A program made the position numbers and the translations under genes. 64,000 bases of DNA from Catellatospora sichuanensis. Its GTDB lineage: Bacteria; Actinomycetota; Actinomycetes; Mycobacteriales; Micromonosporaceae. The notes under the pieces are model-generated. The model saw only the letters and a list, made by a program, of their open reading frames with translations, searched no databases and was not told where the DNA came from. Of this stretch, positions 1-64,000 are shown one piece after another; position 1 is the stretch's first letter; every line of letters begins with the position of its first letter. The DNA is taken from positions 1 to 64,000 of the forward strand of contig NZ_VIQO01000013.1 of assembly GCF_007483665.1 (NCBI RefSeq). The letters are read 5' to 3'.

Positions 1-356
1 CCGACGCCTACGGCGACCTGACCGGCGCGAACGTGCTCGTGCTCGGCGCGTCCTACCGCGGCGGGGTCAAGGAGACCGCGTTCTCCGGCGTCTTCCCGGC
101 CGTCGAGGCGCTGCGCGCCCGCGGCGCCAACGCGTTCGTCAGCGACCCGATGTACACCAGCGAGGAACTGGCCGCGCACGGCCTGCCGCCGCACCAGGGC
201 GAGGCCGTCACCGCCGCGATCATCCAGGCCGACCACGCCGAATACCGCAACCTCGGCCCGGCCGAGCTGCCCGGCGTCCGGGTCCTCGTCGACGGCCGCC
301 GCGTCACCGACCCGGCCCGCTGGGCCGACACCGACCGCATCGTCATCGGCGGCTGA
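1..356 (+). CDS. Nucleotide-sugar (UDP-) dehydrogenase, C-terminal part only
   Basis: The reading frame is open from the window edge (frame of base 3), so the 5' end lies outside. The visible 117 residues match the UDP-binding C-terminal domain of the UDP-glucose/UDP-ManNAc dehydrogenase family: a beta-strand followed by LGASYRGGVKE, then the short ...VSDP stretch and the closing VLVDGRR and DRIVIGG segments. Such enzymes oxidise a UDP-sugar to its uronic acid with NAD for surface polysaccharide synthesis. The glycosyltransferase and epimerase next door support a polysaccharide role. The exact substrate cannot be read from this fragment. Two hairpins follow the stop. Confidence 0.8.
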   Translation, partial: DAYGDLTGANVLVLGASYRGGVKETAFSGVFPAVEALRARGANAFVSDPMYTSEELAAHGLPPHQGEAVTAAIIQADHAEYRNLGPAELPGVRVLVDGRRVTDPARWADTDRIVIGG

Positions 357-369
357 CCCGCCTGTGCTA

Positions 370-410
370 CGCAACGGCCGCCGCACCCGTCGGGTGCGGC
401 GGCCGTTGCG
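370..410. terminator. Perfect palindrome after the dehydrogenase gene
   Basis: Arms 370-389 and 391-410 are exact reverse complements around a single central base, so the folded hairpin would open a few base pairs at its tip. It lies between two convergent genes and has no T-tract, typical of high-GC actinomycete terminators. It probably works in both directions. Confidence 0.6.
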
Positions 411-423
411 CATGTCAGAGACG

Positions 424-463
424 ACGAGGCCGCCGCACCCGTCGGGGGCGCGGCGGCCTTCGT
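424..463. terminator. Second hairpin between convergent genes
   Basis: Arms ACGAGGCCGCCGC (424-436) and GCGGCGGCCTTCGT (450-463) pair with one bulge. The loop repeats the ACCCGTCGGG core of the preceding hairpin, so the two stem-loops look like diverged copies. It probably terminates the leftward glycosyltransferase transcript. Confidence 0.55.
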
Positions 464-476
464 GTCGGCCGGCTGG

Positions 477-1616
477 TCAGTGGGTCGAGTCGAGCACCGC
501 GGCGTCGACCTCGGCACGCTGCCGCGGGACAGCGGCGACGGCGGTCGTCGGCACCGGCAGCCGCAGCGCCGGGGCGGCCTTGCGTGAGCTGCGCAGGGCG
601 GCGAGCCGCTGCGAGGTCAGCCGGTGCGCCAGGCGCAGCAGCGTGTACGCCCCGTAGGCGTCGTAGCGCACCAGCCGGTGCTTCAACCCGCCGAGCCCGC
701 CCGGGGCCACGTAACCGCCTTCGGGCCGCCGTCGGCGGTAGTCCTCCACGATGCGCCTGAAGAAGGCCTTTCGCATGCTCTGCCCGAGCCGGCGCTCATG
801 TCCGATGATCACCAGATAGTGGTTGATCATGATGCGGAACAGCTCGGGCCGGAACCGCTCGAACCTGCCACCGGCCTGCTCCACGGTGGCGAAGACGCGC
901 TCGTACTGCTCGAAGACCTCGAAGTGGCGCTCGGAGACGGAGGCCGTGATGGCCCCGGGCGTCTGCTGGCGGTACTTGTAGCAGACCACGTCGAGCACGT
1001 CGATGGTGCCGGCCGCCATCAGCAGCGGGTGGCTGTACGACGCGTCCTCGTACCAGCCGGCAAAGAAGCGCAGGCCGTTCTCCTCCAGGAAACTCCGCCG
1101 CGCGATCTTGGTGCAGGCCGACTGCGCCAGCCGCAGCAGCTCCGGCCGCCGCGACAGGTGCAGCGGCGTGGGGGCGTCGCCCAGCAGTCCGGCGGAGACC
1201 CGGGGCACCACGGTCCCGTCGCCGAACACCTCGGCGTGGTCGACGATCAGGACGTCGGGGTGGTGCAGCGCGAGGCGGTCGAGCACCGTCTGCACGGCCC
1301 CGTCGGGAATCCAGTCGTCGGAGTCGATGTACCAGACGTAGTCGCCCTTCGCCTGCGCCAGCCCGGCGTTGCGCGCCCGGCCCAGCCCGACGTTGGCGGT
1401 CAGATGCACCGGCCGCACGCGGGCGTCCCGGGCCGCGAAGGCGTCGAGGATGGCCCCGCTGCCGTCGGGGGAGGCGTCGTTCACCGCGACGACCTCGATG
1501 TCATCGCCGGGGTGGGACAACAGCGATTCGAGGCATTCCCCCAGGAACCTCTCGACCCCGTATACGGGCACGACGAACGAGATGCGAGGCGACGGCGAGG
1601 GGGATTCATGTCTCAC
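477..1616 (-). CDS. Glycosyltransferase family 2 (GT-A), surface polysaccharide type
   Basis: About 379 residues. The N-terminal half is a GT-A domain: ISFVVPVYG strand, VNDASPDGS nucleotide-binding loop, NVGLGRARNAGL, and the metal-binding YIDSDDW motif. The C-terminal part, with the YRQQTPGAITASVS stretch, closely resembles the N-terminal half of the GT2-TagF fusion at 11292-13466, so the two are paralogues. It should transfer a sugar from a nucleotide donor to a growing envelope glycan. The GTG at 1616 is taken as start; a TTG at 1661 gives 15 more residues, and neither has a clear ribosome site. Donor and acceptor are unknown. Confidence 0.82.
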   Translation of the reverse strand: MRHESPSPSPRISFVVPVYGVERFLGECLESLLSHPGDDIEVVAVNDASPDGSGAILDAFAARDARVRPVHLTANVGLGRARNAGLAQAKGDYVWYIDSDDWIPDGAVQTVLDRLALHHPDVLIVDHAEVFGDGTVVPRVSAGLLGDAPTPLHLSRRPELLRLAQSACTKIARRSFLEENGLRFFAGWYEDASYSHPLLMAAGTIDVLDVVCYKYRQQTPGAITASVSERHFEVFEQYERVFATVEQAGGRFERFRPELFRIMINHYLVIIGHERRLGQSMRKAFFRRIVEDYRRRRPEGGYVAPGGLGGLKHRLVRYDAYGAYTLLRLAHRLTSQRLAALRSSRKAAPALRLPVPTTAVAAVPRQRAEVDAAVLDSTH

Positions 1617-1792
1617 GTCAGCAAAGGGTGCCAGACACCCACTACCCACCGCCAGGCCCAAATGGTCACAAGATCCCCGACGACGGGCCTTATCGACCGG
1701 CGCAGATGCCCCCGGCGCGGCCGTGGCCCGATGTTTGCCTGTCGGGTGTCGGCCCTGCTAACTTCGGCGTTTCACGGGAGTAGGCCACCGGC

Positions 1793-2869
1793 ATGCCCTC
1801 TGCGCCAGACGACGAGCCAGGACAGACGATGACGGACAGTGTGCCGGGCGTTCCCACGCACAGCGCCCTGAAGGTGCTGATCACCGGCGGAGCGGGATAC
1901 ATCGGCAGCACGATCGCCACGGCGTGCCTCGACTCCGGCATAACCCCAGTGATACTGGACAATCTGTCGACCGGCCGCCGGGAGTTCACCGCCGGGCGTG
2001 AGTTCTACGAAGGCGACATCGCGGACGGGCCCCTGGTCGACCGCGTCTTCGCCGAGCACCCGGACATCTTCGCCGTCGTGCACTGCGCGGCCCTGACCGT
2101 CGTGCCCGATTCGGTCGCCCAGCCGCTGCGCTACTACCGCGAGAACCTCGCCAAGACGGTCGACTTCGTGGACCACCTCGTCCGCAACGGCTGCCGCCGC
2201 CTGATCTTCAGCTCGACGGCGGCGATCTACCAGCCCGGCCCCGAGTTCACCGTCGACGAGGACTCGCCGATCGGCCCGGTCAGCCCGTACGGCCGGACCA
2301 AGGCCATGGTGGAGGCGGTGCTGGCCGACGTGTGCGCGGCCGAGCACTTCTCCGTGATCTCCCTGCGCTACTTCAACCCCATCGGCGCCGACCCGCAGCT
2401 GCGGACCGGACTGCAGCTGCCGCGGCCCACCCACGCGCTCGGCAAGATGATCGAGGCAGTGGAGAGCGGCGAACCGTTCCGGATCACCGGCACCGACTTC
2501 GAGACCCGTGACGGCACCGGGATCCGCGACTACATCCACGTATGGGACCTCGCGCGCGCCCACGTGGCCGCCCTGCAGCAGTTCGACGAGGTTCTGGCCG
2601 GTGAGCCGGAGTCCCACCTCGTCGTCAACATCGGCACCGGCCAGGGCACCACCGTGCGCGAACTGGTCGACGCGCTGGAGTCCGTCCGTGGCGTGCCCCT
2701 GGCGACGATCGAGGCGCCGCGGCGGCCCGGTGACGTGGTCGGCGCCCACACCAGGGTCGATCGTGCCCGGAAGCTGCTGGACTTCAGCTGCGAGTACACC
2801 GTCGCCGACGGCGTGCGGCACGCCCTGGAATGGGCCGCCGTACGGGCCGCCAGGCTCGACGACAGGTAG
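1793..2869 (+). CDS. galE: UDP-glucose 4-epimerase
   Basis: A 358-residue extended short-chain dehydrogenase/reductase. TGGAGYIG at residues 31-38 is the NAD-binding loop, SSTAAIY (140-146) supplies the catalytic Ser/Thr, and YGRTK (Y166, K170) is the catalytic pair. The RYFNPIGAD stretch and the C-terminal RRPGDVVGAH segment are typical of GalE. It interconverts UDP-glucose and UDP-galactose, giving precursors for the glycosyltransferases nearby. ATG 1793 is far from a GGGAG site; ATG 1829, 12 codons later, is equally possible because the nucleotide-binding core begins after it. Confidence 0.88.
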   Translation: MPSAPDDEPGQTMTDSVPGVPTHSALKVLITGGAGYIGSTIATACLDSGITPVILDNLSTGRREFTAGREFYEGDIADGPLVDRVFAEHPDIFAVVHCAALTVVPDSVAQPLRYYRENLAKTVDFVDHLVRNGCRRLIFSSTAAIYQPGPEFTVDEDSPIGPVSPYGRTKAMVEAVLADVCAAEHFSVISLRYFNPIGADPQLRTGLQLPRPTHALGKMIEAVESGEPFRITGTDFETRDGTGIRDYIHVWDLARAHVAALQQFDEVLAGEPESHLVVNIGTGQGTTVRELVDALESVRGVPLATIEAPRRPGDVVGAHTRVDRARKLLDFSCEYTVADGVRHALEWAAVRAARLDDR

Positions 2870-3007
2870 CCCTCCCTCACGGGCCGGGCTGACGTCGGCC
2901 ACCGTGCCGACGGCTTCCGCTCCGTGCTTCCCCAGCCCGCCCGGACAGTGCCGGGCTAGGCTGAGCTGCGGGTACGACGTCCGGCGAGCACCAGGCGAGG
3001 AGCACTC

Positions 3008-3877
3008 ATGGCGGCGCAGAGTCCCCTTCCCGCAGCGGCCTCGGGCCGTTTCTCCATCGGCGGCGACCTGCCCGTCAACCGGCTCGGCTACGGCGCGATG
3101 CAGCTGACCGGCCCCGGGGTCTGGGGCGACCCGGCCGACCCGGACGAGGCCGTCCGCGTCCTGCGGCGGGCGGTGGAACTCGGCGTCGACCTCATCGACA
3201 CCGCCGACTCGTACGGGCCCTTCGTCAGCGAGATGCTGATCAAAAAGGCGCTGCACCCGTACCCGGAAGGTCTGGTCATCGCGACCAAGGGCGGGTTCAC
3301 CCGCGCCGGTCCGGGCGACTGGCGGCCGGTGGGCCGGCCGGAGTACCTGCGCCAGCAGTGCATGCTGAGCCTGCGCCACCTCGGCTTGGAACGGATCGAT
3401 CTCTACCAGCTGCATCGCATCGACCCGCAGGTGCCGATGGAGGACCAGCTCGGCGAGCTGGTGCTGCTGCAGCAGGAGGGGAAGATCCGGCACATCGGGC
3501 TGTCCGAGGTGACCGTGGCGCAGATCGAGCAGTCGCGCAAGCTCGCGCCGATCGTGTCCGTGCAGAACCTCTACAACCTGGTCAATCGCAGCGCCGAGGA
3601 CGTGCTGCGGCACTGCGAGGAACAGGAGCTCGCCTTCATCCCGTGGTTCCCGATCGCGACCGGCGAGCTGGCCAAACCCGGCGGCCCGCTGGCGCAGGCC
3701 GCCGAGCGGCACGGGGTGGGCCCGGCGCAACTGGCGCTCGCCTGGCTGCTGCGGCGCTCGCCGGTGATGCTGCCGATCCCGGGCACCTCGAGCGTCGCGC
3801 ACGTCGAGGAGAACATCGCGGCCGCCGAGCTCACGCTGACCGACGAGGAGTACCGGGAGCTCGAAACAGCGGTCTGA
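3008..3877 (+). CDS. Aldo/keto reductase
   Basis: A 289-residue TIM-barrel NADPH oxidoreductase. The catalytic tetrad is visible: D64 and Y69 in [11 protein letters not shown]94 in IATKGGF, and H136 in LYQLHRID. The C-terminal part keeps the cofactor-binding [16 protein letters not shown] segment. Members reduce aldehydes and ketones; the substrate cannot be predicted. The start has a GAGGAG ribosome site eight bases upstream. A second, only distantly similar aldo/keto reductase lies at 26957-27943. Confidence 0.88.
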
Positions 3878-3897
3878 CCTGCGACCCGGATCGCGCC

Positions 3898-4545
3898 TCA
3901 GGCAGCACCCGCCCCGGCCAGTGGCGACCGCGTGGCCGCCGAGGCGAAGCCGAGCCACGTGTGCCGGTTGCCGGCCCAGCACCAGCCCACCTTCGGCGCG
4001 TGCCGCCGGGCAGCGCCGTCCCGGCCCGTGCCGTTGCTGATCCACAGGGCCGGGGTCCGCGCGTCGAGCGAGCCGTTCGCCCGGCGCAGCCGGGAAGCGA
4101 TGGTCATGAAGCAGCGGTTGCGCTCGAGCACGTCAGGCTGCGCGAGCACCCACATGATGCCCTCGGTGAGAGTCAGCGGCGTACGCGCAGCAGCCGTGAT
4201 CGCCGCGAGGGCCTCGTCCGGACTCCAGTTGGCCATGGCGTCCCCGCGATCGACGTCGTGCAGCAGGTACAGCGCCGACGGCGGCGGGACCGCGGCGTCG
4301 ATCGGCGCGAACGCGTCGACGTCGGTCATGTCCTCGACCACGAAACCCGCCCTGCCGTCCCGCTGGAGCAGCGGCGCGAGCGACGACGGCCGCACCCGGC
4401 CCGGATGGATGACCAGCAGCGCGTTCGTGGTGCCGGTCGCGGCGGCCGCGTGCACCTGTTCCGCGGTCAGCCCCGCGCCCTCGTGCAGGCCCAGCTCGAC
4501 GAGGCGGCGGGCCTGCTCACGCAGGTCGGGCAGGGGCGCGGGCAT
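3898..4545 (-). CDS. DUF5701 family protein
   Basis: A 215-residue soluble protein of an actinobacterial family with no known biochemical role. Recognisable conserved blocks are FVVEDMTDVDAF, LYLLHDVDRGDAMANWSP, RTPLTLTEGI and the C-terminal KVGWCWAGNRHTWLGFASA. The start has a strong GGAGG site eight bases upstream. It is convergent with the aldo/keto reductase, leaving only a 20-bp gap and no clear terminator. The family name is recalled from conserved motifs, not from a search. Confidence 0.65.
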   Translation of the reverse strand: MPAPLPDLREQARRLVELGLHEGAGLTAEQVHAAAATGTTNALLVIHPGRVRPSSLAPLLQRDGRAGFVVEDMTDVDAFAPIDAAVPPPSALYLLHDVDRGDAMANWSPDEALAAITAAARTPLTLTEGIMWVLAQPDVLERNRCFMTIASRLRRANGSLDARTPALWISNGTGRDGAARRHAPKVGWCWAGNRHTWLGFASAATRSPLAGAGAA

Positions 4546-4633
4546 GGCAGACCTCCGGACGGCATCGACTGCGAACGTACCTCGCCCTGCACTGGCTGAA
4601 ACCACCGCGCAACCTACTGCGGCTCCTCGGCGT

Positions 4634-5239
4634 ATGACAAGCATGACCACCACGGCCACACAGGAAATGGTCGTTCGCGGGCGCACCCGCCGACGCGTAC
4701 GCCTGGCGGTCTTCACCGCCGGTGCCGCGATCGTCGCGGCCCTCGTGCTGACGGCCCTGACCACGCCCGCTGCGCCGATCCCGGGGTCGCCCTCGGACGG
4801 CGCGGCAGCCCTGCCCGCCGGTTGCCTGCCCGGGCAGACGCCGGTCAGCCTCGACATCCCGGCGGAGGAGCGGGCACTGGTCGACGTCTTCAACGGCACC
4901 ACGACGGCCGACCTGGCCCGAACCGTCGCCGACGCCCTGCGTGACCGCGGGCTGAACGTCGGCACCGTCGGCAATGAGCGGACGGTACATCCCGACCGGA
5001 TCGCCGTCCTCCGGTTCGGACCCGACGCCGTCGGCGCAGCCCACCTGCTGCGCGGCTACGTGGCCGAGGCCGACGAGGAGGACAAGGTCGAACTCGAATT
5101 CGACCCCGCTCGCCGGACCGGTGCCGTCGACCTCGTCGTGGGCGGGCAGTTCGAGCTGCTCGCGACATCGACCGAGATGCGGCACCGGATGGCGCTGCTG
5201 GGACGTCCGGCACTGCCGCCCGGCACCTGCCGTCGCTGA
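4634..5239 (+). CDS. LytR_C-domain protein with one N-terminal membrane anchor
   Basis: About 201 residues: a basic N-terminus, one membrane span near residues 25-45 (VRLAVFTAGAAIVAALVL), a short Pro-rich linker, then a LytR C-terminal domain beginning at VDVFNGTTTADLARTVADALRDRG. This domain occurs at the end of LytR-CpsA-Psr wall-polymer ligases and in stand-alone membrane proteins like this one. No catalytic LCP domain is present, so any role in wall-polymer attachment would be indirect. ATG 4643 is an alternative start three codons downstream. Confidence 0.65.
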   Translation: MTSMTTTATQEMVVRGRTRRRVRLAVFTAGAAIVAALVLTALTTPAAPIPGSPSDGAAALPAGCLPGQTPVSLDIPAEERALVDVFNGTTTADLARTVADALRDRGLNVGTVGNERTVHPDRIAVLRFGPDAVGAAHLLRGYVAEADEEDKVELEFDPARRTGAVDLVVGGQFELLATSTEMRHRMALLGRPALPPGTCRR

Positions 5240-5299
5240 CGGCGAAATGTGGTCTGAACGATCTGCCGTATGCGCATCGGCTGGGCTGCGCGGCTTTCC

Positions 5300-6019
5300 T
5301 CAGACGTGGCTCGGTTCGCCATCAGGCTCAGGTTCTGCACCGACGACCGACCGGAGGCGTTGCCGTTCGGCCTCGGTGCCGATGGCCGTGCGGTGTTCGG
5401 GGTGGTCGATGTAATGCCTGATGGCGGCAGCCAGGAACGGGTAGCCCACCGCGAAGCCTCGGGGGATCGTTTCCGTTCGCTCTCGGCCGTTTGGCCCGAC
5501 CAGAGTCAACCTCACGCCCCGGCCCACGCGAGGACCGGCCTCGACGAGTTCGGCGTCGGTGATGGCGTCCCAGGACGCGCTGGGGAAACCGAGCCCGCGC
5601 CCGTCCAGTCCGGCGGGCGTGAGTATGAGCCGAGGCCGAAGCGCGGGAATGAGCGAGATGCCGAGACTCCACGAGGCGGCGAGGGCGAGGGGGATGACTA
5701 GATCGGCCGTGCCCGAACCGGACGGTATTGCGGCGAGGTGCGGCGCAGCCAGATATCCGCCGACGATGAACATCCCGCCGTTCGGCCACCGCGGCGTGGT
5801 GGTGAACGAGCCTGTCATCACCTGGAATCCAGTCGACGGCCACGGCCAGCGCCATACGGCCACGCTGTAGACCACCAGGACTGCCAGCGGCACCAGCAGG
5901 TAGCCGGCGAGCCCGCCGGACTGCCACAGCGGCTCGGTCGCCAAACCCAGAGCAGTGCCCAGAGGCCAGCAGAGCGCTGCCGTGGCAGCGGGATGCCAGA
6001 GCCTGGCACGACGGAACAT
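5300..6019 (-). CDS. Hypothetical membrane protein with C-terminal soluble domain
   Basis: Not recognised. From ATG 6019 it encodes 239 residues with four hydrophobic segments: AALCWPLGTALGL, YLLVPLAVLVVYSVAVW, GMFIVGGYLAAPHLAAI and LVIPLALAASWSLGISLIPAL. A C-terminal part follows with alternating strands (RLILTPAGLDGRG, VRLTLVGPNG) resembling the PH-like domain of many small actinobacterial membrane proteins. A GTG at 6052 would add 11 residues. It is the last gene before the left end of the integrated element. Confidence 0.5.
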   Translation of the reverse strand: MFRRARLWHPAATAALCWPLGTALGLATEPLWQSGGLAGYLLVPLAVLVVYSVAVWRWPWPSTGFQVMTGSFTTTPRWPNGGMFIVGGYLAAPHLAAIPSGSGTADLVIPLALAASWSLGISLIPALRPRLILTPAGLDGRGLGFPSASWDAITDAELVEAGPRVGRGVRLTLVGPNGRERTETIPRGFAVGYPFLAAAIRHYIDHPEHRTAIGTEAERQRLRSVVGAEPEPDGEPSHV

Positions 6020-6081
6020 GGCGCAAACATAACCGCCGCCGTCTCGCGACACGGCGCCGGTCAGCCATGACCCAATGACCT

Positions 6082-6125
6082 GGTGCCCCCGGCAGGAATC
6101 GAACCTGCGACCTGCGGTTTAGGAA
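6082..6125 (-). repeat. Left attachment-site copy (tRNA-Arg 3' half)
   Basis: These 44 bases are identical to 8894-8937. They hold the T-arm, variable region and part of the anticodon arm of tRNA-Arg(CCT) on the minus strand. The 5' half of a tRNA is absent: sequence diverges right after the anticodon region, so this copy is not a functional gene. Confidence 0.85.
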
Positions 6126-6196
6126 GGGGCTGGCCCTGAGCGACCTAGCCTGGCGGCTACCTGCGGAAACGTGCGTCACAGAGACTCGCAAGTCCT

Positions 6197-6220
6197 AGAT
6201 CATTCCGTGCATGTTCCGTG
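6197..6220 (+). repeat. Arm-type repeat, left end of element
   Basis: AGATCATTCCGTGCAT followed by GTTCCGTG contains the heptamer TTCCGTG twice, 11 bases apart. The same 24-bp block recurs at 8768-8791 with one mismatch, in the same orientation. Paired short direct repeats beside an attachment core resemble arm-type binding sites of tyrosine integrases. Its location next to the core repeat at both ends supports this. Confidence 0.55.
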
Positions 6221-6245
6221 GGCCTCATGAATCGCGAATCGTCGC

Positions 6246-6626
6246 CTACCTGGCGGCGCCAATCATCACGGCCAGCACTTCGCGAGGGTCGCGCTGTGCT
6301 AGGTACTGGAAGTGAATTGAGTCTGGTGCTTGTGACTGCGGATCGGTCAGCCAGGACGCTGTGCTCCACTGCTGCGCGACGACGGCATGTACCCGTTCCA
6401 CCACGACGAGCCAGGTCGCTTCCCCACCAGCTATACGCGCCAGATAGCCGGACGCCAACACATGATCCACCACGTCGCCGAACGTGGTGCCGTCCGCCAC
6501 GTCTAGGACCTGCTCGTGCGGAGCGTCGACGTCGTCCCCCATCGCGACGCTGTCGCGCGTCGACCGAATTCGCATCCAGTCATCATCGCAGCCCGCGCCG
6601 GCCGACCGCGCATACGTGCTGGACAT
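6246..6626 (-). CDS. Hypothetical protein of the integrated element
   Basis: Not recognised. It has 126 residues, no signal peptide and no membrane span, and is acidic in the middle (VAMGDDVDAPHEQVLDVADG) with a central hydrophobic block (GEATWLVVVERVHAVVAQQW). The start has a GAGGCGAG ribosome site eight bases upstream, which argues for a real gene. It is the leftmost gene of the element. Base composition is less GC-rich than in neighbouring core genes, in line with horizontal origin. Confidence 0.5.
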   Translation of the reverse strand: MSSTYARSAGAGCDDDWMRIRSTRDSVAMGDDVDAPHEQVLDVADGTTFGDVVDHVLASGYLARIAGGEATWLVVVERVHAVVAQQWSTASWLTDPQSQAPDSIHFQYLAQRDPREVLAVMIGAAR

Positions 6627-6807
6627 GTGGCTCGCCTCGGCAGGGTGCGGCCGTCAACTAGCCCAACCCTGAACCTACGGATTACTGGCGGTCAGGTCGC
6701 CGGAGGCCAGGCACGAGGTTGCCCGCGCAGGTTCGCGCGTGTGGGGTCGGCGGCGCGCAGTGACGTTGCTGTACTTCGCTGCTTACGGCAGGGTTCCGTG
6801 ATCGCTC

Positions 6808-7086
6808 CTACACACCCGTCGTCGCTTGCGCGATTCCAGCCGCAAAGGCGATGAGGCCCAGGGTGGCGACCACGATGCCGCCCGCCATATTGAACCACCA
6901 CGGCATCCAGTACCAGGAGAACACGGCAGGCAACGGGAGCGAACGGGGGAATTCCGGGTCACGGCGTTGCCGCCGGGCAATCAAGATCGCCAGAGCGCCG
7001 CTCGCGGTCACCAAAAGTCCGATCCCTAACAGGATCACTGCGCCGACCAACGGCCCGCCTCGAGCTGCTTCGCCTTCATGAACCAT
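6808..7086 (-). CDS. Small two-span membrane protein of the element
   Basis: Not recognised. It has 92 residues from ATG 7086. Two hydrophobic segments are clear: VGAVILLGIGLLVTASGALAI near the N-terminus and NMAGGIVVATLGLIAFAAGI near the C-terminus, joined by a basic loop (ARRQRRDPEFPRS). Upstream lies the tRNA-Tyr fragment on the opposite strand. An upstream in-frame extension to 7260 would cross that fragment and is not credible. Confidence 0.45.
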   Translation of the reverse strand: MVHEGEAARGGPLVGAVILLGIGLLVTASGALAILIARRQRRDPEFPRSLPLPAVFSWYWMPWWFNMAGGIVVATLGLIAFAAGIAQATTGV

Positions 7087-7100
7087 AAGCACGGAGCCCA

Positions 7101-7152
7101 CTGTAAATCCGTCGCGAAAGCTACAGAGGTTCGAATCCTCTACCCGCCACCA
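7101..7152 (+). pseudogene. tRNA-Tyr(GTA) 3' half, truncated
   Basis: Starting at the anticodon arm, CTGTAAATCCGTC contains anticodon GTA. A variable region and a perfect T-arm follow (AGAGG TTCGAAT CCTCT), then acceptor strand ACCCGCC and ACCA. The matching 5' acceptor strand, D-arm and first half of the anticodon stem are missing, so this is not a functional tRNA. It has the form of the 3' half carried by an element that integrates into tRNA-Tyr, pointing to a second or earlier integration specificity inside this relic. Confidence 0.75.
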
Positions 7153-7251
7153 GCAGCAGAAACGCGGTTCTGACCAGCAACAACGGTCGGGGCCGCGTTT
7201 CGCTTTGGGTCCGGCTGTGTCCGGCTGAGTCCAGCCATCTACGGCTGTCCT

Positions 7252-7269
7252 GGGGAACATTCGGGGAAC
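7252..7269 (+). repeat. GGGGAAC direct repeat after tRNA-Tyr fragment
   Basis: GGGGAACATTCGGGGAAC holds two copies of GGGGAAC 11 bases apart, the same spacing as the TTCCGTG pairs at 6197 and 8768. It lies about 100 bp beyond the tRNA-Tyr fragment and may be the arm site of the matching integrase. The intervening DNA also repeats TCCGGCTG. Confidence 0.45.
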
Positions 7270-7304
7270 ACGCCTGGTGTCGGCGGGTGGCTCTGCCGTG
7301 AGCT

Positions 7305-7465
7305 GATCCCCTCGGACTGGCGGGCTCTGCCTAAGCGCAGGGTGGGGTCCGGAGTGCCTGCCGAGGCTTCAAGATTTTTCTGCGAAGCGGTTAGAAAAAT
7401 CTTGGAGTGGCAGGTGCGGAGTGGCCCCGGCCTGCGCTTACCTGTGGCGACTGGCCGAGGGGATC
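7305..7465. repeat. Large nested inverted repeat (about 160 bp)
   Basis: Four sets of arms nest in order: GATCCCCTCGG (7305-7315) with CCGAGGGGATC (7455-7465), TAAGCGCAGG (7332-7341) with CCTGCGCTTA (7431-7440), CCTGCC (7357-7362) with GGCAGG (7409-7414), and CAAGATTTTTCT (7370-7381) with AGAAAAATCTTG (7393-7404). All pairs are exact. The central arms are AT-rich in a GC-rich genome. No coding frame is convincing here. Candidates are a single-strand or transfer origin of the element or a structured RNA; the sequence alone does not decide. Confidence 0.6.
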
Positions 7466-7493
7466 TTGCTGATCCCCGAGCGTCGGCCGGGGT

Positions 7494-7510
7494 TTGGGGC
7501 GGAGCCCCAA
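7494..7510. repeat. Short hairpin beside the large inverted repeat
   Basis: TTGGGGC (7494-7500) and GCCCCAA (7504-7510) pair around GGA. It stands just outside the nested inverted repeat and may belong to the same structured region. An AT-rich run follows at 7581-7607, the most AT-rich stretch noticed in the window. Apart from these repeats and the tRNA fragment, 7087-7678 shows no credible gene. Confidence 0.45.
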
Positions 7511-7678
7511 GGTCTACCGCTCTAACCGTGATGATCGCGGATGTGACGGCGGCGGGAGCTGCGGTCAGCTAGTCCGGCTAACGTGCGAAAAGAATAAAAG
7601 TAGAAAATAATGCCGATCTTCGGTAGCTGAACCTACTGACAAAACCATCGATTGGAGACGATTTTGCGGTCCCCTGAC

Positions 7679-7903
7679 ATGGGGTTTGTGTGGCTGGGTG
7701 CGTTCGAGATGTTGACCGGCGCGGTGATGTTCTTGAAGGCGCGGGCGGCGATGCGTCTGCCGGATGTTGAGTCGAGGCGCAAGTACCTGGCTTTCGCACC
7801 TCGGATCTTCAAGGACAGCCCGATGATCATGAAGGTTGTGGGTGCCGCGAGCATTCCTGTTGGTGTGTACTGCGTCATGATCGGGTTTGGATGGGTTGGC
7901 TGA
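7679..7903 (+). CDS. Small hydrophobic protein of the element
   Basis: Not recognised. From ATG 7679 it encodes 74 residues with a hydrophobic N-terminus (GFVWLGAFEMLTGAVMFL), a basic central loop (ARAAMRLPDVESRRKYLAFA) and a second hydrophobic segment (VVGAASIPVGVYCVMIGFGW). The pattern fits a two-span membrane protein. A TTG at 7652 is an alternative start; a GGAG lies 19 bases upstream of the ATG. It follows an AT-rich non-coding run. Confidence 0.4.
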   Translation: MGFVWLGAFEMLTGAVMFLKARAAMRLPDVESRRKYLAFAPRIFKDSPMIMKVVGAASIPVGVYCVMIGFGWVG

Positions 7904-8331
7904 CCGGGCTGCCAGCATGATCATTTCCTCTCGCTGAGCGGTCACCCCCGGCTTGATCGCTTCCGGCACGCCCTGACGTGCGTCGTCGCTGGCCGTGGCC
8001 GCATCGTCGGCCAGTCGATCACCAGCCGCGTTGATCAGAGCGCTGACCTGTGGCAACTCTTCGCCTTCGGCAAAGTCGATCTGTCCGATCGACTCAAGGC
8101 TTCGCTGCTGGCTGCCGGGTCGGGCGCGGGCCTGGCGCGGCCGGAGGCAGAGCGCCGAGGCCCAGTGCCCGGACCCAGCGCGGCGCTTCAGCGCCGCCTT
8201 GACCTCGTAGGGAAAGTTTCGACACATGCCGATGGGCTAGGTATGCCGGCAGGGAAGGTGCTGTGATCTCAGTGCGCTGGGAGATCGCGTGGTCGCCTTG
8301 CTGCCAGCTATGGCACGCGACCGGAGCGTTG
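7904..8331. other. No supportable gene; probable degenerate DNA
   Basis: No frame here has a start, ribosome site and composition that agree. On the minus strand an MCRNFPYEV start at 8227 opens a long frame, but it continues through the complement of the 7679-7903 gene and looks coincidental. An Ala/Asp/Glu-rich stretch at about 7915-8080 on that strand could be a gene remnant. Confidence 0.4.
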
Positions 8332-8664
8332 TCAGTGACGGGCATCCCAAGCGGCTTTTCTGGCGGCACGAACCTCTTCCGTCAGCCGCTCCAGCGTTTG
8401 TCCCGCGGGGAACGGTTGCGATGCTGCCCGCCAAGCTTCGGCGGCTAGTGTCTCTGGCCAGCGCGGAGTGTCTGGGCTGATCAGATTGCGGTACTTCTGC
8501 TGGAAGTCGTCGTCGCCATTGACGACCGCGCCGCCTTGGCCAAGTTGCGGCACCGGAAGCATGTTGAAGGTATGAACCACCTGAGTGCCGTCGTCTCCTT
8601 CGAAGATCAGCTCAACGTCGGTGTCTGACACCACCCGAAGGGCCTTGAAGCTCATGCTTTCCAT
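8332..8664 (-). CDS. Hypothetical soluble protein of the element
   Basis: Not recognised. It has 110 residues. The first half reads as beta-strands (FKALRVVSDTDVELIFEGDD, then VVHTFNMLPV), the middle is polar (GDDDFQQKYRNLISPDTPRW), and the end is helical and basic (LTEEVRAARKAAWDARH). There is no membrane span. A TAGATCATTCC sequence like the one in the left arm repeat lies just upstream of its start, between the gene and the right end of the element. Confidence 0.5.
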   Translation of the reverse strand: MESMSFKALRVVSDTDVELIFEGDDGTQVVHTFNMLPVPQLGQGGAVVNGDDDFQQKYRNLISPDTPRWPETLAAEAWRAASQPFPAGQTLERLTEEVRAARKAAWDARH

Positions 8665-8767
8665 CGCCCGACCCTAGATCATTCCCGACGGAGGTTGAAT
8701 ACCGTCGCACCTCGACGCGGTCGCGATGCGGCCGCGTTTTGCTTTGCGACCTGCGAAAACACATCCA

Positions 8768-8791
8768 AGATCATTCCGTGCATATTCCGTG
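8768..8791 (+). repeat. Arm-type repeat, right end of element
   Basis: It matches the 24-bp block at 6197-6220 with one substitution and the same orientation; TTCCGTG occurs twice at 11-bp spacing. It sits about 100 bp inside the right attachment core. A shorter third match, CCTAGATCATTCC, occurs at 8673-8685, so the right end may have been partly duplicated. Confidence 0.55.
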
Positions 8792-8893
8792 ACTGGCGAC
8801 AAACGGCGGCTCGGGGTGGCGCACGGCTGCACACGGCATCGATCGGCCGGTGTGAGTCTTCCCAGTTCGGAAGGGGAAATGCCTGATCGTGGA

Positions 8894-8937
8894 GGTGCCC
8901 CCGGCAGGAATCGAACCTGCGACCTGCGGTTTAGGAA
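8894..8937 (-). repeat. Right attachment-site copy within tRNA-Arg
   Basis: The 44-bp core is identical to 6082-6125 and covers the last 42 bases of the tRNA plus two flanking bases. Together the copies define the limits of the integrated element. Confidence 0.85.
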
Positions 8938-8968
8938 ACCGTTGCTCTATCCCCTGAGCTACGAGGGC
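8896..8968 (-). tRNA. tRNA-Arg (anticodon CCT)
   Basis: This is a complete 73-base cloverleaf on the minus strand. The acceptor stem pairs GCCCTCG with CGGGGGC (one G-U), and the discriminator is A. The D-arm carries AGCTCAGGGGATAGAGC, the anticodon loop is TTCCTAA with CCT, and the T-arm is GCAGG TTCGATT CCTGC. CCA is not encoded. It reads AGG codons. Its 3' half was used as the integration site of the element to the left, and the gene remains intact. Confidence 0.95.
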
Positions 8969-9117
8969 GCGAGTGCACAGTCTAGCGACCGGCGAGACAT
9001 CTCGCTGTACGAGGTGGTCCGGTATTGCCGGTGCGGCCTGAGCCGGCCCAGGTGGCGATCGGCCTGAGCGCCGCCGTCCTGGCGGCCGTGTACCGCACCC
9101 ACACGGAACGGTGCGGT

Positions 9118-9591
9118 TCAGCGGTTGGGGCGCAGGGTCCAGGTGATGGTCATTTCCCCGGTGGTCACGCCCTCGGCGTCGGCGATGACGACGTTCACCT
9201 CGAACTCGGGCCGCTGCCCGGCGTCCAGTTCGGCCACCACGTCCGCGGGCTGCCTTGAGAGCGTGGCGGTCGCGCTGACGACGCCCATGGCCAGTTTCCG
9301 GTACGCGATGCCTGCGCGCACCGCGAGCGGCGTGGCCCGGTGCAGCTGGTCGCCGAACGCGGCGAGCACGATGGCGCCGGAGGCGGTCTCGCCGAGGCTG
9401 AACATGGCGCCCGCGTGCGGTCCGCCGACGTGGTTGTGCACGGCGGGGTCGTCCGGCAGCGCGGCGACGGCGCGCACCCCGTCCCCGTCGACGGTGATCT
9501 CGGTGAACTCGATGCCGATGGTGCGCGCGAACGGCACGGTGGCCAGCAGGCCTTCGGCGACGGCGGTGGCGTCGATCGTCATGGCCGCCAT
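9118..9591 (-). CDS. Hotdog-fold thioesterase-like protein (DUF4442/PaaI type)
   Basis: A 157-residue single hotdog domain. The HNHVGGPHAGAMFSLGETASGAIV helix region and the surrounding strands match DUF4442/YiiD_C-like thioesterases. The usual catalytic acidic residue is probably the Glu of SLGET. Members hydrolyse acyl-CoA or acyl-ACP thioesters; the substrate is unknown. Two ATGs lie nine bases apart (9591, 9582), with no strong ribosome site at either. The gene is separated from the upstream ABC ATPase by a hairpin and is probably transcribed alone. Confidence 0.7.
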   Translation of the reverse strand: MAAMTIDATAVAEGLLATVPFARTIGIEFTEITVDGDGVRAVAALPDDPAVHNHVGGPHAGAMFSLGETASGAIVLAAFGDQLHRATPLAVRAGIAYRKLAMGVVSATATLSRQPADVVAELDAGQRPEFEVNVVIADAEGVTTGEMTITWTLRPNR

Positions 9592-9640
9592 GTTACCGAC
9601 AAGTAACTAATGGCGGCAAGGGGTCGGCAGGCAAACGAAA

Positions 9641-9701
9641 GATCGCCGCCTCGTGTCGAAACCCGAAGTGAAACCCCGGGTTTCGACATGAAGCGGCGAT
9701 C
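9641..9701. terminator. Long hairpin after the ABC ATPase gene
   Basis: GATCGCCGC (9641-9649) pairs with GCGGCGATC (9693-9701), and inside it the TGTCGAAACCCG stretch pairs with CGGGTTTCGACA. It lies between two leftward genes, so it should end the ABC ATPase transcript. There is no T-tract. Confidence 0.6.
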
Positions 9702-9741
9702 TTGGGCGAGGCCACCGGGCCTCGCCGGGCGAGGTGACCCG

Positions 9742-11052
9742 TCAGCGCCAGCCGACGTCGATCCGGTCACCGCGCTCGTCGAAGAAGTGCAGCGCGTCCA
9801 TGCGCACCGCGATGGACAGCGGATGGCCCGAGCTGATCTGCGGGTACGGCGCCAACCGCACCGCCAGTTCGGCGGCGCGCCGGTGGTGCCGGCCCGGGTC
9901 AGAGAGAACGCTCTCCCGCTCACGATGTGACGGCCGCTCGACCACCGAGGTCGCGACTCCGTTGCTGCGGCCCTTCATCCGGTTGATGACGTGGCCGAAG
10001 CGGCGCAGCCGGGAGCCGTGCTCCTCCTGCTCGGCCGCGGAACGGCCGATCTCATCGACCACGACCGCGGTCGCGCCGATGTCCACGAAGGCCAGCGACT
10101 CGTGACCGTGGTGCTCCAGGTAGCGGATGCGTCCCTGCAGCACGTCGCCCGGAGTGTCCGGGGCGACCGGCGTGAGGGCTTCGGCCCGTACGCCGATGAC
10201 GATGCGCTCGCCGTGGAAGTGCGACACGGCGCGAGCGCGGATGTCGTCCCACTTCAGGTACAGCGACTGCTCGCCCAGGTTGAGCTGGACGTAGCGGTCG
10301 AGGTGCACGTAGACCGACGCCTCCAGCAGGTTCATACGCGGGCTGCCCAGGAAGGCGGCCACGTAGAGGGTGGCCGGCTTGCCGTACACCTGCGTGGGTG
10401 TGCCGACGTCCTGCAGCACGCCCTTGCGCATGATGGCGACCCGGTCGGCCATGGTCAGCGCCTCGGCCTGGTCGTGCGTCACGTAGACGGTGCTGACGCC
10501 CAGCTCGCGGACCAGCCCGGAGATCTCGGCGCGCAGCTCGGCACGCAGGCCGCTGTCGAGGTTGGACAGCGGCTCGTCCATCAGGAAGAGCCCGGGACGG
10601 CGCACGATGGCGCGGCCCATGGCCACCCGCTGGCGCTGGCCGCCGGACAGCTGGCTCGGCTTGCGGCCGAGCACGTCCCCTATGCCCAGGGCGCTGGCGA
10701 CGTCGGCGACCCGCTCCGCGCGCGGCTCCGGCTCGATGCCGGAAAGCCGCAGCGGGAAGCCGATGTTCTCGCCGACGGTCATGTGCGGGTACAGCGCGAA
10801 GTCCTGGAAGACCATGGCGATGCGCCGGTCGCGCGGCGGGAGCTGGTTGGCCAGCTGGCCGTCGAGCATGATGGCGCCGCTGCTGGGGTCCTCAAGCCCG
10901 GCGATCATGCGAAGCACGGTCGATTTGCCGCAGCCGGAAGGACCCAGGAGCACCATGAACTCCCCGTCGGCCACGTCCAGGCTGACGTTGTCGACCGCTA
11001 CGGTCCCATCTGGAAAAACCTTGGTGACGTCTTTGAGCGCGACGGTTGTCAC
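9742..11052 (-). CDS. Sugar ABC transporter ATP-binding protein, orphan (MsiK/UgpC-like)
   Basis: 436 residues. The ABC domain shows Walker A GPSGCGKST (about 37-45), signature LSGGQRQRVAMGRA, Walker B LFLMDEPLSNLD and the switch histidine in YVTHDQ. The C-terminal OB/TOBE region is longer than the usual 360-380 residues because of an extra basic stretch of about 50 residues (EEHGSRLRRFGHVINRMKG onward) before the closing MDALHFFDERGDRIDVGW. GTG 11052 has a GGAGGAG site. No permease or binding-protein genes are adjacent. By analogy with streptomycete MsiK, it may energise several carbohydrate importers encoded elsewhere. Confidence 0.82.
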   Translation of the reverse strand: MTTVALKDVTKVFPDGTVAVDNVSLDVADGEFMVLLGPSGCGKSTVLRMIAGLEDPSSGAIMLDGQLANQLPPRDRRIAMVFQDFALYPHMTVGENIGFPLRLSGIEPEPRAERVADVASALGIGDVLGRKPSQLSGGQRQRVAMGRAIVRRPGLFLMDEPLSNLDSGLRAELRAEISGLVRELGVSTVYVTHDQAEALTMADRVAIMRKGVLQDVGTPTQVYGKPATLYVAAFLGSPRMNLLEASVYVHLDRYVQLNLGEQSLYLKWDDIRARAVSHFHGERIVIGVRAEALTPVAPDTPGDVLQGRIRYLEHHGHESLAFVDIGATAVVVDEIGRSAAEQEEHGSRLRRFGHVINRMKGRSNGVATSVVERPSHRERESVLSDPGRHHRRAAELAVRLAPYPQISSGHPLSIAVRMDALHFFDERGDRIDVGWR

Positions 11053-11240
11053 CGTCTCCTCCCACAGCGATCGTTCCGGCCCCGAATCTGGACACTCTCG
11101 CGAAAAATCCCCCGCCTTCCTATCGGGTAAACGTTCCATGTTCACGCGGTCACGAATCTATTACCTTGCCGCTCGCCCAGTTCACGACGCTGCGGAATCG
11201 CATGCGAACGCACCGTGTCTTTTTCGGAGAGTGCAAACAG

Positions 11241-11274
11241 CGAGGCCCGGACCGCCGTCGCGGACCGGGCCTCG
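11241..11274. terminator. Hairpin downstream of the GT2-TagF gene
   Basis: CGAGGCCCGG (11241-11250) pairs with CCGGGCCTCG (11265-11274). It lies 18 bases past the stop of the leftward fusion gene. The rest of 11053-11291 contains the upstream region of the ABC ATPase and no gene. Confidence 0.6.
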
Positions 11275-11291
11275 GAAAGGCGGCGCAATCC

Positions 11292-13466
11292 TCAGCGCGG
11301 CGGCACCGGTCGCGGCGGCGTCACCTGCTCGCCGAGAAAAACGCGGCGCACCACCCGTTCGGCCGCGTGCCCGTCCTCCCAGGCGCAGAAGCGGTCACGG
11401 AACGCCGCACGACGCTCACTCCACGCGTTCGCGCGGCCTTCGCCGAGCAGCGAGACCAATTCGGCGAAGCTGCCGGCGACCGGACCCGGCGCGTGCTCGA
11501 TCACGTCCAGCGAGGCGCCACGTGCCGCGCGGTACTCGGCCCAGTCCGGCACGTAGAGCACGATGGGCCGGTCCAGCACCGCGAAGTCGAAGATCACTGA
11601 CGAGTAGTCGCTGACCAGGATGTCAGCGGCGAGGTAGAGGTCCTCCACCACGGGATACGCCGACACGTCCTGCACCCGGGGGTCCGGGGAGTCCACGCCG
11701 GGCACCAGGCGGCCGCGCACCAGCACCCGGGCGCGCGGGCCCAGCGCCGCGGCGAGCGCCGCCGGGTCGAAGGGCGGCAGGGTCAGCGGCTCCGGGCGTG
11801 ACGTCGGCATGTACAGCACGACGGTCTCGTCCTCGGGCACGCCCAGCGCCGCCCGGGCCGCCGCGGACTCGGCCGCGCCCGCGCGGGCCAGCCGGTCGTT
11901 GCGGGGCGAGCCGGTCTCCAGCGACTCGAACGCGCACGGGTAAACCCGCTCCCACACCTCGGTGCTGTGGGCGTTCGCGCTGACGCTGAAGTCCCAGCGG
12001 TCGCTGCGGCGCAGCAGGGCCGCGAAGTTGTGCTTCTCGCCCGCCGGGTGGTGCTGCTCGTCCAGGCCCATCGCCTTGACCGGGGTGCCGTGGTGCGTCT
12101 GCAGGTGCACCTGGCCCGGCCGCTTGCGCACGAAGTCCGGGAAGTTCACGTTGTTGACCAGGTACTTCGCCCGGCCCAGCAGCCGGTAGTAGGCACGCGA
12201 GCCCTCGACCACGTGGGCCGTGCCCGCGGGGACCGCGCCCACCGCGTCCCGGCCGATCACCCACACCCCGCGCACATGCGGGGCGAGGCGGCGGGCCGCC
12301 TGCTCGACCGCGGCCGGGTTGCAGGAGACCTCGCGGTACCAGTACGCCGCGTAACCGGCCAGGTTCTCCTCGAGCGGCAGCCGGCGCTGCAACCGGTAGT
12401 AGGCGCGGGCGAGCAGGCCCAGGTGGGCGCCCGACCCGGCGCGCTCGCGCAACCCGGAGGTCACCGCACCGCGCACCCGGCGCTGGGTGCGCCGCACCGC
12501 CTGCAGCGCGGCGTACGAGCGCCAGGCCCGCCGGGCCACCAGGCGGTAGCGCAGCCCGTCCGCGCCGCCCGGCGGGGCGAACCCGCCCGCGGGCAGGTAG
12601 CGGGCGAACATGTCGGCGGTGCGCAGGAACGAGTGCTTGCGCAGGTTGGCCGGCAGCCGGTCCTCGTTGCCGACGGTCTGCATCAGGTGCCAGATCATGC
12701 GCGCGAACAGCACCGGCCGGACCGGATCGGCCCGGCCGCCCTGCAGGTCGATCAGCTCCCAGGCCCGCTCCCAGTGGGTGAAGACCTCCAGGTGCCGGGG
12801 GTTCACGGTGCGCGTGATCGCGCCCTGGCGGCGCTGGCGGTAGGCGTAGCAGACCTCCTCCAGCGTGAAGATCCGCTCGGCACCGACCAGCAGCGGGTAC
12901 GTCCAGGAGACGTCCTCGTACCAGCCCGGGGCGAAGCGCAGGTCGAGCTTGGCCAGCAGGTCCCGCCGTACGATCTTGTTCCACACGGTGTGGATGGTCT
13001 TGACCAGCCCCGGGCGGGACTGCAGGTCGGCCCCGTTGGGCCCGGCCGCGGCGGCCAGCGACCGGCGCAGCCTGCTGCGGCGCGGCCGCCCGATCGGGTA
13101 CGTGCGCTCGAAGTCCACGATCAGCACGTCCGGCGCCTGCTCGCGCAGTGCCCGCGCGACCGTCTCCAGCGAGCCCGGGGTGAGCGTGTCGTCGGTGTCG
13201 ACGAACCACACGTACTCGCCGGTCGCCTGGGCCAGGCCTAGATTGCGCGCCTCCCCGAGCCCGACGTTCTGCGCCAGGTGCAGCACGCTGACCCGGGAGT
13301 CCCGGGCGGCGTACTCGTCGAAGATCTCGCCGCAGTGGTCCGGCGACCGGTCGTCGACCGCGATCAGTTCGACGTCGGCGAAGCCCTGGTCCAGGATCGA
13401 GTCGAGGCACTCGCGCAGGTAGCCCTGCACCTTGTAGGCGGGCAGGACGATGCTCAGCAGCGTCAC
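11292..13466 (-). CDS. Glycosyltransferase family 2 fused to CDP-glycerol glycerophosphotransferase (TagF-like)
   Basis: 724 residues in two parts. Residues 1 to about 320 form a GT-A glycosyltransferase (LLSIVLPAYK, VDDRSPDHCGE, WFVDTDD). From about 380 a TagF/TagB-type polymerase domain follows, with LVNNVNFPDF, LQTHHGTPVKAMG, VLYMPTSRPEP and DILVSDYSSVIFDFAVLDRPIV, the last containing the conserved Asp/Ser-rich nucleotide site. Such proteins build glycerol- or sugar-phosphate wall polymers at the inner membrane face. The N-terminal half is paralogous to the glycosyltransferase at 477-1616. The GTG start lacks a strong ribosome site. The polymer identity is inference. Confidence 0.85.
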   Translation of the reverse strand: MTLLSIVLPAYKVQGYLRECLDSILDQGFADVELIAVDDRSPDHCGEIFDEYAARDSRVSVLHLAQNVGLGEARNLGLAQATGEYVWFVDTDDTLTPGSLETVARALREQAPDVLIVDFERTYPIGRPRRSRLRRSLAAAAGPNGADLQSRPGLVKTIHTVWNKIVRRDLLAKLDLRFAPGWYEDVSWTYPLLVGAERIFTLEEVCYAYRQRRQGAITRTVNPRHLEVFTHWERAWELIDLQGGRADPVRPVLFARMIWHLMQTVGNEDRLPANLRKHSFLRTADMFARYLPAGGFAPPGGADGLRYRLVARRAWRSYAALQAVRRTQRRVRGAVTSGLRERAGSGAHLGLLARAYYRLQRRLPLEENLAGYAAYWYREVSCNPAAVEQAARRLAPHVRGVWVIGRDAVGAVPAGTAHVVEGSRAYYRLLGRAKYLVNNVNFPDFVRKRPGQVHLQTHHGTPVKAMGLDEQHHPAGEKHNFAALLRRSDRWDFSVSANAHSTEVWERVYPCAFESLETGSPRNDRLARAGAAESAAARAALGVPEDETVVLYMPTSRPEPLTLPPFDPAALAAALGPRARVLVRGRLVPGVDSPDPRVQDVSAYPVVEDLYLAADILVSDYSSVIFDFAVLDRPIVLYVPDWAEYRAARGASLDVIEHAPGPVAGSFAELVSLLGEGRANAWSERRAAFRDRFCAWEDGHAAERVVRRVFLGEQVTPPRPVPPR

Positions 13467-13574
13467 GTCGGCATCGGCCCCCTGTGCGGCGGGGCCGGTG
13501 CGGCCCGCGTTCGGTATCCGTCAACGCTAACAACGCGGGCCGGGCTCAACCGGGTGAAACCGTAGGACGGCCCC

Positions 13575-14933
13575 TCAGCACTCGATCACGTTGACGGCGA
13601 GGCCGCCACGCGCGGTCTCCTTGTACTTGACCTTCATGTCGGCGCCGGTCTCCCGCATCGTCTTGATCACCTTGTCCAGGGACACGAAGTGGTTGCCGTC
13701 GCCGCGCAGCGCCAGCCGCGCCGCGGTGATCGCCTTGACACTGGCCACCGCGTTGCGCTCGATGCACGGGATCTGCACGAGGCCGCCCACCGGGTCGCAG
13801 GTGAGCCCGAGGTTGTGCTCCATCGCGATCTCGGCGGCGTTCTCCACCTGCTCCGGGGTCCCGCCGAGCACCTCGGCCAGGCCGGCCGCCGCCATCGAGC
13901 AGGCCGAGCCGACCTCGCCCTGGCAGCCGACCTCGGCCCCGGAGATGGACGCGTTCTCCTTGAACAGCACGCCGATCGCAGCGGCGGTGAGCAGGAAGCG
14001 CACCACACCGTCGTCGTTCGCGCCGGGCACGAAACGGGCGTAGTAGTGCAGCACCGCAGGCACGATGCCGGCCGCGCCGTTGGTCGGGGCGGTGACCACC
14101 CGGCCGCCGGCCGCGTTCTCCTCGTTCACGGCGAGCGCGAACAGCGTGATCCAGTCCATGACCCGCAGCGGGTCGGTGGCGAAGTGCTCCTTGGACAGGG
14201 TGCGGTGCAGCTCCGCGGCGCGCCGGCGCACCTTCAGGCCGCCCGGCAGCGTGCCCTCGACGTTGCAGCCGGTCTCCACGCAGTCCTGCATGACCTGCCA
14301 GATGCGCAGGAGCCCGGCCCGCACGTCGGCCTCCGAGCGCCAGGACAGCTCGTTGGCCAGCACGATGTCGCTGATACGCAGGCCGGTGTCCTTGGCCAGG
14401 GCGAGCAGCTCGCCACCGGTCCGGTACGGAAAGCGCACCACCGTGTCATCCGGTTTGATACGGTCTGCCCCGGCCGCGTCCTCGTCCACCACGAACCCGC
14501 CGCCGACCGAGTAGTAGGTGCGCTCGCGCACGCACGCCCCGGCCGCGTCGAAGGCCGCGAACGTCATCCCGTTCGGGTGGAAGGGCAGCGAGCGCCGGCG
14601 GTGCAGGGTCAGTTCGAAGCCCGCGTCCTCGATGTCGAGCAGCCGGACCCGGCCCGCCGCCTTGATCTCGCGGAACCGGGCGTCGGCGGTGGCCGTGTCG
14701 ACGGTCTCGGGGTCGTCTCCGGCCAGCCCCAGCAGCACCGCCTTGTCGCTGCCGTGCCCGTGGCCGGTCGCGCCCAGCGATCCGAAGAGCTCGGCGCGCA
14801 CCAGCGCAACGTCGCTGAGCAGCCCGTCCGCCTTCAGCCCGGTCGCGAACCGGTTCGCCGCGCGCATCGGCCCGACCGTATGCGAGCTGGAGGGCCCGAT
14901 CCCGATCTTGAAAAGGTCGAACACGCTGATCAC
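13575..14933 (-). CDS. sdaA: L-serine ammonia-lyase (single-chain, iron-sulfur)
   Basis: 452 residues from GTG 14933. The N-terminal beta domain begins [20 protein letters not shown], the signature of this family. The alpha domain contains the [4Fe-4S] cysteine regions: [18 protein letters not shown] and IPCIERN. The enzyme deaminates L-serine to pyruvate and ammonia in the cytosol. A GGAAGG lies about 10 bases upstream of the start. It stands alone between the polymer gene and the Tat lipoprotein. The serine-forming gene serC lies about 9 kb away. Confidence 0.92.
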
Positions 14934-15146
14934 GGGGTGTGCCTTCCGACGCTGGAACGGACGGTCAACAGTAGCTCTGCTACCGGCAGGACCGTCAGCC
15001 GAGTACTCTTCGGCGGGCTGGAACCGGTTCCGCACCCCCAACCCCCCTCGCGCCCCCCGTTCGACGATGCGAATCAGCGAACACCCCCTGCGAGTAGTTG
15101 GTCACGGATCGCTGTTCCGGCGACGTCACGTCGGGGGAGTTCTGCC

Positions 15147-16736
15147 ATGCCTTCTGTTTCGCGTCGTGCCGCCATCGGCGGACTGGCCGCGGGTGCCGCC
15201 GGTGTTCTGGCCGCCTGCGGATCCGGTCAGAAGCCGCAGCGCACCGGTGCCAATGTGCCGCAGCAGCGCACCGGTGAGTCCGTGACCGCGCCGGCGTCCC
15301 CGAAGCCCACCCCCGGCCGCACCCGCGCGCCGCGCACCGCCAACCCGGTCCCCGCCGAGAACAGCCACCCCACGGGCAAGCGCTGGCTCGCCGACGACCC
15401 CGGCTTCCGCAGCGCCGACGACGTACAGCAGCAGATCGCGGCCTACGCCTCGGCGACGAGTGTCGCCGCCGGCGAGTCGATCGACTTCCACGTGCACGTG
15501 GGCGGCTCCGAGGCGTACCGGATCGAGGTCTTCCGGCTGGGCCACTACGGCGGTGCCGGGGCCCGCCACGTGGTGAGCAGCCCCACGCTGAACGGCAGGC
15601 CGCAGCCGAAGGCGGCACGTGTGGTCAAGACCAACCTCGTCGCCTGCGACTGGCCCGTGGGGTGGACCCTGAAGGTGCCGGCCGGCTGGGTGTCCGGCAT
15701 GTACGTGGCGGTGTTCACCACCGCCTCGAACCACCGCAGCCATGCCGTCTTCGTGGTGCGCGACGAGCGCCGGACCGGCAACCTCTGCGTCGTGCTGCCG
15801 TTCTCCACGTACCAGGCCTACAACTTCTGGCCGCGCGACGGCCGCCTCGGGCGCAACCTCTACCACGGCTACCGGCTCGACGGCGTGATCGGCACCGAGG
15901 AGCGGTCCCGCAAGGTCTCCTTCGACCGGCCCTACAGCGGCTCCGGTCTGCCCTACATGTTCGACACCGACTACGACCTGATCCAGTGGGCCGAGCGCAG
16001 CGGCTACGACGTGACCTACGCCACGAGCGTGGACCTGCACGCCGGGCGGATCGATCCGCTCCGGCACGCGGGGCTCGTCTTCCCCGGGCACGACGAGTAC
16101 TGGTCGGCCGAGATGCGGGCGGCCGCCGAGACCGCGGTGGCCGGCGGGGTGAGCCTGGCCTTTTTGGCCGCCAACAACGTCTACTGGAACATCGGCTACG
16201 AGCCCGCCGGCGAGCGGCCGGACCGGGTCGTCGCCTGCTACAAGTACGCGCAGGAGGACCCGGGCTCGGCCGCCCGCCGGTCGACCGTCACCTGGCGCAC
16301 CCTCAGCGCGCACGACGCGGAGCAGCGGCTGCTCGGGGTGCAGTACAACGGCGTCGTCGCGACGGCCGCGCCGCTGATCGTGCAGCAGGCCGGCCACTGG
16401 ATGTGGCAGGGCGCGGGGGTCCAGGACGGCATGGCGATCCGCAACCTGGTGGCCGGCGAGGCGGACGGCCGCGACGCCGGCTACCCGTTCGCCGACGGCG
16501 TGCAGACCCTGCTGTCCGCCTCGCCGTACACGACCACCAGGGGCAAGCCCGCCGTGCAGAACACCAGCGTGTACGAGGCGGCCTCGGGCGCCGTGGTGTT
16601 CTGCGCGGGCACCTTCAACTGGCCGCTCGCGCTCAACCGCCGGGGCTACCGCGACCCCCGCATCCAGCGCGCCACCACGAACCTGATGAACCGCATGCTG
16701 AACCCCGAGGGCGCAGCACCCGCCATGCGGGCCTGA
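15147..16736 (+). CDS. Tat-exported lipoprotein with N,N-dimethylformamidase beta-like domain
   Basis: 529 residues. The N-terminus SRRAAIGGLAAGAAGVLAAC combines a twin-arginine motif (R6-R7) with a lipobox ending in Cys24, so it is probably folded in the cytosol, exported and lipid-anchored. A Pro/Thr-rich linker follows. From about residue 70 to the end it resembles the large-subunit domain of N,N-dimethylformamidase: STYQAYNFWP, RPYSGSGLPYMFDTDYDLIQW, GLVFPGHDEYWSAEM, AANNVYWNIG. A GGGGGAG ribosome site precedes it. Enzymatic function outside the cell is not established for this type. It is convergent with the DUF4230 gene. Confidence 0.8.
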   Translation: MPSVSRRAAIGGLAAGAAGVLAACGSGQKPQRTGANVPQQRTGESVTAPASPKPTPGRTRAPRTANPVPAENSHPTGKRWLADDPGFRSADDVQQQIAAYASATSVAAGESIDFHVHVGGSEAYRIEVFRLGHYGGAGARHVVSSPTLNGRPQPKAARVVKTNLVACDWPVGWTLKVPAGWVSGMYVAVFTTASNHRSHAVFVVRDERRTGNLCVVLPFSTYQAYNFWPRDGRLGRNLYHGYRLDGVIGTEERSRKVSFDRPYSGSGLPYMFDTDYDLIQWAERSGYDVTYATSVDLHAGRIDPLRHAGLVFPGHDEYWSAEMRAAAETAVAGGVSLAFLAANNVYWNIGYEPAGERPDRVVACYKYAQEDPGSAARRSTVTWRTLSAHDAEQRLLGVQYNGVVATAAPLIVQQAGHWMWQGAGVQDGMAIRNLVAGEADGRDAGYPFADGVQTLLSASPYTTTRGKPAVQNTSVYEAASGAVVFCAGTFNWPLALNRRGYRDPRIQRATTNLMNRMLNPEGAAPAMRA

Positions 16737-16738
16737 TC

Positions 16739-17509
16739 TCACGCCCCTTCGAAGATCACGGTCACCGAGGTGTAGCCCAGCGAGCGCATCATGCTCTCCA
16801 GGGTCTTGCGGGTGTTCTCCTCGGCCCGCTGCTGCAGCGTGCTCTTCTTCGCCGCGTCGGCCAGCTGCTGCTCGGCCCGCAGCAGGGTCTCCTGCTGCCG
16901 GTTCGGGTCACCGTCGAAGAACTCGGAGACCCGGTTGATCAGGCCCCGCTCCTCGGCGAAGACGTAGCTGCGGTCCAGGTCCAGCTTCGGCTCGGCGACC
17001 TGGGGCGCGGGCAGCGTGATGGTGACCGACTTGCGGTCCGGCGAGACGACGATCTTGTCTTCGGAGAGGTTGCTGAAGTCGACGTACGCCTCGACCGTGC
17101 CCGCGGCCACGAACAGGGTGCGCTGGTTGAGCAGCCAGTCCGGGATGAACTTGCGGTCCTCCTTGAGGTCGACGATGACCTCGAAGTTGCCCTCCGCGGC
17201 GACGAACCGGCTCAGGTCCTTGATCGACAGCAGCAGCGGCGGCTGGCTGTTGTCGGTCTTCTGCTCCGCGAACGGGTTGGCGAACTTCGGGATCAGCCCG
17301 GCCGCGGTCAGCCCGAAGTAGCCGCCGGCCAGCACGCCGAGCACGACCACCAGGGCCAGCAGGGCGCGCCCGAATCTTGACCGGCGGGGCGGCTCGACGT
17401 GCTCGACTTCCTCGTCGTCGGGTCGCTGCCGGGGCAGCGGTTCGGTCGGCCGGGACCGGCCGGGCTTGAACTCCGGCAGGTTCTGCGTCGGCTCGTCGGC
17501 GGCGCCCAT
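16739..17509 (-). CDS. DUF4230 membrane-anchored protein
   Basis: 256 residues. A Pro/Arg-rich cytoplasmic N-terminus of about 45 residues precedes a membrane span (ALLALVVVLGVLAGGYFGLTA), then an extracytoplasmic DUF4230 domain with the typical LLLSIKDLSRFVAAEGNFEVIVD strand pattern and a helical C-terminus (LLRAEQQLADAAKKSTL). The function of the family is unknown. The start has an AGGAG site. Its stop is two bases from the stop of the convergent lipoprotein gene, with no room for a separate terminator. Confidence 0.75.
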   Translation of the reverse strand: MGAADEPTQNLPEFKPGRSRPTEPLPRQRPDDEEVEHVEPPRRSRFGRALLALVVVLGVLAGGYFGLTAAGLIPKFANPFAEQKTDNSQPPLLLSIKDLSRFVAAEGNFEVIVDLKEDRKFIPDWLLNQRTLFVAAGTVEAYVDFSNLSEDKIVVSPDRKSVTITLPAPQVAEPKLDLDRSYVFAEERGLINRVSEFFDGDPNRQQETLLRAEQQLADAAKKSTLQQRAEENTRKTLESMMRSLGYTSVTVIFEGA

Positions 17510-17619
17510 TGACGTCTCCTGTCTGACCGCTGGGGTGTACGGACACCACGGTATTACCCGACGCCGACAACAAGCACCCTCTGCGGTCGGACCAATACGC
17601 GATAACCCGCGGGCGGCCG

Positions 17620-18792
17620 TCAGCCGAAGGCGGCGATGCCGGTGAGCCGCTGGCCGAGCACCAGCTGGTGGATCTCCGAGGTGCCCTCGTAGGTCAGCAC
17701 GCTCTCCAGGTTGTTGGCGTGGCGCAGCACCGGGTACTCCCCGGAGACGCCGTTGGCGCCGAGGATGGTGCGGCACTGCCGGGCGATCGCGATCGCCTCG
17801 CGCACGTTGTTGAGCTTGCCCGCGCTGACCATCTCCGGGCGCAGCCCCCCGCGGTCGGCCACCCGGCCCAGGTGCAACGCCAGCAGGAAGCCCTTCTGCA
17901 GCTCCAGCGCCATGTCGGCGAGCTTGGCCTGGGTGAGCTGGAAGCCCGCGATCGGCTTGCCGAACTGGGTGCGCGTGCCGGCGTACTCGATGGCGGTGTG
18001 CAGGCAGTCGCGGGCCGCGCCCAGCGCGCCCCAGACGATGCCGTAGCGAGCCTCGGTGAGGCAGCTCAGCGGGGCCTTGAGGCCCGCCGCGTCGGGCAGG
18101 ATCGCGTCGGCGGGCAGGCGCACCTCGTCCAGCACGATCTCCCCGGTGGCGCTGGCCCGCAGCGAGAGCTTGCCGGTGATCTCCTTGGCGGTGACGCCCG
18201 GCGTGTCCATGGGGACCGCGAAGCCGCGCACGCCCTCGTCGGTGCGGGCCCAGATCACGGCCACGTCGGCGACCGGCGCGTTGGTGATCCACATCTTGCC
18301 GCCGTGCAGCACCCAGCCGTCGCCGTCACGGCGGGCCCGGGTGGACATGTTCGCCGGGTCGGAACCGTGGTCGGGCTCGGTCAGGCCGAAACAGCCGATC
18401 AGCTCACCCTTGGCCATACCGGGCAGCCAGCGCTGCTTCTGCTCCTCGGACCCGTACTTCCAGATCGCGAACATGGCCAGCGAGCCCTGCACGCTCACCA
18501 GCGAGCGCACGCCCGAATCGGCCGCCTCCAGCTCCAGGCAGGCCAGCCCGTACGCGACCGCCGACGATCCGGCGCAGCCGTAGCCCTCCAGGTGCATGCC
18601 GAGCAGGCCGAGCGCGCCGAAGTCGCGGGCCAGCTCGCGCACCGGGGCGTGGCCGGTCTCGTACCAGCCGGCCACGTGGGGGCGTACCTTGTCGTCGACC
18701 AGGCGCCGGACCACGGCGCGGATCTGCAGCTCCTCGTCGGTGAGCAGCGAGTCCAGGTCGAGCAGATCGAGGGGGAGCACCGGAGTCGTCAC
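17620..18792 (-). CDS. gcdH: Acyl-CoA dehydrogenase, glutaryl-CoA dehydrogenase type
   Basis: 390 residues, the normal length. Typical flavin-binding blocks are CFGLTEPDHGSDP and GGKMWITNAPVADVAVIWA. The C-terminal TYEGTSEIHQLVLGQRLTG carries the catalytic glutamate in the YEGT position used by glutaryl-CoA dehydrogenases. These enzymes convert glutaryl-CoA to crotonyl-CoA in lysine and tryptophan breakdown; the class as an acyl-CoA dehydrogenase is certain, the substrate likely. The GTG start has AAGGTGA upstream. No linked fatty-acid or lysine degradation genes are present. Confidence 0.82.
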   Translation of the reverse strand: MTTPVLPLDLLDLDSLLTDEELQIRAVVRRLVDDKVRPHVAGWYETGHAPVRELARDFGALGLLGMHLEGYGCAGSSAVAYGLACLELEAADSGVRSLVSVQGSLAMFAIWKYGSEEQKQRWLPGMAKGELIGCFGLTEPDHGSDPANMSTRARRDGDGWVLHGGKMWITNAPVADVAVIWARTDEGVRGFAVPMDTPGVTAKEITGKLSLRASATGEIVLDEVRLPADAILPDAAGLKAPLSCLTEARYGIVWGALGAARDCLHTAIEYAGTRTQFGKPIAGFQLTQAKLADMALELQKGFLLALHLGRVADRGGLRPEMVSAGKLNNVREAIAIARQCRTILGANGVSGEYPVLRHANNLESVLTYEGTSEIHQLVLGQRLTGIAAFG

Positions 18793-18965
18793 GGGGTCAC
18801 CTTAACGGCGGCTAAGCCATCAGGTAAACGACGGCCGGGTTCGGCCGCCGACCGCACCCGCCAGGAGCGGAAGTCCGCGCAGCGGACGAGCGACCGGCGG
18901 GTAAGGGAGGCCTCCCAGGCCGAACCCCGCGCCCGCGGAGGCGGGCGCCAGCAGCTCAGCTCAGC

Positions 18966-19259
18966 TCAGCTGAGCACCAGGATGCGGACGTGGATCTGGT
19001 GCCGCTGCTGGAGTGCCGCCCGCAGCGCCCGATGCAGCCCGTCCTCCAGGTAGAGCTCACCCTTCCACTGCACGACGTGCGGGAACAGATCGCCGTAGAA
19101 CGTGGAGTCGTCCGCCAGGACCCGGTCGAGCGCCATCTCCAGCTTGATGGTGATGAGCTGGTTGAGCGACACCCGCTCCGGCGGGATCTCGGCCCACTGC
19201 TTGAGGGTGTACCCGTGCTCCGGGTACGGCTGCCCGTCGCGCACCGCCTTGAAGATCAC
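18966..19259 (-). CDS. Small conserved protein with ParB-like GLHR motif
   Basis: 97 residues, GTG start with a strong GGAGGGGAGGG site. It contains a WAEIPPERVSLNQLITIK segment and the C-terminal block YLEDGLHRALRAALQQR, which resembles the D-G-x-H-R nucleotide site of ParB/sulfiredoxin-fold proteins. Homologues of this kind are common in actinomycetes and are sometimes labelled VapB-like antitoxins; nothing here proves either role, and no toxin gene is adjacent. Four overlapping CAGCTCAG-type repeats lie across its stop at about 18954-18975. Confidence 0.6.
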   Translation of the reverse strand: MIFKAVRDGQPYPEHGYTLKQWAEIPPERVSLNQLITIKLEMALDRVLADDSTFYGDLFPHVVQWKGELYLEDGLHRALRAALQQRHQIHVRILVLS

Positions 19260-19294
19260 GCCTGCCCTCCCCTCCGAAACCGAGTGCGCTCAGC

Positions 19295-19954
19295 CTAACC
19301 GCCGTCGGCGACGTTGTGCGCACCCACCGGCGCCCGCGCTGCTTCCACGGTCGCTCCCCAGGTCCCGCGGTGGACCACCTCGTCGAGTGACCTGCGCCCC
19401 CGGGCGAGTGACGCCGACCGGTGATCGGCCGCTCGGTAACCCACGCTCACCGCGCCGACCGGGGCGTACGCCGCCGGCACCCCGAACGCCTCGCGGAACG
19501 CGTCGAGCCGCTGCGGCGGGATGCCGAAGAAGCACGCGCCCAGGCCCTCGTCCACGGCGGTGAGCAGCATCAGCAGCGCGGCCATGCCGGTGTCGACATG
19601 CCAGTACGGCACCGCCCAGCGCGCCTCGTCGCGATCCGTCCAGCCCTTGTCGGCCTCGGCGTACCGGTCCAGGTACGCCGACTTGTCCGACAGGGGCACG
19701 ATGATCAACGGAGCCGTGCGCATGTTGTGCAGCCACCGGGTCCGCGCTCCGGCCTGCGGGCTCGCCGCGGTCCAGAAGCGTTCCCGCTCGTCCGCCGTCT
19801 CCAGCACCAGGAACGCCCAGCCCTGGGCGAACCCGGCCGAGGGTGCCCGGGTGGCGTGGCTCAGCAGCCGCTGCACGACCTCGGCCGGCACCGGCCGGTC
19901 CGGGTCGTACCGGCGCACCATCCGGCGCCGGCGGACGACGTCGGCGAACTCCAC
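19295..19954 (-). CDS. Nitroreductase-family FMN oxidoreductase
   Basis: 219 residues. The N-terminal RRRMVRRYDPDRPVPAEVVQRLL segment and HATRAPSAGFAQGW are the FMN-binding start of the nitroreductase family; the central DTGMAALLMLLTAVDEGLGACFFG and VGYRAADHRSAS complete the fold. Members reduce nitro-aromatics, quinones or flavins, or belong to coenzyme F420/BluB-like branches; the substrate is not clear. The GTG start is two bases past the stop of the epimerase gene, so it is the last gene of a pdxH-epimerase-nitroreductase operon. Confidence 0.82.
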   Translation of the reverse strand: MEFADVVRRRRMVRRYDPDRPVPAEVVQRLLSHATRAPSAGFAQGWAFLVLETADERERFWTAASPQAGARTRWLHNMRTAPLIIVPLSDKSAYLDRYAEADKGWTDRDEARWAVPYWHVDTGMAALLMLLTAVDEGLGACFFGIPPQRLDAFREAFGVPAAYAPVGAVSVGYRAADHRSASLARGRRSLDEVVHRGTWGATVEAARAPVGAHNVADGG

Positions 19955-19956
19955 GC

Positions 19957-20880
19957 TCAGGCCCCGAGATCGGCGCGGATTCCCCAGGTGCCCTGCCAGG
20001 TCTCGGCCGGGGCCAGCTCGATCAGGTCCCGGCCCGAGCGCATCGCGTCAGGCGGGCAGGTCATCGGCTCGATCGCGACCGCGCGGCGGTGCCGCTCGCC
20101 GGTCAGCGTGTGCGCGGTGAACAGCTGCCACCAGTGGAAGTTCTGATCCGCCCAGACGTGCACCGCACGCCCGTCCGGCGCGCTGATGCTGACCGTCGAG
20201 CCGCCGTCGCCGTCGCGCACCAGGTCACCGAACGCGGTGTCCAGCTCCAGCGCGCCGATGCGCCGCGGCTCGGTGAAATCGAACTCGCCGCCGGCCACCT
20301 TCGCCGCGCCGATCGGCAGCATGCGGCCGTCGACCAGCAGCCGGGTCCGGGCGGGCACGGTGAGCGTCAGCTCGTCCACCGGGACGCCGGGAATGCGCAG
20401 GTAGGGGTGCGTGCCGACGCCGAACGGCGCGGTGTCGCCGGAGCGGTTCACGACGCTGTGCGTCACCGCCAGCCCGTTCTCGCCCAGCCGGTACTCGACC
20501 AGCAGGCCCAGCCGCCACGGGTAGCCGATCTGGGGCTCCAGCCCGCACTCCACCGCGAGCAGGCCGTCCTCGGCGTTCACCACGTGCCAGGGAAGCCAGC
20601 GGACCAGGCCGTGGATGGCGTTGTGCAGAGTCGGCTCGCTCAGCGGAAGCTGGTGCGCCTGACCCGCGTGGCGGTAGTGGCCGTCGCGGATCCGGTTCGG
20701 CCAGGGCATCAGCAGCTGGCCGGAGCCGGCCGGGCAGAGCTCGCCCTCGGCGTACCCGTCGAGGATCTCCGTCCCGCCCACGGTATAGCTGCGCAGACCG
20801 CCGCCGACCTCGACGACGGTAGCGGTCTGGTCACCGTGGCTGAGCGTCCATTGGGTGCCGGACGGCCGAAAGTTGGTCAC
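19957..20880 (-). CDS. Aldose 1-epimerase family protein
   Basis: 307 residues from GTG 20880 with AGGGTGCGAG upstream. Typical galactose-mutarotase-fold blocks are LMPWPNRIRDGHY, LHNAIHGLVRW (conserved His), FGVGTHPYLRIPG (second catalytic His region) and AIEPMTCPPDA with the catalytic Glu. It should catalyse anomer interconversion of a hexose or related sugar in the cytosol. It lies between pdxH (23-bp gap) and the nitroreductase gene in one operon. The preferred sugar is unknown. Confidence 0.85.
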   Translation of the reverse strand: MTNFRPSGTQWTLSHGDQTATVVEVGGGLRSYTVGGTEILDGYAEGELCPAGSGQLLMPWPNRIRDGHYRHAGQAHQLPLSEPTLHNAIHGLVRWLPWHVVNAEDGLLAVECGLEPQIGYPWRLGLLVEYRLGENGLAVTHSVVNRSGDTAPFGVGTHPYLRIPGVPVDELTLTVPARTRLLVDGRMLPIGAAKVAGGEFDFTEPRRIGALELDTAFGDLVRDGDGGSTVSISAPDGRAVHVWADQNFHWWQLFTAHTLTGERHRRAVAIEPMTCPPDAMRSGRDLIELAPAETWQGTWGIRADLGA

Positions 20881-20903
20881 GATCTCGCACCCTACATTGC
20901 TTT

Positions 20904-21623
20904 CTAAGGCGCGAGGCGCTCCACGATCCACCTGTCCGCGCCGCCGCTCGTGTCCCTGCGGAAACGGAGCCGGTCGTGCAGCCGGCTGCGCCTGCCCTGC
21001 CAGAACTCGACGGTCTCCGGCTCCACCCGCAGGCCGCCCCAGTGCTCGGGCAGCGGCACCTCCGCCTCCGCCGGGAACGACTGCTCCGCGGCGGCGTACG
21101 CGTCCTCCAGCGCCTGCCGGCCGGGCAGCACCGACGACTGCGCGCTGGCCCACGCGCCCAGCTGGGCCCCGCGCGGGCGCAGCCGGAAGTACTCCTCGCT
21201 CACGTGCCGGTCCACCGGTGTGATCCGCCCGCACACCACCACCTGGCGGCCCATCGCGAACCACGGGAAGAGCAGGCTGGCGTACGGGTTGGCCAGCGCC
21301 TCGCGGCCCTTGCGCGAGGCGTAGTTGGTGAAGAACACGAAACCGCGCTCGTCGTACCCCTTGAGCAGCACGGTGCGGCTGCTCGGCCGCCCGTCGGCGT
21401 CGGCCGTGGCGACGATCATCGCGTTCGGCTCGGGCAGGTCCGCGGCGACAGCCTCGGCGAACCACCGCCCGAACTGGGTGGACCAGTCCGCGGCCAGGTG
21501 CTCTTCGACGAGCGGCTCCTCGCGCACGGCCGGGCGGTGCGCGGCGGCGGGCTCGTATTCACGGCGCATGCGCGCCAGGTCGTGGGGCGCGGCGGAGGGG
21601 CCGGTGGTCAAGGTGTGCTCCAA
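20904..21623 (-). CDS. pdxH: Pyridoxamine 5'-phosphate oxidase
   Basis: 239 residues. Family hallmarks are PNAMIVATADADGRPSSRTVLLKGYDERG, FFTNYASRKGREL-like binding loop (TNYASRKGREA), VCGRI, SEEYFRLRPRGAQLGAWAS and the C-terminal FWQGRRSRLHDRLRFRR that closes the PLP site. It uses FMN and oxygen to make pyridoxal 5'-phosphate from pyridoxine or pyridoxamine phosphate. It is the first gene of an operon and is divergent from citrate synthase. PLP is the cofactor of SerC encoded about 1.5 kb away, but no regulatory link is visible. Confidence 0.93.
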   Translation of the reverse strand: MEHTLTTGPSAAPHDLARMRREYEPAAAHRPAVREEPLVEEHLAADWSTQFGRWFAEAVAADLPEPNAMIVATADADGRPSSRTVLLKGYDERGFVFFTNYASRKGREALANPYASLLFPWFAMGRQVVVCGRITPVDRHVSEEYFRLRPRGAQLGAWASAQSSVLPGRQALEDAYAAAEQSFPAEAEVPLPEHWGGLRVEPETVEFWQGRRSRLHDRLRFRRDTSGGADRWIVERLAP

Positions 21624-21701
21624 GTCACGTAGTCATCCTGTCGCACTGCGTATCAGCAGTGGAAATCGTGTCGTGCCAGCTCGCCACCGGTGGAAATCCC
21701 G

Positions 21702-21730
21702 TTGACAAGCCCGCCGCCCGCCGAAGATGT
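21702..21730 (+). promoter_or_regulatory. Possible promoter of citrate synthase gene
   Basis: TTGACA (21702-21707) is followed after 17 bases by AGATGT (21725-21730). The -35 box is a perfect match to the housekeeping consensus and the -10 box is weak. The leader would be about 95 bases. It also contains TGAACCTAACCTCAGG, which faintly recalls an iron-regulator half-site. Confidence 0.4.
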
Positions 21731-21831
21731 CGCTTCCGGCACGTGCGGGGCGGGTCGCCAAACGGTTACCCGCGGGGCAAGATGTTGCTCGAACTGAACC
21801 TAACCTCAGGTCCACGAACCGGGAGAACGAC

Positions 21832-22935
21832 ATGTCCGACTTCAAGCCGGGCCTGGAGGGCGTGATCGCCTTCGAGACCGAGATCGCCGAGCCCGACAAG
21901 GAAGGCGGTTCGCTTCGCTACCGGGGCGTCGACATCGAGGATCTGATCGGCCAGGTCTCCTTCGGCAACGTCTGGGCGCTGCTGGTGGACGGCAAGTTCG
22001 GCCCGGGCCTGCCGCCCGCCGAGCCGTTCCCGGTGCCTGTGCACTCCGGTGACATCCGCGTCGACGTGCAGTCCGCGGTGGCCATGCTCGCCCCGTACTG
22101 GGGCCTGGGACAGCTGCTCGACATCTCCGACGAGCAGGCCCGCGAGGACCTCGCCCGGGTGTCGGTGACCGCGCTGTCCTTCGTGGCGCAGTCGGCTCGC
22201 GGCCTGGGCCTGCCGGCCGTGCCGCAGAAGGAGATCGACAAGGCGCAGACCATCGTGGAGCGCTTCATGAAGCGCTGGCGCGGTGAGCCCGACCCGCGGC
22301 ACGTCAAGGCCGTCGACGCGTACTTCATCTCCGCCGCCGAGCACGGCATGAACGCCTCCACCTTCACCACCCGGGTCGTCGCCTCCACCGGCGCCGACGC
22401 CGCGGCCTGCATCTCCTCCGGCATCGGCGCGCTGTCCGGCCCGCTGCACGGCGGCGCGCCCTCGCGGGTGCTGCACATGATCGAGGGAGTGGAGCGCTCC
22501 GGCGACGCCGAGGGCTACGTCAAGGGCGTGCTGGACCGCGGCGAGCGGCTGATGGGCTTCGGCCACCGGGTCTACCGGGCCGAGGACCCGCGTGCCCGCG
22601 TGCTGCGCCGCACCGCCAAGGAGCTGGGCGCGGCCCGCTACGAGGTGGCCGAGGCGCTGGAGAAGGCCGCGCTGGCCGAGCTGCGCGCCCGCCGCCCCGA
22701 CCGGGTGCTGGAGACCAACGTCGAGTTCTGGTCCGCGGTCGTGCTCGACTTCGCCGAGGTCCCCGCGCACATGTTCACCTCCATGTTCACCTGTGCCCGG
22801 GTGGCCGGCTGGTCCGCGCACATCCTGGAGCAGAAGAAGCTGGGCCGCCTGGTCCGCCCGTCGGCGACGTACGTCGGCCCGGGCACCCGCAAGGCGCAGC
22901 AGGTCGAGGGCTGGAACGCCATCAGCCACCACTGA
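21832..22935 (+). CDS. citA: Citrate synthase (short, CitA/CS2 type)
   Basis: 367 residues. The N-terminal FKPGLEGVIAFETEIAEPDKEGGSLRYRG start is typical of the second actinobacterial citrate synthase. Catalytic and substrate-binding blocks are AAEHGMNASTFTTRVVAST, GALSGPLHGGAPSRV and LMGFGHRVYRAEDPRA, followed by the NVEFWSAVVLDFAEVPAHMFT region with the catalytic Asp. It condenses oxaloacetate and acetyl-CoA. GGGAGA precedes the start. A strong terminator follows, so it is probably monocistronic. Confidence 0.92.
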   Translation: MSDFKPGLEGVIAFETEIAEPDKEGGSLRYRGVDIEDLIGQVSFGNVWALLVDGKFGPGLPPAEPFPVPVHSGDIRVDVQSAVAMLAPYWGLGQLLDISDEQAREDLARVSVTALSFVAQSARGLGLPAVPQKEIDKAQTIVERFMKRWRGEPDPRHVKAVDAYFISAAEHGMNASTFTTRVVASTGADAAACISSGIGALSGPLHGGAPSRVLHMIEGVERSGDAEGYVKGVLDRGERLMGFGHRVYRAEDPRARVLRRTAKELGAARYEVAEALEKAALAELRARRPDRVLETNVEFWSAVVLDFAEVPAHMFTSMFTCARVAGWSAHILEQKKLGRLVRPSATYVGPGTRKAQQVEGWNAISHH

Positions 22936-22945
22936 CCCGTGCTTC

Positions 22946-22986
22946 CGCACGCGAAGGGCGCCCGCACAACGGGCGCCCTTCGTGCG
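22946..22986 (+). terminator. Terminator after citrate synthase
   Basis: GAAGGGCGCCCG (22953-22964) pairs exactly with CGGGCGCCCTTC (22970-22981), extended by CGCAC/GTGCG with a two-base bulge. It begins 10 bases after the stop codon. Confidence 0.7.
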
Positions 22987-23114
22987 TGAGGACCGTCACG
23001 GGGGAAAGGGTGGGACGTCGGGCGGAGGTGGCTCGTTGACGTGGGAGAATGCGGCATACGGCAGCGTCGCCGATGCTCTCTCGCACGATCTGACACGCCT
23101 GAAGGACTGATGTC

Positions 23115-24239
23115 ATGGCCGAGACGCCGATCAAGATCCCTGCCGAGCTCCTGCCTGTCGACGGCCGGTTCTGCTGCGGCCCGTCCAAGGTACGGCCCCA
23201 GGCGGTGGAGGCGCTCAGCTCGGTCGCCGGCTCCTTCCTCGGCACCTCGCACCGGCAGAAGACGGTGAAGAACCAGGTCGCCCGCTTCCGGCAGGGGCTG
23301 GCCGACTTCTTCGGCCTGCCCGAGGGCTATGAGGTGATCATCGGCAACGGTGGCACCACCGCCTTCTGGGAGGTGGCCGCGTTCTCCCTGATCGAGGACC
23401 GGGCGCAGTTCGCCACGTTCGGCGAGTTCGGCGCGAAGTTCGCCAAGGCCGTCAAGGACGCCCCGTTCCTGGGCGCGCCGACGGTCCACAAGGGTGAGCC
23501 GGGCAGCGCCGCGTTCCTGGTCGCCGAGGAAGGCGTGGACGCCTACGGCATCACGCAGAACGAGACGTCGACCGGTGTCGCGGTGCCGGTGCAGCGGGTG
23601 GCGGGGGCCGACCCCGGCGCGCTGATCCTGCACGACGCCACCTCGGCCGCGGGCGGCCTGCCCGTGGACCTGACCCAGAGCGACGTCTACTACTTCGCGC
23701 CGCAGAAGTGCTTCGCCTCGGACGGCGGCCTGTGGATCGCCATCCTCTCGCCGGCCGCCATCGCGCGCGCCGAACAGATCAAGGCGGGCGGCCGCTACAT
23801 CCCGGCGTTCCTGGACCTGGTCACCGCGATCGAGAACTCGCGGCTGGAGCAGACCCTGAACACGCCCGCGCTGGCCACCGTCTTCCTGGCCGCCGAGCAG
23901 ACCGACTGGATGAACGCGCAGGGCGGCCTGTCCTGGGCGGCGCAGCGCACCGCGGAGAGCGCCGAGATCCTGTACCGCTGGGCGGAGAAGTCGCCGGCGG
24001 CGACGCCGTTCGTGACGGACCCCGGGCTGCGCTCCAATGTGGTCGCCACGATCGACTTCAACGACGGCGTCGACGCGGCCGCGATCGCCAAGACACTGCG
24101 CGCCAACGGCGTGGTCGACACCGAGCCCTACCGCAAGCTGGGCCGCAACCAGCTGCGCGTCGCGCTCTACCCGGCCATCGAGCCGTCGGACGTGCAGGCG
24201 CTGACCGCGAGCATCGACTACGTGATCGAGCAGCTGTAG
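23115..24239 (+). CDS. serC: Phosphoserine aminotransferase (actinobacterial type)
   Basis: 374 residues, class V aminotransferase of the actinobacterial SerC branch. It begins IPAELLPVDGRFCCGPSKVRP; the PLP lysine lies in VYYFAPQKCFASDGG, and GNGGTTAFWE and TQNETSTGV contribute to cofactor and substrate binding. It converts 3-phosphohydroxypyruvate to phosphoserine using glutamate, in serine synthesis, and can also serve pyridoxal phosphate synthesis in some bacteria. It is single, with a canonical terminator behind it. Confidence 0.92.
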   Translation: MAETPIKIPAELLPVDGRFCCGPSKVRPQAVEALSSVAGSFLGTSHRQKTVKNQVARFRQGLADFFGLPEGYEVIIGNGGTTAFWEVAAFSLIEDRAQFATFGEFGAKFAKAVKDAPFLGAPTVHKGEPGSAAFLVAEEGVDAYGITQNETSTGVAVPVQRVAGADPGALILHDATSAAGGLPVDLTQSDVYYFAPQKCFASDGGLWIAILSPAAIARAEQIKAGGRYIPAFLDLVTAIENSRLEQTLNTPALATVFLAAEQTDWMNAQGGLSWAAQRTAESAEILYRWAEKSPAATPFVTDPGLRSNVVATIDFNDGVDAAAIAKTLRANGVVDTEPYRKLGRNQLRVALYPAIEPSDVQALTASIDYVIEQL

Positions 24240-24256
24240 ACCGATCAGCGCACGTG

Positions 24257-24291
24257 ATGTGGCGGGGCCCGAAGGGCTCCGCCACATTTTT
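24257..24291 (+). terminator. Canonical Rho-independent terminator after serC
   Basis: ATGTGGCGGGGCCC (24257-24270) pairs with GGGCTCCGCCACAT (24274-24287) around a GAA loop, with one G-T pair, and runs into TTTTT at 24287-24291. It is the only palindrome noticed in the window with a clear T-tract. Confidence 0.85.
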
Positions 24292-24437
24292 GTCCGCGTA
24301 CCGGTGAATGCCTGCGGCATTTGGGGCGATTAGAGGGTGTCTTGGATAGGCTCGCCCCTTCCGCCGGGTGTAGCCGGCGGGACAGCTGGGCAAGCGCCAG
24401 AGGTGAGCCCGACCGACCAGCGCAAGGGGTCCCTCCG

Positions 24438-25634
24438 GTGACGAGGCAGCAGGAAGCGAGCACACCGCACGTGGCACGCGGTGGCCCGGCCCATGCGGTG
24501 ACGCGGGCGGTCCAGCACCCGGCCAGGCTCCGGCCCGCAGCGCCGGCCAGGCCGGAGACCGCTCGGCCGGACGTCGCGGCTGCGCCCGCGGAGCAGGCGG
24601 CCCCGCCCCGGCGGCTGCTGGTGCTCGACGGGCTGCGGCTGGCCGCGGCACTGCTGGTGGTCGCCCATCACCTGGTACGCGGACCGTGGGGCGTCGAGCC
24701 CGGCTCGCTGTTCGGACCGCTGGCCGCCGTCGCCTCCTTCGGCTGGCTCGGCGTGAACCTGTTCTTCCTCATCAGCGGGTTCGTCATCTGCCTGAGCAGC
24801 TGGGGCCGCGGCCTCGGCGAGTTCGCGGTGTCCCGGGCGGTCCGGCTGTTCCCGGCGTACTGGGTCGGCGTCGTGCTGACCACCGCGGTGCTGGCCGCCT
24901 GGCCGGCGCTGCGCGGGCCGCTGCCCGCCCCGGAGTCGCTGGTCAACCTGACCATGCTGCAGAGCGGGCTGGGCGTCACCGACCAGGACTGGTCCTACTG
25001 GTCGCTCGGCGCCGAACTGCGCTTCTACCTGCTCTTCGCGATCGTGGTCTGGCTGGGCGTGACCTGCCGCCGGGTCGTCTACTTCTGCACCGTGTGGACG
25101 CTGGTCGCCGCGTTCTCCACCACCTGGGACCAGCGCTGGATCGACAACATGATCGTGCCGGAGTTCGCGCCGTACTTCGTCGCGGGCGTGGCCCTGTTCC
25201 TGATCCACAGGTTCGGCGCCAACCTGCTGCTGTGGGGGCTGGTCGGGGTCAACTGGCTGATCGCGCTGTACCGGCTGCAGGGCTACCCGGCCCTGGCGCA
25301 CTTCCACCTCGACTGGTGGAGCGTCGCCGCCGTGGTCACCGGCTGCTTCGCGCTGCTGGCGGCGATCGCGCTCGGCGCGTTCCAGCGCGTCTCCTGGCGC
25401 TGGCTGACCGTCGCGGGCGCGCTGACCTATCCGCTCTACCTGATCCACCAGGCCATCGGGCAGACACTGATCCTCGCCCTACGCGACCGGGTGCCGCACT
25501 GGCTGCTGCTGGCCGGGATCGTCGCGCTGATGCTCGGCGTCGCCTGGCTCGTCCACCGCTATGTGGAACGTCCGCTCGGCGGCCGCCTCAAACGGAGTCT
25601 GACCACCTCGCTCGCAGCCGTACGCAGGGGCTGA
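24438..25634 (+). CDS. Acyltransferase 3 family membrane protein (OafA-like)
   Basis: 398 residues from GTG 24438. After an Ala/Pro-rich cytoplasmic tail of about 55 residues, LLVLDGLRLAAALLVVAHHL begins the acyltransferase-3 domain with the catalytic His in VAHHLV. FGWLGVNLFFLISGFVICLS and the SRAVRLFPAYWV segment carry the conserved Arg. About ten membrane spans follow, ending YLIHQAIGQTLI and a YVERPL motif. Such enzymes O-acylate surface sugars, antibiotics or peptidoglycan. The 24292-24437 leader has GC-rich potential stems but matches no riboswitch class I could recognise. Confidence 0.82.
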   Translation: MTRQQEASTPHVARGGPAHAVTRAVQHPARLRPAAPARPETARPDVAAAPAEQAAPPRRLLVLDGLRLAAALLVVAHHLVRGPWGVEPGSLFGPLAAVASFGWLGVNLFFLISGFVICLSSWGRGLGEFAVSRAVRLFPAYWVGVVLTTAVLAAWPALRGPLPAPESLVNLTMLQSGLGVTDQDWSYWSLGAELRFYLLFAIVVWLGVTCRRVVYFCTVWTLVAAFSTTWDQRWIDNMIVPEFAPYFVAGVALFLIHRFGANLLLWGLVGVNWLIALYRLQGYPALAHFHLDWWSVAAVVTGCFALLAAIALGAFQRVSWRWLTVAGALTYPLYLIHQAIGQTLILALRDRVPHWLLLAGIVALMLGVAWLVHRYVERPLGGRLKRSLTTSLAAVRRG

Positions 25635-25827
25635 ACCGGCCCCACCGGCCACCGTGGACACGGGGACATGCCCGCACGCGAATGTGAGCGTGTCGTCAGA
25701 GTCGGCGTGGCGGGTGCGCGGGGGTGCCTTCAACGCGTACGGTGTTGTCTTGGGAACGTCATACCGTGGCCGGGAGCTCCCCCCGGCAGCCACGGCATGG
25801 ACCGGGCACAGGGGACGGAGGCTGACG

Positions 25828-26847
25828 ATGCGACCCGTACGGTTCGTCGCCCTCTCCGAAGACGGCCAGGCGCTCGTCCTCGCGGACGAGGTCGGTCGTC
25901 TACTGGCGCTGCCCATCGACGACCGCGTCGCCTCGGCGACGCATCCCGACCGCGGCTCCGGCGCGCACACGATGACCATCACCGCGTCGCCCTTCGACGC
26001 CGCCACCGTGCTGTCCCCACGGGACATCCAGTCGCGCATCCGCTCCGGCGAGAGCGCCGACGACGTGGCCCGCATCGCGGGCGTGCCGGTCGACCGTGTG
26101 CTGCGCTACGCCGGCCCGGTGCTGCAGGAGCGGGCCATGCTCGCCCAGCACGCGCGCCGCACCCGGCTGAAGAGCTCGGACAAGGGCGCGACCCTCGCCG
26201 ACGTCGTGGACGGCCGGCTGGCCCAGCACGGCATCGACACGGAGAAGATCTCCTGGGACGCCTACCGGCGCGACGACGGCACCTGGCGCATCGTCGCCAC
26301 CTGGCCGTCGGGCAAGGCCACCGCGCAGGCGATCTGGGAGCTCGACCGCAACCGGCAGTCCGTGTCGCCCTATGACGACATGGCGCAGTACCTGTGCGCC
26401 GAGCGTCCCACCCAGATCCTGGGCCAGGACCCGACCGCGGGCCAGACCGCCGCGCCCAGCCGCAGCGGCCACGGCCTGCCCTCGGCCGGCGACACCGCGC
26501 GCCGCCCGGGTCGCGACCCGATCCGGGCCGGCCGCGACGCGCTGGTCGCCGCGATGGACCGGCCCCTGGGCAGCGGCCCCGGCCGCGGCCTCGACGTGCC
26601 CTCCGACGCGCCGCGCCAGCGCCCGGCCAGCGCCGTGCTGGCAGGTGGCCGGGACAGCAGCGCCTTCGACGAGGACGCGGACGCGCCCAAGGAGGTGCCG
26701 GCCGTGCCGTCGCTGGCCGTGCTGCGCCCGCGCCGGCAGCCCGTCGACAACAACGCCGCGAGCGGCACCGGCGACAAGCCGCGCAAGCGCCTGCCGAGCT
26801 GGGACGACGTGCTCTTCGGCGGCGCCCCGGCGGCCCGGGAGAACTGA
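25828..26847 (+). CDS. sepH: Septation regulator SepH (DUF3071)
   Basis: 339 residues. The N-terminal DUF3071 domain (MRPVRFVALSEDGQALVLADEVGRL) includes a helix-turn-helix-like segment (SPRDIQSRIRSGESADDVARIAGVPVDRVLRYAGPV). The LSSDKGATLADVV-like linker (KSSDKGATLADVVDGRL) and SWDAYRRDDGTWRIVATW segment follow, then a disordered Pro/Arg/Asp-rich C-terminal tail. In Streptomyces SepH binds FtsZ and stimulates its assembly during sporulation septation. GGAGG lies eight bases upstream of ATG 25828, which fixes this start over longer frames. Confidence 0.9.
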   Translation: MRPVRFVALSEDGQALVLADEVGRLLALPIDDRVASATHPDRGSGAHTMTITASPFDAATVLSPRDIQSRIRSGESADDVARIAGVPVDRVLRYAGPVLQERAMLAQHARRTRLKSSDKGATLADVVDGRLAQHGIDTEKISWDAYRRDDGTWRIVATWPSGKATAQAIWELDRNRQSVSPYDDMAQYLCAERPTQILGQDPTAGQTAAPSRSGHGLPSAGDTARRPGRDPIRAGRDALVAAMDRPLGSGPGRGLDVPSDAPRQRPASAVLAGGRDSSAFDEDADAPKEVPAVPSLAVLRPRRQPVDNNAASGTGDKPRKRLPSWDDVLFGGAPAAREN

Positions 26848-26856
26848 CCTCGTTTT

Positions 26857-26902
26857 GGCCTGCTCGTTTCGGGACGCTTGAGCGTCCCGAAACGAGCAGG
26901 CC
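26857..26902 (+). terminator. Perfect 22-bp-arm palindrome after sepH
   Basis: The arms 26857-26878 and 26881-26902 are exact reverse complements around TG. The core GCTCGTTTCGGGACGCT and its complement recur in the palindrome at 44808-44847. It has no adequate T-tract. It begins 10 bases after the sepH stop. Confidence 0.7.
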
Positions 26903-26956
26903 ATATCACTTTCAACCCTGCCGGGAGCCGTGCGGACGGGGATAGGGTGAGGACTC

Positions 26957-27943
26957 ATGGAGTTCACCACTGTGGGCCGTACCGGCCTGACCGTCAGCAG
27001 GTTCTGTCTCGGGACCATGAACTTCGGCCCCAAGACGTCCGAACCGGACAGCCACGCCATCATGGACCGCGCCCTCGATCACGGCATCAACTTCTTCGAC
27101 ACCGCCGACGTGTACGGCTGGAAGCTCGGCGAGGGCGTCACCGAGCAGATCATCGGCAACTGGTTCGCGCAGGGCGGGGGCCGCCGCGACAAGGTCGTGC
27201 TGGCCACGAAGGTGTACGGCAAGATGGGCGAGTGGCCCAACGAGCAGGGCCTGTCCGCCCGGCACATCGTCAAGGCCGCCGACGCGTCGCTGCGCCGCCT
27301 GCAGACCGACCACATCGACCTGTACCAGATGCACCACGTGGACCGGAAGACGCCGTGGGACGAGATCTGGCAGGCGATGGAGACCCTCGTCGCCGCCGGC
27401 AAGGTGCTCTACGTCGGCTCGTCCAACTTCGCCGGCTGGCACATCGCGGCCGCGCAGGAGGCCGCTCGCAGCCGCCACTTCCTCGGCCTCGTCTCTGAGC
27501 AGTGCATCTACAACCTGATGACCCGTGCCGTCGAGCTGGAGGTCATCCCCGCCGCGCAGCAGTACGGCGTGGGCATCATTCCGTGGTCGCCGCTGCACGG
27601 CGGGCTGCTGAGCGGAGCGCTCCGCAAGATCAAGGACGGCACGGCGGCACGGTCCGGCGAGGGCCGCGCCAACGACACGCTCGCCGAGCACCGCGGCACC
27701 ATCGAGGCGTACGAGAAGCTCTGCGAGTCGCTCGACGCCGACCCCGCCGACGTCGCGCTGGCCTGGCTGCTGTCACGACCCGGCGTGACCGCCCCGATCA
27801 TCGGCCCCCGCACCGCCGAGCAGCTCGACAAGACCCTCGGCGCGCTGACCCTCACCCTGGACGAGGACACCCTGACCCGCCTCGACGAGCTGTTCCCGCC
27901 CGTCGGCAAGGGCGGCCCGGGGCCCGAAGCCTGGGCCTGGTGA
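26957..27943 (+). CDS. Aldo/keto reductase (YajO/Kv-beta-like)
   Basis: 328 residues. The tetrad is visible in FFDTADVYGW (Asp, Tyr), VLATKVYGKMG (Lys) and LYQMHHVD (His). VGSSNFAGWHIAAAQEA, IIPWSPLHGGLLSG and the C-terminal PIIGPRTAEQLDKTLGAL cofactor loop place it with the longer AKR11/12-like oxidoreductases that use NADPH. The substrate is unknown. GGTGAGGA precedes the start. The preceding palindrome separates it from sepH. Confidence 0.9.
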   Translation: MEFTTVGRTGLTVSRFCLGTMNFGPKTSEPDSHAIMDRALDHGINFFDTADVYGWKLGEGVTEQIIGNWFAQGGGRRDKVVLATKVYGKMGEWPNEQGLSARHIVKAADASLRRLQTDHIDLYQMHHVDRKTPWDEIWQAMETLVAAGKVLYVGSSNFAGWHIAAAQEAARSRHFLGLVSEQCIYNLMTRAVELEVIPAAQQYGVGIIPWSPLHGGLLSGALRKIKDGTAARSGEGRANDTLAEHRGTIEAYEKLCESLDADPADVALAWLLSRPGVTAPIIGPRTAEQLDKTLGALTLTLDEDTLTRLDELFPPVGKGGPGPEAWAW

Positions 27944-27978
27944 CCCGACCACCACCCGCTCCGAGCGCGGTCTCGGGC

Positions 27979-28521
27979 TCAGAGCGGGTGGTGGGCGAGC
28001 GGCGTATAGGACGGATTCGGTCCGAGCATGCTGCGGACCAGGACGAGTTCCGTGACGGGCCAGGTCGGGCCGGTGTAGTCGCGCAGCACGGCCAGGTCGG
28101 CGGTGAGGTCGGCGTGGCCGATCCGGTCGCCGGGGCGGGCGACGGTGAGGTGCGGGGCGAACCGCTTGTCGTCGGGATGCAGGCGGTGTGCCCGCAACTC
28201 GCGGCGCACCGCGCGGCCCACCCGGGTGAGGCCCTCGACGTCACCCTCGACGCCCGCCCAGAGCACCGTGGAACGCCCGTGGCCGAACTTGCCGCCGCCG
28301 CGGATCCGCAGGTCACCCACCGAACCCTCCACCGCGGACACGGCCAGCGCGGCCGATCCGGCCGACTCGTCGGGCACCTCGCCCAGGAACGCCAGTGTCA
28401 GGTGCCAGCGCTCGGTGGGGGTGACCCGTGCGCGGGCCAGTCCGACGGCGAGGCCCTGCACCACGGTGGCCAGATGATCCACCGCCTCCGGAGGCGGAAA
28501 TACGGCGACGAACAGGCGCAT
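27979..28521 (-). CDS. thpR: RNA 2',3'-cyclic phosphodiesterase
   Basis: 180 residues, the usual length. The two H-x-T-x motifs of the 2H phosphoesterase family are WHLTLAFLG and APHLTVAR, and the N-terminus MRLFVAVFPP is typical. The enzyme opens 2',3'-cyclic phosphates to 2'-phosphates; the cellular RNA target is uncertain. The start codon overlaps the stop of the upstream membrane gene by one base (ATGA arrangement), so the two are co-transcribed and translationally coupled. Confidence 0.9.
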   Translation of the reverse strand: MRLFVAVFPPPEAVDHLATVVQGLAVGLARARVTPTERWHLTLAFLGEVPDESAGSAALAVSAVEGSVGDLRIRGGGKFGHGRSTVLWAGVEGDVEGLTRVGRAVRRELRAHRLHPDDKRFAPHLTVARPGDRIGHADLTADLAVLRDYTGPTWPVTELVLVRSMLGPNPSYTPLAHHPL

Positions 28522-29090
28522 CAGCCGTCCGCGAGGACCACTCCAGCCGCGATGAGCGCACCCTCGACGCGTACCCGCTCGATCTGCAGGTCGAGGCCGT
28601 CCACCTCGGTCAGATGCTCGTCGATGCCGAGGCACTGGCACGCATCGCGCAGCGCCTGGTCGTAGCCGGCATCGTCGCGGGGCAGCTCGCGCAGCCGGTC
28701 GACGATCTCCTCGAACGGCACCAGCGTCGGCCCGGCCGGCGCGGGCTGCGGCAGCCAGGCGGGCGCGAGGCCGACCGCGCTGAGGCGCTCGGCGGCGAAC
28801 TGGACCATGCTCTCCCGGGCGGAGCCCATGGCGACCGTGGCGACCCGGGCCGCGGCGACCCAGGGCGGGCCGGCGGGCGGGGCCGGGGCGAACGCGCGCT
28901 CCAGCCGGTCCAGGGTGCGCTGTTCGTGCCAGGACTCGCGGACCTGCTCGGCCCGGGTGCGCATCTGCGTGACGACGTCATCGGCGCAGATCACCGCGGC
29001 GATGGCCGCCGGCATACCGACGAGCGCCATCACTCCGAGAGTGAGCGGAAGAGCGCTGTCGGTCGCCACATCAAACGACACTATGCCCAT
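28521..29090 (-). CDS. Hypothetical protein with N-terminal membrane span
   Basis: Not recognised. 189 residues from ATG 29090 with AAAGGA upstream. The N-terminus LPLTLGVMALVGMPAAIAAVICA is a membrane segment. The remainder is helical and acidic, with many Ala and Pro (RTLDRLERAFAPAPPAGPPW) and a C-terminal cysteine in RDACQCLGIDEHL. It overlaps thpR by one base and follows the RDD gene in the same direction, so the three may form an operon. No catalytic motif is visible. Confidence 0.55.
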   Translation of the reverse strand: MGIVSFDVATDSALPLTLGVMALVGMPAAIAAVICADDVVTQMRTRAEQVRESWHEQRTLDRLERAFAPAPPAGPPWVAAARVATVAMGSARESMVQFAAERLSAVGLAPAWLPQPAPAGPTLVPFEEIVDRLRELPRDDAGYDQALRDACQCLGIDEHLTEVDGLDLQIERVRVEGALIAAGVVLADG

Positions 29091-29173
29091 CGGTCCTTTC
29101 ACCGCCACTCGATAGCCGTCACCGTCACTCGACCGGCGCCTGGTGTGCAGGTCAGGCATCTCCCGCCATGAGG

Positions 29174-29626
29174 TCAGCCATCGACGACGACCGTCCGGCA
29201 CAGCTTGTCGGCCAGCGTCTGCCGCTTGGCGTCCCACAGCGGGAACAGGAAGCCCAGGTAGCAGATGACGGCGTCGACGAGATGGGCGAGATCGCGCAGG
29301 AACGCGCGCCCCGCGCCGACCGGGGTGCCGGTGGCGTCGCCGACCAGCCTGACGCCCAGCAGCCTGCGCCCCCAGCTCAGTCCGGTGTCCCCGGCCTGGA
29401 TCCACCGGTTGTAGCCGACGACCGCCAACCCGAGCAGCAGCACGCTCCAGTAGACGACGCCGCCGCCGCTCGGCGGGCCGGGCACGACCTGCCCGGTGCG
29501 CGGATCGAGCGAGGGCACGACCACGTCAGGGCCGTCCAGCACGGAGGCGAGGACGACGAACGCGGCGGCGATCGCGAGGTCGATCAGCGCCGCGCCGACG
29601 CGTTTGATCCAGGATGCGTAGGTCAC
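29174..29626 (-). CDS. RDD-family membrane protein
   Basis: 150 residues from a GTG start with GGAG upstream. The N-terminal ASWIKRVGAALIDLAIAAAFVVL carries the Arg...Asp signature at the edge of the first membrane span. YWSVLLLGLAVVGYNRWIQ and LSWGRRLLGVRLV follow, and VDAVICYLGFLFPLWDAKRQTLADKLCRTVVV is the typical closing segment. RDD proteins are small integral membrane proteins, some linked to ion exchange; no precise role is known here. Confidence 0.82.
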   Translation of the reverse strand: MTYASWIKRVGAALIDLAIAAAFVVLASVLDGPDVVVPSLDPRTGQVVPGPPSGGGVVYWSVLLLGLAVVGYNRWIQAGDTGLSWGRRLLGVRLVGDATGTPVGAGRAFLRDLAHLVDAVICYLGFLFPLWDAKRQTLADKLCRTVVVDG

Positions 29627-29657
29627 GCCTGCTCCGGTGGGGGTGAGGGGGCGGCAT

Positions 29658-29718
29658 GATCGCGGTCTCGGGTCAGAAACTGAGGTCAGACCGCGGGTTC
29701 TGACCTCAAACAGCGATC
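29658..29718. terminator. Nested hairpin upstream of RDD gene
   Basis: TGAGGTCAGA (29681-29690) pairs exactly with TCTGACCTCA (29699-29708), and GATCGC near 29660 pairs with GCGATC near 29715. A further GGGTCAGAA near 29670 could pair alternatively. It lies after the stop of the leftward mycothiol-enzyme gene. Confidence 0.55.
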
Positions 29719-29741
29719 ACGGAGTGGTCGACGCGGCGGCG

Positions 29742-30482
29742 CTACTGGGTCGCGGTGCCCAGTAGGTCGCGGAGCTTGGCGACGAGGGCGGCGTCGCCGG
29801 TGGCGGTCACCGTGGCGTCGTCCGCGCGTCGCCAGAGCCAGCGCAGCAGTGCGTCCGGCGTGCCGGTGACCTCGGCTGCGGCCGGCGCGTCGCCCTCGGA
29901 CACGGCGAGCGTGTCCGGTCCGATCGCGACCAGCCAGCGCCGCCCGCCCGCGGCCATGGCGACGGACCGGCCGTCGGTGCCGGTCAGGCCCGCGACGAAG
30001 TAGTCGTGCCAGGCGCCGACGCTGTATTCCAGGAAGATGCGCAGCACCTCGTCGATGCCGTCGAGGGCCAGGTCGTCGGGCACGTCGACGGACGGCACCG
30101 CGGCCGCCAGTTCGGCGTCGATCCTGTGGATCACGGTCTCCTGGGCCATCCGCCGACGCCAGAAGCCGACCGTGGGGTCCGGCGCGTACCAGTTGCCGGC
30201 GGGCTCGTCGTCGGCGCGGACGGCGAGTTCGGCGGTCAGCTCCAGGTAGGCCCGGTGCAGCTGGGCCTGGGTGTCCTCCTGGGCGAGCTCGGCGGGCGGC
30301 CAGTCGACCGGCTCGGCCTTGTCCCGGATGCAGGCGACCTTGTGCAGGTAGACCGCGGCGACATGACGGTCCAGGTCGTCGACCGTCCAGCCGGGGCAGG
30401 TCGGCACCGGCCGGTCGAGATTGCCGGAGCTGACCTCGACCAGCCGGGCGAAATCGGAGTCGAGTGCGGCACGGAAGTCCAT
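29742..30482 (-). CDS. Maleylpyruvate isomerase-family, mycothiol-dependent protein
   Basis: About 246 residues. The N-terminal DinB/MDMPI four-helix domain shows PTCPGWTVDDLDRHVAAVYLHK and TVIHRIDAELA, with the histidines and acidic residue that bind the divalent metal. A C-terminal domain of about 90 residues (SVAMAAGGRRWLVAIGPDTL ... PDALLRWLWRR) is the usual MDMPI C-terminal unit. Family members use mycothiol, the actinobacterial thiol; the substrate is not known. ATG 30491 is an alternative start. The MFS gene ends four to thirteen bases upstream, so it is probably the last gene of the marR-MFS operon. Confidence 0.8.
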   Translation of the reverse strand: MDFRAALDSDFARLVEVSSGNLDRPVPTCPGWTVDDLDRHVAAVYLHKVACIRDKAEPVDWPPAELAQEDTQAQLHRAYLELTAELAVRADDEPAGNWYAPDPTVGFWRRRMAQETVIHRIDAELAAAVPSVDVPDDLALDGIDEVLRIFLEYSVGAWHDYFVAGLTGTDGRSVAMAAGGRRWLVAIGPDTLAVSEGDAPAAAEVTGTPDALLRWLWRRADDATVTATGDAALVAKLRDLLGTATQ

Positions 30483-30495
30483 GGACCGCATTCCA

Positions 30496-31791
30496 TCACG
30501 CGGCGGCGACACTCTCCTGACGTACGACCCGCACCCACGGCATGGGCAGAGCCTGGAAGGCCAGCCGGTCCCCGGCGTGCCGCAGCTGCCACACGAGCGC
30601 CCCCAGCGCCGCGAGCAGGGAGACCACACCGCCGAGCCAGATACTGGCCGCAGCGCCGAAGTGCTCCGCGACCCAGCTGATGGCCATCGAGCCGATGGGC
30701 GCGGTGCCCATGAAGATCAGCACGTACAGCGCCATCACCCGGCCGCGGAACGCGCCCTCCACGCCGAGCTGCACGCGCTGGTTCGCGGCCTGGCCCAGGA
30801 AGACCGAACTGAACCCGGTCGGCACCAGCAGCAGCAGGACCAGCCACTTGTACGGCGCGAAGCCCACCGCGATCGCCAGCAGGCCGAACGCGACCGCAGC
30901 CGCGAGCAGCAGGTAGACCGAGGGGCGGCTCTTGCGGGCGGTGCCCGCCAGCGCGCCGGCCAGCGCGCCGACCGCCAGCGCCGTGTTGAACAGGCCGAAG
31001 GTGGCCGCACCGGTGGCGAACACCGTCTTGGCCAGCAACGCGAGGGTGAGCTGGAAGTTGTAGCCGAACATCGCGATCACGAACATCATCGCCATCGGCA
31101 GCAGCAGGTCGTGCCGGGTACGCACGTAGCGCAGCCCGTCGGCCACCTTCGCCTCGGCGCGCTCGTCACGGGGCAGCAGCTCGGGGCGGTGCAGCTCGGT
31201 CGGGTTCATCCGGGCCTGCATGAGCACCGGCGCGATCGCCATCACCGTGCTGACCAGGAAGACCGGGCCGGTGCCCAGCCAGGCGATGGCGACACCGGCC
31301 AGCGCCGGGCCGGTGATGCGGGCGGTCTGGAAGGTGGCGGCGGACAGGGACAGGGCGTTGGGCAGCAGCGGCTTGCCCACCAGCTCCGACACGAACGCCT
31401 GGCGCACCGGCGTCTCGATGGCCTGGGCCACGCCGAGCAGGCCCGCGAAGATCATGATGTGCCACAGCTCGATGACCCCGGTGGCGATCAGGACGGCCTG
31501 CGCGATGGCCAGCACGGCCCACACGCCGTTGGAGACCATCAGCAGGGTGCGCTTGTCGAAGCGGTCGGCGAGGGTGCCGGCGTACAGGGTGAGCAGCATG
31601 ACCGGCACGAACTGGAGTGCGGTGACCAGGCCGAGCGCGGTCGGGGAGTCGTTGCTCAGCTCCAGGACCAGCCAGTCCTGGGCGACGTACATCATCCACA
31701 CGCCGATCAGCTTGACCAGCTGACCGCTCGCGAAGAGCCGGTAGTTGCGAACCGTCAGGGAACGGAAGGTGGTGCTCAGTCTTGCCCGCAC
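30496..31791 (-). CDS. MFS transporter (EntS/MFS_3 type)
   Basis: 431 residues from GTG 31791 with GAGGAGG about 12 bases upstream. Twelve hydrophobic segments are predicted by eye. Family motifs are FASGQLVKLIGVWMMYVAQDW in span 1 and GTLADRFDKRTLLMVSNGVW in the loop between spans 2 and 3, the MFS motif A. These exporters pump siderophores, drugs or other small molecules out with proton exchange. The gene follows the MarR regulator by 109 bases and is the likely target of its control. Confidence 0.85.
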   Translation of the reverse strand: MRARLSTTFRSLTVRNYRLFASGQLVKLIGVWMMYVAQDWLVLELSNDSPTALGLVTALQFVPVMLLTLYAGTLADRFDKRTLLMVSNGVWAVLAIAQAVLIATGVIELWHIMIFAGLLGVAQAIETPVRQAFVSELVGKPLLPNALSLSAATFQTARITGPALAGVAIAWLGTGPVFLVSTVMAIAPVLMQARMNPTELHRPELLPRDERAEAKVADGLRYVRTRHDLLLPMAMMFVIAMFGYNFQLTLALLAKTVFATGAATFGLFNTALAVGALAGALAGTARKSRPSVYLLLAAAVAFGLLAIAVGFAPYKWLVLLLLVPTGFSSVFLGQAANQRVQLGVEGAFRGRVMALYVLIFMGTAPIGSMAISWVAEHFGAAASIWLGGVVSLLAALGALVWQLRHAGDRLAFQALPMPWVRVVRQESVAAA

Positions 31792-31900
31792 GCGGAGTGC
31801 GCCTCCTCGGATAGCCTTGCCGCCGCTCACCGGCCGGGGTGTCCCGGTCGGATCGGACGGATCAGGCCTCCGCTTGCCCTGATCGCGAGTTCCCCCGCGA

Positions 31901-32356
31901 TCAGTCGCGCGCGAGCCGCTCCAGCAGTGCTGCGGCACGTACCACCGTGTCGCGTTCCTGGGCGGTGAACCCCGCCAGCTTGCCGGCCAGCCATTCGTCG
32001 CGCACCCGCTGGTAGTCCTCCAGCACCGCGAGCCCCTGTTCGCTGGGCGACAGCAGAACCTGCCGCCCGTCGGTGGGGTGCGGCGTCCGGCTGATCAGAC
32101 CGCGTTCTTCCAGCTTCGCCACGATCTTGGTCATCGTGGGCGGTTGCACCCGCTCCGCCTCGGACAGCTCGCGCGGGGTGAGCGCGCCGCCGATCCGCAG
32201 GCTGGTGAGGGCCGAAAGCTGGGTCACGGTGAGATCGCCGACCGGGCGCTCCTGGCGCAGCCGACGGTTGAGCCGGGTGATGGCGTCGCGAAGCCGCTCG
32301 GTCAGCTCCTCGGGAGAAGCTTGCGTCACCATCACCACCTGCTCCGTCACGCTCAT
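31901..32356 (-). CDS. MarR-family transcriptional regulator
   Basis: 151 residues. The winged helix reads LTVTQLSALTSLRIGGALTPRELSEAERVQPPTMTKIVAKLEERGLISRTPHPTDGRQVLLSPSE-like, with the recognition helix around PPTMTKIVAKLE and the wing Arg in TDGRQVLL. MarR proteins act as dimers on palindromes and lose DNA affinity on binding ligands. A 15-bp palindrome overlaps its start codon and the MFS exporter lies downstream, so autoregulation and pump control are likely. The ligand is unknown. Confidence 0.9.
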   Translation of the reverse strand: MSVTEQVVMVTQASPEELTERLRDAITRLNRRLRQERPVGDLTVTQLSALTSLRIGGALTPRELSEAERVQPPTMTKIVAKLEERGLISRTPHPTDGRQVLLSPSEQGLAVLEDYQRVRDEWLAGKLAGFTAQERDTVVRAAALLERLARD

Positions 32357-32369
32357 TAGCTTAGCTAAT
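32355..32369. promoter_or_regulatory. Probable MarR operator
   Basis: ATTAGCT-T-AGCTAAT is a perfect inverted repeat with one central base. It begins within the marR start codon region. A further GGCTAA half-site follows at 32376-32381. AT-rich palindromes of this size are typical MarR sites in high-GC genomes. Confidence 0.65.
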
Positions 32370-32417
32370 AAGCCTGGCTAACGATATCCTTTTACCCAGG
32401 TGAGCGCGGTCACGCTC

Positions 32418-33857
32418 TCAGAAAACCAGCTTCTCGAGCGCGCCCACGGCGAAATAGAGGACGAAGAGCAGCGCCACGATCCACAGCAGCGGATGAACGT
32501 CGCGAAGCTTGCCCTTACTCGCCTTGATCAGGACATACGTGATGACGCCCGCACCGATGCCGTTCGAGATCGAGTAGGTGAACGGCATGATCACGATGGT
32601 GAGGAACGCCGGGATGCCGATCTCGTAGTCGGTCCAGTCGATGTTGCGCACCGCGGTCATCATCAGGAAGCCGACGACCACCAGCGCCACCGAGGCCGCC
32701 TCGAACGGCACCACGGTGACCAGCGGGGCCAGGAACATCGCCAGCAGGAACAGGCCACCGGTGACGAGGTTGGCGAAACCGGTCCGCGCGCCCTCGGCGA
32801 CACCCGCCGCGCTCTCGATGTACGACGTGTTGCTCGACGTGCTCGCCGCACCGCCGGCCGCGGCCGCGATCGAGTCGACCAGCAGGATCTCCCTGGTACG
32901 CGGGACCATGCCGTCCTCGGTCAGCATGCCGCCCTCCTGGGCGACGGCGACCATGGTGCCCATCGTGTCGAAGAAGTCGGTCAGCAGCAGCGTGAAGACG
33001 AACATCGCGCAGACCACGATGCCCGCGGTCTGCCATCCGCCCAGCACGTTGAAGTTGCCGAGCAGAGACAGGTCGGGCAGGCCGACCCACTTGTCCGGCA
33101 CCACCGGCACGTTCAGCGCCCAGCCCGCCGGGGTGCCCGCCGGGCCGCCCATCGGGCCCACCTGCGTGATCGCCTCGACGATGATCGCCAGGATGGTCGA
33201 GCCGATGATGCCGATCAGGATCGCGCCCTTGACCTTGCGCGCGACCAGCACGATCGTCGCCAGCAGGCCGATCACGAAGACCAGGCCCGGCCAGGTCACG
33301 ATCTTGCCGCCGATGCCCAGCCCGATCGGCGGCGAGCCCTGCCCGGTCGAGCGCACGAACCCGGCGTCGACGAAGCCGATGATGGTCAGGAAGAGGCCGA
33401 TGCCGACGCCGATCGCCGTCTTCAGCTGCATCGGCACGCTGTGGAAGACCGCCACCCGCAGGTTGGTCAACACCAGGATCGCGATGATCACGCCCTCGAT
33501 GACCACCAGACCCATCGCGTCGGCCCAGGTCATCAGCGGCGCGATCTCGTACGCCACGAGGGCGTTGACGCCGAGGCCCGCCGCCAGCGCGAGGGGGAAC
33601 CGGCCGACGACACCCATCAGGATCGTCAGCAGGCCCGCCATCAGCGCGGTGGCCGCCGCGACCGCGGCCAGCGGGAGCGTCGCGCCGTCGATGTCCTTGC
33701 CGCCGCCGAGGATCAGCGGGTTCAATACCACGATGTAGGCCATCGTGAAGAAAGTGGCCAGGCCACCACGCACTTCGCGGGACATCGTCGACCCGCGGGC
33801 GGAGATCTCGAAGTAGTGGTCGAGGCCTCCGACCACACCAGGACCAGCTGTGCTCAT
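32418..33857 (-). CDS. NCS2-family purine permease (guanine/hypoxanthine, AzgA type)
   Basis: 479 residues with 12-14 hydrophobic segments. The N-terminus LDHYFEISARGSTMSREVRGGLATFFTMAYIVVLNP is the hallmark of AzgA-like proton-purine symporters. ALAAGLGVNALVAYEI, TDFFDTMGTMVAVAQEGGML and the SSNTSYIESAAGVAEGARTGFANLV segment complete the family pattern. It imports guanine, hypoxanthine or adenine. ATG 33866 is an equally possible start. It is divergent from the DUF3027 gene with a shared 130-bp control region and no recognised purine riboswitch. Confidence 0.9.
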   Translation of the reverse strand: MSTAGPGVVGGLDHYFEISARGSTMSREVRGGLATFFTMAYIVVLNPLILGGGKDIDGATLPLAAVAAATALMAGLLTILMGVVGRFPLALAAGLGVNALVAYEIAPLMTWADAMGLVVIEGVIIAILVLTNLRVAVFHSVPMQLKTAIGVGIGLFLTIIGFVDAGFVRSTGQGSPPIGLGIGGKIVTWPGLVFVIGLLATIVLVARKVKGAILIGIIGSTILAIIVEAITQVGPMGGPAGTPAGWALNVPVVPDKWVGLPDLSLLGNFNVLGGWQTAGIVVCAMFVFTLLLTDFFDTMGTMVAVAQEGGMLTEDGMVPRTREILLVDSIAAAAGGAASTSSNTSYIESAAGVAEGARTGFANLVTGGLFLLAMFLAPLVTVVPFEAASVALVVVGFLMMTAVRNIDWTDYEIGIPAFLTIVIMPFTYSISNGIGAGVITYVLIKASKGKLRDVHPLLWIVALLFVLYFAVGALEKLVF

Positions 33858-33987
33858 GGGGCGCATCGTTCCAGATCGAAGGCCGATTGTGTACCGACCC
33901 ACGGAGATCGTCCCGCAACGACCCGGCTGGTGAGCCCCCGACCTGGCCTGCCGGGTCACCGAAACTCCAAATCAGCGATGAGGAAGA

Positions 33988-34746
33988 ATGGGGAATGTGA
34001 CCAGGACCGCCACCCGCGCCCCGAAAGTCGATCAAGCCTGTGCCGAGGCCGTGGACATCGCACGTGCCGCGATCACCGAGGAAGCCGGGCACCTCGGCGA
34101 GCATCTGAACGTGGTCGCCGAAGGCGATCGTGTGGTCACCCACTACTTCGCCTGTGACCTGCCGGGCTACCGCGGCTGGCAGTGGGCCGTCACGGTGACC
34201 CGCGCCCCGCGCAGCAAGCACGTCACCGTCTGCGAGACCGTGCTGCTGCCCGGCGGCGACGCGCTGCTCGCGCCCGGCTGGGTGCCCTGGCACGAGCGGC
34301 TGCACCCCGGCGACCTGGGCGTCGGCGACCTGCTGCCCACGCCCGAGGACGACGACCGACTCACGCCCGGCTACATGCTCGGCGGCGACCCCGAGGTCGA
34401 CGAGGTCGCCTGGGAACTCGGCCTGGGCCGCCCGCGGGTGCTGTCGCCGCTGGGCCGCGAGGAGGCCGCCCAGCGCTGGTACGACGGCGAGAACGGCCCC
34501 GACGCCCCGATCTCGCTGGCCGCGCCCCGCACGGCACGCTGCGTGTCCTGCGCGTTCTACGTGAAGCTGGGCGGCTCGCTGGGCCGCATGTTCGGCGCCT
34601 GCGCCAACGTGTACGCCCCCGACGACGGCCGGATCGTCTCCCTGGACCACGGCTGCGGCGGCCACAGCGAGGTCCTCATCGACGAGACCGTCATCCCCGC
34701 CCCGCCCACCATCTACGACGACGGCATCGTCGACGAGGTCGAATAA
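33988..34746 (+). CDS. DUF3027 family protein
   Basis: 252 residues, start preceded by GATGAGGAAG. Family blocks are HYFACDLPGYRGWQWAVTVTRAPRSKHVTVCE, LLAPGWVPWHERLHPGDLGVGDLLPT and the C-terminal RCVSCAFYVKLGGSLGRMFGACANVYAPDDG with GCGGHSE, whose cysteines and histidine suggest a metal site. The family is found in actinobacteria; function unknown. A 14-bp-arm hairpin follows and the convergent mqnB gene lies beyond it. Confidence 0.82.
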   Translation: MGNVTRTATRAPKVDQACAEAVDIARAAITEEAGHLGEHLNVVAEGDRVVTHYFACDLPGYRGWQWAVTVTRAPRSKHVTVCETVLLPGGDALLAPGWVPWHERLHPGDLGVGDLLPTPEDDDRLTPGYMLGGDPEVDEVAWELGLGRPRVLSPLGREEAAQRWYDGENGPDAPISLAAPRTARCVSCAFYVKLGGSLGRMFGACANVYAPDDGRIVSLDHGCGGHSEVLIDETVIPAPPTIYDDGIVDEVE

Positions 34747-34773
34747 CCCGCGGCCGCGTCCCGCCCGGCCTCC

Positions 34774-34806
34774 GATGGCTGCAGTTTCCCTGAAACTGCA
34801 GCCATC
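34774..34806. terminator. Hairpin between DUF3027 gene and mqnB
   Basis: GATGGCTGCAGTTT (34774-34787) and AAACTGCAGCCATC (34793-34806) pair exactly around five bases. A decayed second copy (ATGGCCGCACTTT ... GAAACTGCACTG) follows at 34815-34845. It lies between convergent genes. Confidence 0.6.
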
Positions 34807-34892
34807 GCCGTCTCCATGGCCGCACTTTCCCCGAAACTGCACTGCCGCCGTGCGGCACCGCGCTGCCGGAGGCGGGCCGCGGGGCGTGGACC

Positions 34893-34943
34893 GCGGTCAG
34901 GGGCGGAGTGCGGTCAGGGGCGGAGTGCGGTCAGGGGCGGAGT
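34893..34943. repeat. 17-bp tandem repeat at the mqnB stop
   Basis: The unit GCGGTCAGGGGCGGAGT occurs three times exactly (34893, 34910, 34927), then a partial copy enters the mqnB end at 34944. Each unit contains a minus-strand stop (TCA), so copies have been added at the end of the gene, probably by slippage, without changing the protein much. Confidence 0.8.
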
Positions 34944-35560
34944 GCGGTCAGGGCGGTGGCGGCGGTGGTGAGGGCGGCGAAGGCGTCGCCGATGCGCCAG
35001 GCGGCGCGGTCGCGGGGGCCGACGACGTTGGAGATGGTGCGCAGTTCGGCGAAGGGCAGGCCCGCGCCCTGCGCGGCGCAGGCGACGCCATAGCCCTCCA
35101 TCGCCTCGGCGACCGCGGTCGGATGGCGGCGCAGCAGCTCGGCGGTGCCCTCGGCGGTGCCGGTGACGGTGGAGACGGTCAGCACCTCCCCGGCGACGGC
35201 GTCCGGCAGCGCCTTCCGCAGGGCGGCCAGCAGTGCGGCGTCCACCTCGGCCACCGCACTGCCGAAACCCAGCTCGTCGAGGCTCAGGAAACCCTGCGGG
35301 GAGTCCGCGCCCAGGTCCGCGGCGACACAGCGGGTGGCCAGTGCGATCGCGCCCGGGTCCAGGCCGATGCCGCCGCCGATGCCCGCCGACACGACCGCCC
35401 GGTAGCGGTCTCCGGCCAGCGCCAGCAGCCGCGCCGTGCCCGCGGCGGCCGCCGCCGGGCCGACCCCGACCGGGGCCACGGTCACGTCCGTGCCCGGCGG
35501 CAGGCCGCGGGACAGCGCCTCGGCCTCGGCGGCGACCGCCGTCACGACCAACAACGTCAC
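34931..35560 (-). CDS. mqnB: Futalosine hydrolase
   Basis: 209 residues from GTG 35560 with GGAGG upstream. It belongs to the nucleoside phosphorylase/MTAN fold: LLVVTAVAAEAEAL, VVSAGIGGGIGLDPGAIA, DLGADSPQGFLSLDELGFG and the EAMEGYGVACAAQGAGLPFAELRTISNVVG block with the catalytic Glu and Asp-side residues. The QGF/SLDELGFG stretch separates futalosine hydrolase from MTA/SAH nucleosidase. It releases hypoxanthine from futalosine in menaquinone synthesis. The start overlaps the upstream membrane gene by four bases, and mqnD lies about 1 kb away on the other strand. Confidence 0.88.
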   Translation of the reverse strand: MTLLVVTAVAAEAEALSRGLPPGTDVTVAPVGVGPAAAAAGTARLLALAGDRYRAVVSAGIGGGIGLDPGAIALATRCVAADLGADSPQGFLSLDELGFGSAVAEVDAALLAALRKALPDAVAGEVLTVSTVTGTAEGTAELLRRHPTAVAEAMEGYGVACAAQGAGLPFAELRTISNVVGPRDRAAWRIGDAFAALTTAATALTALRP

Positions 35561-36372
35561 TTCTTCCTCCCCTCGTCGCCGGACGAGTCCAGCGACGACG
35601 GACGGTACACGTGGAAGCCCTCCGGGATGGTGCGCTGCTCCTGCTGCGGCAGCCGCTTGGCCGTCGGCGCGGGCGGGATCGGCTTCGCCGGGCCGGGCAC
35701 CGGGCCGCCCGGCGCGGGCAGCCGTAGCGCCAGCAGCGCGCCGACGGACAGGCAGAACACGGCCGTCCACATCGGCCAGCCCGCCACGAACGCGCCGATG
35801 ACCAGGCCGGTCACCCCGGCCACCAGGCCGGCGATGAGGGCGTACTGCACGGCCCGCCACAGCGCGCCGAACACGGGCCCGCCGGACGGCAGCAGGCGCC
35901 GCAGCAGGGCCAGGTGCACCACCCACTGCGGCAGGATCAGCGCCACCAGCACCAGCAGCAGGACCCAGCTGGACAGCCACTGCGCGGCGAGCAGCGTCGC
36001 GACGGCCCGCCCGACCAGCAGCAGTCCGATCAGCGCCCGCCCCGCCGCGGGTGCGCTCGCGATGGCCAGCCCTGCAGGCACGGCCACCAGCACCCCGGCC
36101 CCGAAGGCCAGGGCGAGGTCCCTCGATCCGGGCGCACCGACCGCCCAGACGAGGCCGGCCAGCAGGGACAGGTCCGCGGCGACCACCACCGCGTGCAGGT
36201 CGTAGAGGCGGGCGACGCCGGTGACGCCGCCCGAGCCCTGCACCCGGATCCGCAGGGCGGTGCGGCTGAGCCAGCGGATGCCGACGACCGATCTGCTCAC
36301 CGTGGCGATGAGCATCCGAAAGGTCCGGACCACGACGTCCGCGAAGGTCTGGAGCGCGCGCAGCAGGGGCAT
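35557..36372 (-). CDS. Hypothetical polytopic membrane protein linked to mqnB
   Basis: Not recognised. 271 residues with an amphipathic start (RALQTFADVVVRTFRMLIATVSRSVVG) and about six membrane spans, including AVVVAADLSLLAGLVWAVG, FGAGVLVAVPAGLAIAS, WVLLLVLVALILPQWVVHLALL and MWTAVFCLSVGALLAL. The C-terminus is Pro-rich and cytoplasmic, ending EGFHVYRPSSLDSSGDEG. It overlaps the mqnB start by four bases and is translationally coupled to it. A link to quinone metabolism is inferred only from that coupling. Confidence 0.6.
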   Translation of the reverse strand: MPLLRALQTFADVVVRTFRMLIATVSRSVVGIRWLSRTALRIRVQGSGGVTGVARLYDLHAVVVAADLSLLAGLVWAVGAPGSRDLALAFGAGVLVAVPAGLAIASAPAAGRALIGLLLVGRAVATLLAAQWLSSWVLLLVLVALILPQWVVHLALLRRLLPSGGPVFGALWRAVQYALIAGLVAGVTGLVIGAFVAGWPMWTAVFCLSVGALLALRLPAPGGPVPGPAKPIPPAPTAKRLPQQEQRTIPEGFHVYRPSSLDSSGDEGRKK

Positions 36373-36405
36373 GGTGCCTATCCTGCCAGCGCGTACGCTG
36401 TTGTC

Positions 36406-36636
36406 GTGCCCTTGGAACCACCCAAACCGCTGGACCCCCCGACCGTCCCCTTCGCCATCGGCGGCATGGCCGCGTTCGCGCTGGTCGGGCTCGTGTTGCT
36501 GTTCTTCCGCGACTGGCTGTCGGCCAACGGTCACGAGAGCTGGCTGTGGATCTGCGTCGCCGGCGTCGTCTGGGGCCTGCCCGGACTGGCCACCATGATC
36601 GTGCACGACCGGCACCGGAAGGCGCGCCGCTCATGA
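36406..36636 (+). CDS. DUF2530 small membrane protein
   Basis: 76 residues from GTG 36406. Two membrane spans (FAIGGMAAFALVGLVLLFF and WLWICVAGVVWGLPGLATMIV) and the ending HDRHRKARR match the actinobacterial DUF2530 family. A TACGCT hexamer ends seven bases before the GTG, so the transcript could be leaderless. Its stop overlaps the mqnD start (ATGA), which makes it the first gene of a two-gene operon. Confidence 0.78.
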   Translation: MPLEPPKPLDPPTVPFAIGGMAAFALVGLVLLFFRDWLSANGHESWLWICVAGVVWGLPGLATMIVHDRHRKARRS

Positions 36637-37499
36637 GGATCGCCTTCTCGCCGTGCCCGAACGACACCTTCGTCTTCCACGCGCTCGTGCACGGCCTGGT
36701 GCCCGGTGCGCCGGAGCTGGACGTCACCTTCGCCGACGTGGACGTCACCAACACCGCCGCCCTCGACGGGCGCTTCGACCTGGTCAAGGTCAGCTACGCG
36801 GCGCTGCCGTGGCTGCTGGACACCTACGAGCTGCTGCCGTGCGGCGGGGCGCTGGGGCGCGGCTGCGGCCCGCTGCTGCTGACCGTTGATGGGGAGCCGC
36901 CGGTGGGCCGCCGTCCAGGCGGAGCGCCGGGACGAGCCGCCAGCGGAGCCGGCCGCGCCGACATCACCGGCGCGACGGTCGCGGTGCCCGGCGACCGCAC
37001 CACGGCTTACCTGCTCTTCCGGTTGTGGGCGGAGCAGACCGGGCAGATCCCCGGGCGCATTGAGGTGGTGCCGTTCCACGAGATCATGCCGGGGGTCGCG
37101 GCCGGTCGTTACGACGCCGGCCTGGTCATCCACGAGGCCCGGTTCACCTACCAGCGGTACGCGCTGACGAGCCTGGTCGACCTCGGCCAGTGGTGGGAGT
37201 CCGACACCGGCCTGCCCATCCCGCTCGGCGCGATCCTGGCCAAGCGCGGCGCCGTCGACGCCGCGGCCGCCACCGACTGGGTCCGGGCCTCCGTCCGGGC
37301 CGCCTGGGCCGACCCTGAGGCCAGCCGCGCGTACGTGCTCGCGCACGCCCAGGAGATGGAGCCGGCCGTCGTAGACCAGCACATCAAGCTGTACGTCAAC
37401 GAGTTCACCGAGGACCTCGGCCCCGACGGCCACGCCGCCGCCCGCGCCCTCCTCCACCGCGCCGCCAACGCCAACCTCGTCCCCCCCGTCACCCTCTGA
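36633..37499 (+). CDS. mqnD: 1,4-dihydroxy-6-naphthoate synthase
   Basis: 288 residues. The N-terminal IAFSPCPNDTFVFHALVHG and VKVSYAALPWLLDTYELLPCGGALG match MqnD, and VIHEARFTYQRYAL contains the conserved His/Glu of the active site. The fold resembles periplasmic binding proteins but is cytosolic. MqnD cleaves cyclic dehypoxanthine futalosine to 1,4-dihydroxy-6-naphthoate. An insertion of about 20 residues, Gly/Arg/Ala-rich (VGRRPGGAPGRAASGAGRAD), lies near residue 90 and looks like a flexible loop. It is coupled to the DUF2530 gene by a four-base overlap. Confidence 0.9.
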   Translation: MRIAFSPCPNDTFVFHALVHGLVPGAPELDVTFADVDVTNTAALDGRFDLVKVSYAALPWLLDTYELLPCGGALGRGCGPLLLTVDGEPPVGRRPGGAPGRAASGAGRADITGATVAVPGDRTTAYLLFRLWAEQTGQIPGRIEVVPFHEIMPGVAAGRYDAGLVIHEARFTYQRYALTSLVDLGQWWESDTGLPIPLGAILAKRGAVDAAAATDWVRASVRAAWADPEASRAYVLAHAQEMEPAVVDQHIKLYVNEFTEDLGPDGHAAARALLHRAANANLVPPVTL

Positions 37500-37527
37500 C
37501 CCCCCACGCCCCACACATGGCACAACA

Positions 37528-37575
37528 CTTGAAGACTTGCGCCCTCACGAGTTCGTGAGGGCGCAAGTCTTCAAG
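37528..37575. terminator. Perfect 23-bp-arm palindrome between mqnD and csp
   Basis: Arms 37528-37550 and 37553-37575 are exact reverse complements around GT. The right arm with its flank includes TCTTCAAGAGTTGC, also found in the palindrome at 61169. Convergent genes flank it, so it probably terminates both. Confidence 0.75.
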
Positions 37576-37640
37576 AGTTGCCACAGGCCGGAGGGCGGGG
37601 TCGCGCCGGGTCCGGCCGGGCCAAGCCGCGGAGTGGGCCG

Positions 37641-38027
37641 TCAGACCTCGAGATCGCGGGCGATCGTGTGGAGGGCGTGGGCGAGGGCCTGGGCGGTCTT
37701 CTTCTCCGGGAAACGGCCACGCTTGAGGTCGGGGAGGATCTTCGACTCCAGTACCTTGATCATGTCCTCGATCAGAGTGTTGAGCTCGTCGGCGGGGCGG
37801 CGGCGCAACTCCTGCAGCGAGGGCGGCGCGTCGATCAGCTTCACCTGCAGCGCCTGGTCGCCCTTGCGGCCCGCGGCGACCCCGAACTCGACCTTCTGGC
37901 CGGGCTTGAGTTCGCCGACGCCCTCAGGCAGCGCGGCCTTGTGCACGAAGACGTCGCCACCCTCGTCACGGGTTAGGAAACCGAATCCCTTCTCCGTGTC
38001 GTACCACTTCACGCGACCCGTAGGCAC
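37641..38027 (-). CDS. Cold-shock domain protein with helical C-terminal extension
   Basis: 128 residues from GTG 38027 with AGGTG upstream. Residues 1-67 form a cold-shock domain with RNP motifs KGFGFLTRD and VFVHKAALP, binding single-stranded RNA or DNA. Residues 68-128 are a helical tail ([27 protein letters not shown] ... [15 protein letters not shown]), as in the longer CspB-like proteins of actinomycetes. The tail may mediate protein contacts. Its promoter region faces the XPB-associated gene. Confidence 0.88.
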
Positions 38028-38218
38028 TGCTGCACACCTGCTTCTTTCCCCGAGGGCGCCAGGCGCCCGGCACGTCCGATCGGCCACGCCGGTGGTGGCC
38101 CGCAGACAAGGCTAGCGATCGTGATCCGGGAGCCCAACGGGAATCCCCGCTTCCGCGTCATCGTCCCGTCCTTACGTCTGCCGCGCGCGGACCGCGGACC
38201 CGATAGCGTGGAGGCACG

Positions 38219-40618
38219 ATGAGCACCGAGCTGTCCGACCAACTGCGCGCGCTGTCCGACGACGCCCTCGGCGCGCTGCTGCGCCTGCGCCCCGACCTGA
38301 TCACCCCCGTACCGACCGACCTGACGGTGCTGGCCGCACGGGCCCAGACCCGGGTGTCGGTGGCGCGCACGCTCGACACGCTCGACCGGTTCACGCTGGA
38401 GGTCCTCGACGCGGCCCGGTTCACCCGGTCCCCATCGGACGGCACCACCTCGGCCGCCGCGATCGTCGCCATGGCCTGCGCGCCGACCGGCGGGCCGGAA
38501 CCGGCCCGGGTCACCGAGGCGATCGAACGGCTGCGCGCCCGGTTCCTGCTCTACCCGGCGAGCCATGGCGAGCAGGACACGCTGCGGCTGGTGCCCACCG
38601 TCGACGAGGTCTGCTCGCCGTACCTGGCCGGGCTCGGCCGTCCCGCGGTCGAGCTGGACACCGCCGCCGACCTGAAGGGCGCGGTCATCGCGCTGGTCAC
38701 CGACCCCGCACGGCTGCGCCGTACCCTGCTGGCGGCGCCGCCCGCCGCCCGCGCGGTGCTGGACCGGCTGGCCGAGGGCCCGCCGGTGGGCACGACCACC
38801 AATCGCACCGAGCCGGTGGCCTGGCTGCTCGAACACCACCTGCTGGTGGAGACCGCGGAGGGAGCCGTCGAGCTGCCCCGCGAGCTGGGACTGCTGCTGC
38901 GCCGCGACCAGGGTCCGCTGGGGCCGCTGCACCCGCTGCCGCCCACCATCAGCGCCGCGCCGCGTGCGGTGACCACGGTGGACCGGGCCGGCGCGGGCCA
39001 GGCGATGACCGCGGTGCGCCATACCGAGGACCTGCTGGAGGCGTTGAGCGACGAGCCCGCCGCGGTGCTGCGCGCCGGCGGCATCGGGGTACTGCCGCTG
39101 CGCCGCCTGGCCAAGGCTGCCGGGATCGCCGAGCCGCTGGCCGGACTGCTGCTGGAGACCGCCGCCGCGGCCGGGTTGATCGGCGAGCTCGAACTCGGCT
39201 CGGAGCTGGCGTTTCTGCCCGCGGCCGGCTACGACCAGTGGCGGGTGGCGCCGCTGGCCCAGCGGTGGACGCTGCTGGCCGGCGCGTGGCTGGCGATGTC
39301 GCGCCAGCCGGGCCTGGCCGGGCAGCGCGATCTGAAGGACAGGCCGCTGACCGTGCTGTCGCCGCAGTTGGAGCGGGCCGGCACCCCCGCGGTCCGCCGG
39401 GCGGTGCTGGCGGCGCTCGGTGAGCTGGTGCCGGGGACCGGCCCGGACGCTGACGAGCTGCTGGAATGGCTGCGCTGGCAGGCGCCGCGACGGCTGCGGG
39501 GGCGGGAGGATCTGCACCGCGAGGCGCTGGCGGAGGCCGCCGACCTGGGCATCACCGCCCTGGGCGCGCTGACCGGGTACGGCCGGGTGCTGGTGGAGCA
39601 GGCGGCCGCGGCGTGGACCGACGACGACCCGCTCGGGCGGCGGCCGGAGGCGGAGCTGCCCCCGGAGGAGACTCCGGTGGCCGTCGCGCTGGCCAAGCTG
39701 CTGCCACCGCCGGTGGACCACGTGCTGATCCAGGCCGACCTGACCGTGGTGGTTCCGGGGCCGCCGGAGCCCACGCTCGCCGCCGAGCTGGACCTGGTCG
39801 CCGAGCACGAGTCCGGTGGCGGGGCCAGCGTCTATCGGGTCACCGCCGCGAGCCTGCGCCGGGCGCTGGACGCTGGGTACGCCGGGCCGGACCTGCACAC
39901 GCTGTTCGCGCGCCGCTCCCGGACGTCGGTGCCGCAGGCGCTGAGCTACCTGGTGGACGACGTGTCGCGTACGCACGGCGGGCTGCGCACCGGCACCGCC
40001 ACCAGTTACCTGCGCAGCGACGACGAGGGCCTGATCTCGGCGGCGCTGGCCGACCGCCGCCTGACCGGGCTGCAGCTGCGCCGGCTCGCACCGACGGTGC
40101 TGGTGACCCCGTTCAGCTCGGCCCGGCTGCTGACCACGCTGCGCGACGCCGGATACTCGCCGGTGCCCGAGGACGCCACCGGCGCGGCGGTGCTGACCCG
40201 GCCGAAGGTGCGCCGTGCGGCGGCCCGGACCGCGCTGGAGCCGTCGCCCGACGCCCTCGACGCCCCCGGGCTCACGGCGCCGCGCCTGCTCGGCATCGTC
40301 GAGGAGATCCGCCGCGGGGACGCCCGCGCCCGCGCCGCCCGCCGCGCGCCCGCCGAGGTGCGGGCCGCCGCCGGGCAGCCGATGTCCAGCCTGACCGCGG
40401 TGCAGGCGCACAGCCACGCGCTGGCCGTGCTGCAGCAGGCGGTCCGCGACAAGGCCAAGGTCTGGGTGGGGTACGTGGACGCGCACGGCGCGAACGCCTC
40501 GCGGCTGGTCCGGCCGGTGTCCATCGGGGCGGGCTACCTGCGCGCCGAGGATGACCGCACGCAGACCCTGCACACCTTCGCCCTGCACCGGATCACTGCG
40601 GCCGCCCCCGCCGACTGA
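38219..40618 (+). CDS. Helicase-associated (XPB/Ssl2 N-terminal-like) protein
   Basis: 799 residues without Walker motifs. The N-terminal part (LRALSDDALGALLRLRPDLITPVPTDLTVLAARAQTRVSV) and repeated winged-helix-like segments (LDRFTLEVLDAARF, DLLEALSDEPAAVLRAGGIGVLPLRRLAKAAG) match actinobacterial helicase-associated proteins. A central VDHVLIQADLTVVVPGPP segment is the Helicase_C_3 / XPB N-terminal-like domain, and a C-terminal WYL-like beta region (VWVGYVDAHGANASRLVRPVSIGAGYLRAEDD) closes the protein. It is generally encoded near XPB helicase, as here (2 kb away), and may assist it in DNA repair. Biochemical role not established. Confidence 0.75.
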   Translation: MSTELSDQLRALSDDALGALLRLRPDLITPVPTDLTVLAARAQTRVSVARTLDTLDRFTLEVLDAARFTRSPSDGTTSAAAIVAMACAPTGGPEPARVTEAIERLRARFLLYPASHGEQDTLRLVPTVDEVCSPYLAGLGRPAVELDTAADLKGAVIALVTDPARLRRTLLAAPPAARAVLDRLAEGPPVGTTTNRTEPVAWLLEHHLLVETAEGAVELPRELGLLLRRDQGPLGPLHPLPPTISAAPRAVTTVDRAGAGQAMTAVRHTEDLLEALSDEPAAVLRAGGIGVLPLRRLAKAAGIAEPLAGLLLETAAAAGLIGELELGSELAFLPAAGYDQWRVAPLAQRWTLLAGAWLAMSRQPGLAGQRDLKDRPLTVLSPQLERAGTPAVRRAVLAALGELVPGTGPDADELLEWLRWQAPRRLRGREDLHREALAEAADLGITALGALTGYGRVLVEQAAAAWTDDDPLGRRPEAELPPEETPVAVALAKLLPPPVDHVLIQADLTVVVPGPPEPTLAAELDLVAEHESGGGASVYRVTAASLRRALDAGYAGPDLHTLFARRSRTSVPQALSYLVDDVSRTHGGLRTGTATSYLRSDDEGLISAALADRRLTGLQLRRLAPTVLVTPFSSARLLTTLRDAGYSPVPEDATGAAVLTRPKVRRAAARTALEPSPDALDAPGLTAPRLLGIVEEIRRGDARARAARRAPAEVRAAAGQPMSSLTAVQAHSHALAVLQQAVRDKAKVWVGYVDAHGANASRLVRPVSIGAGYLRAEDDRTQTLHTFALHRITAAAPAD

Positions 40619-40661
40619 CGGTCGCCGCTCGAGCTGGCCCGGGTCTGCCACTCTCGACGCC

Positions 40662-40853
40662 GTGGACCCCACCCGCCGCGCCCGGCTGCTCCTGCTGGCC
40701 GCCCTGCTGCTCGGATCGGGCGGCTGGTTCACGCTGTCCTGGGGTCTGCTGGGCACCGCCCCGGCCGACGCCGCCAACGAGGCGGCGGGGGCCGCGCTGG
40801 GGCTCCTGATCCTCATCTCGGTCGTCGGCACGGTGCGCCGCCACCGCCGATGA
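40662..40853 (+). CDS. Small two-span membrane protein, paralogue A
   Basis: Not recognised as a named family. 63 residues from GTG 40662: LLLLAALLLGSGGWFTLSWGLLG, a short polar loop (TAPADAANEAAG) and LGLLILISVVGTVRRHRR. The second half aligns with the gene at 40942-41187 (same loop and RR-rich end), so the two are tandem paralogues. No ribosome site is clear at the GTG; it follows the helicase-associated gene by 43 bases. Confidence 0.5.
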   Translation: MDPTRRARLLLLAALLLGSGGWFTLSWGLLGTAPADAANEAAGAALGLLILISVVGTVRRHRR

Positions 40854-40941
40854 TCATCGCAATATCCCTCTAATGCCTGGCATTTCAGCCGTAATCCGGC
40901 ACCGGATGGCACGCTGGAACCGGGAAGGGATGAGGGATGCG

Positions 40942-41187
40942 ATGACGACTGACCAGGAGACGGCGACCGAGCAGACCGAACCGCCGCGCCCCGCGGCGCG
41001 GGGACCTTCACGCAGCATGGTCATGATCGCCGGTGGGGCCGTCGGCGGGCTGGTGGCCTGGTTCTTCTACGCCTGGCTGGGGCTGCGCCGCAACGTGGTG
41101 GACGCGGCCGGGGAGTCGATCGGCAGCGGCATATTCCTGCTGCTGGTGCTGTCGGTGGCCGGGGCGACCTACCGCAGTCGCAGGTGA
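40942..41187 (+). CDS. Small two-span membrane protein, paralogue B
   Basis: Not recognised as a named family. 81 residues from ATG 40942 (GAGGGATGCG upstream). A polar Thr/Glu/Pro-rich N-terminus precedes VMIAGGAVGGLVAWFFYAWLGL, a loop DAAGESIGSG, and IFLLLVLSVAGATYRSRR. The spacing of loop and second span equals that of the preceding gene. Starts at 40873 or 40930 are also possible in frame. Confidence 0.5.
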   Translation: MTTDQETATEQTEPPRPAARGPSRSMVMIAGGAVGGLVAWFFYAWLGLRRNVVDAAGESIGSGIFLLLVLSVAGATYRSRR

Positions 41188-41378
41188 CTGTCCGAGAAGG
41201 GTGATGGGCCGTGGCTGCCCCTAACCGCCACGGCCCATCCGACGTTGCGCTCGCCCCCGTTTGGCGCCCCGAACGCGCACGGCAATCGGATTACGCGTCC
41301 CGCACGGTAAGCGGTTGCGGCCCTGCATCGATTCAGGCCGAAAGACTGATCGTCATCGACCGTTCGGGGGAGGACCGG

Positions 41379-42212
41379 TCAGGTGCCCGGTCGGCGACCG
41401 AAAATCTTGACCGCGGTACCGCTCTTGAGCGTGTTCCAGTACTTCTGGGAGTCACCGGGCAGCAGGTTGACACATCCGTGCGAGCCGATGCTGCTGTTGT
41501 GGATGTAGGTCGTGGTGGTGTGGAAACCCTTTCCCTCCACGATCCGCTGCCACAGGGGCAGCCAAACGTCCCAGTCCGTGGACCAGTTCTTCGTCTGCCG
41601 ATCGTGGATCTTGTACGAACCACTGGGGGTGGGGAATCCGGCCATGCCCGTCCGGGTCACGGTCGGACCGTAGATGACCTTGCCACCGCTCATGATCCAG
41701 GTGGTCTGGTTGGTCAGGTCGATGCACGCGGTGAGCGCGGTGCCCGCGTTGCAGTTGCTCGGCTTCGACTTCAGCAGGCGCTGCGACACACCGCGGGTCA
41801 GCGGGCCGGCCTTGCCGTTGACGGGCCGGATGTCGAAGCGCTGCTGGAACTTCTTGATCGCGACGCAGTCGGCGGCGGACTGCTTGCCGTCCACCGTGAC
41901 CTTGCCGTATCCGCCGAGCGTGGCCAGGGCCTGCTCGACGACCTTCTGATACTCCCCCTGCGGGCAGCCGGCCGGTGACGGGCTGGTCGTCGGCTTCTTC
42001 GTCGGCGAGGGCTTCACGCTGGGCGAGGGCTTCACGCTCGGCGAAGGCTGCACGCTCGGCGCCGGGGCGCTCGACGCGGGTGCCGGGATGGGCTGATCGG
42101 TCGGTGCGGCCACGAAGTCCGGCTGCCCACCGGCAGTGTTGTCCTTCGGGTCGCAGGCGGCCGCAAGGGCCAATGTCGTGACTGCCAACAGGCCCACGAG
42201 TAAACGGCGCAC
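41379..42212 (-). CDS. L,D-transpeptidase lipoprotein with peptidoglycan-binding domain
   Basis: 277 residues from GTG 42212 with GGGGAGG. The signal peptide ends in a lipobox (LALAAACDP, Cys20). A Pro/Ser/Lys-rich linker with three PSPSVKPSP-type repeats spans the wall, followed by a peptidoglycan-binding helical domain (about 85-140) and a YkuD catalytic domain with HNSSIGSHGCVNLLP, the Cys being the nucleophile near residue 247. It forms 3-3 cross-links or attaches proteins to peptidoglycan outside the membrane. It lies between the two XPB-related genes on the opposite strand. Confidence 0.9.
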   Translation of the reverse strand: MRRLLVGLLAVTTLALAAACDPKDNTAGGQPDFVAAPTDQPIPAPASSAPAPSVQPSPSVKPSPSVKPSPTKKPTTSPSPAGCPQGEYQKVVEQALATLGGYGKVTVDGKQSAADCVAIKKFQQRFDIRPVNGKAGPLTRGVSQRLLKSKPSNCNAGTALTACIDLTNQTTWIMSGGKVIYGPTVTRTGMAGFPTPSGSYKIHDRQTKNWSTDWDVWLPLWQRIVEGKGFHTTTTYIHNSSIGSHGCVNLLPGDSQKYWNTLKSGTAVKIFGRRPGT

Positions 42213-42344
42213 CAGGCCTCCCCAGGTTCGATATCGCCGGTGTCGGGACTATAGACGCTCCTGCTGGAAGCAGGGTTGCCAGCCGTTCGGTCAGAGCGTG
42301 GGAGACTGGACTGTTGACCCTCAGTTCCCCAGCGCGAGGTGAGC

Positions 42345-44015
42345 ATGACGAACGGCCCGCTGATCGTCCAGTCCGACAAGACCCTGCTGCTCGAGGTGGA
42401 CCACCCGGACGCGACCGCGTGCCGGATGGCGATCGCGCCGTTCGCCGAGCTGGAGCGCTCACCCGAGCACATGCACACGTACCGGCTGACGCCGCTCGGG
42501 TTGTGGAACGCCCGCGCGGCCGGGCACGACGCCGAGAGCGTGGTGGACGCGCTGCTGCGCTTCTCCCGCTACCCGGTGCCGCACTCGCTGCTGGTCGACG
42601 TGGCCGAGACGATGGACCGCTACGGCAGGCTGCAGCTGCTCAACGACCCCGCCCACGGGCTGGTGCTGCGCGGGCTGGACCGTGCGGTGCTGGTCGAGGT
42701 GGCGAAGTCGAAGAAGGTCGCCGGGATGCTCGGCGCGCAGCTCGATCCGGACACCATCGCCGTGCACGGGTCCGAGCGCGGCCACCTCAAGCAGGTGCTG
42801 CTCAAACTCGGCTGGCCCGCCGAGGACCTGGCCGGGTACGTGGACGGCGAGGCGCACCCGATCGCGCTGCGCCAGGACGGCTGGCAGCTGCGCTCCTACC
42901 AGCGCGAGGCCGTGGAGCACTTCCAGGCCGGCGGCTCGGGCGTGGTGGTGCTGCCCTGCGGCGCGGGCAAGACGCTGGTCGGCGCGGCCGCGATGGCCGA
43001 CGTCAGTGCGACCACGCTGATCCTGGTCACCAATACCGTGGCCGGCCGGCAGTGGCGGCGGGAGCTGCTGGCCCGCACCACCCTCACCGAGGAGGAGATC
43101 GGCGAGTACTCGGGCGAGCGCAAAGAGATCCGCCCGGTCACCATCGCCACGTACCAGGTGCTCACGACCCGGCGCAACGGCACGTTCCCGCACCTCAACG
43201 TGTTCGACGCGCGCGACTGGGGCCTCATCGTCTACGACGAGGTGCACCTGCTGCCCGCGCCGATGTTCCGGTTCACCGCCGACCTGCAGGCCCGCCGTCG
43301 GCTGGGCCTGACCGCCACCCTGGTCCGCGAGGACGGCAAGGAGGGTGACGTGTTCAGCCTGATCGGCCCCAAGCGCTACGACGCGCCGTGGAAGGACATC
43401 GAGTCCCAGGGCTGGATCGCCCCCGCCGACTGCACCGAGGTCCGGGTCACCCTGTCCGACGCCGACCGGCTGACCTACGCGGCGGCCGAGCCGGAGGAGA
43501 GGTACAAGTTCGCGGCCACCGCGAAGGCGAAGCTGCCGGTGATCGAGGCGCTGATCGAGCGGCACTCCGACGAGCAGGTCCTGGTGATCGGGGCCTACCT
43601 GGAGCAGCTGCACGAGATCGGCCGCTACCTGGAGGAGAAGGGCGTGTCCGCGCCGATCGTGCACGGCGGCACCACGAACAAGGAGCGCGAGCGGCTGTTC
43701 GACGCGTTCCGCGACGGTTCGGTGCGCACCCTGATCCTGTCCAAGGTCGGCAACTTCTCCATCGACCTGCCCGAGGCGGCAGTGGCCGTTCAGGTGTCCG
43801 GCACGTTCGGCTCGCGCCAGGAGGAGGCGCAGCGCCTCGGCCGGGTGCTGCGGCCCAAGGGCGACGGCCGCCAGGCGCACTTCTACACGGTCGTCTCCCG
43901 AGACACCATCGACACCGAGTACGCCGCCCACCGCCAGCGCTTCCTCGCCGAGCAGGGCTACGCGTACACCATCGTCGACGCCGACGACGTGCTCAGCGGC
44001 CCCGCAGGCGGCTGA
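42345..44015 (+). CDS. DNA repair helicase XPB (bacterial)
   Basis: 556 residues from ATG 42345 with GAGGTGAG upstream. An N-terminal XPB-specific damage-recognition-like domain is followed by helicase domain 1 with Walker A LPCGAGKT (203-210), the YDEVHLL box II and LTATLVREDG (motif III/RED region). Domain 2 contains VIGAYLEQLHEIG, ILSKVGNFSIDLPEA and SRQEEAQRLGRVLRPKGDG (motif VI). It is a superfamily 2 3'-5' helicase related to archaeal and eukaryotic XPB. Its 3' end overlaps the convergent regulator gene by 23 bases. Confidence 0.93.
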   Translation: MTNGPLIVQSDKTLLLEVDHPDATACRMAIAPFAELERSPEHMHTYRLTPLGLWNARAAGHDAESVVDALLRFSRYPVPHSLLVDVAETMDRYGRLQLLNDPAHGLVLRGLDRAVLVEVAKSKKVAGMLGAQLDPDTIAVHGSERGHLKQVLLKLGWPAEDLAGYVDGEAHPIALRQDGWQLRSYQREAVEHFQAGGSGVVVLPCGAGKTLVGAAAMADVSATTLILVTNTVAGRQWRRELLARTTLTEEEIGEYSGERKEIRPVTIATYQVLTTRRNGTFPHLNVFDARDWGLIVYDEVHLLPAPMFRFTADLQARRRLGLTATLVREDGKEGDVFSLIGPKRYDAPWKDIESQGWIAPADCTEVRVTLSDADRLTYAAAEPEERYKFAATAKAKLPVIEALIERHSDEQVLVIGAYLEQLHEIGRYLEEKGVSAPIVHGGTTNKERERLFDAFRDGSVRTLILSKVGNFSIDLPEAAVAVQVSGTFGSRQEEAQRLGRVLRPKGDGRQAHFYTVVSRDTIDTEYAAHRQRFLAEQGYAYTIVDADDVLSGPAGG

Positions 44016-44709
44016 GCACCCGCGCGACCTCCGGAAAGTCGGCCTCGACCGCCGGCAGCGCCCGCACCGCCACCCGGTGCTCCTCACCCTCCGCGAACCC
44101 CGGGACGGCGAGGAGCACCGGCGGCGGCAACACAGCCACGAGCCGCACCCTGAACTCGATCAGCCCGCTGTGCCACCGCAACGGCCCCGCCGCCCGGGGG
44201 TCGAGGTCACGCCACACGAAATCTCGCGCCTTCGCGTCATAACGCCGCACGCCCACCTGGTGGACCCACCCGGCCAGCTGCTCGACCTCATGCTCGGCCA
44301 CCATCAGATCGAGTCCGGACGCCGCGACCGGAACCCCGTGCAGCAGCGCCACGCACTCCCCGTCGAACAGGTAGGCGAACCCTGGGCGATGCAGGACGCT
44401 CAGTAGCGCCATGTCCGCCACGACCATGGCTCGACGTTGCGGAAGTTCGTCCCGCACCTTCTCGATCATTTCGTCACGGTGGGCGCCTGCCGCCTCGACA
44501 TCGACCCGCAACTGCAGTCCGAGCCCGGCGAACAGCCGATCGGCCAGCAACGTGCTGCCCCGGCGGCGACCCGACTCGAAGCGGGACACGGACTGGCGCG
44601 TGACTCCCGCCCGCTCCGCCAGCCCTTCCTGGGTGACGCCACGGCGCTCGCGCTCCCGCTGCAGCAGGAAGCCGAGCTGCCGGTCCAGTCGCGCCTCGTC
44701 GTCAGCCAT
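43993..44709 (-). CDS. XRE-type HTH protein with C-terminal nucleotidyltransferase-like region
   Basis: 238 residues from ATG 44709; no strong ribosome site. Residues 8-65 form a helix-turn-helix (LLQRERERRGVTQEGLAERAGVTRQSVSRFESGRR). The rest is unusual: LLSVLHRPGFAYLFDGECVALLHGVPVAASGLDLMVAEHEVEQLAGWV resembles proteins with a nucleotidyltransferase-like substrate fold, including a D-L-x motif, followed by VGVRRYDAKARDF and EFRVRLVAVLPP strands. No active-site pair is certain. It could be a regulator with a sensor domain or a relic of a toxin/antitoxin-type gene. Confidence 0.6.
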   Translation of the reverse strand: MADDEARLDRQLGFLLQRERERRGVTQEGLAERAGVTRQSVSRFESGRRRGSTLLADRLFAGLGLQLRVDVEAAGAHRDEMIEKVRDELPQRRAMVVADMALLSVLHRPGFAYLFDGECVALLHGVPVAASGLDLMVAEHEVEQLAGWVHQVGVRRYDAKARDFVWRDLDPRAAGPLRWHSGLIEFRVRLVAVLPPPVLLAVPGFAEGEEHRVAVRALPAVEADFPEVARVLSRLRGR

Positions 44710-44807
44710 GACCCATGTTCGCGCGATGCCCGAACTCTCGACAGCCCCTGTGGACAACGCGGTGTGGCCTGTGGATATCCGGCTCCGGGAGGGTATCGCG
44801 TTGCGCG

Positions 44808-44847
44808 GCGCTCGTTTCGGGACGCTCAAGCGTCCCGAAACGAGCGC
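44808..44847. terminator. Perfect 19-bp-arm palindrome downstream of the NHEJ operon
   Basis: Arms 44808-44826 and 44829-44847 are exact reverse complements around CA. The GCTCGTTTCGGGACGCT core equals that of the palindrome after sepH. It lies 79 bases past the end of the leftward polymerase gene. Confidence 0.65.
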
Positions 44848-44926
44848 TCGCCGGTGACATGTAGCTGCCGGACGCCTGACGGAGCGTGCTGCGCCAGCCC
44901 CGGCCCGTAGGCAAGCGGCCAGCCGC

Positions 44927-45754
44927 TCAGGTCTCCGTGAGCAGGACGGCGTGCAGGTCGCCGAGGCGGGCGGCGCGGTCGAGGACCTCGGCGGGGCCGA
45001 AGGAGGCCGCGGTGAAGTCGGCGTGGGCGACTTCGTCCCAGGTCAGGGGGGCGGAGACGGTAGGCGTGGGGCCGGCGCGCAGGGAGTACACGCATACCGT
45101 CGTCTTGGCCTGGTTGTTCTGGCTCCAGTCGATGAAGACCTTGCCGGGCCGCAGCTCCTTGGCCATCTGGTCGGTGACCATGTCCTTGGCGGCCGCGGCG
45201 AACTCGGCCGCGATGTCCCGGGCGTAGCTCATGACCTCGTCGAAGGTGCCCGCAAAGGTGCTGCTGACCTGCATGCCTTTACGACCGGAGGTCTTCGGGA
45301 AGGCTTCGCGGCCGTCGACGGCCAGGCGCTCGCGCAGGGCCAGCGCGACGGCGCGGCACTCGTCGAGGCCCGCGGGCGGGCCGGGGTCCAGGTCGAAGAC
45401 GACGCGGTCGGGGCCGGGGGCGCCGACCTTCCACTGGTGGGTGTGCAGCTCCAGGGCGGCGAGGTTGGCCAGCCAGACCAGGGTGGCCGGCTCCTGGCAG
45501 ATGATCAGACCGTCGGGCGAGACCGGCACCCAGGCGGGCTTCTTGGCCGGGGCGTTCTTCTCGAAGAAGCCGGGGCGGTCCGCACCGTCGGGGAAGCGGA
45601 TGCGGGTCAGCGCGCGGTCGGTCAGGTGCGGCAGGATCACCGGCGCGATCCGATGGTAGTAGTCGATCACCTCAGCCTTGGTGGTGCCGTCGGGATAGAG
45701 CGGCTTGTCCAGGTTGGACAAGGTCAGCTCGCGGGAGTCGACGCTGACCTTCAT
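44927..45754 (-). CDS. NHEJ DNA polymerase (LigD polymerase domain, stand-alone)
   Basis: 275 residues. It is the primase-polymerase domain normally fused in LigD. Motifs: LSNLDKPLYPDGTTKAEVIDYY, FFEKNAPAKKPAWV, the metal-binding VVFDLDPGPPAGLDECR (two Asp), PKTSGRKGMQV and VFIDWSQNNQAKTT (third Asp). It adds nucleotides, preferably ribonucleotides, at double-strand breaks. The ATG overlaps the stop of the ligase gene by four bases, so it is translated in tandem as the third gene of the ku-ligase-polymerase operon. Confidence 0.92.
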   Translation of the reverse strand: MKVSVDSRELTLSNLDKPLYPDGTTKAEVIDYYHRIAPVILPHLTDRALTRIRFPDGADRPGFFEKNAPAKKPAWVPVSPDGLIICQEPATLVWLANLAALELHTHQWKVGAPGPDRVVFDLDPGPPAGLDECRAVALALRERLAVDGREAFPKTSGRKGMQVSSTFAGTFDEVMSYARDIAAEFAAAAKDMVTDQMAKELRPGKVFIDWSQNNQAKTTVCVYSLRAGPTPTVSAPLTWDEVAHADFTAASFGPAEVLDRAARLGDLHAVLLTET

Positions 45755-46608
45755 CCGCAGTCCTCGCCCAGACAGTCGCCGGGCAACTTGTCCGGGCGCA
45801 GCCGCAGGAAGATCGGAAAGCGCAGGCGGCCGTCGGGCGTGATCTCGCTGTAGCGGACCTCGACCACCAGCAGCGGCTCCACCCAGGTTCCCGGTTCGGC
45901 CGGGCCGGCGAACGGCGAGGCAGGACGGACCAGGTCCCGTAACACGGGCAGCAGCGCCCGTTCGGTGCGCACGGTCAGCCCGCCGCCGACCCGGCCCCGG
46001 TAGCGCAGCGTGCCGTCCGGCAGCGGGGTGCCGATGAGCAGCGCGCCCAGCGGGCGGGCCCCGGCGCGCCAGCCGCCGATCACGAAGTCGCCGGTGCGGA
46101 CGAACTTCCACTTGATCCAGTCAGGTGAGCGCACCCCGGGCTGGTATCGCGAGGCCCGGCGCTTGGCCATCACGCCTTCGAGGCCGAGTTCGCGGGCCGC
46201 CGCCACGGTGGCCGGGCCGTCGTCGAAGCTCGGTGACACGGTCGCCGCCGGGGAGACCGCGGGTAGGCGCAGCCCGTCCAGCACCTCGCGGCGCTGGTCG
46301 TAGGTCAGCTCCGGGCGGATCACGTCGAAGGCGACGTACACCGGGGCGGCGCCCTGCTGCATGGCGTGGAAGCTGGGCAGCCCGGCCGCGTCGAACGCGA
46401 CCAGTTCGCCGTCGAGCACCTCGGGGACCTGCGGCAGCGCGGGACCGGCCAGCTGCCGCCCGGACCGGCCGAGGAACCGCCCGCCCGCGTAGACGGCCCG
46501 GTAGCCGTCCCACTTCACCTCGTACGCCCACAACGGTCCGCTCGGCAGCGGGCCGGCCGTAGCCAGCATCGGCGCGATGGCGGCCCGGCCGGAGGCGACG
46601 CGGATCAA
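45751..46608 (-). CDS. ATP-dependent DNA ligase (LigD ligase domain, stand-alone)
   Basis: 285 residues from TTG 46608. Ligase motifs: I in YEVKWDGYRA (adenylated Lys), III DGELVAFD, IV EGVMAKRRASRY and V WIKWKF, then the OB domain (IGTPLPDGTLRYRGRVGGG). The TTG start overlaps the ku stop as TTGA, with CAAGG about nine bases upstream; ATG 46569, 13 codons later, is the alternative. It seals breaks bridged by Ku. Unlike mycobacterial LigD, nuclease and polymerase domains are not fused here. Confidence 0.9.
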   Translation of the reverse strand: MIRVASGRAAIAPMLATAGPLPSGPLWAYEVKWDGYRAVYAGGRFLGRSGRQLAGPALPQVPEVLDGELVAFDAAGLPSFHAMQQGAAPVYVAFDVIRPELTYDQRREVLDGLRLPAVSPAATVSPSFDDGPATVAAARELGLEGVMAKRRASRYQPGVRSPDWIKWKFVRTGDFVIGGWRAGARPLGALLIGTPLPDGTLRYRGRVGGGLTVRTERALLPVLRDLVRPASPFAGPAEPGTWVEPLLVVEVRYSEITPDGRLRFPIFLRLRPDKLPGDCLGEDCG

Positions 46609-47672
46609 GCTGCCTTGGCCTTCTTCGCCGGGGCCTTCTTGGCCGCCGCCTTCTTGGCGGTGGACTTCTTCGCCTCGGCCTGCGCCGATCCGCCCTTCGC
46701 CGATCCGGCCGTCGCGGATGCGGCACGGGTGGACCCAGCCCGCGTGGACCCGGCCTTCGCGGGCTCTGCCTTGCGGCCGGTCGCCTTCTTCGGTGAGGGT
46801 TCGGCCTTCTCCGGTTCGGCCTTGGCCGCCTTCTTGATCGGGTGGACGGTGGCGTGACCGGTGCGCTTCTCCTCCGGCTCGGCTGCGCCGCCGCGGGCCG
46901 CGCGGGCCCGCTCCACCGATTGGCGCAGCGCCGCCATCAGGTCGATCGTCGGCGCGATCGGTTCCTCGGTGGTCGGCTGCACCACGGTGTCCTTCTTGCC
47001 GATCTTCACGTCGATGACCTGCTGCAGAGCCTCGCGGTAGGAGTCGGTGAACTCCTCCGGGTGGAAGTCGCCCGACATCGAGTCGACCAGCGAGGCGGCC
47101 ATCTTGACCTCCTGCGGGCGCAGCTTCACGTCGTCGTCGAGGAAGTCGAACGCGGCCTCGCGCACCTCGTCCGGCCACAGCATGGTGTTGAGCACCAGCA
47201 CGCCTTCGTGCACGCGTACCGTCGCCAGGGTCTCCCGCTGCCGCAGCGCCACCTTCACCACGGCGACCCGGTCCACGTTCTCCAGCGCCTCGCGCAGCAG
47301 CAGGTAGGGCTTCACCCCGGCCGCGCCGTCGGGCTCCAGGAAGTAGGCCTTGTCGTAGAGGATCGGGTCGATCTGCTCGTTGGGCACGAACTCCAGCACC
47401 TCGATGGCACGGGAGCTGGTCAGCGGCAGGTTCTTGAAGTCGTCGTCGGTGAGCACCACGATCTCGCCGCCGCCCACGTCGTACCCCTTGGCGATCTGGT
47501 CATAGGTGACCTGCTCGCCGTCGAGTGAGCAGACGCGCTGATACTTGATCCGTCCGCCGTCGGCGCGGTGCACCTGGTGGAATCGGATGTCCTTCTCCTC
47601 CGTGGCGGAGTAGAGCTTCACCGAGATGGAGACCAGGCCGAACGAGACGGCGCCCTTCCAGATCGCCCTCAT
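46605..47672 (-). CDS. ku: Ku-type NHEJ end-binding protein
   Basis: 355 residues. The core (1-255) begins MRAIWKGAVSFGLVSISVKLYSATEEKDIRFHQVH and contains YFLEPDGAAGVKPYLLLREAL and LWPDEVREA, typical of bacterial Ku homodimers that encircle DNA ends. From about residue 275 there is a long Lys/Ala/Pro-rich tail (GRKAEPAKAGSTRAGSTR ... KKAAAKKAPAKKAKAA), as in extended actinomycete Ku proteins, which probably binds DNA non-specifically. It is the first gene of the operon and is transcribed away from the NUDIX gene. Confidence 0.95.
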   Translation of the reverse strand: MRAIWKGAVSFGLVSISVKLYSATEEKDIRFHQVHRADGGRIKYQRVCSLDGEQVTYDQIAKGYDVGGGEIVVLTDDDFKNLPLTSSRAIEVLEFVPNEQIDPILYDKAYFLEPDGAAGVKPYLLLREALENVDRVAVVKVALRQRETLATVRVHEGVLVLNTMLWPDEVREAAFDFLDDDVKLRPQEVKMAASLVDSMSGDFHPEEFTDSYREALQQVIDVKIGKKDTVVQPTTEEPIAPTIDLMAALRQSVERARAARGGAAEPEEKRTGHATVHPIKKAAKAEPEKAEPSPKKATGRKAEPAKAGSTRAGSTRAASATAGSAKGGSAQAEAKKSTAKKAAAKKAPAKKAKAA

Positions 47673-47807
47673 ATGGGAAGTATGCCCGATAGAAGGCCGT
47701 GTACCGCAAGAACCCCGTGGGATCTAGGCTGGCGCGCATGAGCGAACGCAGTGAGCGATCGATGACACAGGTCGACATGACGTCAGCGCGCGAAGCGGGC
47801 TGACGTC

Positions 47808-48305
47808 ATGGGTTCTGAGGACGGCTGGGTGAACTCGTACCACGGCAGGATGCGGGCGGCCATGGGCGACGCGACGCTCTTCTTCCTGGGGGCGCGCGGC
47901 GTCATCCGGGACGAGCAGGGCCGGGTCCTGCTGATCAAACGCACCGACAACGGGTACTGGGCCTTCCCCGCCGGGGCCATGGAGCTCGGCGAGTCGATGC
48001 GCGACTGCGCGATCCGGGAGACGTTCGAGGAGACCGGGCTGAAGGCCGGACGGGCGACGCTGTTCGCCTTCCTGTCCGGGCCGCAGTACACCTTCACGAA
48101 CGTCTTCGGTGACACGTACCAGCACGTCTCCGGGTCGTACCTGCTGACCGAGGTCTCCGGCGAGCTGACCCCCGACCCGGACGAGGCCGCCGACGCGGGC
48201 TGGTTCTCCCCGGACGACCTGCCGGAGCCGACCTCGGGCGCGGTGCGCTGGACGCTGGACCACCTGGCCCGCTTCGAGGAGACCGGCCAGATCTACTCGG
48301 ACTGA
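47808..48305 (+). CDS. NUDIX hydrolase
   Basis: 165 residues. The Nudix box runs from G56 to L78: GAMELGESMRDC ... RETFEETGL, with the metal-binding REx2EE residues intact. Members hydrolyse nucleoside diphosphates linked to another group; the substrate is open. The CxNVFGDTYQHVSGSY-like segment is not diagnostic. The start is uncertain because no good ribosome site precedes ATG 47808; internal ATG codons at 47849 or 47861 are possible. It is divergent from the NHEJ operon. Confidence 0.85.
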   Translation: MGSEDGWVNSYHGRMRAAMGDATLFFLGARGVIRDEQGRVLLIKRTDNGYWAFPAGAMELGESMRDCAIRETFEETGLKAGRATLFAFLSGPQYTFTNVFGDTYQHVSGSYLLTEVSGELTPDPDEAADAGWFSPDDLPEPTSGAVRWTLDHLARFEETGQIYSD

Positions 48306-48355
48306 GCGCATATCGGCTTGCCGCAACCGCGGCTCACCAGGCAGTATCGGCGCAC

Positions 48356-49663
48356 GTGACGAGCAAGAGGCGCTTCGCGCTGGACCTGTCGCCGCTGCGC
48401 CGGCGCGATTTCCGGTTGGTGTACACCGCGGCGGGGGTCAGCAGCTTCGGTTCGATGATCACGTACGTGACCATCCCGTTCCAGCTCAAGCAGCTGACCG
48501 GCGACCCGCTCACGGTGGGCCTGCTGGGCGTGGTCGAGCTGGCCCCGCTGCTGTTCATGGCGTTCGTCGGCGGGGCGCTGGCCGACTACATGGACCGGCG
48601 CAAGCTCGTCTTCTGGGCCGAGGCCGCGCTCGCCGGGCTCACCGCGCTGCTGTTGCTCAACGCCCTGGTCGGCACCCCGAAGGTCTGGGTGCTGTTCGTC
48701 ATCGCCGGCCTGGCCGCCGCGGTCGACGGCATCCACCGCCCGGCGATGGACGCGATGATGCCGCGGCTGGCCCCGGCCGAGGAGATGGCCGCCGTCGGCT
48801 CGCTCAACTCGCTGCGCTGGCAGGTCGCCCAGATCGCCGGCCCCACCCTGGCCGGTCTCATGATCGCCAACATCGACGTGGCCTGGGTGTTCGCGTTCGA
48901 CCTGGCCACCTTCGCGATCGCGCTGGTCTGCTTCGGGCTGGTGCGCGCGGTCGCCCCGCCGGAGGCCGCCGAGCGGCCGTCGCTGCGCTCGGTCGTCGAG
49001 GGCATCCGGTATGCCCGCAGCCGCCCCGAACTGATCGGCACCTACCTGGTCGACGTCAACGCGATGTTCTTCGCCTTCCCGGTCGCCCTCTACCCGTGGG
49101 TGGCCGACAAGTACGGCGGCGCGTCGGTGCTCGGCCTCTTCTACGCCGCGCTGGCCGTCGGCTCCCTGCTGGTCACGGTCACCTCCGGCTGGACGGCCCG
49201 GGTACACCGGCACGGCCTGGCGGTGCTGCTGGCCGCGGGTGCCTGGGGGCTGGGCATCGTGCTGTTCGGCCTGGCCGGTTCGCTCTGGCTGGCCCTGCTC
49301 GGCCTGGTCGTCGCGGGCGCCTCGGACATGATCTCCGGCCTGTTCCGGGGCGTCATCTGGAACCAGACCATCCCCGACCACCTGCGGGGCCGCCTGGCCG
49401 GCATCGAGATGCTGTCCTACCTGACCGGCCCGATGCTCGGGCAGACCCGCGCCGGGCTGAGCGCCCGCTGGTGGGGCTACAGCGGCGCGGTCGTCTGGGG
49501 AGGTGTGCTCTGCGTCGCGGGCACCGGCGCGCTGGCCGCCGCCCTGCCCGCCTTCCTGCGCTACGACGGCCGTGAGGGCCTGGCCCGTAAGCAGGCCGAG
49601 GAGACCGCTCGCGCCGCCGAACTCACCGCTCTCCGCACGGCCGACATCCCGACCCCGGCGTGA
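48356..49663 (+). CDS. MFS transporter (EntS/MFS_3 type)
   Basis: 435 residues from GTG 48356, no strong ribosome site. About twelve membrane spans. DFRLVYTAAGVSSFGSMITYVTIPFQLKQLTGDPL is the start typical of EntS-like exporters, and GGALADYMDRRKLVFWAEAAL is MFS motif A; a duplicate-like loop appears in the C-terminal half (GRLAGIEMLSYLTGPM). It resembles the transporter at 30496-31791 in family but not closely. The cargo is unknown. The C-terminal tail (KQAEETARAAELTAL) is cytoplasmic. Confidence 0.85.
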   Translation: MTSKRRFALDLSPLRRRDFRLVYTAAGVSSFGSMITYVTIPFQLKQLTGDPLTVGLLGVVELAPLLFMAFVGGALADYMDRRKLVFWAEAALAGLTALLLLNALVGTPKVWVLFVIAGLAAAVDGIHRPAMDAMMPRLAPAEEMAAVGSLNSLRWQVAQIAGPTLAGLMIANIDVAWVFAFDLATFAIALVCFGLVRAVAPPEAAERPSLRSVVEGIRYARSRPELIGTYLVDVNAMFFAFPVALYPWVADKYGGASVLGLFYAALAVGSLLVTVTSGWTARVHRHGLAVLLAAGAWGLGIVLFGLAGSLWLALLGLVVAGASDMISGLFRGVIWNQTIPDHLRGRLAGIEMLSYLTGPMLGQTRAGLSARWWGYSGAVVWGGVLCVAGTGALAAALPAFLRYDGREGLARKQAEETARAAELTALRTADIPTPA

Positions 49664-49769
49664 ACGAGTCAGGCGGCGAAAGGTTTCTGCCTATTCGGGG
49701 GTTTCCGTGCACGATGGTGGATTAGCCTACCGATTGGGGCAATTCGCTAGGCGGAACGGAGCGGTCGCC

Positions 49770-50732
49770 ATGCAGACCACGGCCATCGACGTCATCGACT
49801 ACGACGCAAACGGCTACGACTACCGCGAGTACTGGTCGGGCCGGGACTACGAACTCTGGGCCGAGCAGCGGGTGCTGCGGCGGCTGGTCCCGAAGCTGGG
49901 CCGGCCGGCCTGGTTCGCCGACTTCGGCGGGGCGTTCGGCCGCAACGCGGGGCACTACCTGGACCGCGCCGAGCATGCGGTGATCATGGACTATTCGGCC
50001 ACCAACCTGCGCAACGCCGGTGAGCGCCACGCCGCCGAGGTGGCCACCGGCAAGCTGCACCTGGTACGTGCCGACCTCTACCGCATCCCGTTCCGGGACT
50101 TCGCGTTCGACGCGGGCATGGTGGTCCGGGTGCTGCACCACCTGTCCGAGGTGAACCGCGGCCTGACCGAGATGAGCCGCACCGTCGGCAGCCGCTGGCT
50201 GGTCGACGTGCCGATCAAGCACCACGTGCTGGGCCTGGCCCGGGGCCTGCGCTGCGGGCAGTTGCGCGAGGTGCGCAGCCCGGACCCGGTGGCCATGGGC
50301 GTCGAGGAGCAGTTCTGGAACTTCCGGCTGGGCGCGGTCCGGGAACGGCTCGGCGACCTCGGCTGGCGCACCTCGCTGGGCGCGAGCGTGAACAACTTCC
50401 GGCAGTGGGAGAAGGTCGCCCCGCGCGCCAACAGGCTGGCCCGGCCCATCGTGCACGGCATGGAGGTGGTCGCGCAGACCTGCGGCAGGGGCTGGTGGGG
50501 ACCCAGCCAGTTCGTCGTCGCCCGCCGCCACGACCCGGCCCAGCCCGCGTACGACCGGCCGGGCGGCCACACCGTGGACCTGCCGCCGGAGCTGGCCGGC
50601 CTAGCCCGCCGCATGGTCTGCCCGGTGTGCGTGACCCGGCTGAGGTGGACGCCCGACACCGCGACCTGCACCCGCTGTGACCACACCTACCACCGCCACG
50701 GCGCGTTCTGGGACTTCGTCCCGCCCCAATGA
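49770..50732 (+). CDS. Class I SAM methyltransferase with C-terminal zinc-ribbon
   Basis: 320 residues. The Rossmann fold has motif I FADFGGAFGRNAGHYLDR, motif II VIMDYS, motif III VRADLYRIPF and FDAGMVVRVLHHLSEVNRGL. After residue 280 a zinc-ribbon-like end appears: VCPVCVTRLRWTPDTATCTRCDHTYHR, two CxxC pairs, similar to the Trm112-like modules in Ubie/MerR-type SAM enzymes. The fold assigns a methyltransferase; the substrate is unknown. It stands between an MFS exporter and a serine hydrolase without obvious operon links. ATG 49770 has GGAACGGAGCGG upstream. Confidence 0.82.
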   Translation: MQTTAIDVIDYDANGYDYREYWSGRDYELWAEQRVLRRLVPKLGRPAWFADFGGAFGRNAGHYLDRAEHAVIMDYSATNLRNAGERHAAEVATGKLHLVRADLYRIPFRDFAFDAGMVVRVLHHLSEVNRGLTEMSRTVGSRWLVDVPIKHHVLGLARGLRCGQLREVRSPDPVAMGVEEQFWNFRLGAVRERLGDLGWRTSLGASVNNFRQWEKVAPRANRLARPIVHGMEVVAQTCGRGWWGPSQFVVARRHDPAQPAYDRPGGHTVDLPPELAGLARRMVCPVCVTRLRWTPDTATCTRCDHTYHRHGAFWDFVPPQ

Positions 50733-50871
50733 GCACGTCTGGGCGGCTGCATCGCCACCGATCCCGAAGAAACCTCACCTACCGTTCTGTCATCTGCTGT
50801 ACTTAAAGGGAGATAACGGGGCATTCAGGCCCCGGAGAGGCCGTATTGCGACAGGCACGGGGGTCCCTGAG

Positions 50872-52119
50872 GTGCGACGGTTCGGCGTAATCGGGATAGG
50901 CCTGTCGCTGGTCGCCACCGCGGCCGTCACGGGGGCCTGTGGCAACACGATCGGCCCACCCGCGTCATGGCAGACGCCCGGCCCGACGGCTCCGGCATAC
51001 GCCGCGGCGCTCGAGACCAGGCTTCAGACGATCATGAAGGGGATGGGCGTCCCCGCCGCGGTCGTGATGATCACATCTCCGGAGCAGGGCGACTGGACCC
51101 AGACCTTCGGCACCCGCACGGTCGAGGGCGGTGGGCCCGTGACCGTCGGCGACCACTTCCGGATCGGTTCGAACACCAAGACCATGACCGGCACGGTGCT
51201 CCTGCAGCTGGCGCAGGAAGGCAAGATCGGCCTCGACGATCCGGTGTCGAAGTATCGGCCGGACGTGCCCGACGGCGACCACATCACCATCGCCCAGCTG
51301 CTGAGCATGCGCAGCGGGCTCTACAACTACTCCGAGGACGAGCAGTTCAACGCCCAGCTGGACAGCGACCCCACCCGTGTCTGGAAGCCCGACGAGCTGC
51401 TGGCCATCGCCTTCGCCAAGCCGCCGTACTTCGCGCCGGGCGCGGGATTCCACTACTCGAACACCAACCTCATCCTGGCCGGCCTCATCATCGAGCAGCT
51501 CACCGGCCACTCCCTGCGGGACGAGTTCCAGCAGCGGATCTTCGGTCCGCTCGGCCTGGCCGGGACGCTCCTGCCCACGGACACGGACTCGGCCATACCC
51601 GCTCCCCACCCGCAGGGCTACATGTTCGGCACCAACGTCAGCACGCTCGACGACCCCGCGCTGCCCGCTCCGGAGCAGTCGGCCGCCGCCGCAGGCACCC
51701 TGCTTCCCAAGGACGTCACCGTCAGCAACCCCTCGTGGGCCTGGGCGGCCGGCGGAGCGATCTCCACTGCCGCCGACCTGACCAGATACGCCACAGCGCT
51801 GGTCGGCGGCGGGCTGCTCGACCCGAAGATGCAGCAGACGCGGCTGGACAGCATCCAGCCCATCCAGACCCCGGCACCGTTCGAGGTCGGCTACGGGCTG
51901 GCGCTGGTCCGGTTCGGACCGCTGTACGGCCACGACGGCCAGATCCCGGGCTTCAACTCGTTCATGGCCCACGACCCCGTCCGCAAGGACACGGTCATCG
52001 TGCTGACCTCGCTGTTCGCCGGCCCGGACGGCAAGCAGCCGGCCAACGAGATGGCCATGGCGATCATCCAGGCGCTGTACGGACTACCGGCGGCCGCGTC
52101 CCCGTCGCCCGGCCGATGA
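50872..52119 (+). CDS. Serine hydrolase lipoprotein (beta-lactamase/DD-peptidase fold)
   Basis: 415 residues from GTG 50872. The signal peptide ends at lipobox VTGAC (Cys23). The active-site serine and lysine are S100-x-x-K103 in GSNTKTM; Y195-x-N197 in FHYSNTN and the GHDGQIPG motif (third box) complete the class C-like set. Members are D-alanyl-D-alanine carboxypeptidases, esterases or beta-lactamase-like enzymes at the membrane surface. An upstream ATT codon with a GGAGAGG site at 50833 is a curious alternative but would add a short lead before the signal peptide. Confidence 0.85.
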   Translation: MRRFGVIGIGLSLVATAAVTGACGNTIGPPASWQTPGPTAPAYAAALETRLQTIMKGMGVPAAVVMITSPEQGDWTQTFGTRTVEGGGPVTVGDHFRIGSNTKTMTGTVLLQLAQEGKIGLDDPVSKYRPDVPDGDHITIAQLLSMRSGLYNYSEDEQFNAQLDSDPTRVWKPDELLAIAFAKPPYFAPGAGFHYSNTNLILAGLIIEQLTGHSLRDEFQQRIFGPLGLAGTLLPTDTDSAIPAPHPQGYMFGTNVSTLDDPALPAPEQSAAAAGTLLPKDVTVSNPSWAWAAGGAISTAADLTRYATALVGGGLLDPKMQQTRLDSIQPIQTPAPFEVGYGLALVRFGPLYGHDGQIPGFNSFMAHDPVRKDTVIVLTSLFAGPDGKQPANEMAMAIIQALYGLPAAASPSPGR

Positions 52120-52208
52120 CCCTGCGGCGCACGCACACCTGAGACGGAATCCGCGCCGGGGCCCGACAACCGTTACATGGCATCACATACGACCGGCGCA
52201 CAAGCTTG

Positions 52209-52238
52209 TTGCTCAAACAGGACAGAGTGCCTTACCGT
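52209..52238 (+). promoter_or_regulatory. Possible promoter of the ALF/LPXTG gene
   Basis: TTGCTC (52209-52214), 18 bases, then TACCGT (52233-52238). Both boxes fit the housekeeping consensus moderately well, and the leader is about 30 bases with GGGGAGGC before the start. Confidence 0.4.
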
Positions 52239-52274
52239 GGCCACCTTTGGTGTGATCACGGGGAGGCATGCCTC

Positions 52275-53123
52275 ATGCGATGGAAAACACTGGCCGGCGT
52301 AGCCATCACCTTGGCTTGGCTGATGCCGGCAGTCCCGGCAGCAGCCAACGAGCCGGCGCAGATCGGTCTCAGCCAAGCTTGCGAGCTCGGCCAGCGGATG
52401 ACGTACCCGGACCTGCGGCCGTTGCTCGACGCCGATGCCGATGCCATGACCGACAACCAGGTGCGGATCCGGGTGAACCAGGTCCTTGCCGCGAGCAAGG
52501 GCTTCTACGGCCTGGTTGCCGAGCGTGCGCAGGAGGCGCTCGACGGCAAGAAGGAAGGCCCGGAGAAGGACACCCGCAACTTCCTCAAGTCCGGGGCACC
52601 GAACGTGTGGAACACGGACGTGCGGCTCCTGACGTCCCAGACCATGGCCAAGGGCGGTCCGCACGTCAAAGAAGCCGCGAACAAGGTGCTCGGCGACGGC
52701 TCCGTAGGGGTGCTGCTCAACTTCCTCAACGAGGGCCAGCACACGGCACGCACGCAGGACTACCGCGACCTCGTCACCGGGGCCGGGCGCACCGGCGGTC
52801 CCGAGGTGGTCAAGGCCGCGACGGCCGCGCTGGACGGCACCTTCGAGGACCTGCGCGTCTTCCTCTGCAGCGGCTGGCTGGCGGCGCACGGCAAGGACCA
52901 GGGGACGATCACACCGACGCCGACGCCGACACCCACGCCGACACCGACTTCGACACCCGAGCAGACCACGACACCCGGGCAGTCGGTGACACCCACGGCG
53001 ACAGCCACCACGGGTGCGCTGCCCACCACCGGGCCGAACACCACGGCGATGCTGGTCGTGGGCGCATCTCTGATCGCCTGTGGCGCGGCCGGAGTCATGA
53101 TCGCCCGCCGCCGCCGCGCGTAG
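52275..53123 (+). CDS. Secreted ALF-repeat protein with LPXTG sorting signal
   Basis: 282 residues. Signal peptide MRWKTLAGVAITLAWLMPAVPAAA is followed by an Ala-rich helical region with repeating segments (RPLLDADADAMTDNQVRIRVNQVLAASKGF, VKEAANKVLGDGSVGVLLNFL, VVKAATAALDGTFEDLRVFL) resembling ALF repeats, each roughly 40-45 residues. A Thr/Pro stalk (TPTPTPTPTPTPTSTPEQTTT) leads to LPTTG (249-253), a hydrophobic segment and RRRR. A sortase would anchor it to the wall. Function unknown. The gene stands alone. Confidence 0.8.
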   Translation: MRWKTLAGVAITLAWLMPAVPAAANEPAQIGLSQACELGQRMTYPDLRPLLDADADAMTDNQVRIRVNQVLAASKGFYGLVAERAQEALDGKKEGPEKDTRNFLKSGAPNVWNTDVRLLTSQTMAKGGPHVKEAANKVLGDGSVGVLLNFLNEGQHTARTQDYRDLVTGAGRTGGPEVVKAATAALDGTFEDLRVFLCSGWLAAHGKDQGTITPTPTPTPTPTPTSTPEQTTTPGQSVTPTATATTGALPTTGPNTTAMLVVGASLIACGAAGVMIARRRRA

Positions 53124-53212
53124 TCCCGATCGGGTTGGGGTTCGGGTCGCCCGGACCTCCACCGCCCGCACCGGTGGGCGGCGCGCAATCCGGCGCCGCC
53201 CACTCCGGCTGC

Positions 53213-54127
53213 TCAGCGGCAGCTCGGCACCATCACGCACAGCCGCACGGCAGCCTTCACCGACAGCGCCTTGATCCGCTCCGGCTGATCCTGCTGCAGG
53301 TGAACGATCGTGACCACGTCCCGCACCCGAATCAGGGCGTACAGCGCCAGGGCGCCCTGCCCGGCCGACTCCCCGGTGCTGTCCAGCACGGAGACGTACC
53401 GCTGGCGGACGAGCACCGACTCGTCACCGGCGAATCCCTCCGCCAGCACACTCCAGCTGATCTCCGCGTGCGCCGGATTCCGTTCCGTGCTGGCCTCGGT
53501 GCCGGCGCGGTACGACCTGCACGCACGCACGAACCGACGCGCGTCCGCGAGGACCTGAGCCGCATCCTTGGCCGTGTACCGGCGCGTGTTCACGAAGACC
53601 CGGTCGCTGTCGGCGTCGTGGGGATCCCCGGTGACCACCGTGTGGCCACGCCCCGCGGTATGCCGCAACGGAGCGACGATCTTCAGGCCGGCATACGCCG
53701 GGCACTCGTCGTGGCCGAAAACGAAACCCTGCTCACCGGGCAGAGACATGTACTGGTTGTCGAGGATCGCGTCGGTCCCGACGTCCTCGGCCTGCAGCAG
53801 CGCCTCGACGGGGACCTCCGGCGGCGCCGTGCCGGTGGACGGCGTGCCCGCCGGGGTCGACGGCGAGGGCGCACCCGTAGGCGACGGCGAGGCCATGACG
53901 GTCGGCCCGCTCCGGCTCGCGGCGACGTCCGGCACCCGCCCGCCGGGCCCGGTGCCGACCGTGGCCCATACGCCGGCCACCAGTACGAGCACCACCACCG
54001 GGACGGCCACCACCGAGCGCAGCGTACGCCGCCGCGCGGTGGCCCGCAGCTGCGCCGGATCGGCCCAGCGCACCGCGTTCAGCTCGCCCGCGATGCGGTC
54101 GACGAGCTGGTCGACGTGGTCAGACAT
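53213..54127 (-). CDS. Membrane-anchored protein coupled to the sigma factor (possible anti-sigma)
   Basis: 304 residues, GGGAGG before the start. The cytoplasmic N-terminus (MSDHVDQLVDRIAGELNAVRWADPAQLRATARRRTL) is short and basic; one membrane span (SVVAVPVVVLVLVAGVWATVG) follows, then a Pro/Ser/Thr stalk and an outer domain with cysteines in HDECPAYAG, RACRSYRAG and MVPSC. It starts eight bases before the sigma gene stop, a coupling typical of sigma/anti-sigma pairs. No known zinc anti-sigma motif is present, so regulation of the sigma factor is inferred from arrangement only. Confidence 0.65.
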   Translation of the reverse strand: MSDHVDQLVDRIAGELNAVRWADPAQLRATARRRTLRSVVAVPVVVLVLVAGVWATVGTGPGGRVPDVAASRSGPTVMASPSPTGAPSPSTPAGTPSTGTAPPEVPVEALLQAEDVGTDAILDNQYMSLPGEQGFVFGHDECPAYAGLKIVAPLRHTAGRGHTVVTGDPHDADSDRVFVNTRRYTAKDAAQVLADARRFVRACRSYRAGTEASTERNPAHAEISWSVLAEGFAGDESVLVRQRYVSVLDSTGESAGQGALALYALIRVRDVVTIVHLQQDQPERIKALSVKAAVRLCVMVPSCR

Positions 54128-54614
54128 CGTGGACCTCCCATTCCGTGCCGAGCAGGCCGGCAAGCGCGACCCGCCCACGCGACAGCCGCGCCTTGACCGT
54201 GCCGACGGGCGCCCCGGTCTCCGCGGCGATGTCCTTGACCGGCATGCCGAGCAGATGGTGCAGGGCGAGCGCCACCCGCTGCTCCTCCGGCAGCCGACGC
54301 AGCGCGGCGACCACGTCGACGGTGTCGCCGTCCGGGCCCGACACGGCCTGCGCCGTGCCGTGCCGCACGTGCGCGCGGGCGCGGTTGCGGGCCCGGCGCC
54401 ACCCGCTGATCGCGATGCGGGTCGCGGTGACCCGCAGCCAGGCCTCCGGGTTCTCGTGCGAGCCGACCGTGGCCCAGCGCTGCCAGGCGCGGATGAACGC
54501 CTCCTGCACCGCGTCCTGGGCCTCGGTGACGTCGCCGGTCAGCGCGTACACGTAGCCGAGCAGCCGCCCGCGGGAGGCTCGGTAGAGCTCGTCGTAGTCG
54601 TCCGCTCGGCTCAC
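54120..54614 (-). CDS. ECF RNA polymerase sigma factor (SigE-like family)
   Basis: 164 residues. Region 2 (DDYDELYRASRGRLLGYVYALTGDVTEAQDAVQEAFIRAWQRW) binds the -10 element, and region 4 (ALRRLPEEQRVALALHHLLGMPVKDIAAETGAPVGTVKARLSRGRVAL) the -35 element. This is the SigE-like (SACE-type) ECF group common in actinomycetes. GTG start without a strong ribosome site. The overlap with the membrane partner gene suggests a co-transcribed signalling pair; the signal is unknown. Confidence 0.9.
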   Translation of the reverse strand: MSRADDYDELYRASRGRLLGYVYALTGDVTEAQDAVQEAFIRAWQRWATVGSHENPEAWLRVTATRIAISGWRRARNRARAHVRHGTAQAVSGPDGDTVDVVAALRRLPEEQRVALALHHLLGMPVKDIAAETGAPVGTVKARLSRGRVALAGLLGTEWEVHDV

Positions 54615-54776
54615 GAGCAGCCCCGTGTGATGAACATGCGGTAGATACGCCCGGCCCGCCGAAAAGGTTGCCGATCTTGGGGCGCGACGTGGCCGTCCTC
54701 AGCGGGCCGGCTCCCGCCCGGCACGCAGCGCACGAAAAACCGCCCCCCACACACGTGAGGAGCGGTTTCGCTGCAG

Positions 54777-54849
54777 AGCCGCCTAACGGAATCGAACCGT
54801 TGACCTTGTTATTACGAGTAACACGCTCTACCGACTGAGCTAAGGCGGC
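54777..54849 (-). tRNA. tRNA-Thr (anticodon CGT)
   Basis: This is a complete 73-base cloverleaf on the minus strand. GCCGCCT pairs with AGGCGGC in the acceptor stem; the D-arm contains AGCTCAGTCGGTAGAGC; the anticodon stem TGTTA/TAACA encloses CTCGTAA with CGT; the T-arm is AACGG TTCGATT CCGTT. CCA is not encoded. It reads ACG codons. No attachment-site duplicate was noticed nearby. Confidence 0.95.
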
Positions 54850-54914
54850 AACGTCGCATCACTATACGCGATCAGGCAGCCCTCCGGCCAACGGGTAGGC
54901 GGCGGGTCACATTT

Positions 54915-55205
54915 TCACGCGGCGACGGGTGTGAACTGCCCGAACTTCAGGCCGTCCTTCTCGCCGAAACGCTCGGCGTGGCTCACGATCACGCGCTGCA
55001 CGGTGGCGGCCCGCTCGGCGTCCTCGGCCTCGATCCGGACCACCAAGGCGTCGGCGGTGGCGGTCAGCTCGGCCCGGCCGGCCTCGAAGGCGGCGCTGCC
55101 GCGGTCCTCGGCCAGCTCCACGTCGATCTTGTGGCTGAAGTGGGTCAGCACCTGCTTGAGGTAGCGGGCGGCGCGCGTGGTCGGGGCGTTCCCCTCAACG
55201 ATCAT
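54915..55205 (-). CDS. DUF2218 family protein
   Basis: 96 residues from ATG 55205 (a second ATG lies at 55208). Family blocks: TTRAARYLKQVLTHFSHKIDVEL, an Ala-rich strand-helix core (GRAELTATADALVVRIEAEDAE) and the closing VIVSHAERFGEKDGLKFGQF. In other actinobacteria such genes often stand in siderophore or iron-uptake clusters; here it stands alone. An iron-box-like sequence lies directly upstream. Function unknown. Confidence 0.82.
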   Translation of the reverse strand: MIVEGNAPTTRAARYLKQVLTHFSHKIDVELAEDRGSAAFEAGRAELTATADALVVRIEAEDAERAATVQRVIVSHAERFGEKDGLKFGQFTPVAA

Positions 55206-55212
55206 CATGGAG

Positions 55213-55231
55213 TTAGGGTATCCTCACTTTC
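55213..55231 (-). promoter_or_regulatory. Weak IdeR/DtxR-like box upstream of DUF2218 gene
   Basis: On the plus strand TTAGGGTATCCTCACTTTC shares roughly 12 of 19 positions with the IdeR consensus TTAGGTTAGGCTAACCTAA. The left half-site TTAGG is exact. It sits less than ten bases from the start codon, where a repressor would block expression. Confidence 0.3.
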
Positions 55232-55305
55232 GCTGGTCGCCCACACGAGGACCACCCGAGGTGTCCGGATGGCGGCAGCCGGTGCGGATTGCCCGATCGG
55301 GCCGG

Positions 55306-55333
55306 TGCGACCTGGTCCACTGCGGACTAGGCT
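55306..55333 (+). promoter_or_regulatory. Possible leaderless promoter of the metallophosphoesterase gene
   Basis: TGCGAC (55306-55311) and TAGGCT (55328-55333) are 16 bases apart, and the GTG start lies eight bases after the -10 box. No ribosome site is present, which together suggests a leaderless transcript, common in actinobacteria. Confidence 0.45.
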
Positions 55334-55341
55334 GCGCTGCT

Positions 55342-57108
55342 GTGACCGTGATCCCTCCGCGCAGTCCCTCAGACCCGACGCCGGTGTCGGGCCGGACGCA
55401 CCGTCCGAGCAAACTCGAGCCCGCGCAGCTCGGGTTCACCCCGCAACCTCCGGTGGCCTGGCTGAGCCCGCTGCAGCTCGCCGCCACGGGCGTACGCGTC
55501 GCGTTCGCCGCACAGTTCGGCGCCTACCTGGACAAACGCGAGCTGCAGAACGCCTTCCCCACCAAGGTCCACGACGAGCACGTCAACGACGAGGAGCTGT
55601 GGCTGGACTACATCGCCGACCTCGGCGACGGGTTCAACGCCACCTACTCGATGGCCTACCTGCTGGCGCAGGAGGAGATCGAGGCGACCGGTGAGCGGCT
55701 GCCGCGCGGCCGGGTGCTGGTGCTCGGCGGCGACTCCGTGTATCCGACGGCCAGCGGCAAGGCGTACGAGGACCGCTTCGAAGGCCCGTTCCGCGCGGCG
55801 CTGCCGCAGGTCCCGGCCGAGAACGGGCCGACGCTGTTCGCCCTGCCCGGCAACCACGACTGGTACGACGGCCTGACCGCGTTCCTGCGCCTGTTCGCGC
55901 GGCGTGAGGGTTCGCGCATCGGCGGCTGGCGCACCAGGCAGACCCGCTCCTACTTCGCCCTGCAGCTGCCGCACCGGTGGTGGCTGCTGGCGCTGGACGC
56001 CCAGGGCGCGGCCTACATGGACGACCCGCAGCTGGAGTACTTCCGCGGCGTGGCCGCCAACATCGAGGAAGGTGACCGGATCATCCTGGTCACCCCGCAG
56101 CCGGCCTGGGTGCAGTCCGAGGAGCATCCGCTCTACTACGACACCATCGACTACTTCCTGCGTACGGTCATCGACCCGACCGGCGCGAGCGTGGCCCTGA
56201 TGGTCAGCGGCGACCTGCACCACTACGCGCGGTACGCGCAGAGCGACAGCGGCCAGCAGCTCATCACCTGCGGCGGCGGCGGGGCGTACATGGCGGCCAC
56301 CAACCACCTGCCCGAGGCCATCACCGTGCCGCCCAAGCACTCGCAGGTACGCCGGCAGAGCACCGGCCTGCCGTACGCGCTGCAGAAGACGTACCCGACG
56401 AAGCTGCGTTCGCGCTGGCTGGGCGGCGGCGTCTTCGCCCGCCTGCCGTGGCGCAACCCGGGTTTCGCCACGATGCTCGGCATCATGCACACGATGCTGA
56501 TGCTGTCGCTGAACAACGCGGCCGGCCGCATCCTCACCGTGCCGATCTTCATGATGACCGCGCTGGTGATGTTCTCGTGCGTGTTCTTCTCGGTCGGCCT
56601 CACCGAGGCCGCGGCGAAGATAACGCCGGTGGTGCTCGGCGCGCTGCACGGCTGCGCGCACATCGCGCTGGGCGTGGTGGGGCTGTCCCTGTGGCGGCTG
56701 CTGCCGTTCGAGGGCTACAAGCCCGCGGTGCAGGCGGCGCTGGCGGTGGTGATCTACCTGACGCCGGCGGGTGTCGCGGCGGCGCTGCTGGTGTCGCTGT
56801 ACCTGCTGATCGCGGCCTCGTTCAAGGTCAACGTCAACGAGCTCTACGCCGGGCAGGGCATCGAGGACTTCAAGAGCTTCCTGCGGATGCGCTTCGCTCC
56901 CGACGGCACGCTGAGCATCTACGTGGTCGGTGTCGACAAGATCTCGAAGAAGTGGCGGGCGCAGCCGACCGGCTCCTGGTTCCGCCCGGCCACGCCGATG
57001 AAGCCCCGCCTGGTCGACGAGGTGATCACCCTGGGCGCGGCCAAGCAGCACGCCGCCCCGCCCACCGTGCTGCCCTCCGACGCGGAGGACCCGAGTCACA
57101 CGGCGTAG
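55342..57108 (+). CDS. Membrane-linked metallophosphoesterase
   Basis: 588 residues from GTG 55342. The N-terminal half is a calcineurin-like phosphoesterase: ADLGDGFN (about 92-99), VLGGDSVYP with D131, PGNHDWYDG (N171, H172) and VSGDLHHYARY (D291, H293, H294) are the metal ligands. A second half with about five membrane spans (residues 365-500: MLGIMHTMLMLSLNN, MMTALVMFSCVFFSVG, ALAVVIYLTPAGVAAALLVSLYLLI) and a C-terminal cytoplasmic tail follow. Substrate unknown; nucleotide or lipid phosphates are possible. Its end overlaps the convergent ricT-like gene by 13 bases. Confidence 0.8.
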   Translation: MTVIPPRSPSDPTPVSGRTHRPSKLEPAQLGFTPQPPVAWLSPLQLAATGVRVAFAAQFGAYLDKRELQNAFPTKVHDEHVNDEELWLDYIADLGDGFNATYSMAYLLAQEEIEATGERLPRGRVLVLGGDSVYPTASGKAYEDRFEGPFRAALPQVPAENGPTLFALPGNHDWYDGLTAFLRLFARREGSRIGGWRTRQTRSYFALQLPHRWWLLALDAQGAAYMDDPQLEYFRGVAANIEEGDRIILVTPQPAWVQSEEHPLYYDTIDYFLRTVIDPTGASVALMVSGDLHHYARYAQSDSGQQLITCGGGGAYMAATNHLPEAITVPPKHSQVRRQSTGLPYALQKTYPTKLRSRWLGGGVFARLPWRNPGFATMLGIMHTMLMLSLNNAAGRILTVPIFMMTALVMFSCVFFSVGLTEAAAKITPVVLGALHGCAHIALGVVGLSLWRLLPFEGYKPAVQAALAVVIYLTPAGVAAALLVSLYLLIAASFKVNVNELYAGQGIEDFKSFLRMRFAPDGTLSIYVVGVDKISKKWRAQPTGSWFRPATPMKPRLVDEVITLGAAKQHAAPPTVLPSDAEDPSHTA

Positions 57109-57956
57109 CGGTCCTCGTACGACTTGCGGCTCCCGCATACCGACGCCTTCGGGCAGACGGTGCGGGAGCCGTCCGCTGCCAGCCGGATCACCACGGCGTC
57201 GCGGGGCACCGAGTGCCCGACCACGCGGCCGTCGCCCTCGGGCGTGCTGACCTGCTCGCCGATGGCCGGCGCGGAGCCGTGGAAGTCCTGGTACATGGGA
57301 TGTTCGTACTTCAGGCAGCACATCAGCCGGCCGCAGGCGCCCGAGATGCGCATCGGGTTGAGCGGCAGGTCCTGCTCCTTGGCCATGCGGATGCTGACCG
57401 GCTCGAACTCGGTCAGGAACGTCGAGCAGCACAGGTCGCGGCCGCACGAACCGATGCCGCCCTGCATCTTCGCCGAGTCGCGGGCGGACAGCTGGCGCAG
57501 CTCCACCCGGCAGCGCAGGGTCGCGCCCAGGTCGCGGACGAGCGAGCGGAAGTCGACCCGGTGCGGGGCGGTGAAGTAGACGGTGGTGCGCGGGCTCGGG
57601 CCGGGGTCGTCGCCGTCGGCCGGGCCGCCGGGCACGTGGTCCACCGCGATGACCTTCATGGGCAGCTGGTGCTCGCGGATGAGCCGGTTCGAGGCGACGC
57701 GGGCCTCGGCCTTGCGCTGGCGGATCAGCTCGTCGCGGTTGACGTCCTCGGGACCGGCGATGCCGATGACCTTCGGGAAGCCGGAGGTGTCCTCCTCGCT
57801 CCACTCGGCCGCCCACACGCAGTCGGCCACCTCCGGGCCGTCGTCGGTGTGCACCAGCACCTTGTCACCGACACGCGGCCGGAACTCCCCGGGATCGAGG
57901 TAGTACAGCTTCCCGTACCGGTTGAAGGTGACCGCGCAGAGCATGCCCATCGGCAC
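57096..57956 (-). CDS. ricT: PSP1/RicT-like protein
   Basis: 286 residues from GTG 57956 (ATG 57950 is an alternative). It contains the PSP1 C-terminal domain with the invariant cysteine cluster: GSCGRDLCCSTF and SGACGRLMCCLKYE, expected to bind an iron-sulfur cluster. FTAPHRVDFRSLVRDLGATLRCRVELRQLSARDSAKMQGG precedes it. In Bacillus RicT works with other Ric proteins and RNase Y in RNA maturation; in actinobacteria the role is unclear. As in many genomes it lies close to holB and tmk. Confidence 0.88.
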   Translation of the reverse strand: MPMGMLCAVTFNRYGKLYYLDPGEFRPRVGDKVLVHTDDGPEVADCVWAAEWSEEDTSGFPKVIGIAGPEDVNRDELIRQRKAEARVASNRLIREHQLPMKVIAVDHVPGGPADGDDPGPSPRTTVYFTAPHRVDFRSLVRDLGATLRCRVELRQLSARDSAKMQGGIGSCGRDLCCSTFLTEFEPVSIRMAKEQDLPLNPMRISGACGRLMCCLKYEHPMYQDFHGSAPAIGEQVSTPEGDGRVVGHSVPRDAVVIRLAADGSRTVCPKASVCGSRKSYEDRYAV

Positions 57957-58173
57957 ACGATAGCCCGGTTTCCGGCATCCGCGGAGATCCGCGACTGCCG
58001 GGATCGCGGAAAACGCGGGGTGGCGGAACAGATCTAGTTGCGTACCTTTTCGGTTGATTCGTCGTTAGCTCTTATGGATAGGTCTTCGGGTTTGCCGTAA
58101 CCCTGCCCAGAAGCCTTCGTTGGGCCACGACGTAGGTGCGCACCCCCGCGCACCCGTCCGCCCCGGAGGAAGC

Positions 58174-59724
58174 ATGCGCCGCCATCTCGCCGCAGCCAGC
58201 ACGGTCGCCCTTGTCTCGCTCAGCTCCCTGACGATCCTGTCCGCGCCCGCCACGGCGGGTGTGTGCGACCGGCCCGCCGGATACGCCGCGCGCGCCGGAG
58301 CCGACCTGTTGAAGGTGGGCGTGCTGAACCTCGGCCCGCTCGGGCTGAAACTGCCCACGGTGGCCGATCTGACGATCGCCTCGGCCAACGCCGGCATGTC
58401 CGCGACCAGCCCCACGCACAGCTCCGCCGCAGCCCGGTACGCCGACGCCAAGCTGCTCGGCCTCCAGTTGCCCACCGGGCCGCTGGACGGGCGCGTGTAC
58501 CAGCAGGCCCCGCCGACGAACGCGACCGGCGTGAAGAACCGGGCGCTCTCGGTGGACCTGGGTCTGGTCAAGGCCGGCACCGGTGATCTCACCGCGCACG
58601 CGCGCTGGGCCGAGGGCATGGCCTGCGGCAAGACCGAAGGCCCCGCGGGCGAGGCCGACGCCGCCCTGGTCGACGCCGCGATCCTGCCCGGATCCCGGGG
58701 CGCCCTGGTGAAGGCGACGCACAACGCCTCCGGTGAGGCGCGGACCGCGACGGTGCGGATGGACGAGCGCACCATCGCGTCGGGCGCGCAGGCCGAGATC
58801 GGCCTGACCGACCTGGAGCTGCTCGGCGGCGCGATCGACGTCGAGGTGCTCGAGCCGCCGAAGCTGACCGTGCTGGCCACCGGCCGCGCCGCCAGCTCGG
58901 TGGTCGATTACGACGCGCCGGTCCTGAGGATCTCCGGCCCCGGCATCGGCACCAAGACCATCTCCGGCGTACACCGCACGATCGAGTTCGCCGTCCCGGC
59001 CCCGTCGGCCGGCGGGCTGCTCGGCGCCCTGGACCTCGGCAGTGTGCAGCGGCGCGCCAAGGCCGAGGGCCTGCCCCTGCTGGACGCGAACCCGCTCGGC
59101 GGCCTGCTCGACGGCCTTCCGCTGGGCAGCCTGACGCAGACCGTCAAGGGCCTCGGCGGCTCGGGCGGCGGCGGCACCGGCCTGCCCGCGCTGCCGGAGC
59201 TGGGCGGCCTGCCCGACCTGGGCGGCCTGCTCGGCGGTGGTGGCGGCAACCTCCTCGGGCTGTGCGAACTCGCCGTCGTGAAGATCTCCATCGGCGAGCT
59301 GGAGAAGCGGGTCACCGACCGTGGCGTGACCGCGCAGGCGGCGAGTATCCGCATCCAGGTGCTCGCGCTGAGCCGCCCGAACAGCAAGCCCGCCACCGTG
59401 CTCGACCTGGGCGTGGGCCTGCTCAACGCCTCGGCGACGGCCACCGCCCGGACCGCGCCGACCACCAGGCCCACGGCGCGGCCGTCCACCTCGCCGAGCA
59501 CGGGCGGGCCGGGCAACGGCGGCGGTGGCTCCACCCCCTCGCCGGCTTCCGGCACCGATGACGACGACGACGGCTGCGGCGGTCCCGGCTGCAGCCTGCC
59601 GCGTACGGGCACGAGCATCGCCCTGATCGCGGGCACCGGCACCCTGCTGTTCGTGGCTGGCCGGTTCCTGCTCCTGCTGACCCGCCGCCGCACCTCGGGC
59701 GGGCCGGAGGATCTGCTGGGCTGA
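58174..59724 (+). CDS. Secreted LPXTG-anchored protein (SCO1860-like)
   Basis: 516 residues, GGAGGAAGC upstream. Signal peptide ends ...ILSAPATAG (about residue 28). The body is Gly/Leu/Ala-rich with beta-type segments (LLKVGVLNLGPLGLKLP, DYDAPVLRISGPGIGTKTISG) and a choice-of-anchor-like pattern; a Gly-rich linker (GLLGGGGGN) and an acidic DDDDDGCGG stretch precede LPRTG (475-479), a hydrophobic span and RRRT. It probably sits on the wall by sortase. The resemblance to the SCO1860 family is from pattern memory. Function unknown. Confidence 0.7.
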   Translation: MRRHLAAASTVALVSLSSLTILSAPATAGVCDRPAGYAARAGADLLKVGVLNLGPLGLKLPTVADLTIASANAGMSATSPTHSSAAARYADAKLLGLQLPTGPLDGRVYQQAPPTNATGVKNRALSVDLGLVKAGTGDLTAHARWAEGMACGKTEGPAGEADAALVDAAILPGSRGALVKATHNASGEARTATVRMDERTIASGAQAEIGLTDLELLGGAIDVEVLEPPKLTVLATGRAASSVVDYDAPVLRISGPGIGTKTISGVHRTIEFAVPAPSAGGLLGALDLGSVQRRAKAEGLPLLDANPLGGLLDGLPLGSLTQTVKGLGGSGGGGTGLPALPELGGLPDLGGLLGGGGGNLLGLCELAVVKISIGELEKRVTDRGVTAQAASIRIQVLALSRPNSKPATVLDLGVGLLNASATATARTAPTTRPTARPSTSPSTGGPGNGGGGSTPSPASGTDDDDDGCGGPGCSLPRTGTSIALIAGTGTLLFVAGRFLLLLTRRRTSGGPEDLLG

Positions 59725-59732
59725 CGCCGTAT

Positions 59733-60440
59733 CTAAAGCTCGACGCGCAACGTGGTGGCGGTGGACGCGATGTCCGCCGCCACCACTTTCGTCTCCACGA
59801 CGACCGGCCCGCGCGCCAGCAGCCCGTCGAGCTCCGTCAGCACCGCGTCGACGTCCGCCAGCAGCGCTGCCGCGATCGCCGCGGCAGCCTGTGCCCGGAC
59901 GGTGGGATCCAGCCCGAATGCGGGTTCCCCGACCGCGCCGACGCCCCGGCCGGCCCCGGTGGCCGACACGGCCACGGCGGTGACGCCGGTGACCAGAGCG
60001 ACCGCTTCCGCGCTGCCGACGACTCGGGCCAGCCCGCGGGCGACCCGGGCCCGCCCCACTGCCAGCACGTCGGCCAGCTCCTCGTGGAACGCGGCCTCGG
60101 CCCGCATGCGGGCGGCCCGGTGCCAGGCCTCCCGGCTGATCCGCTGGCGGGACGCCGCGTACGCGTCACCGGCAGCGCCCTCCCAGGACGGCAGCCGCTC
60201 CAGGCCGCCGCCGATGGCCGCCATCGCTTCGGCATGCCCCCGCAGCGCCGCCGCCTGCTGCCGCCACGGCTCCGGCGACCACCCGGCCAGCCCGGACACC
60301 ACGTCGCCGGGCAGCGCGCCCGTGCGCCGCAGCAGCCGCCACACCGGGTGCCCCTCGGGCGCGCCCCAGCGGGCGAGGCTCTCGTCGACCCGGGCCAGCA
60401 GCCCGGCCGTGCTCGCGTTCAGGTGCTTCAGCGCGTCCAT
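59733..60440 (-). CDS. Hypothetical helical protein of a WXG-like operon
   Basis: Not firmly assigned. 235 residues, start ATG 60440. The first half is helical and contains GWSPEPWRQQAAALRGHAEAMAAIGGGLERLPSWEGAAGDAYAASRQ, whose SWEGAAGDAY turn recalls the W-x-G bend of WXG100 proteins. The second half has hydrophobic helices (VALVTGVTAVAVSATGAG, AAAAIAAALLADVDAVLTELDGLL). The start overlaps the upstream gene stop by one base. With the YbaB-like gene it forms a three-gene operon often seen near type VII secretion-type substrates, which is inference. Confidence 0.6.
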   Translation of the reverse strand: MDALKHLNASTAGLLARVDESLARWGAPEGHPVWRLLRRTGALPGDVVSGLAGWSPEPWRQQAAALRGHAEAMAAIGGGLERLPSWEGAAGDAYAASRQRISREAWHRAARMRAEAAFHEELADVLAVGRARVARGLARVVGSAEAVALVTGVTAVAVSATGAGRGVGAVGEPAFGLDPTVRAQAAAAIAAALLADVDAVLTELDGLLARGPVVVETKVVAADIASTATTLRVEL

Positions 60441-60721
60441 CAGAGCGGCCCGCTCCGGTCGCGCTCCACCATGCGGTAGGTGTCTCCGGCGGCGCGCACC
60501 GCGTGGGCCAGCTCGACGATCTCGCGGTCGAGGCGGCGAGCGCCGTCCAGATGATCCGACCAGGCCGCACGCTGCCAGTCCCCGACCGCGTCGGCCAGGC
60601 GCGACAGGCGCCCCGGCACGTCGAGCGGCGCGGGGGTGGGTGCCGTGCGGTCCAACGCCGGGAGCAGCCCGGCCGCCTCGGCGCCGATCCCGCTGATCGA
60701 CACTGCCAGCTCGTTCGTCAC
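60440..60721 (-). CDS. Small helical protein of the same operon
   Basis: Not recognised. 93 residues from GTG 60721. It is helical throughout: ELAVSISGIGAEAAGLLPAL, LADAVGDWQRAAWSDHLDGARRLDREIVELAHAVRAAGD. Size and helix content resemble WXG100-family partners, with a DWQRAAW stretch in the middle, but the exact motif is absent. It overlaps both neighbours by one and four bases, so all three are translated together. Confidence 0.55.
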   Translation of the reverse strand: MTNELAVSISGIGAEAAGLLPALDRTAPTPAPLDVPGRLSRLADAVGDWQRAAWSDHLDGARRLDREIVELAHAVRAAGDTYRMVERDRSGPL

Positions 60722-61047
60722 CGGGCACCTCCGAGCGCCGTGAAGTCGCCGAACGTCTCCTCGTGCACCTTGCGCCGGGCCCATGCCGCGGCGTCGTGCG
60801 CCGCGGTGATGGCCTGCTGGATCGCGCGCGACAGCTGCGGGCCGGTCAGGCCGTCGAGCGAGCCGGTCACCACCACCCGCCGCACCGCGCCGTCGCCACC
60901 CACCACGACCTCGACCAGGTCGTCGGGGTCGTGCACGGTCACCTCCAGCTCGGCCAGGGCGCGGGCGAGGCTTGCCTGCCGCTCCTCGATCCGCCGGTAT
61001 GACGCGATCGCCTCCTCGATCCAGGCGTCGTCGATCTCCCGGGGCAT
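60718..61047 (-). CDS. YbaB/EbfC-like nucleoid-associated protein
   Basis: 109 residues with GAGGAG before the start. Helical N-terminus (IDDAWIEEAIASYRRIEERQASLARALAELEVTVHD), a beta-hairpin (LVEVVVGGDGAVRRVVVTGS) and a C-terminal helix (LSRAIQQAITAAHDAAAWARRKV) match the YbaB/EbfC fold. Canonical YbaB binds DNA; diverged copies linked to WXG-like genes, as here, have unknown roles. First gene of the operon. Confidence 0.75.
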   Translation of the reverse strand: MPREIDDAWIEEAIASYRRIEERQASLARALAELEVTVHDPDDLVEVVVGGDGAVRRVVVTGSLDGLTGPQLSRAIQQAITAAHDAAAWARRKVHEETFGDFTALGGAR

Positions 61048-61168
61048 GCGGCGGCTCCTCAATGGACGGCAGCGGTTCCGCCAGAACGGTACCGGTAGAT
61101 CCCCCACCCCCGACACCCCTGTGGACAACGCCTGTGGACAACCGTCCGCCCCACCCGCCCCACCCACC

Positions 61169-61233
61169 GCGCAACTCTTGAAGAGACGGCCTCACCAGGG
61201 CAGTTCGATAGCGCGACTCTTCAAGAGCTGCGC
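61169..61233. terminator. Hairpin downstream of holB
   Basis: GCGCAACTCTTGAAGAG (61169-61185) pairs with CTCTTCAAGAGCTGCGC (61217-61233) with one mismatch. Its GCAACTCTTGAAGA is the exact complement of a 14-base segment of the palindrome after mqnD. It lies 15 bases past the holB stop. Confidence 0.65.
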
Positions 61234-61247
61234 CGAAGAAGGGTGGG

Positions 61248-62447
61248 TCAGCCGCGCCAGAGTTCGAGCATCATGGCTTCGACGGCGATGCGGGGTTTGA
61301 CGTTGGTGTCGATGGCGGTGCGGCAGGCCAGGATCGATTCGAGGCGGCGCAGGGTGCTCTCGGCGGTCCAGCGTTGGGCGGCGGCCTCGGCGAGGGCGGC
61401 AGTGTCGGCGTGCACCGGCGAGACCGGGCCGCCCCAGCGGGCGTTGAGTACGTCGCGGTAGAAGCCGGCCAGGTCGAGCAGGGCCCGGTCGAGGGCGTCG
61501 CGCTGGGCCCGGGTCGCCCGCGACTTCTGCCGCTTCTCCAGGTCCTTGAGCTGCCCGGCGATGCCGCGCGCGGCGCCCGCGGCGCCCTTGCCGGTGCCGC
61601 CCGCGCCCAGCGCCATCTCCAGCGCAGCCCGTTCGGCGGCGTCCGTGTCGGCCACCGCCGCGGCGGCCTCTGCCTCGGCGGCCTCGATCAGCGCGCTCGC
61701 GGCATCGAAGCAGGCCCCCACACCGGTCAGCTGGCGCGGCACCGCCAGCACCGCGGCCCGGCGGTCGCGCGCCTGGGCGTCCCCGGCGAGCCGGCGAGCG
61801 CGTCCGACGTGGCCCTGCGCGGCCGCGGCGACCCAGGCCGCGGTGCGCGGATCTATCCCGTCGCGCTCCACCAGCAGTGCGCTCACCGCGTCGGCGGCCG
61901 GCTGGCGCAGCGGGACCACCCGGCACCGCGACCGGATGGTGACGGAGATGTCGTCGGGGTGGTCCGACGGCGCGCAGAGCAGGAAGATCGTGCGCTCCGG
62001 CGGCTCCTCGACCGCCTTGAGCAGGGCATTGCCCGCCGCCTCGGTGAGCCGGTCGGCGTCCTCGATGAGCAGCACCTGCCAGCGGCCGTTGGCCGGGGTG
62101 GTGGCGGAGCGCATCACCAGCTCGCGCATCAGCGCGACCGGGATGCTAAGCCCGTCGGGCACCACCAGGCGCACGTCGGGATGGGTGCCGGCCAGCGTGG
62201 TGTGGCAGCCGGTGCAGTGGCCGCAGCCCGGCCCGGCGGCCCGGTCGGTGCACTGCAGTGCCGCGGCGAAGGACCGTGCGGCGACCGAGCGGCCGGAGCC
62301 GGCCGGCCCGGTGAACAACCAGGCGTGGGTCATCGCGCCTGCGCCGACGGCCTCACCCCGCAGCACCGCGGCGCCCGCTGCGGCGGCGGCGCGCAGCGTC
62401 GCGGTGGCGTCGGGCTGGCCGACGAGCTGGTCGAAGACGTCCGTCAC
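61248..62447 (-). CDS. holB: DNA polymerase III subunit delta'
   Basis: 399 residues from GTG 62447 with GGGAGG. AAA+ clamp-loader subunit: HAWLFTGPAGSGRSVAARSFAAAL (degenerate P-loop with Arg, typical of delta'), a zinc-binding PGCGHCTGC segment, LLIEDADRLTEAAGNALLKAVEEPPE (modified Walker B with SRC-type downstream ISVTIRSRC). It helps load the sliding clamp. Tmk gene lies just upstream in the same direction, as in many bacteria, so the pair may be co-transcribed. Confidence 0.92.
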   Translation of the reverse strand: MTDVFDQLVGQPDATATLRAAAAAGAAVLRGEAVGAGAMTHAWLFTGPAGSGRSVAARSFAAALQCTDRAAGPGCGHCTGCHTTLAGTHPDVRLVVPDGLSIPVALMRELVMRSATTPANGRWQVLLIEDADRLTEAAGNALLKAVEEPPERTIFLLCAPSDHPDDISVTIRSRCRVVPLRQPAADAVSALLVERDGIDPRTAAWVAAAAQGHVGRARRLAGDAQARDRRAAVLAVPRQLTGVGACFDAASALIEAAEAEAAAAVADTDAAERAALEMALGAGGTGKGAAGAARGIAGQLKDLEKRQKSRATRAQRDALDRALLDLAGFYRDVLNARWGGPVSPVHADTAALAEAAAQRWTAESTLRRLESILACRTAIDTNVKPRIAVEAMMLELWRG

Positions 62448-62591
62448 GCTGCCTCCCGCTCGTTCACGCCTGCTCCCTGCTCCGCTCGCCTACCGCCCGC
62501 GAGGAACCCGTCCGCACGTCGCGCCCGGATTCTTCGCGCCCTCTGGCGACAGTACGGGGACCCGCTGACACGGTCCACGCGCTGCCCGGTG

Positions 62592-64000
62592 TCACGTGCG
62601 GGTCACCCGTAACTCGGCGGGGATCTCGCCCGCGGAGCGCGGCTCACCGGGCGCGGGGACCCGCCCCGCGGTGCCGCCGCCGGCCCCGTCGTCGGCAACC
62701 GGCACGGGCGGCGGCAGCAGTTTGGCGACCCGCAGCGCGATCTCCGCAGCCAGCTCCTGCTCGTCCCGGGTGCCGTCGAGCACCAGGTAGCGAGCGGGCT
62801 CCGCGGCGGCCAGGTCGAGGAAGCCGTGCCGGACCCGCTCGTGGAACTCGACCGACTCCTGCTCCAGGCGGTCGGCCTCACCGCGCCGCCCGACCCGGGC
62901 CAGCCCGGTCTGCGGGTCGATGTCGAGCAGCACCACCAGGTCGGGCTTGAGGCCGCCGGTGGCCCACGTGGACAGCCAGGAGATCTCGTCGACCGGCAGG
63001 GTGCGCCCGGCACCCTGGTACGCCAGCGAGCTGTCCACGTACCGGTCGGAGATGACGATCTCGCCGCGGCGCAGCGCGGGGCGCACCACGGTCGACACGT
63101 GATGGGCCCGGTCGGCGGCGTAGAGCAGCGCCTCGGCCCGCGGGGCCAGCGCGCTCGCGCCCACCGGCCCGGCTGCCGTGGTGTGCGTGTCCAGCACCAT
63201 CTTGCGGATGCGCGCGCCGATCTCGGTCGCCCCGGGCTCGCGGGTCACCACGACGGAACGGCCCTCGCCCAACAGGCGCTGGGCCAGCTGGGCGATCTGG
63301 GTCGACTTGCCCGCGCCCTCGCCGCCCTCGAAGACGATGAACACGCCGGTCTTCGCCGATTGCTCGGCGACTCCCAGCGGACGGCCTCGCATCGAGCTGA
63401 TCAGGTCGGCCAGCAGCGGCACACCGGGCTTGTCGTCCATCTGGCGCAGCGCCCAGAAGCCGGCCAGCACGCCCAGCACCCCGGCGACGGCCAGCAGCAC
63501 CCGGGTCGAGGAGATCGGCACGCCGGTACTGCCGACGTCGTGCGAGCCGCCCCCACCGGCCAGCACGCTGGACAGCGCGATGGCCAGCATCAGCACAACC
63601 CGGGTGCCGGTCTGCACCACGGCGAAGACCCGCCCGCGCACCTCGTCGTCCACCTCGCCGCCGAGCAGCGTGGTGCCGGACAGGAAGGCCATGCCCGCGC
63701 CGGAGCCGACCAGCAGTGCGCCCACCACGGCCAGTGACAGGTGCGGGGCCAGGGAGAGCAGCCCGACGGACACGCCGGCCAGCATGATGCTCAGGCAGAA
63801 CCACCGCCGCCGGGACAGGCCGCCGATCAGGCGCGGGCCCAGGGCGATGCCCAGCCCCAGCCCGATGAAGATCGCCGCGAACAGGATGGCGAAGGTGGCG
63901 TCACCACCGCCGAGGGACAGTGCGAAGAACTGGCCGGTGCCGATGACCACGCCGCCGGCCGCGAACGCACCCAGGATGCCGAGCACCAGGCCGCGCACCA
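62592..64000 (-). CDS. tmk: MFS-type membrane domain fused to thymidylate kinase, 5' end outside the window
   Basis: At least 469 residues; the frame is open to the window edge. The visible N-terminal part has six or more membrane spans of an MFS-like transporter (VLGILGAFAAGGVVIGTGQFF, FAILFAAIFIGLGLGIALGP, LVGSGAGMAFLSGTTLLGG). From about residue 210 it becomes dTMP kinase: FIVFEGGEGAGKSTQIAQLAQ (P-loop), TREPGATEIG, ISDRYVDSSLAYQGAGR (DRY-like) and the LID region RRGEADRLEQE. Such fusions are common in actinobacteria; the kinase makes dTDP, while the membrane half has no known role. A Pro-rich tail ends it. Confidence 0.9.
   Translation of the reverse strand, partial: VRGLVLGILGAFAAGGVVIGTGQFFALSLGGGDATFAILFAAIFIGLGLGIALGPRLIGGLSRRRWFCLSIMLAGVSVGLLSLAPHLSLAVVGALLVGSGAGMAFLSGTTLLGGEVDDEVRGRVFAVVQTGTRVVLMLAIALSSVLAGGGGSHDVGSTGVPISSTRVLLAVAGVLGVLAGFWALRQMDDKPGVPLLADLISSMRGRPLGVAEQSAKTGVFIVFEGGEGAGKSTQIAQLAQRLLGEGRSVVVTREPGATEIGARIRKMVLDTHTTAAGPVGASALAPRAEALLYAADRAHHVSTVVRPALRRGEIVISDRYVDSSLAYQGAGRTLPVDEISWLSTWATGGLKPDLVVLLDIDPQTGLARVGRRGEADRLEQESVEFHERVRHGFLDLAAAEPARYLVLDGTRDEQELAAEIALRVAKLLPPPVPVADDGAGGGTAGRVPAPGEPRSAGEIPAELRVTRT

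Follow-up and report, generated by a model that had tools for sequence, protein, structure and literature searches.

A tRNA-Arg-bounded island and its contents

The window analysed here, a 64-kb stretch of the Catellatospora sichuanensis genome, carries an intact tRNA-Arg(CCT) gene on the minus strand (8894–8968), whose 3′ half (8894–8937, the attR core) recurs as an exact displaced copy at 6082–6125 (the attL core). As the initial annotation had described, the two copies form a perfect direct repeat (44/44 bp, 2812 bp from start to start) bracketing ~2.8 kb. Apart from these copies, exact direct repeats of at least 24 bp occur in the window only within a single tandem array (17-bp unit, 34893–34936), which excludes a chance origin of the 44-bp repeat. 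The left copy lacks the tRNA 5′ half, continues into unlike DNA, and is a displaced 3′ half rather than a second tRNA gene, so that an unrelated decayed tRNA gene, the refutation named beforehand, is not what lies there. The G+C content of the interior is 63%, vs. 71% across the window. Just outside the attL core, gene A (5300–6052) was rejected as part of the element on the basis of its position; its homologs, present in 23 of 101 genomes with the own genome counted, do not lie at the tRNA-Arg site in any of the fetched relatives.

Within the repeats lie cargo genes B (6246–6626, minus strand, 126 aa, no assigned function), C (6808–7086, minus strand, 92 aa, by eye a probable membrane protein) and F (8332–8664, minus strand, 110 aa), and gene D (7652–7903, plus strand, 83 aa). 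Scanned against Pfam, PHROGs and NCBIfam, the interior frames, including those of genes C and D, gave no match at E-value ≤ 0.001 (best E-value 0.042), and a defence role for genes B, C and F was set aside after PADLOC models returned no match at E-value ≤ 0.01. Homologs of gene B were found in 2 of 100 other relatives (40–42% identity) and on three proteobacterial plasmids (36–40%), where the gene context was uninformative, and gene F had no homolog in the 100 other relatives searched. The four small genes described earlier make up only part of the interval, much of which is non-coding: it includes the 3′ half of a tRNA-Tyr gene together with an arm (7101–7272) and a structured module (7297–7590 and 7919–8292).

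The tRNA-Tyr 3′ half (7101–7152, plus strand, left border at CTGTAAATCC) is a displaced att core that lies inside the island and belongs to a second type of element, a feature that the initial annotation had missed; the surrounding 7093–7162 is 94% identical to the intact tRNA-Tyr gene at G000:C2. It is followed by an arm of tRNA-Tyr elements (7153–7272, plus strand), in which a terminator-like inverted repeat can be seen by eye. In a second genome (G001), Tyr core, arm, hairpin and conserved block E lie at an intact tRNA-Tyr gene in the same order as in window positions 7101–8292. The tRNA-Tyr islands of Catellatospora (4.1 kb in G001, 2.4 kb in G009) share this order but sit at an intact tRNA-Tyr gene, whereas the Tyr end of the window is buried inside an Arg-bounded island. 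The interior is therefore a chimera.

No integrase, replication or transfer gene was found at E-value ≤ 0.001 in the frames scanned inside the island. A hidden integrase was rejected on the same Pfam, NCBIfam and PHROGs searches, and none of the six tyrosine-integrase matches of the own genome falls on contig C9, which holds the window, in agreement with the lack of a visible integrase reported earlier. RepSA matches in the own genome lie also on contigs other than that of the window. A functional AICE would have Int, Rep and Tra genes between its att sites, and an IME or trans-mobilised satellite its own integrase; the island has neither. It has the flanking attL and attR direct repeats of a CIME or defective AICE. 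Since genes B, C, D and F keep their open frames, “decayed” describes its mobility genes only.

The tRNA-Arg site in related genomes

The initial annotation had proposed looking for empty sites and full-length elements in related strains, and DNA and translated searches of stretches fetched from 10 Catellatospora relatives (11 genomes with the own) revealed both: the site looks empty in three of the 10 (G002, G007 and G008), carries a full element in G009 (Catellatospora sp. KI3) and holds another decayed copy in G006. The 44-bp copy and interior were thus not a feature of all 10 relatives, and genes B, C, D and F had no match at the tRNA-Arg locus in any of them. Together, the empty-looking, full and decayed sites support the proposed site-specific integration.

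The G009 element is at least 20 kb long, has the same two ends as the island, and is split over two contigs. Contig C41 holds the attL core, with an outer flank that matches the left-hand flank of the G008 tRNA (93% identity over 2180 bp), and a TraB-like gene (86.5 bits, below the cut-off of 800). Contig C46 holds a 509-aa open frame that ends at L051:3883; beyond it come an arm with homology to window positions 8715–8887 and then the tRNA. This frame matches Phage_integrase at 27.4 bits (cut-off 27.1), or 21.2 bits and below the cut-off in a DNA-level search. Because no replication gene was recognised in the element (a 525-aa frame next to the integrase matched nothing in Pfam or NCBIfam) and the element lies on two contigs, we infer rather than observe that it is an AICE. 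It shares with the island the core, both arms, the arm repeats and an E-like block with a type 2 hairpin upstream, and it weakly matches, at 77%, parts of E and parts of the Tyr arm. It differs in being larger, in having an integrase, a TraB-like gene and cargo that includes a TIR-like domain, and in the absence of matches to genes B, C, D and F. No strain carrying the direct full-length ancestor of the island turned up.

The similarity of the ends extends beyond the core. At the left end, window positions 6082–6218 align with the G009 element at 80% identity; as this figure includes the 44-bp core, it corresponds to ~71% over the 93 bp of the left arm (6126–6218). The right arm (8715–8893) is 76% identical to G009 over 8715–8887, and this homology starts 18 bp past the G009 integrase stop codon. 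Both arms carry a 28-nt candidate arm-type integrase-binding repeat (6193–6220 and 8764–8791, both plus strand, 93% identical to each other), found at equivalent positions in the island and the G009 element. The two elements differ at two bases of this repeat, with the left and right copies changed together: the island has CCGTGCAT..TTCCGT where G009 has CCGTACAT..TTCCGC. Two arm-repeat copies were also found in G006, with four mismatches each and no concerted change, and an inner 742-bp copy in that genome lacks the right arm repeat.

A structured non-coding module shared among islands

The structured part of the interior consists of a long imperfect hairpin, HP (7297–7480), a conserved stretch, HP2 (7481–7590), and a conserved block taken as non-coding, E (7919–8292), with a 30-nt motif at 8194–8223 after a GC hairpin, all on the plus strand. 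Folding of 7290–7600 gave a z-score of −6.5 on the plus strand and −4.6 on the minus strand. HP shows compensatory changes, with 14 of its 74 pairs altered on both sides (vs. 4.4 in shuffles and 1–3 in slides), for a structure that was derived from the same alignment. The spacing from HP2 to E is 328 bp in the window vs. 59–72 bp in five other copies (L062, L063, L065, L067, L011), and gene D lies in this extra DNA. A known RNA was rejected for HP, as tRNA was the only Rfam family to reach its gathering score over positions 5000–10000.

HP-E is a conserved, structured, non-coding module common to other Catellatospora islands. We found 11 copies of the E motif in 6 of the 11 Catellatospora genomes, and eight of these copies are flanked on both sides by tRNA 3′ copies (tRNA-Arg, Phe, Thr or Tyr), counting the G009 Arg island across its two contigs and a G009 Tyr island whose far copy has 12 mismatches in 40 positions, only one of them in the last 28. 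Among the other copies, G000:C41 has a tRNA and an integrase on one side only, and G006:C4 and G006:C23 show no att pair. Six of the eight tRNA-flanked islands have no tyrosine-integrase domain inside, as judged by PF00589 at E-value ≤ 0.001 only, and at least two integrase-less, att-bounded islands hold genes matching phage-defence models.

In a class-wide search, the E motif occurred in 1 of 394 genomes, this being the own genome, and it had no exact match in IMG/VR; the only plasmid match to HP-E was a weak one of 44 bases (Azospirillum). Of the two E copies outside the genus, that of G019 is preceded by a strong hairpin (z −8.1) and that of G028 is not (z −1.4). A role of E as the RepSA double-strand origin is unsupported, since the two do not consistently co-occur: G009 has E twice and no RepSA match, while RepSA matches without any E occur in G005, G007, G008 and G010.

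At tRNA-Phe, a 5.7-kb island (G003) can be compared with a 15.7-kb element carrying an integrase and RepSA (G001). Both ends match, as does the stretch from within a GNAT gene through E and HP, with the ~7.9 kb between them absent from the island. From this alignment, the pair is best read as a parallel deletion by the same reduction route as at tRNA-Arg.

Origin of the island

Taken together, these results make it very probable that the island is chimeric and is what internal deletion has left of AICE-type elements integrated at the 3′ end of tRNA-Arg(CCT), which makes it a defective, CIME-like AICE. Homology of its arms to an element with integrase and TraB-like genes points to derivation from an ICE or AICE at the same site. 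Anatomy and relatives support an initial insertion in which an element with an Arg-type tyrosine integrase would have recombined its attP core with the tRNA, with the intact gene at one end of the insertion and the 44-bp copy at its opposite end. The order of the interior then suggests a DNA exchange with a tRNA-Tyr-type element of related integrase, which would have brought in the Tyr core, the Tyr arm and the HP-E module, and the missing integrase, replication and transfer genes were presumably lost by deletion, with both Arg att arms and the cargo end kept. The outcome would be a fixed cargo island, although the cognate integrase of an incoming element could still recombine both cores, and integration of a new element at attR might take the island along in cis.

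The initial annotation had left a choice between deletion remnant and passenger mobilised in trans, and deletion is better supported, given that the arms are common with a full-length element, that the own genome has no match to the G009 Arg-type integrase at E-value ≤ 1e-10, and that a parallel deletion is seen at tRNA-Phe. A small island that had arrived ready-made would look the same as one formed by deletion in place. As both arms are kept, mobilisation in trans is conceivable, and a minimal satellite-like passenger under selection, consisting of att ends and a cis-acting HP-E and moved by co-resident elements that supply integrase, replication and transfer proteins, would also fit the retained cores, the structural constraint on HP and the prevalence of E-motif islands with two tRNA copies and no PF00589 match. 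We consider this unlikely: the own genome has no match to that integrase, the islands use differing att sites, so that a single helper could not serve all of them, HP-E is found in integrase-bearing elements too and is thus no mark of small islands, and decay without selection predicts the same picture. Similarly speculative, and as doubtful, is the broader idea that integrative elements of Micromonosporaceae have in HP-E a new cis-acting module (two hairpin designs sharing a place, plus the conserved 30-nt motif) that would let integrase-less, att-bounded cargo islands be replicated or moved by helpers, and that islands would exchange modules at docking sites formed by displaced att cores in their interior, the tRNA-Tyr half being one of them.

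A remnant of a prophage or phage satellite at tRNA-Arg is far less probable still. The attP records of actinophages VWB and RP3 do match the core or the same tRNA end, but the six frames scanned gave no PHROGs match at E-value ≤ 0.001 and hence none of the phage genes expected of a prophage remnant, all 20 of the matches listed (from 523 matching records) fall on the core or tRNA part of the query, and the arms match an element carrying a TraB-like gene; we rejected a phage origin on the PHROGs result and on these core-only matches among the records listed. Least probable of all is a segmental duplication of the tRNA end unrelated to integration: any duplication yields a repeat, but hardly paired arm repeats at element-like positions, empty-looking sites in relatives and a full-length element whose junction is identical (GGGGC follows the core in the window, G006 and G009), and the junction and arm-repeat comparisons already contradict it.

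Islands of this type are already in print as defective AICE or CIME remnants. In a Streptomyces study, decayed or defective AICEs (DAICEs) retain two direct repeats of a former AICE and leftover cargo, with empty and full sites in relatives and accretion at a tRNA-Arg hot spot (PMC9513070). The island resembles them in its repeats, cargo and relatives, and differs from the copies described there, which keep truncated integrases, in having none that we could find and in its internal att core of another tRNA (Tyr). CIMEs, outlined as cis-mobilizable elements that have lost integration and transfer genes and kept attL and attR (PMC5704250), with Streptomyces TR1 given as an example (PMC8369830), match the island in these respects; no integrase-bearing tandem neighbour was found at the site, and mobilisation of the island in cis would be hypothetical.

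The island nevertheless offers a clean case of AICE-type decay into att-bounded cargo islands: a single tRNA-Arg site is found in empty-looking, full, decayed and tandem states within 11 genomes, the same reduction is readable at tRNA-Phe, and two element types are combined in one remnant. Should HP-E prove to be a signal for replication, transfer or termination, it could in part account for the persistence of small islands that have no mobility genes of their own.

The tRNA-Arg(CCT) site across Catellatospora

The tRNA-Arg(CCT) gene occupies 8894-8968 on the minus strand, and an exact copy of its 3' 44 bp, devoid of the tRNA 5' half, lies at 6082-6125, so that the bracketing repeat reported in the initial annotation is real. 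The 64-kb window holds no further exact direct repeat of ≥24 bp except a short tandem array of a 17-bp unit (34893-34936). The matches listed for this tRNA end include the attP records of actinophages VWB and RP3.

Consistent with the site-specific integration proposed for this interval, sites that look empty and a full-length element were found in relatives. Across 11 genomes of Catellatospora, a genus of the family Micromonosporaceae, including that of the window (G000, 9.45 Mb in 65 contigs), a second copy of the 44-bp core occurs at this locus in four (G000, G004, G006 and G009). The sites of G002, G007 and G008 look empty, given the presence of relative-conserved DNA ~0.4-0.5 kb from the tRNA and the lack of a second core. 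The full-length element is that of Catellatospora sp. KI3 (G009), which spans at least 20 kb over two contigs, C41 and C46, considered one element because the outer flank of C41 matches, at 93% identity over 2180 bp, the sequence on the left side of the G008 tRNA. C46 carries, in order, a 509-aa integrase frame (L051:2354-3883; Phage_integrase 27.4 bits, cut-off 27.1, and 21.2 bits in a DNA-level search), the arm and tRNA-Arg, and C41 a TraB-like gene, which scores 86.5 bits (E 1.5e-24) against NCBIfam plasmid_TraB, short of the cut-off of 800; no replication gene was identified on this element. The 5.8-kb G004 element has its own integrase (402-aa open frame), no window-type arms, and a large protein resembling an NTPase with WD40 repeats (by eye). 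In G006, the core copy is one base short, comes with a second right arm and sits 742 bp to the left of the tRNA; farther out there is also a degenerate core. No second core was found in the scanned stretches of G001, G003, G005 and G010 (best match 20-22 mismatches of 44), and we infer that the element-like bases adjoining tRNA-Arg in these genomes are scars.

Two features flank the window island. Between attL and the conserved flank, which ends at 5243, lies a gene at 5300-6052 (250 aa) that was not found at the tRNA-Arg site in the stretches taken from relatives and has homologs at other Catellatospora loci (up to 88%); it is perhaps an older accretion at a tRNA-Arg hot spot. On the other side, a 27-nt inverted repeat (9639-9703, 93% complementary, all Rfam matches below gathering scores) separates a DUF4442 gene from the next gene (an ABC transporter by eye), and is probably a bidirectional terminator.

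Element ends and integrases

The left ends of the window and G009 elements are 80% identical over 137 bp, core included (~71% over the 93-bp arm), and the right arms 76% identical in an alignment of 175 bp. Right-side homology begins 18 bp past the G009 integrase stop codon; the window thus retains the right arm, with the integrase gene gone. Each arm also holds one copy of a 28-bp repeat (6193-6220 and 8764-8791). G009 has the repeat at equivalent positions, with two bases that differ from the window and that changed together in the left and right copies. Such concerted change, known from these two elements, is the behaviour expected of integrase arm sites and makes the repeats candidate sites. 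The two copies found in G006 have 4 mismatches each and no concert, and its inner element copy lacks the right arm repeat.

The claim that no integrase is visible in the island holds: none of the six tyrosine-integrase matches in G000 is on contig C9, which carries the window, and no relative of the G009 Arg integrase was found in G000 at E ≤ 1e-10. Relatives of that protein were matched in 6 of the 11 genomes, G009 counted in. In each of G003, G004 and G007 such a relative lies beside a tRNA-Tyr gene; segments of these proteins are 40-58% identical to the G009 integrase, which indicates that Arg-type and Tyr-type integrases are related.

A chimeric interior and related islands

Interior genes B, C, D and F (126, 92, 83 and 110 aa) remain unrecognised, as initially described, with no family match at E ≤ 0.001 and, for B, C and F, no PADLOC match at E ≤ 0.01. 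Of 100 other relatives, 2 carry a homolog of B and none one of F; B homologs also occur on three plasmids. At the tRNA-Arg(CCT) locus of the ten relatives none of the four genes has a match; G009 gives weak matches (77%) there to parts of the E block and the Tyr arm. The stretch between C and D contains a displaced tRNA-Tyr 3' half (7101-7152) with its arm, up to 7272; copies at other loci have the same left border, CTGTAAATCC. Core and arm are followed by the blocks HP (7297-7480) and HP2, by extra DNA that contains gene D, and by E (7919-8292). The identical order of Tyr core, arm, hairpin and E at the intact tRNA-Tyr of Catellatospora methionotrophica IMSNU 22006 (G001) argues that the island is an Arg-type shell joined to a Tyr-type end. 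Displaced tRNA-Tyr 3' halves with the arm also occur in L068, L069, L072, L076 and L009, with no intact tRNA-Tyr in the stretches taken around them; such halves are possible docking sites for module exchange.

Eight E-bearing islands have tRNA 3' copies on both sides, at Arg (window, G009), Phe (G001, G003, G004), Thr (G001) and Tyr (G001, G009), and six have no PF00589 match inside, the exceptions being the Phe element of G001 and the Arg element of G009. The 5.7-kb G003 Phe island, in which no tyrosine-integrase domain was detected, matches the 15.7-kb G001 Phe element at both ends and over a stretch that starts inside a GNAT gene and takes in E and HP; missing from it are ~7.9 kb that in G001 hold the integrase and RepSA genes. 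By analogy, deletion is the likely route at tRNA-Arg too.

The cargo of the G003 island includes a CBASS pair made up of a CD-NTase and a Cap15-like effector (L062:8969-10486, G003:C1), the effector-gene stop codon overlapping the HP edge. The 4.1-kb G001 tRNA-Tyr island (G001:C3), also with no tyrosine-integrase domain detected, encodes a DUF6932 protein and a neighbour (L064:9645-11200) that match PDC-M63, a PADLOC candidate system; the match of the second gene is weak. In the window's own genome, an element at tRNA-Thr(TGT) (G000:C41; L111, L011) carries an integrase, RepSA and an E block 79% identical to the window copy; the stretch searched holds no second tRNA-Thr copy.

The HP-E module and the nature of the island

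HP-E (7297-7590 and 7919-8292) recurs in L011, L052, L062-L067, L073 and L075, and we take it as a structured, non-coding module of Catellatospora integrative elements. HP with its flank, folded as RNA, gave z-scores of -6.5 (plus strand) and -4.6 (minus strand), and 14 of 74 HP pairs changed on both sides across 7 copies (4.4 in shuffles, 1-3 in slid controls), on a structure derived from the same alignment, a bias in its favour. By DNA similarity HP occurs in 6 of 300 family genomes, every one Catellatospora. L011, L064, L067, L075 and the G009 Arg element bear a different hairpin in its position, and the two designs are interchangeable. In E, a GC hairpin that shows compensatory changes is followed by a conserved 30-nt motif. 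This motif occurs at 13 places in 8 of the 300 family genomes (7 without mismatch, 6 with 1-3), at none in a reversed control and, class-wide, in 1 of 394 genomes, G000 itself. The E copies outside the genus differ: G019 has a strong hairpin in front of E, and G028 has none. No Rfam family fits HP-E, which in integrase-bearing elements sits with regulatory genes on one side and the cargo on the other (gene names by eye). A first guess is a terminator between convergent operons; a bolder one is a cis-acting mobility site.

Work on Streptomyces AICE decay describes remaining direct repeats, cargo and truncated integrases, the same site empty or full in relatives, and accretion at a tRNA-Arg, and suggests later accretion and cis mobilisation (PMC9513070). 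CIMEs are defined by loss of integration and transfer genes with attL and attR retained (PMC5704250), with a Streptomyces example (PMC8369830); AICE remnants and tandem AICEs in a tRNA-Arg gene are noted, as is the ability of tRNA remnants to act as integration sites (PMC3218068). The window island is real, well resolved and of an ordinary kind, very probably a chimeric defective AICE or CIME-like remnant. HP-E is the remaining point of interest in it.
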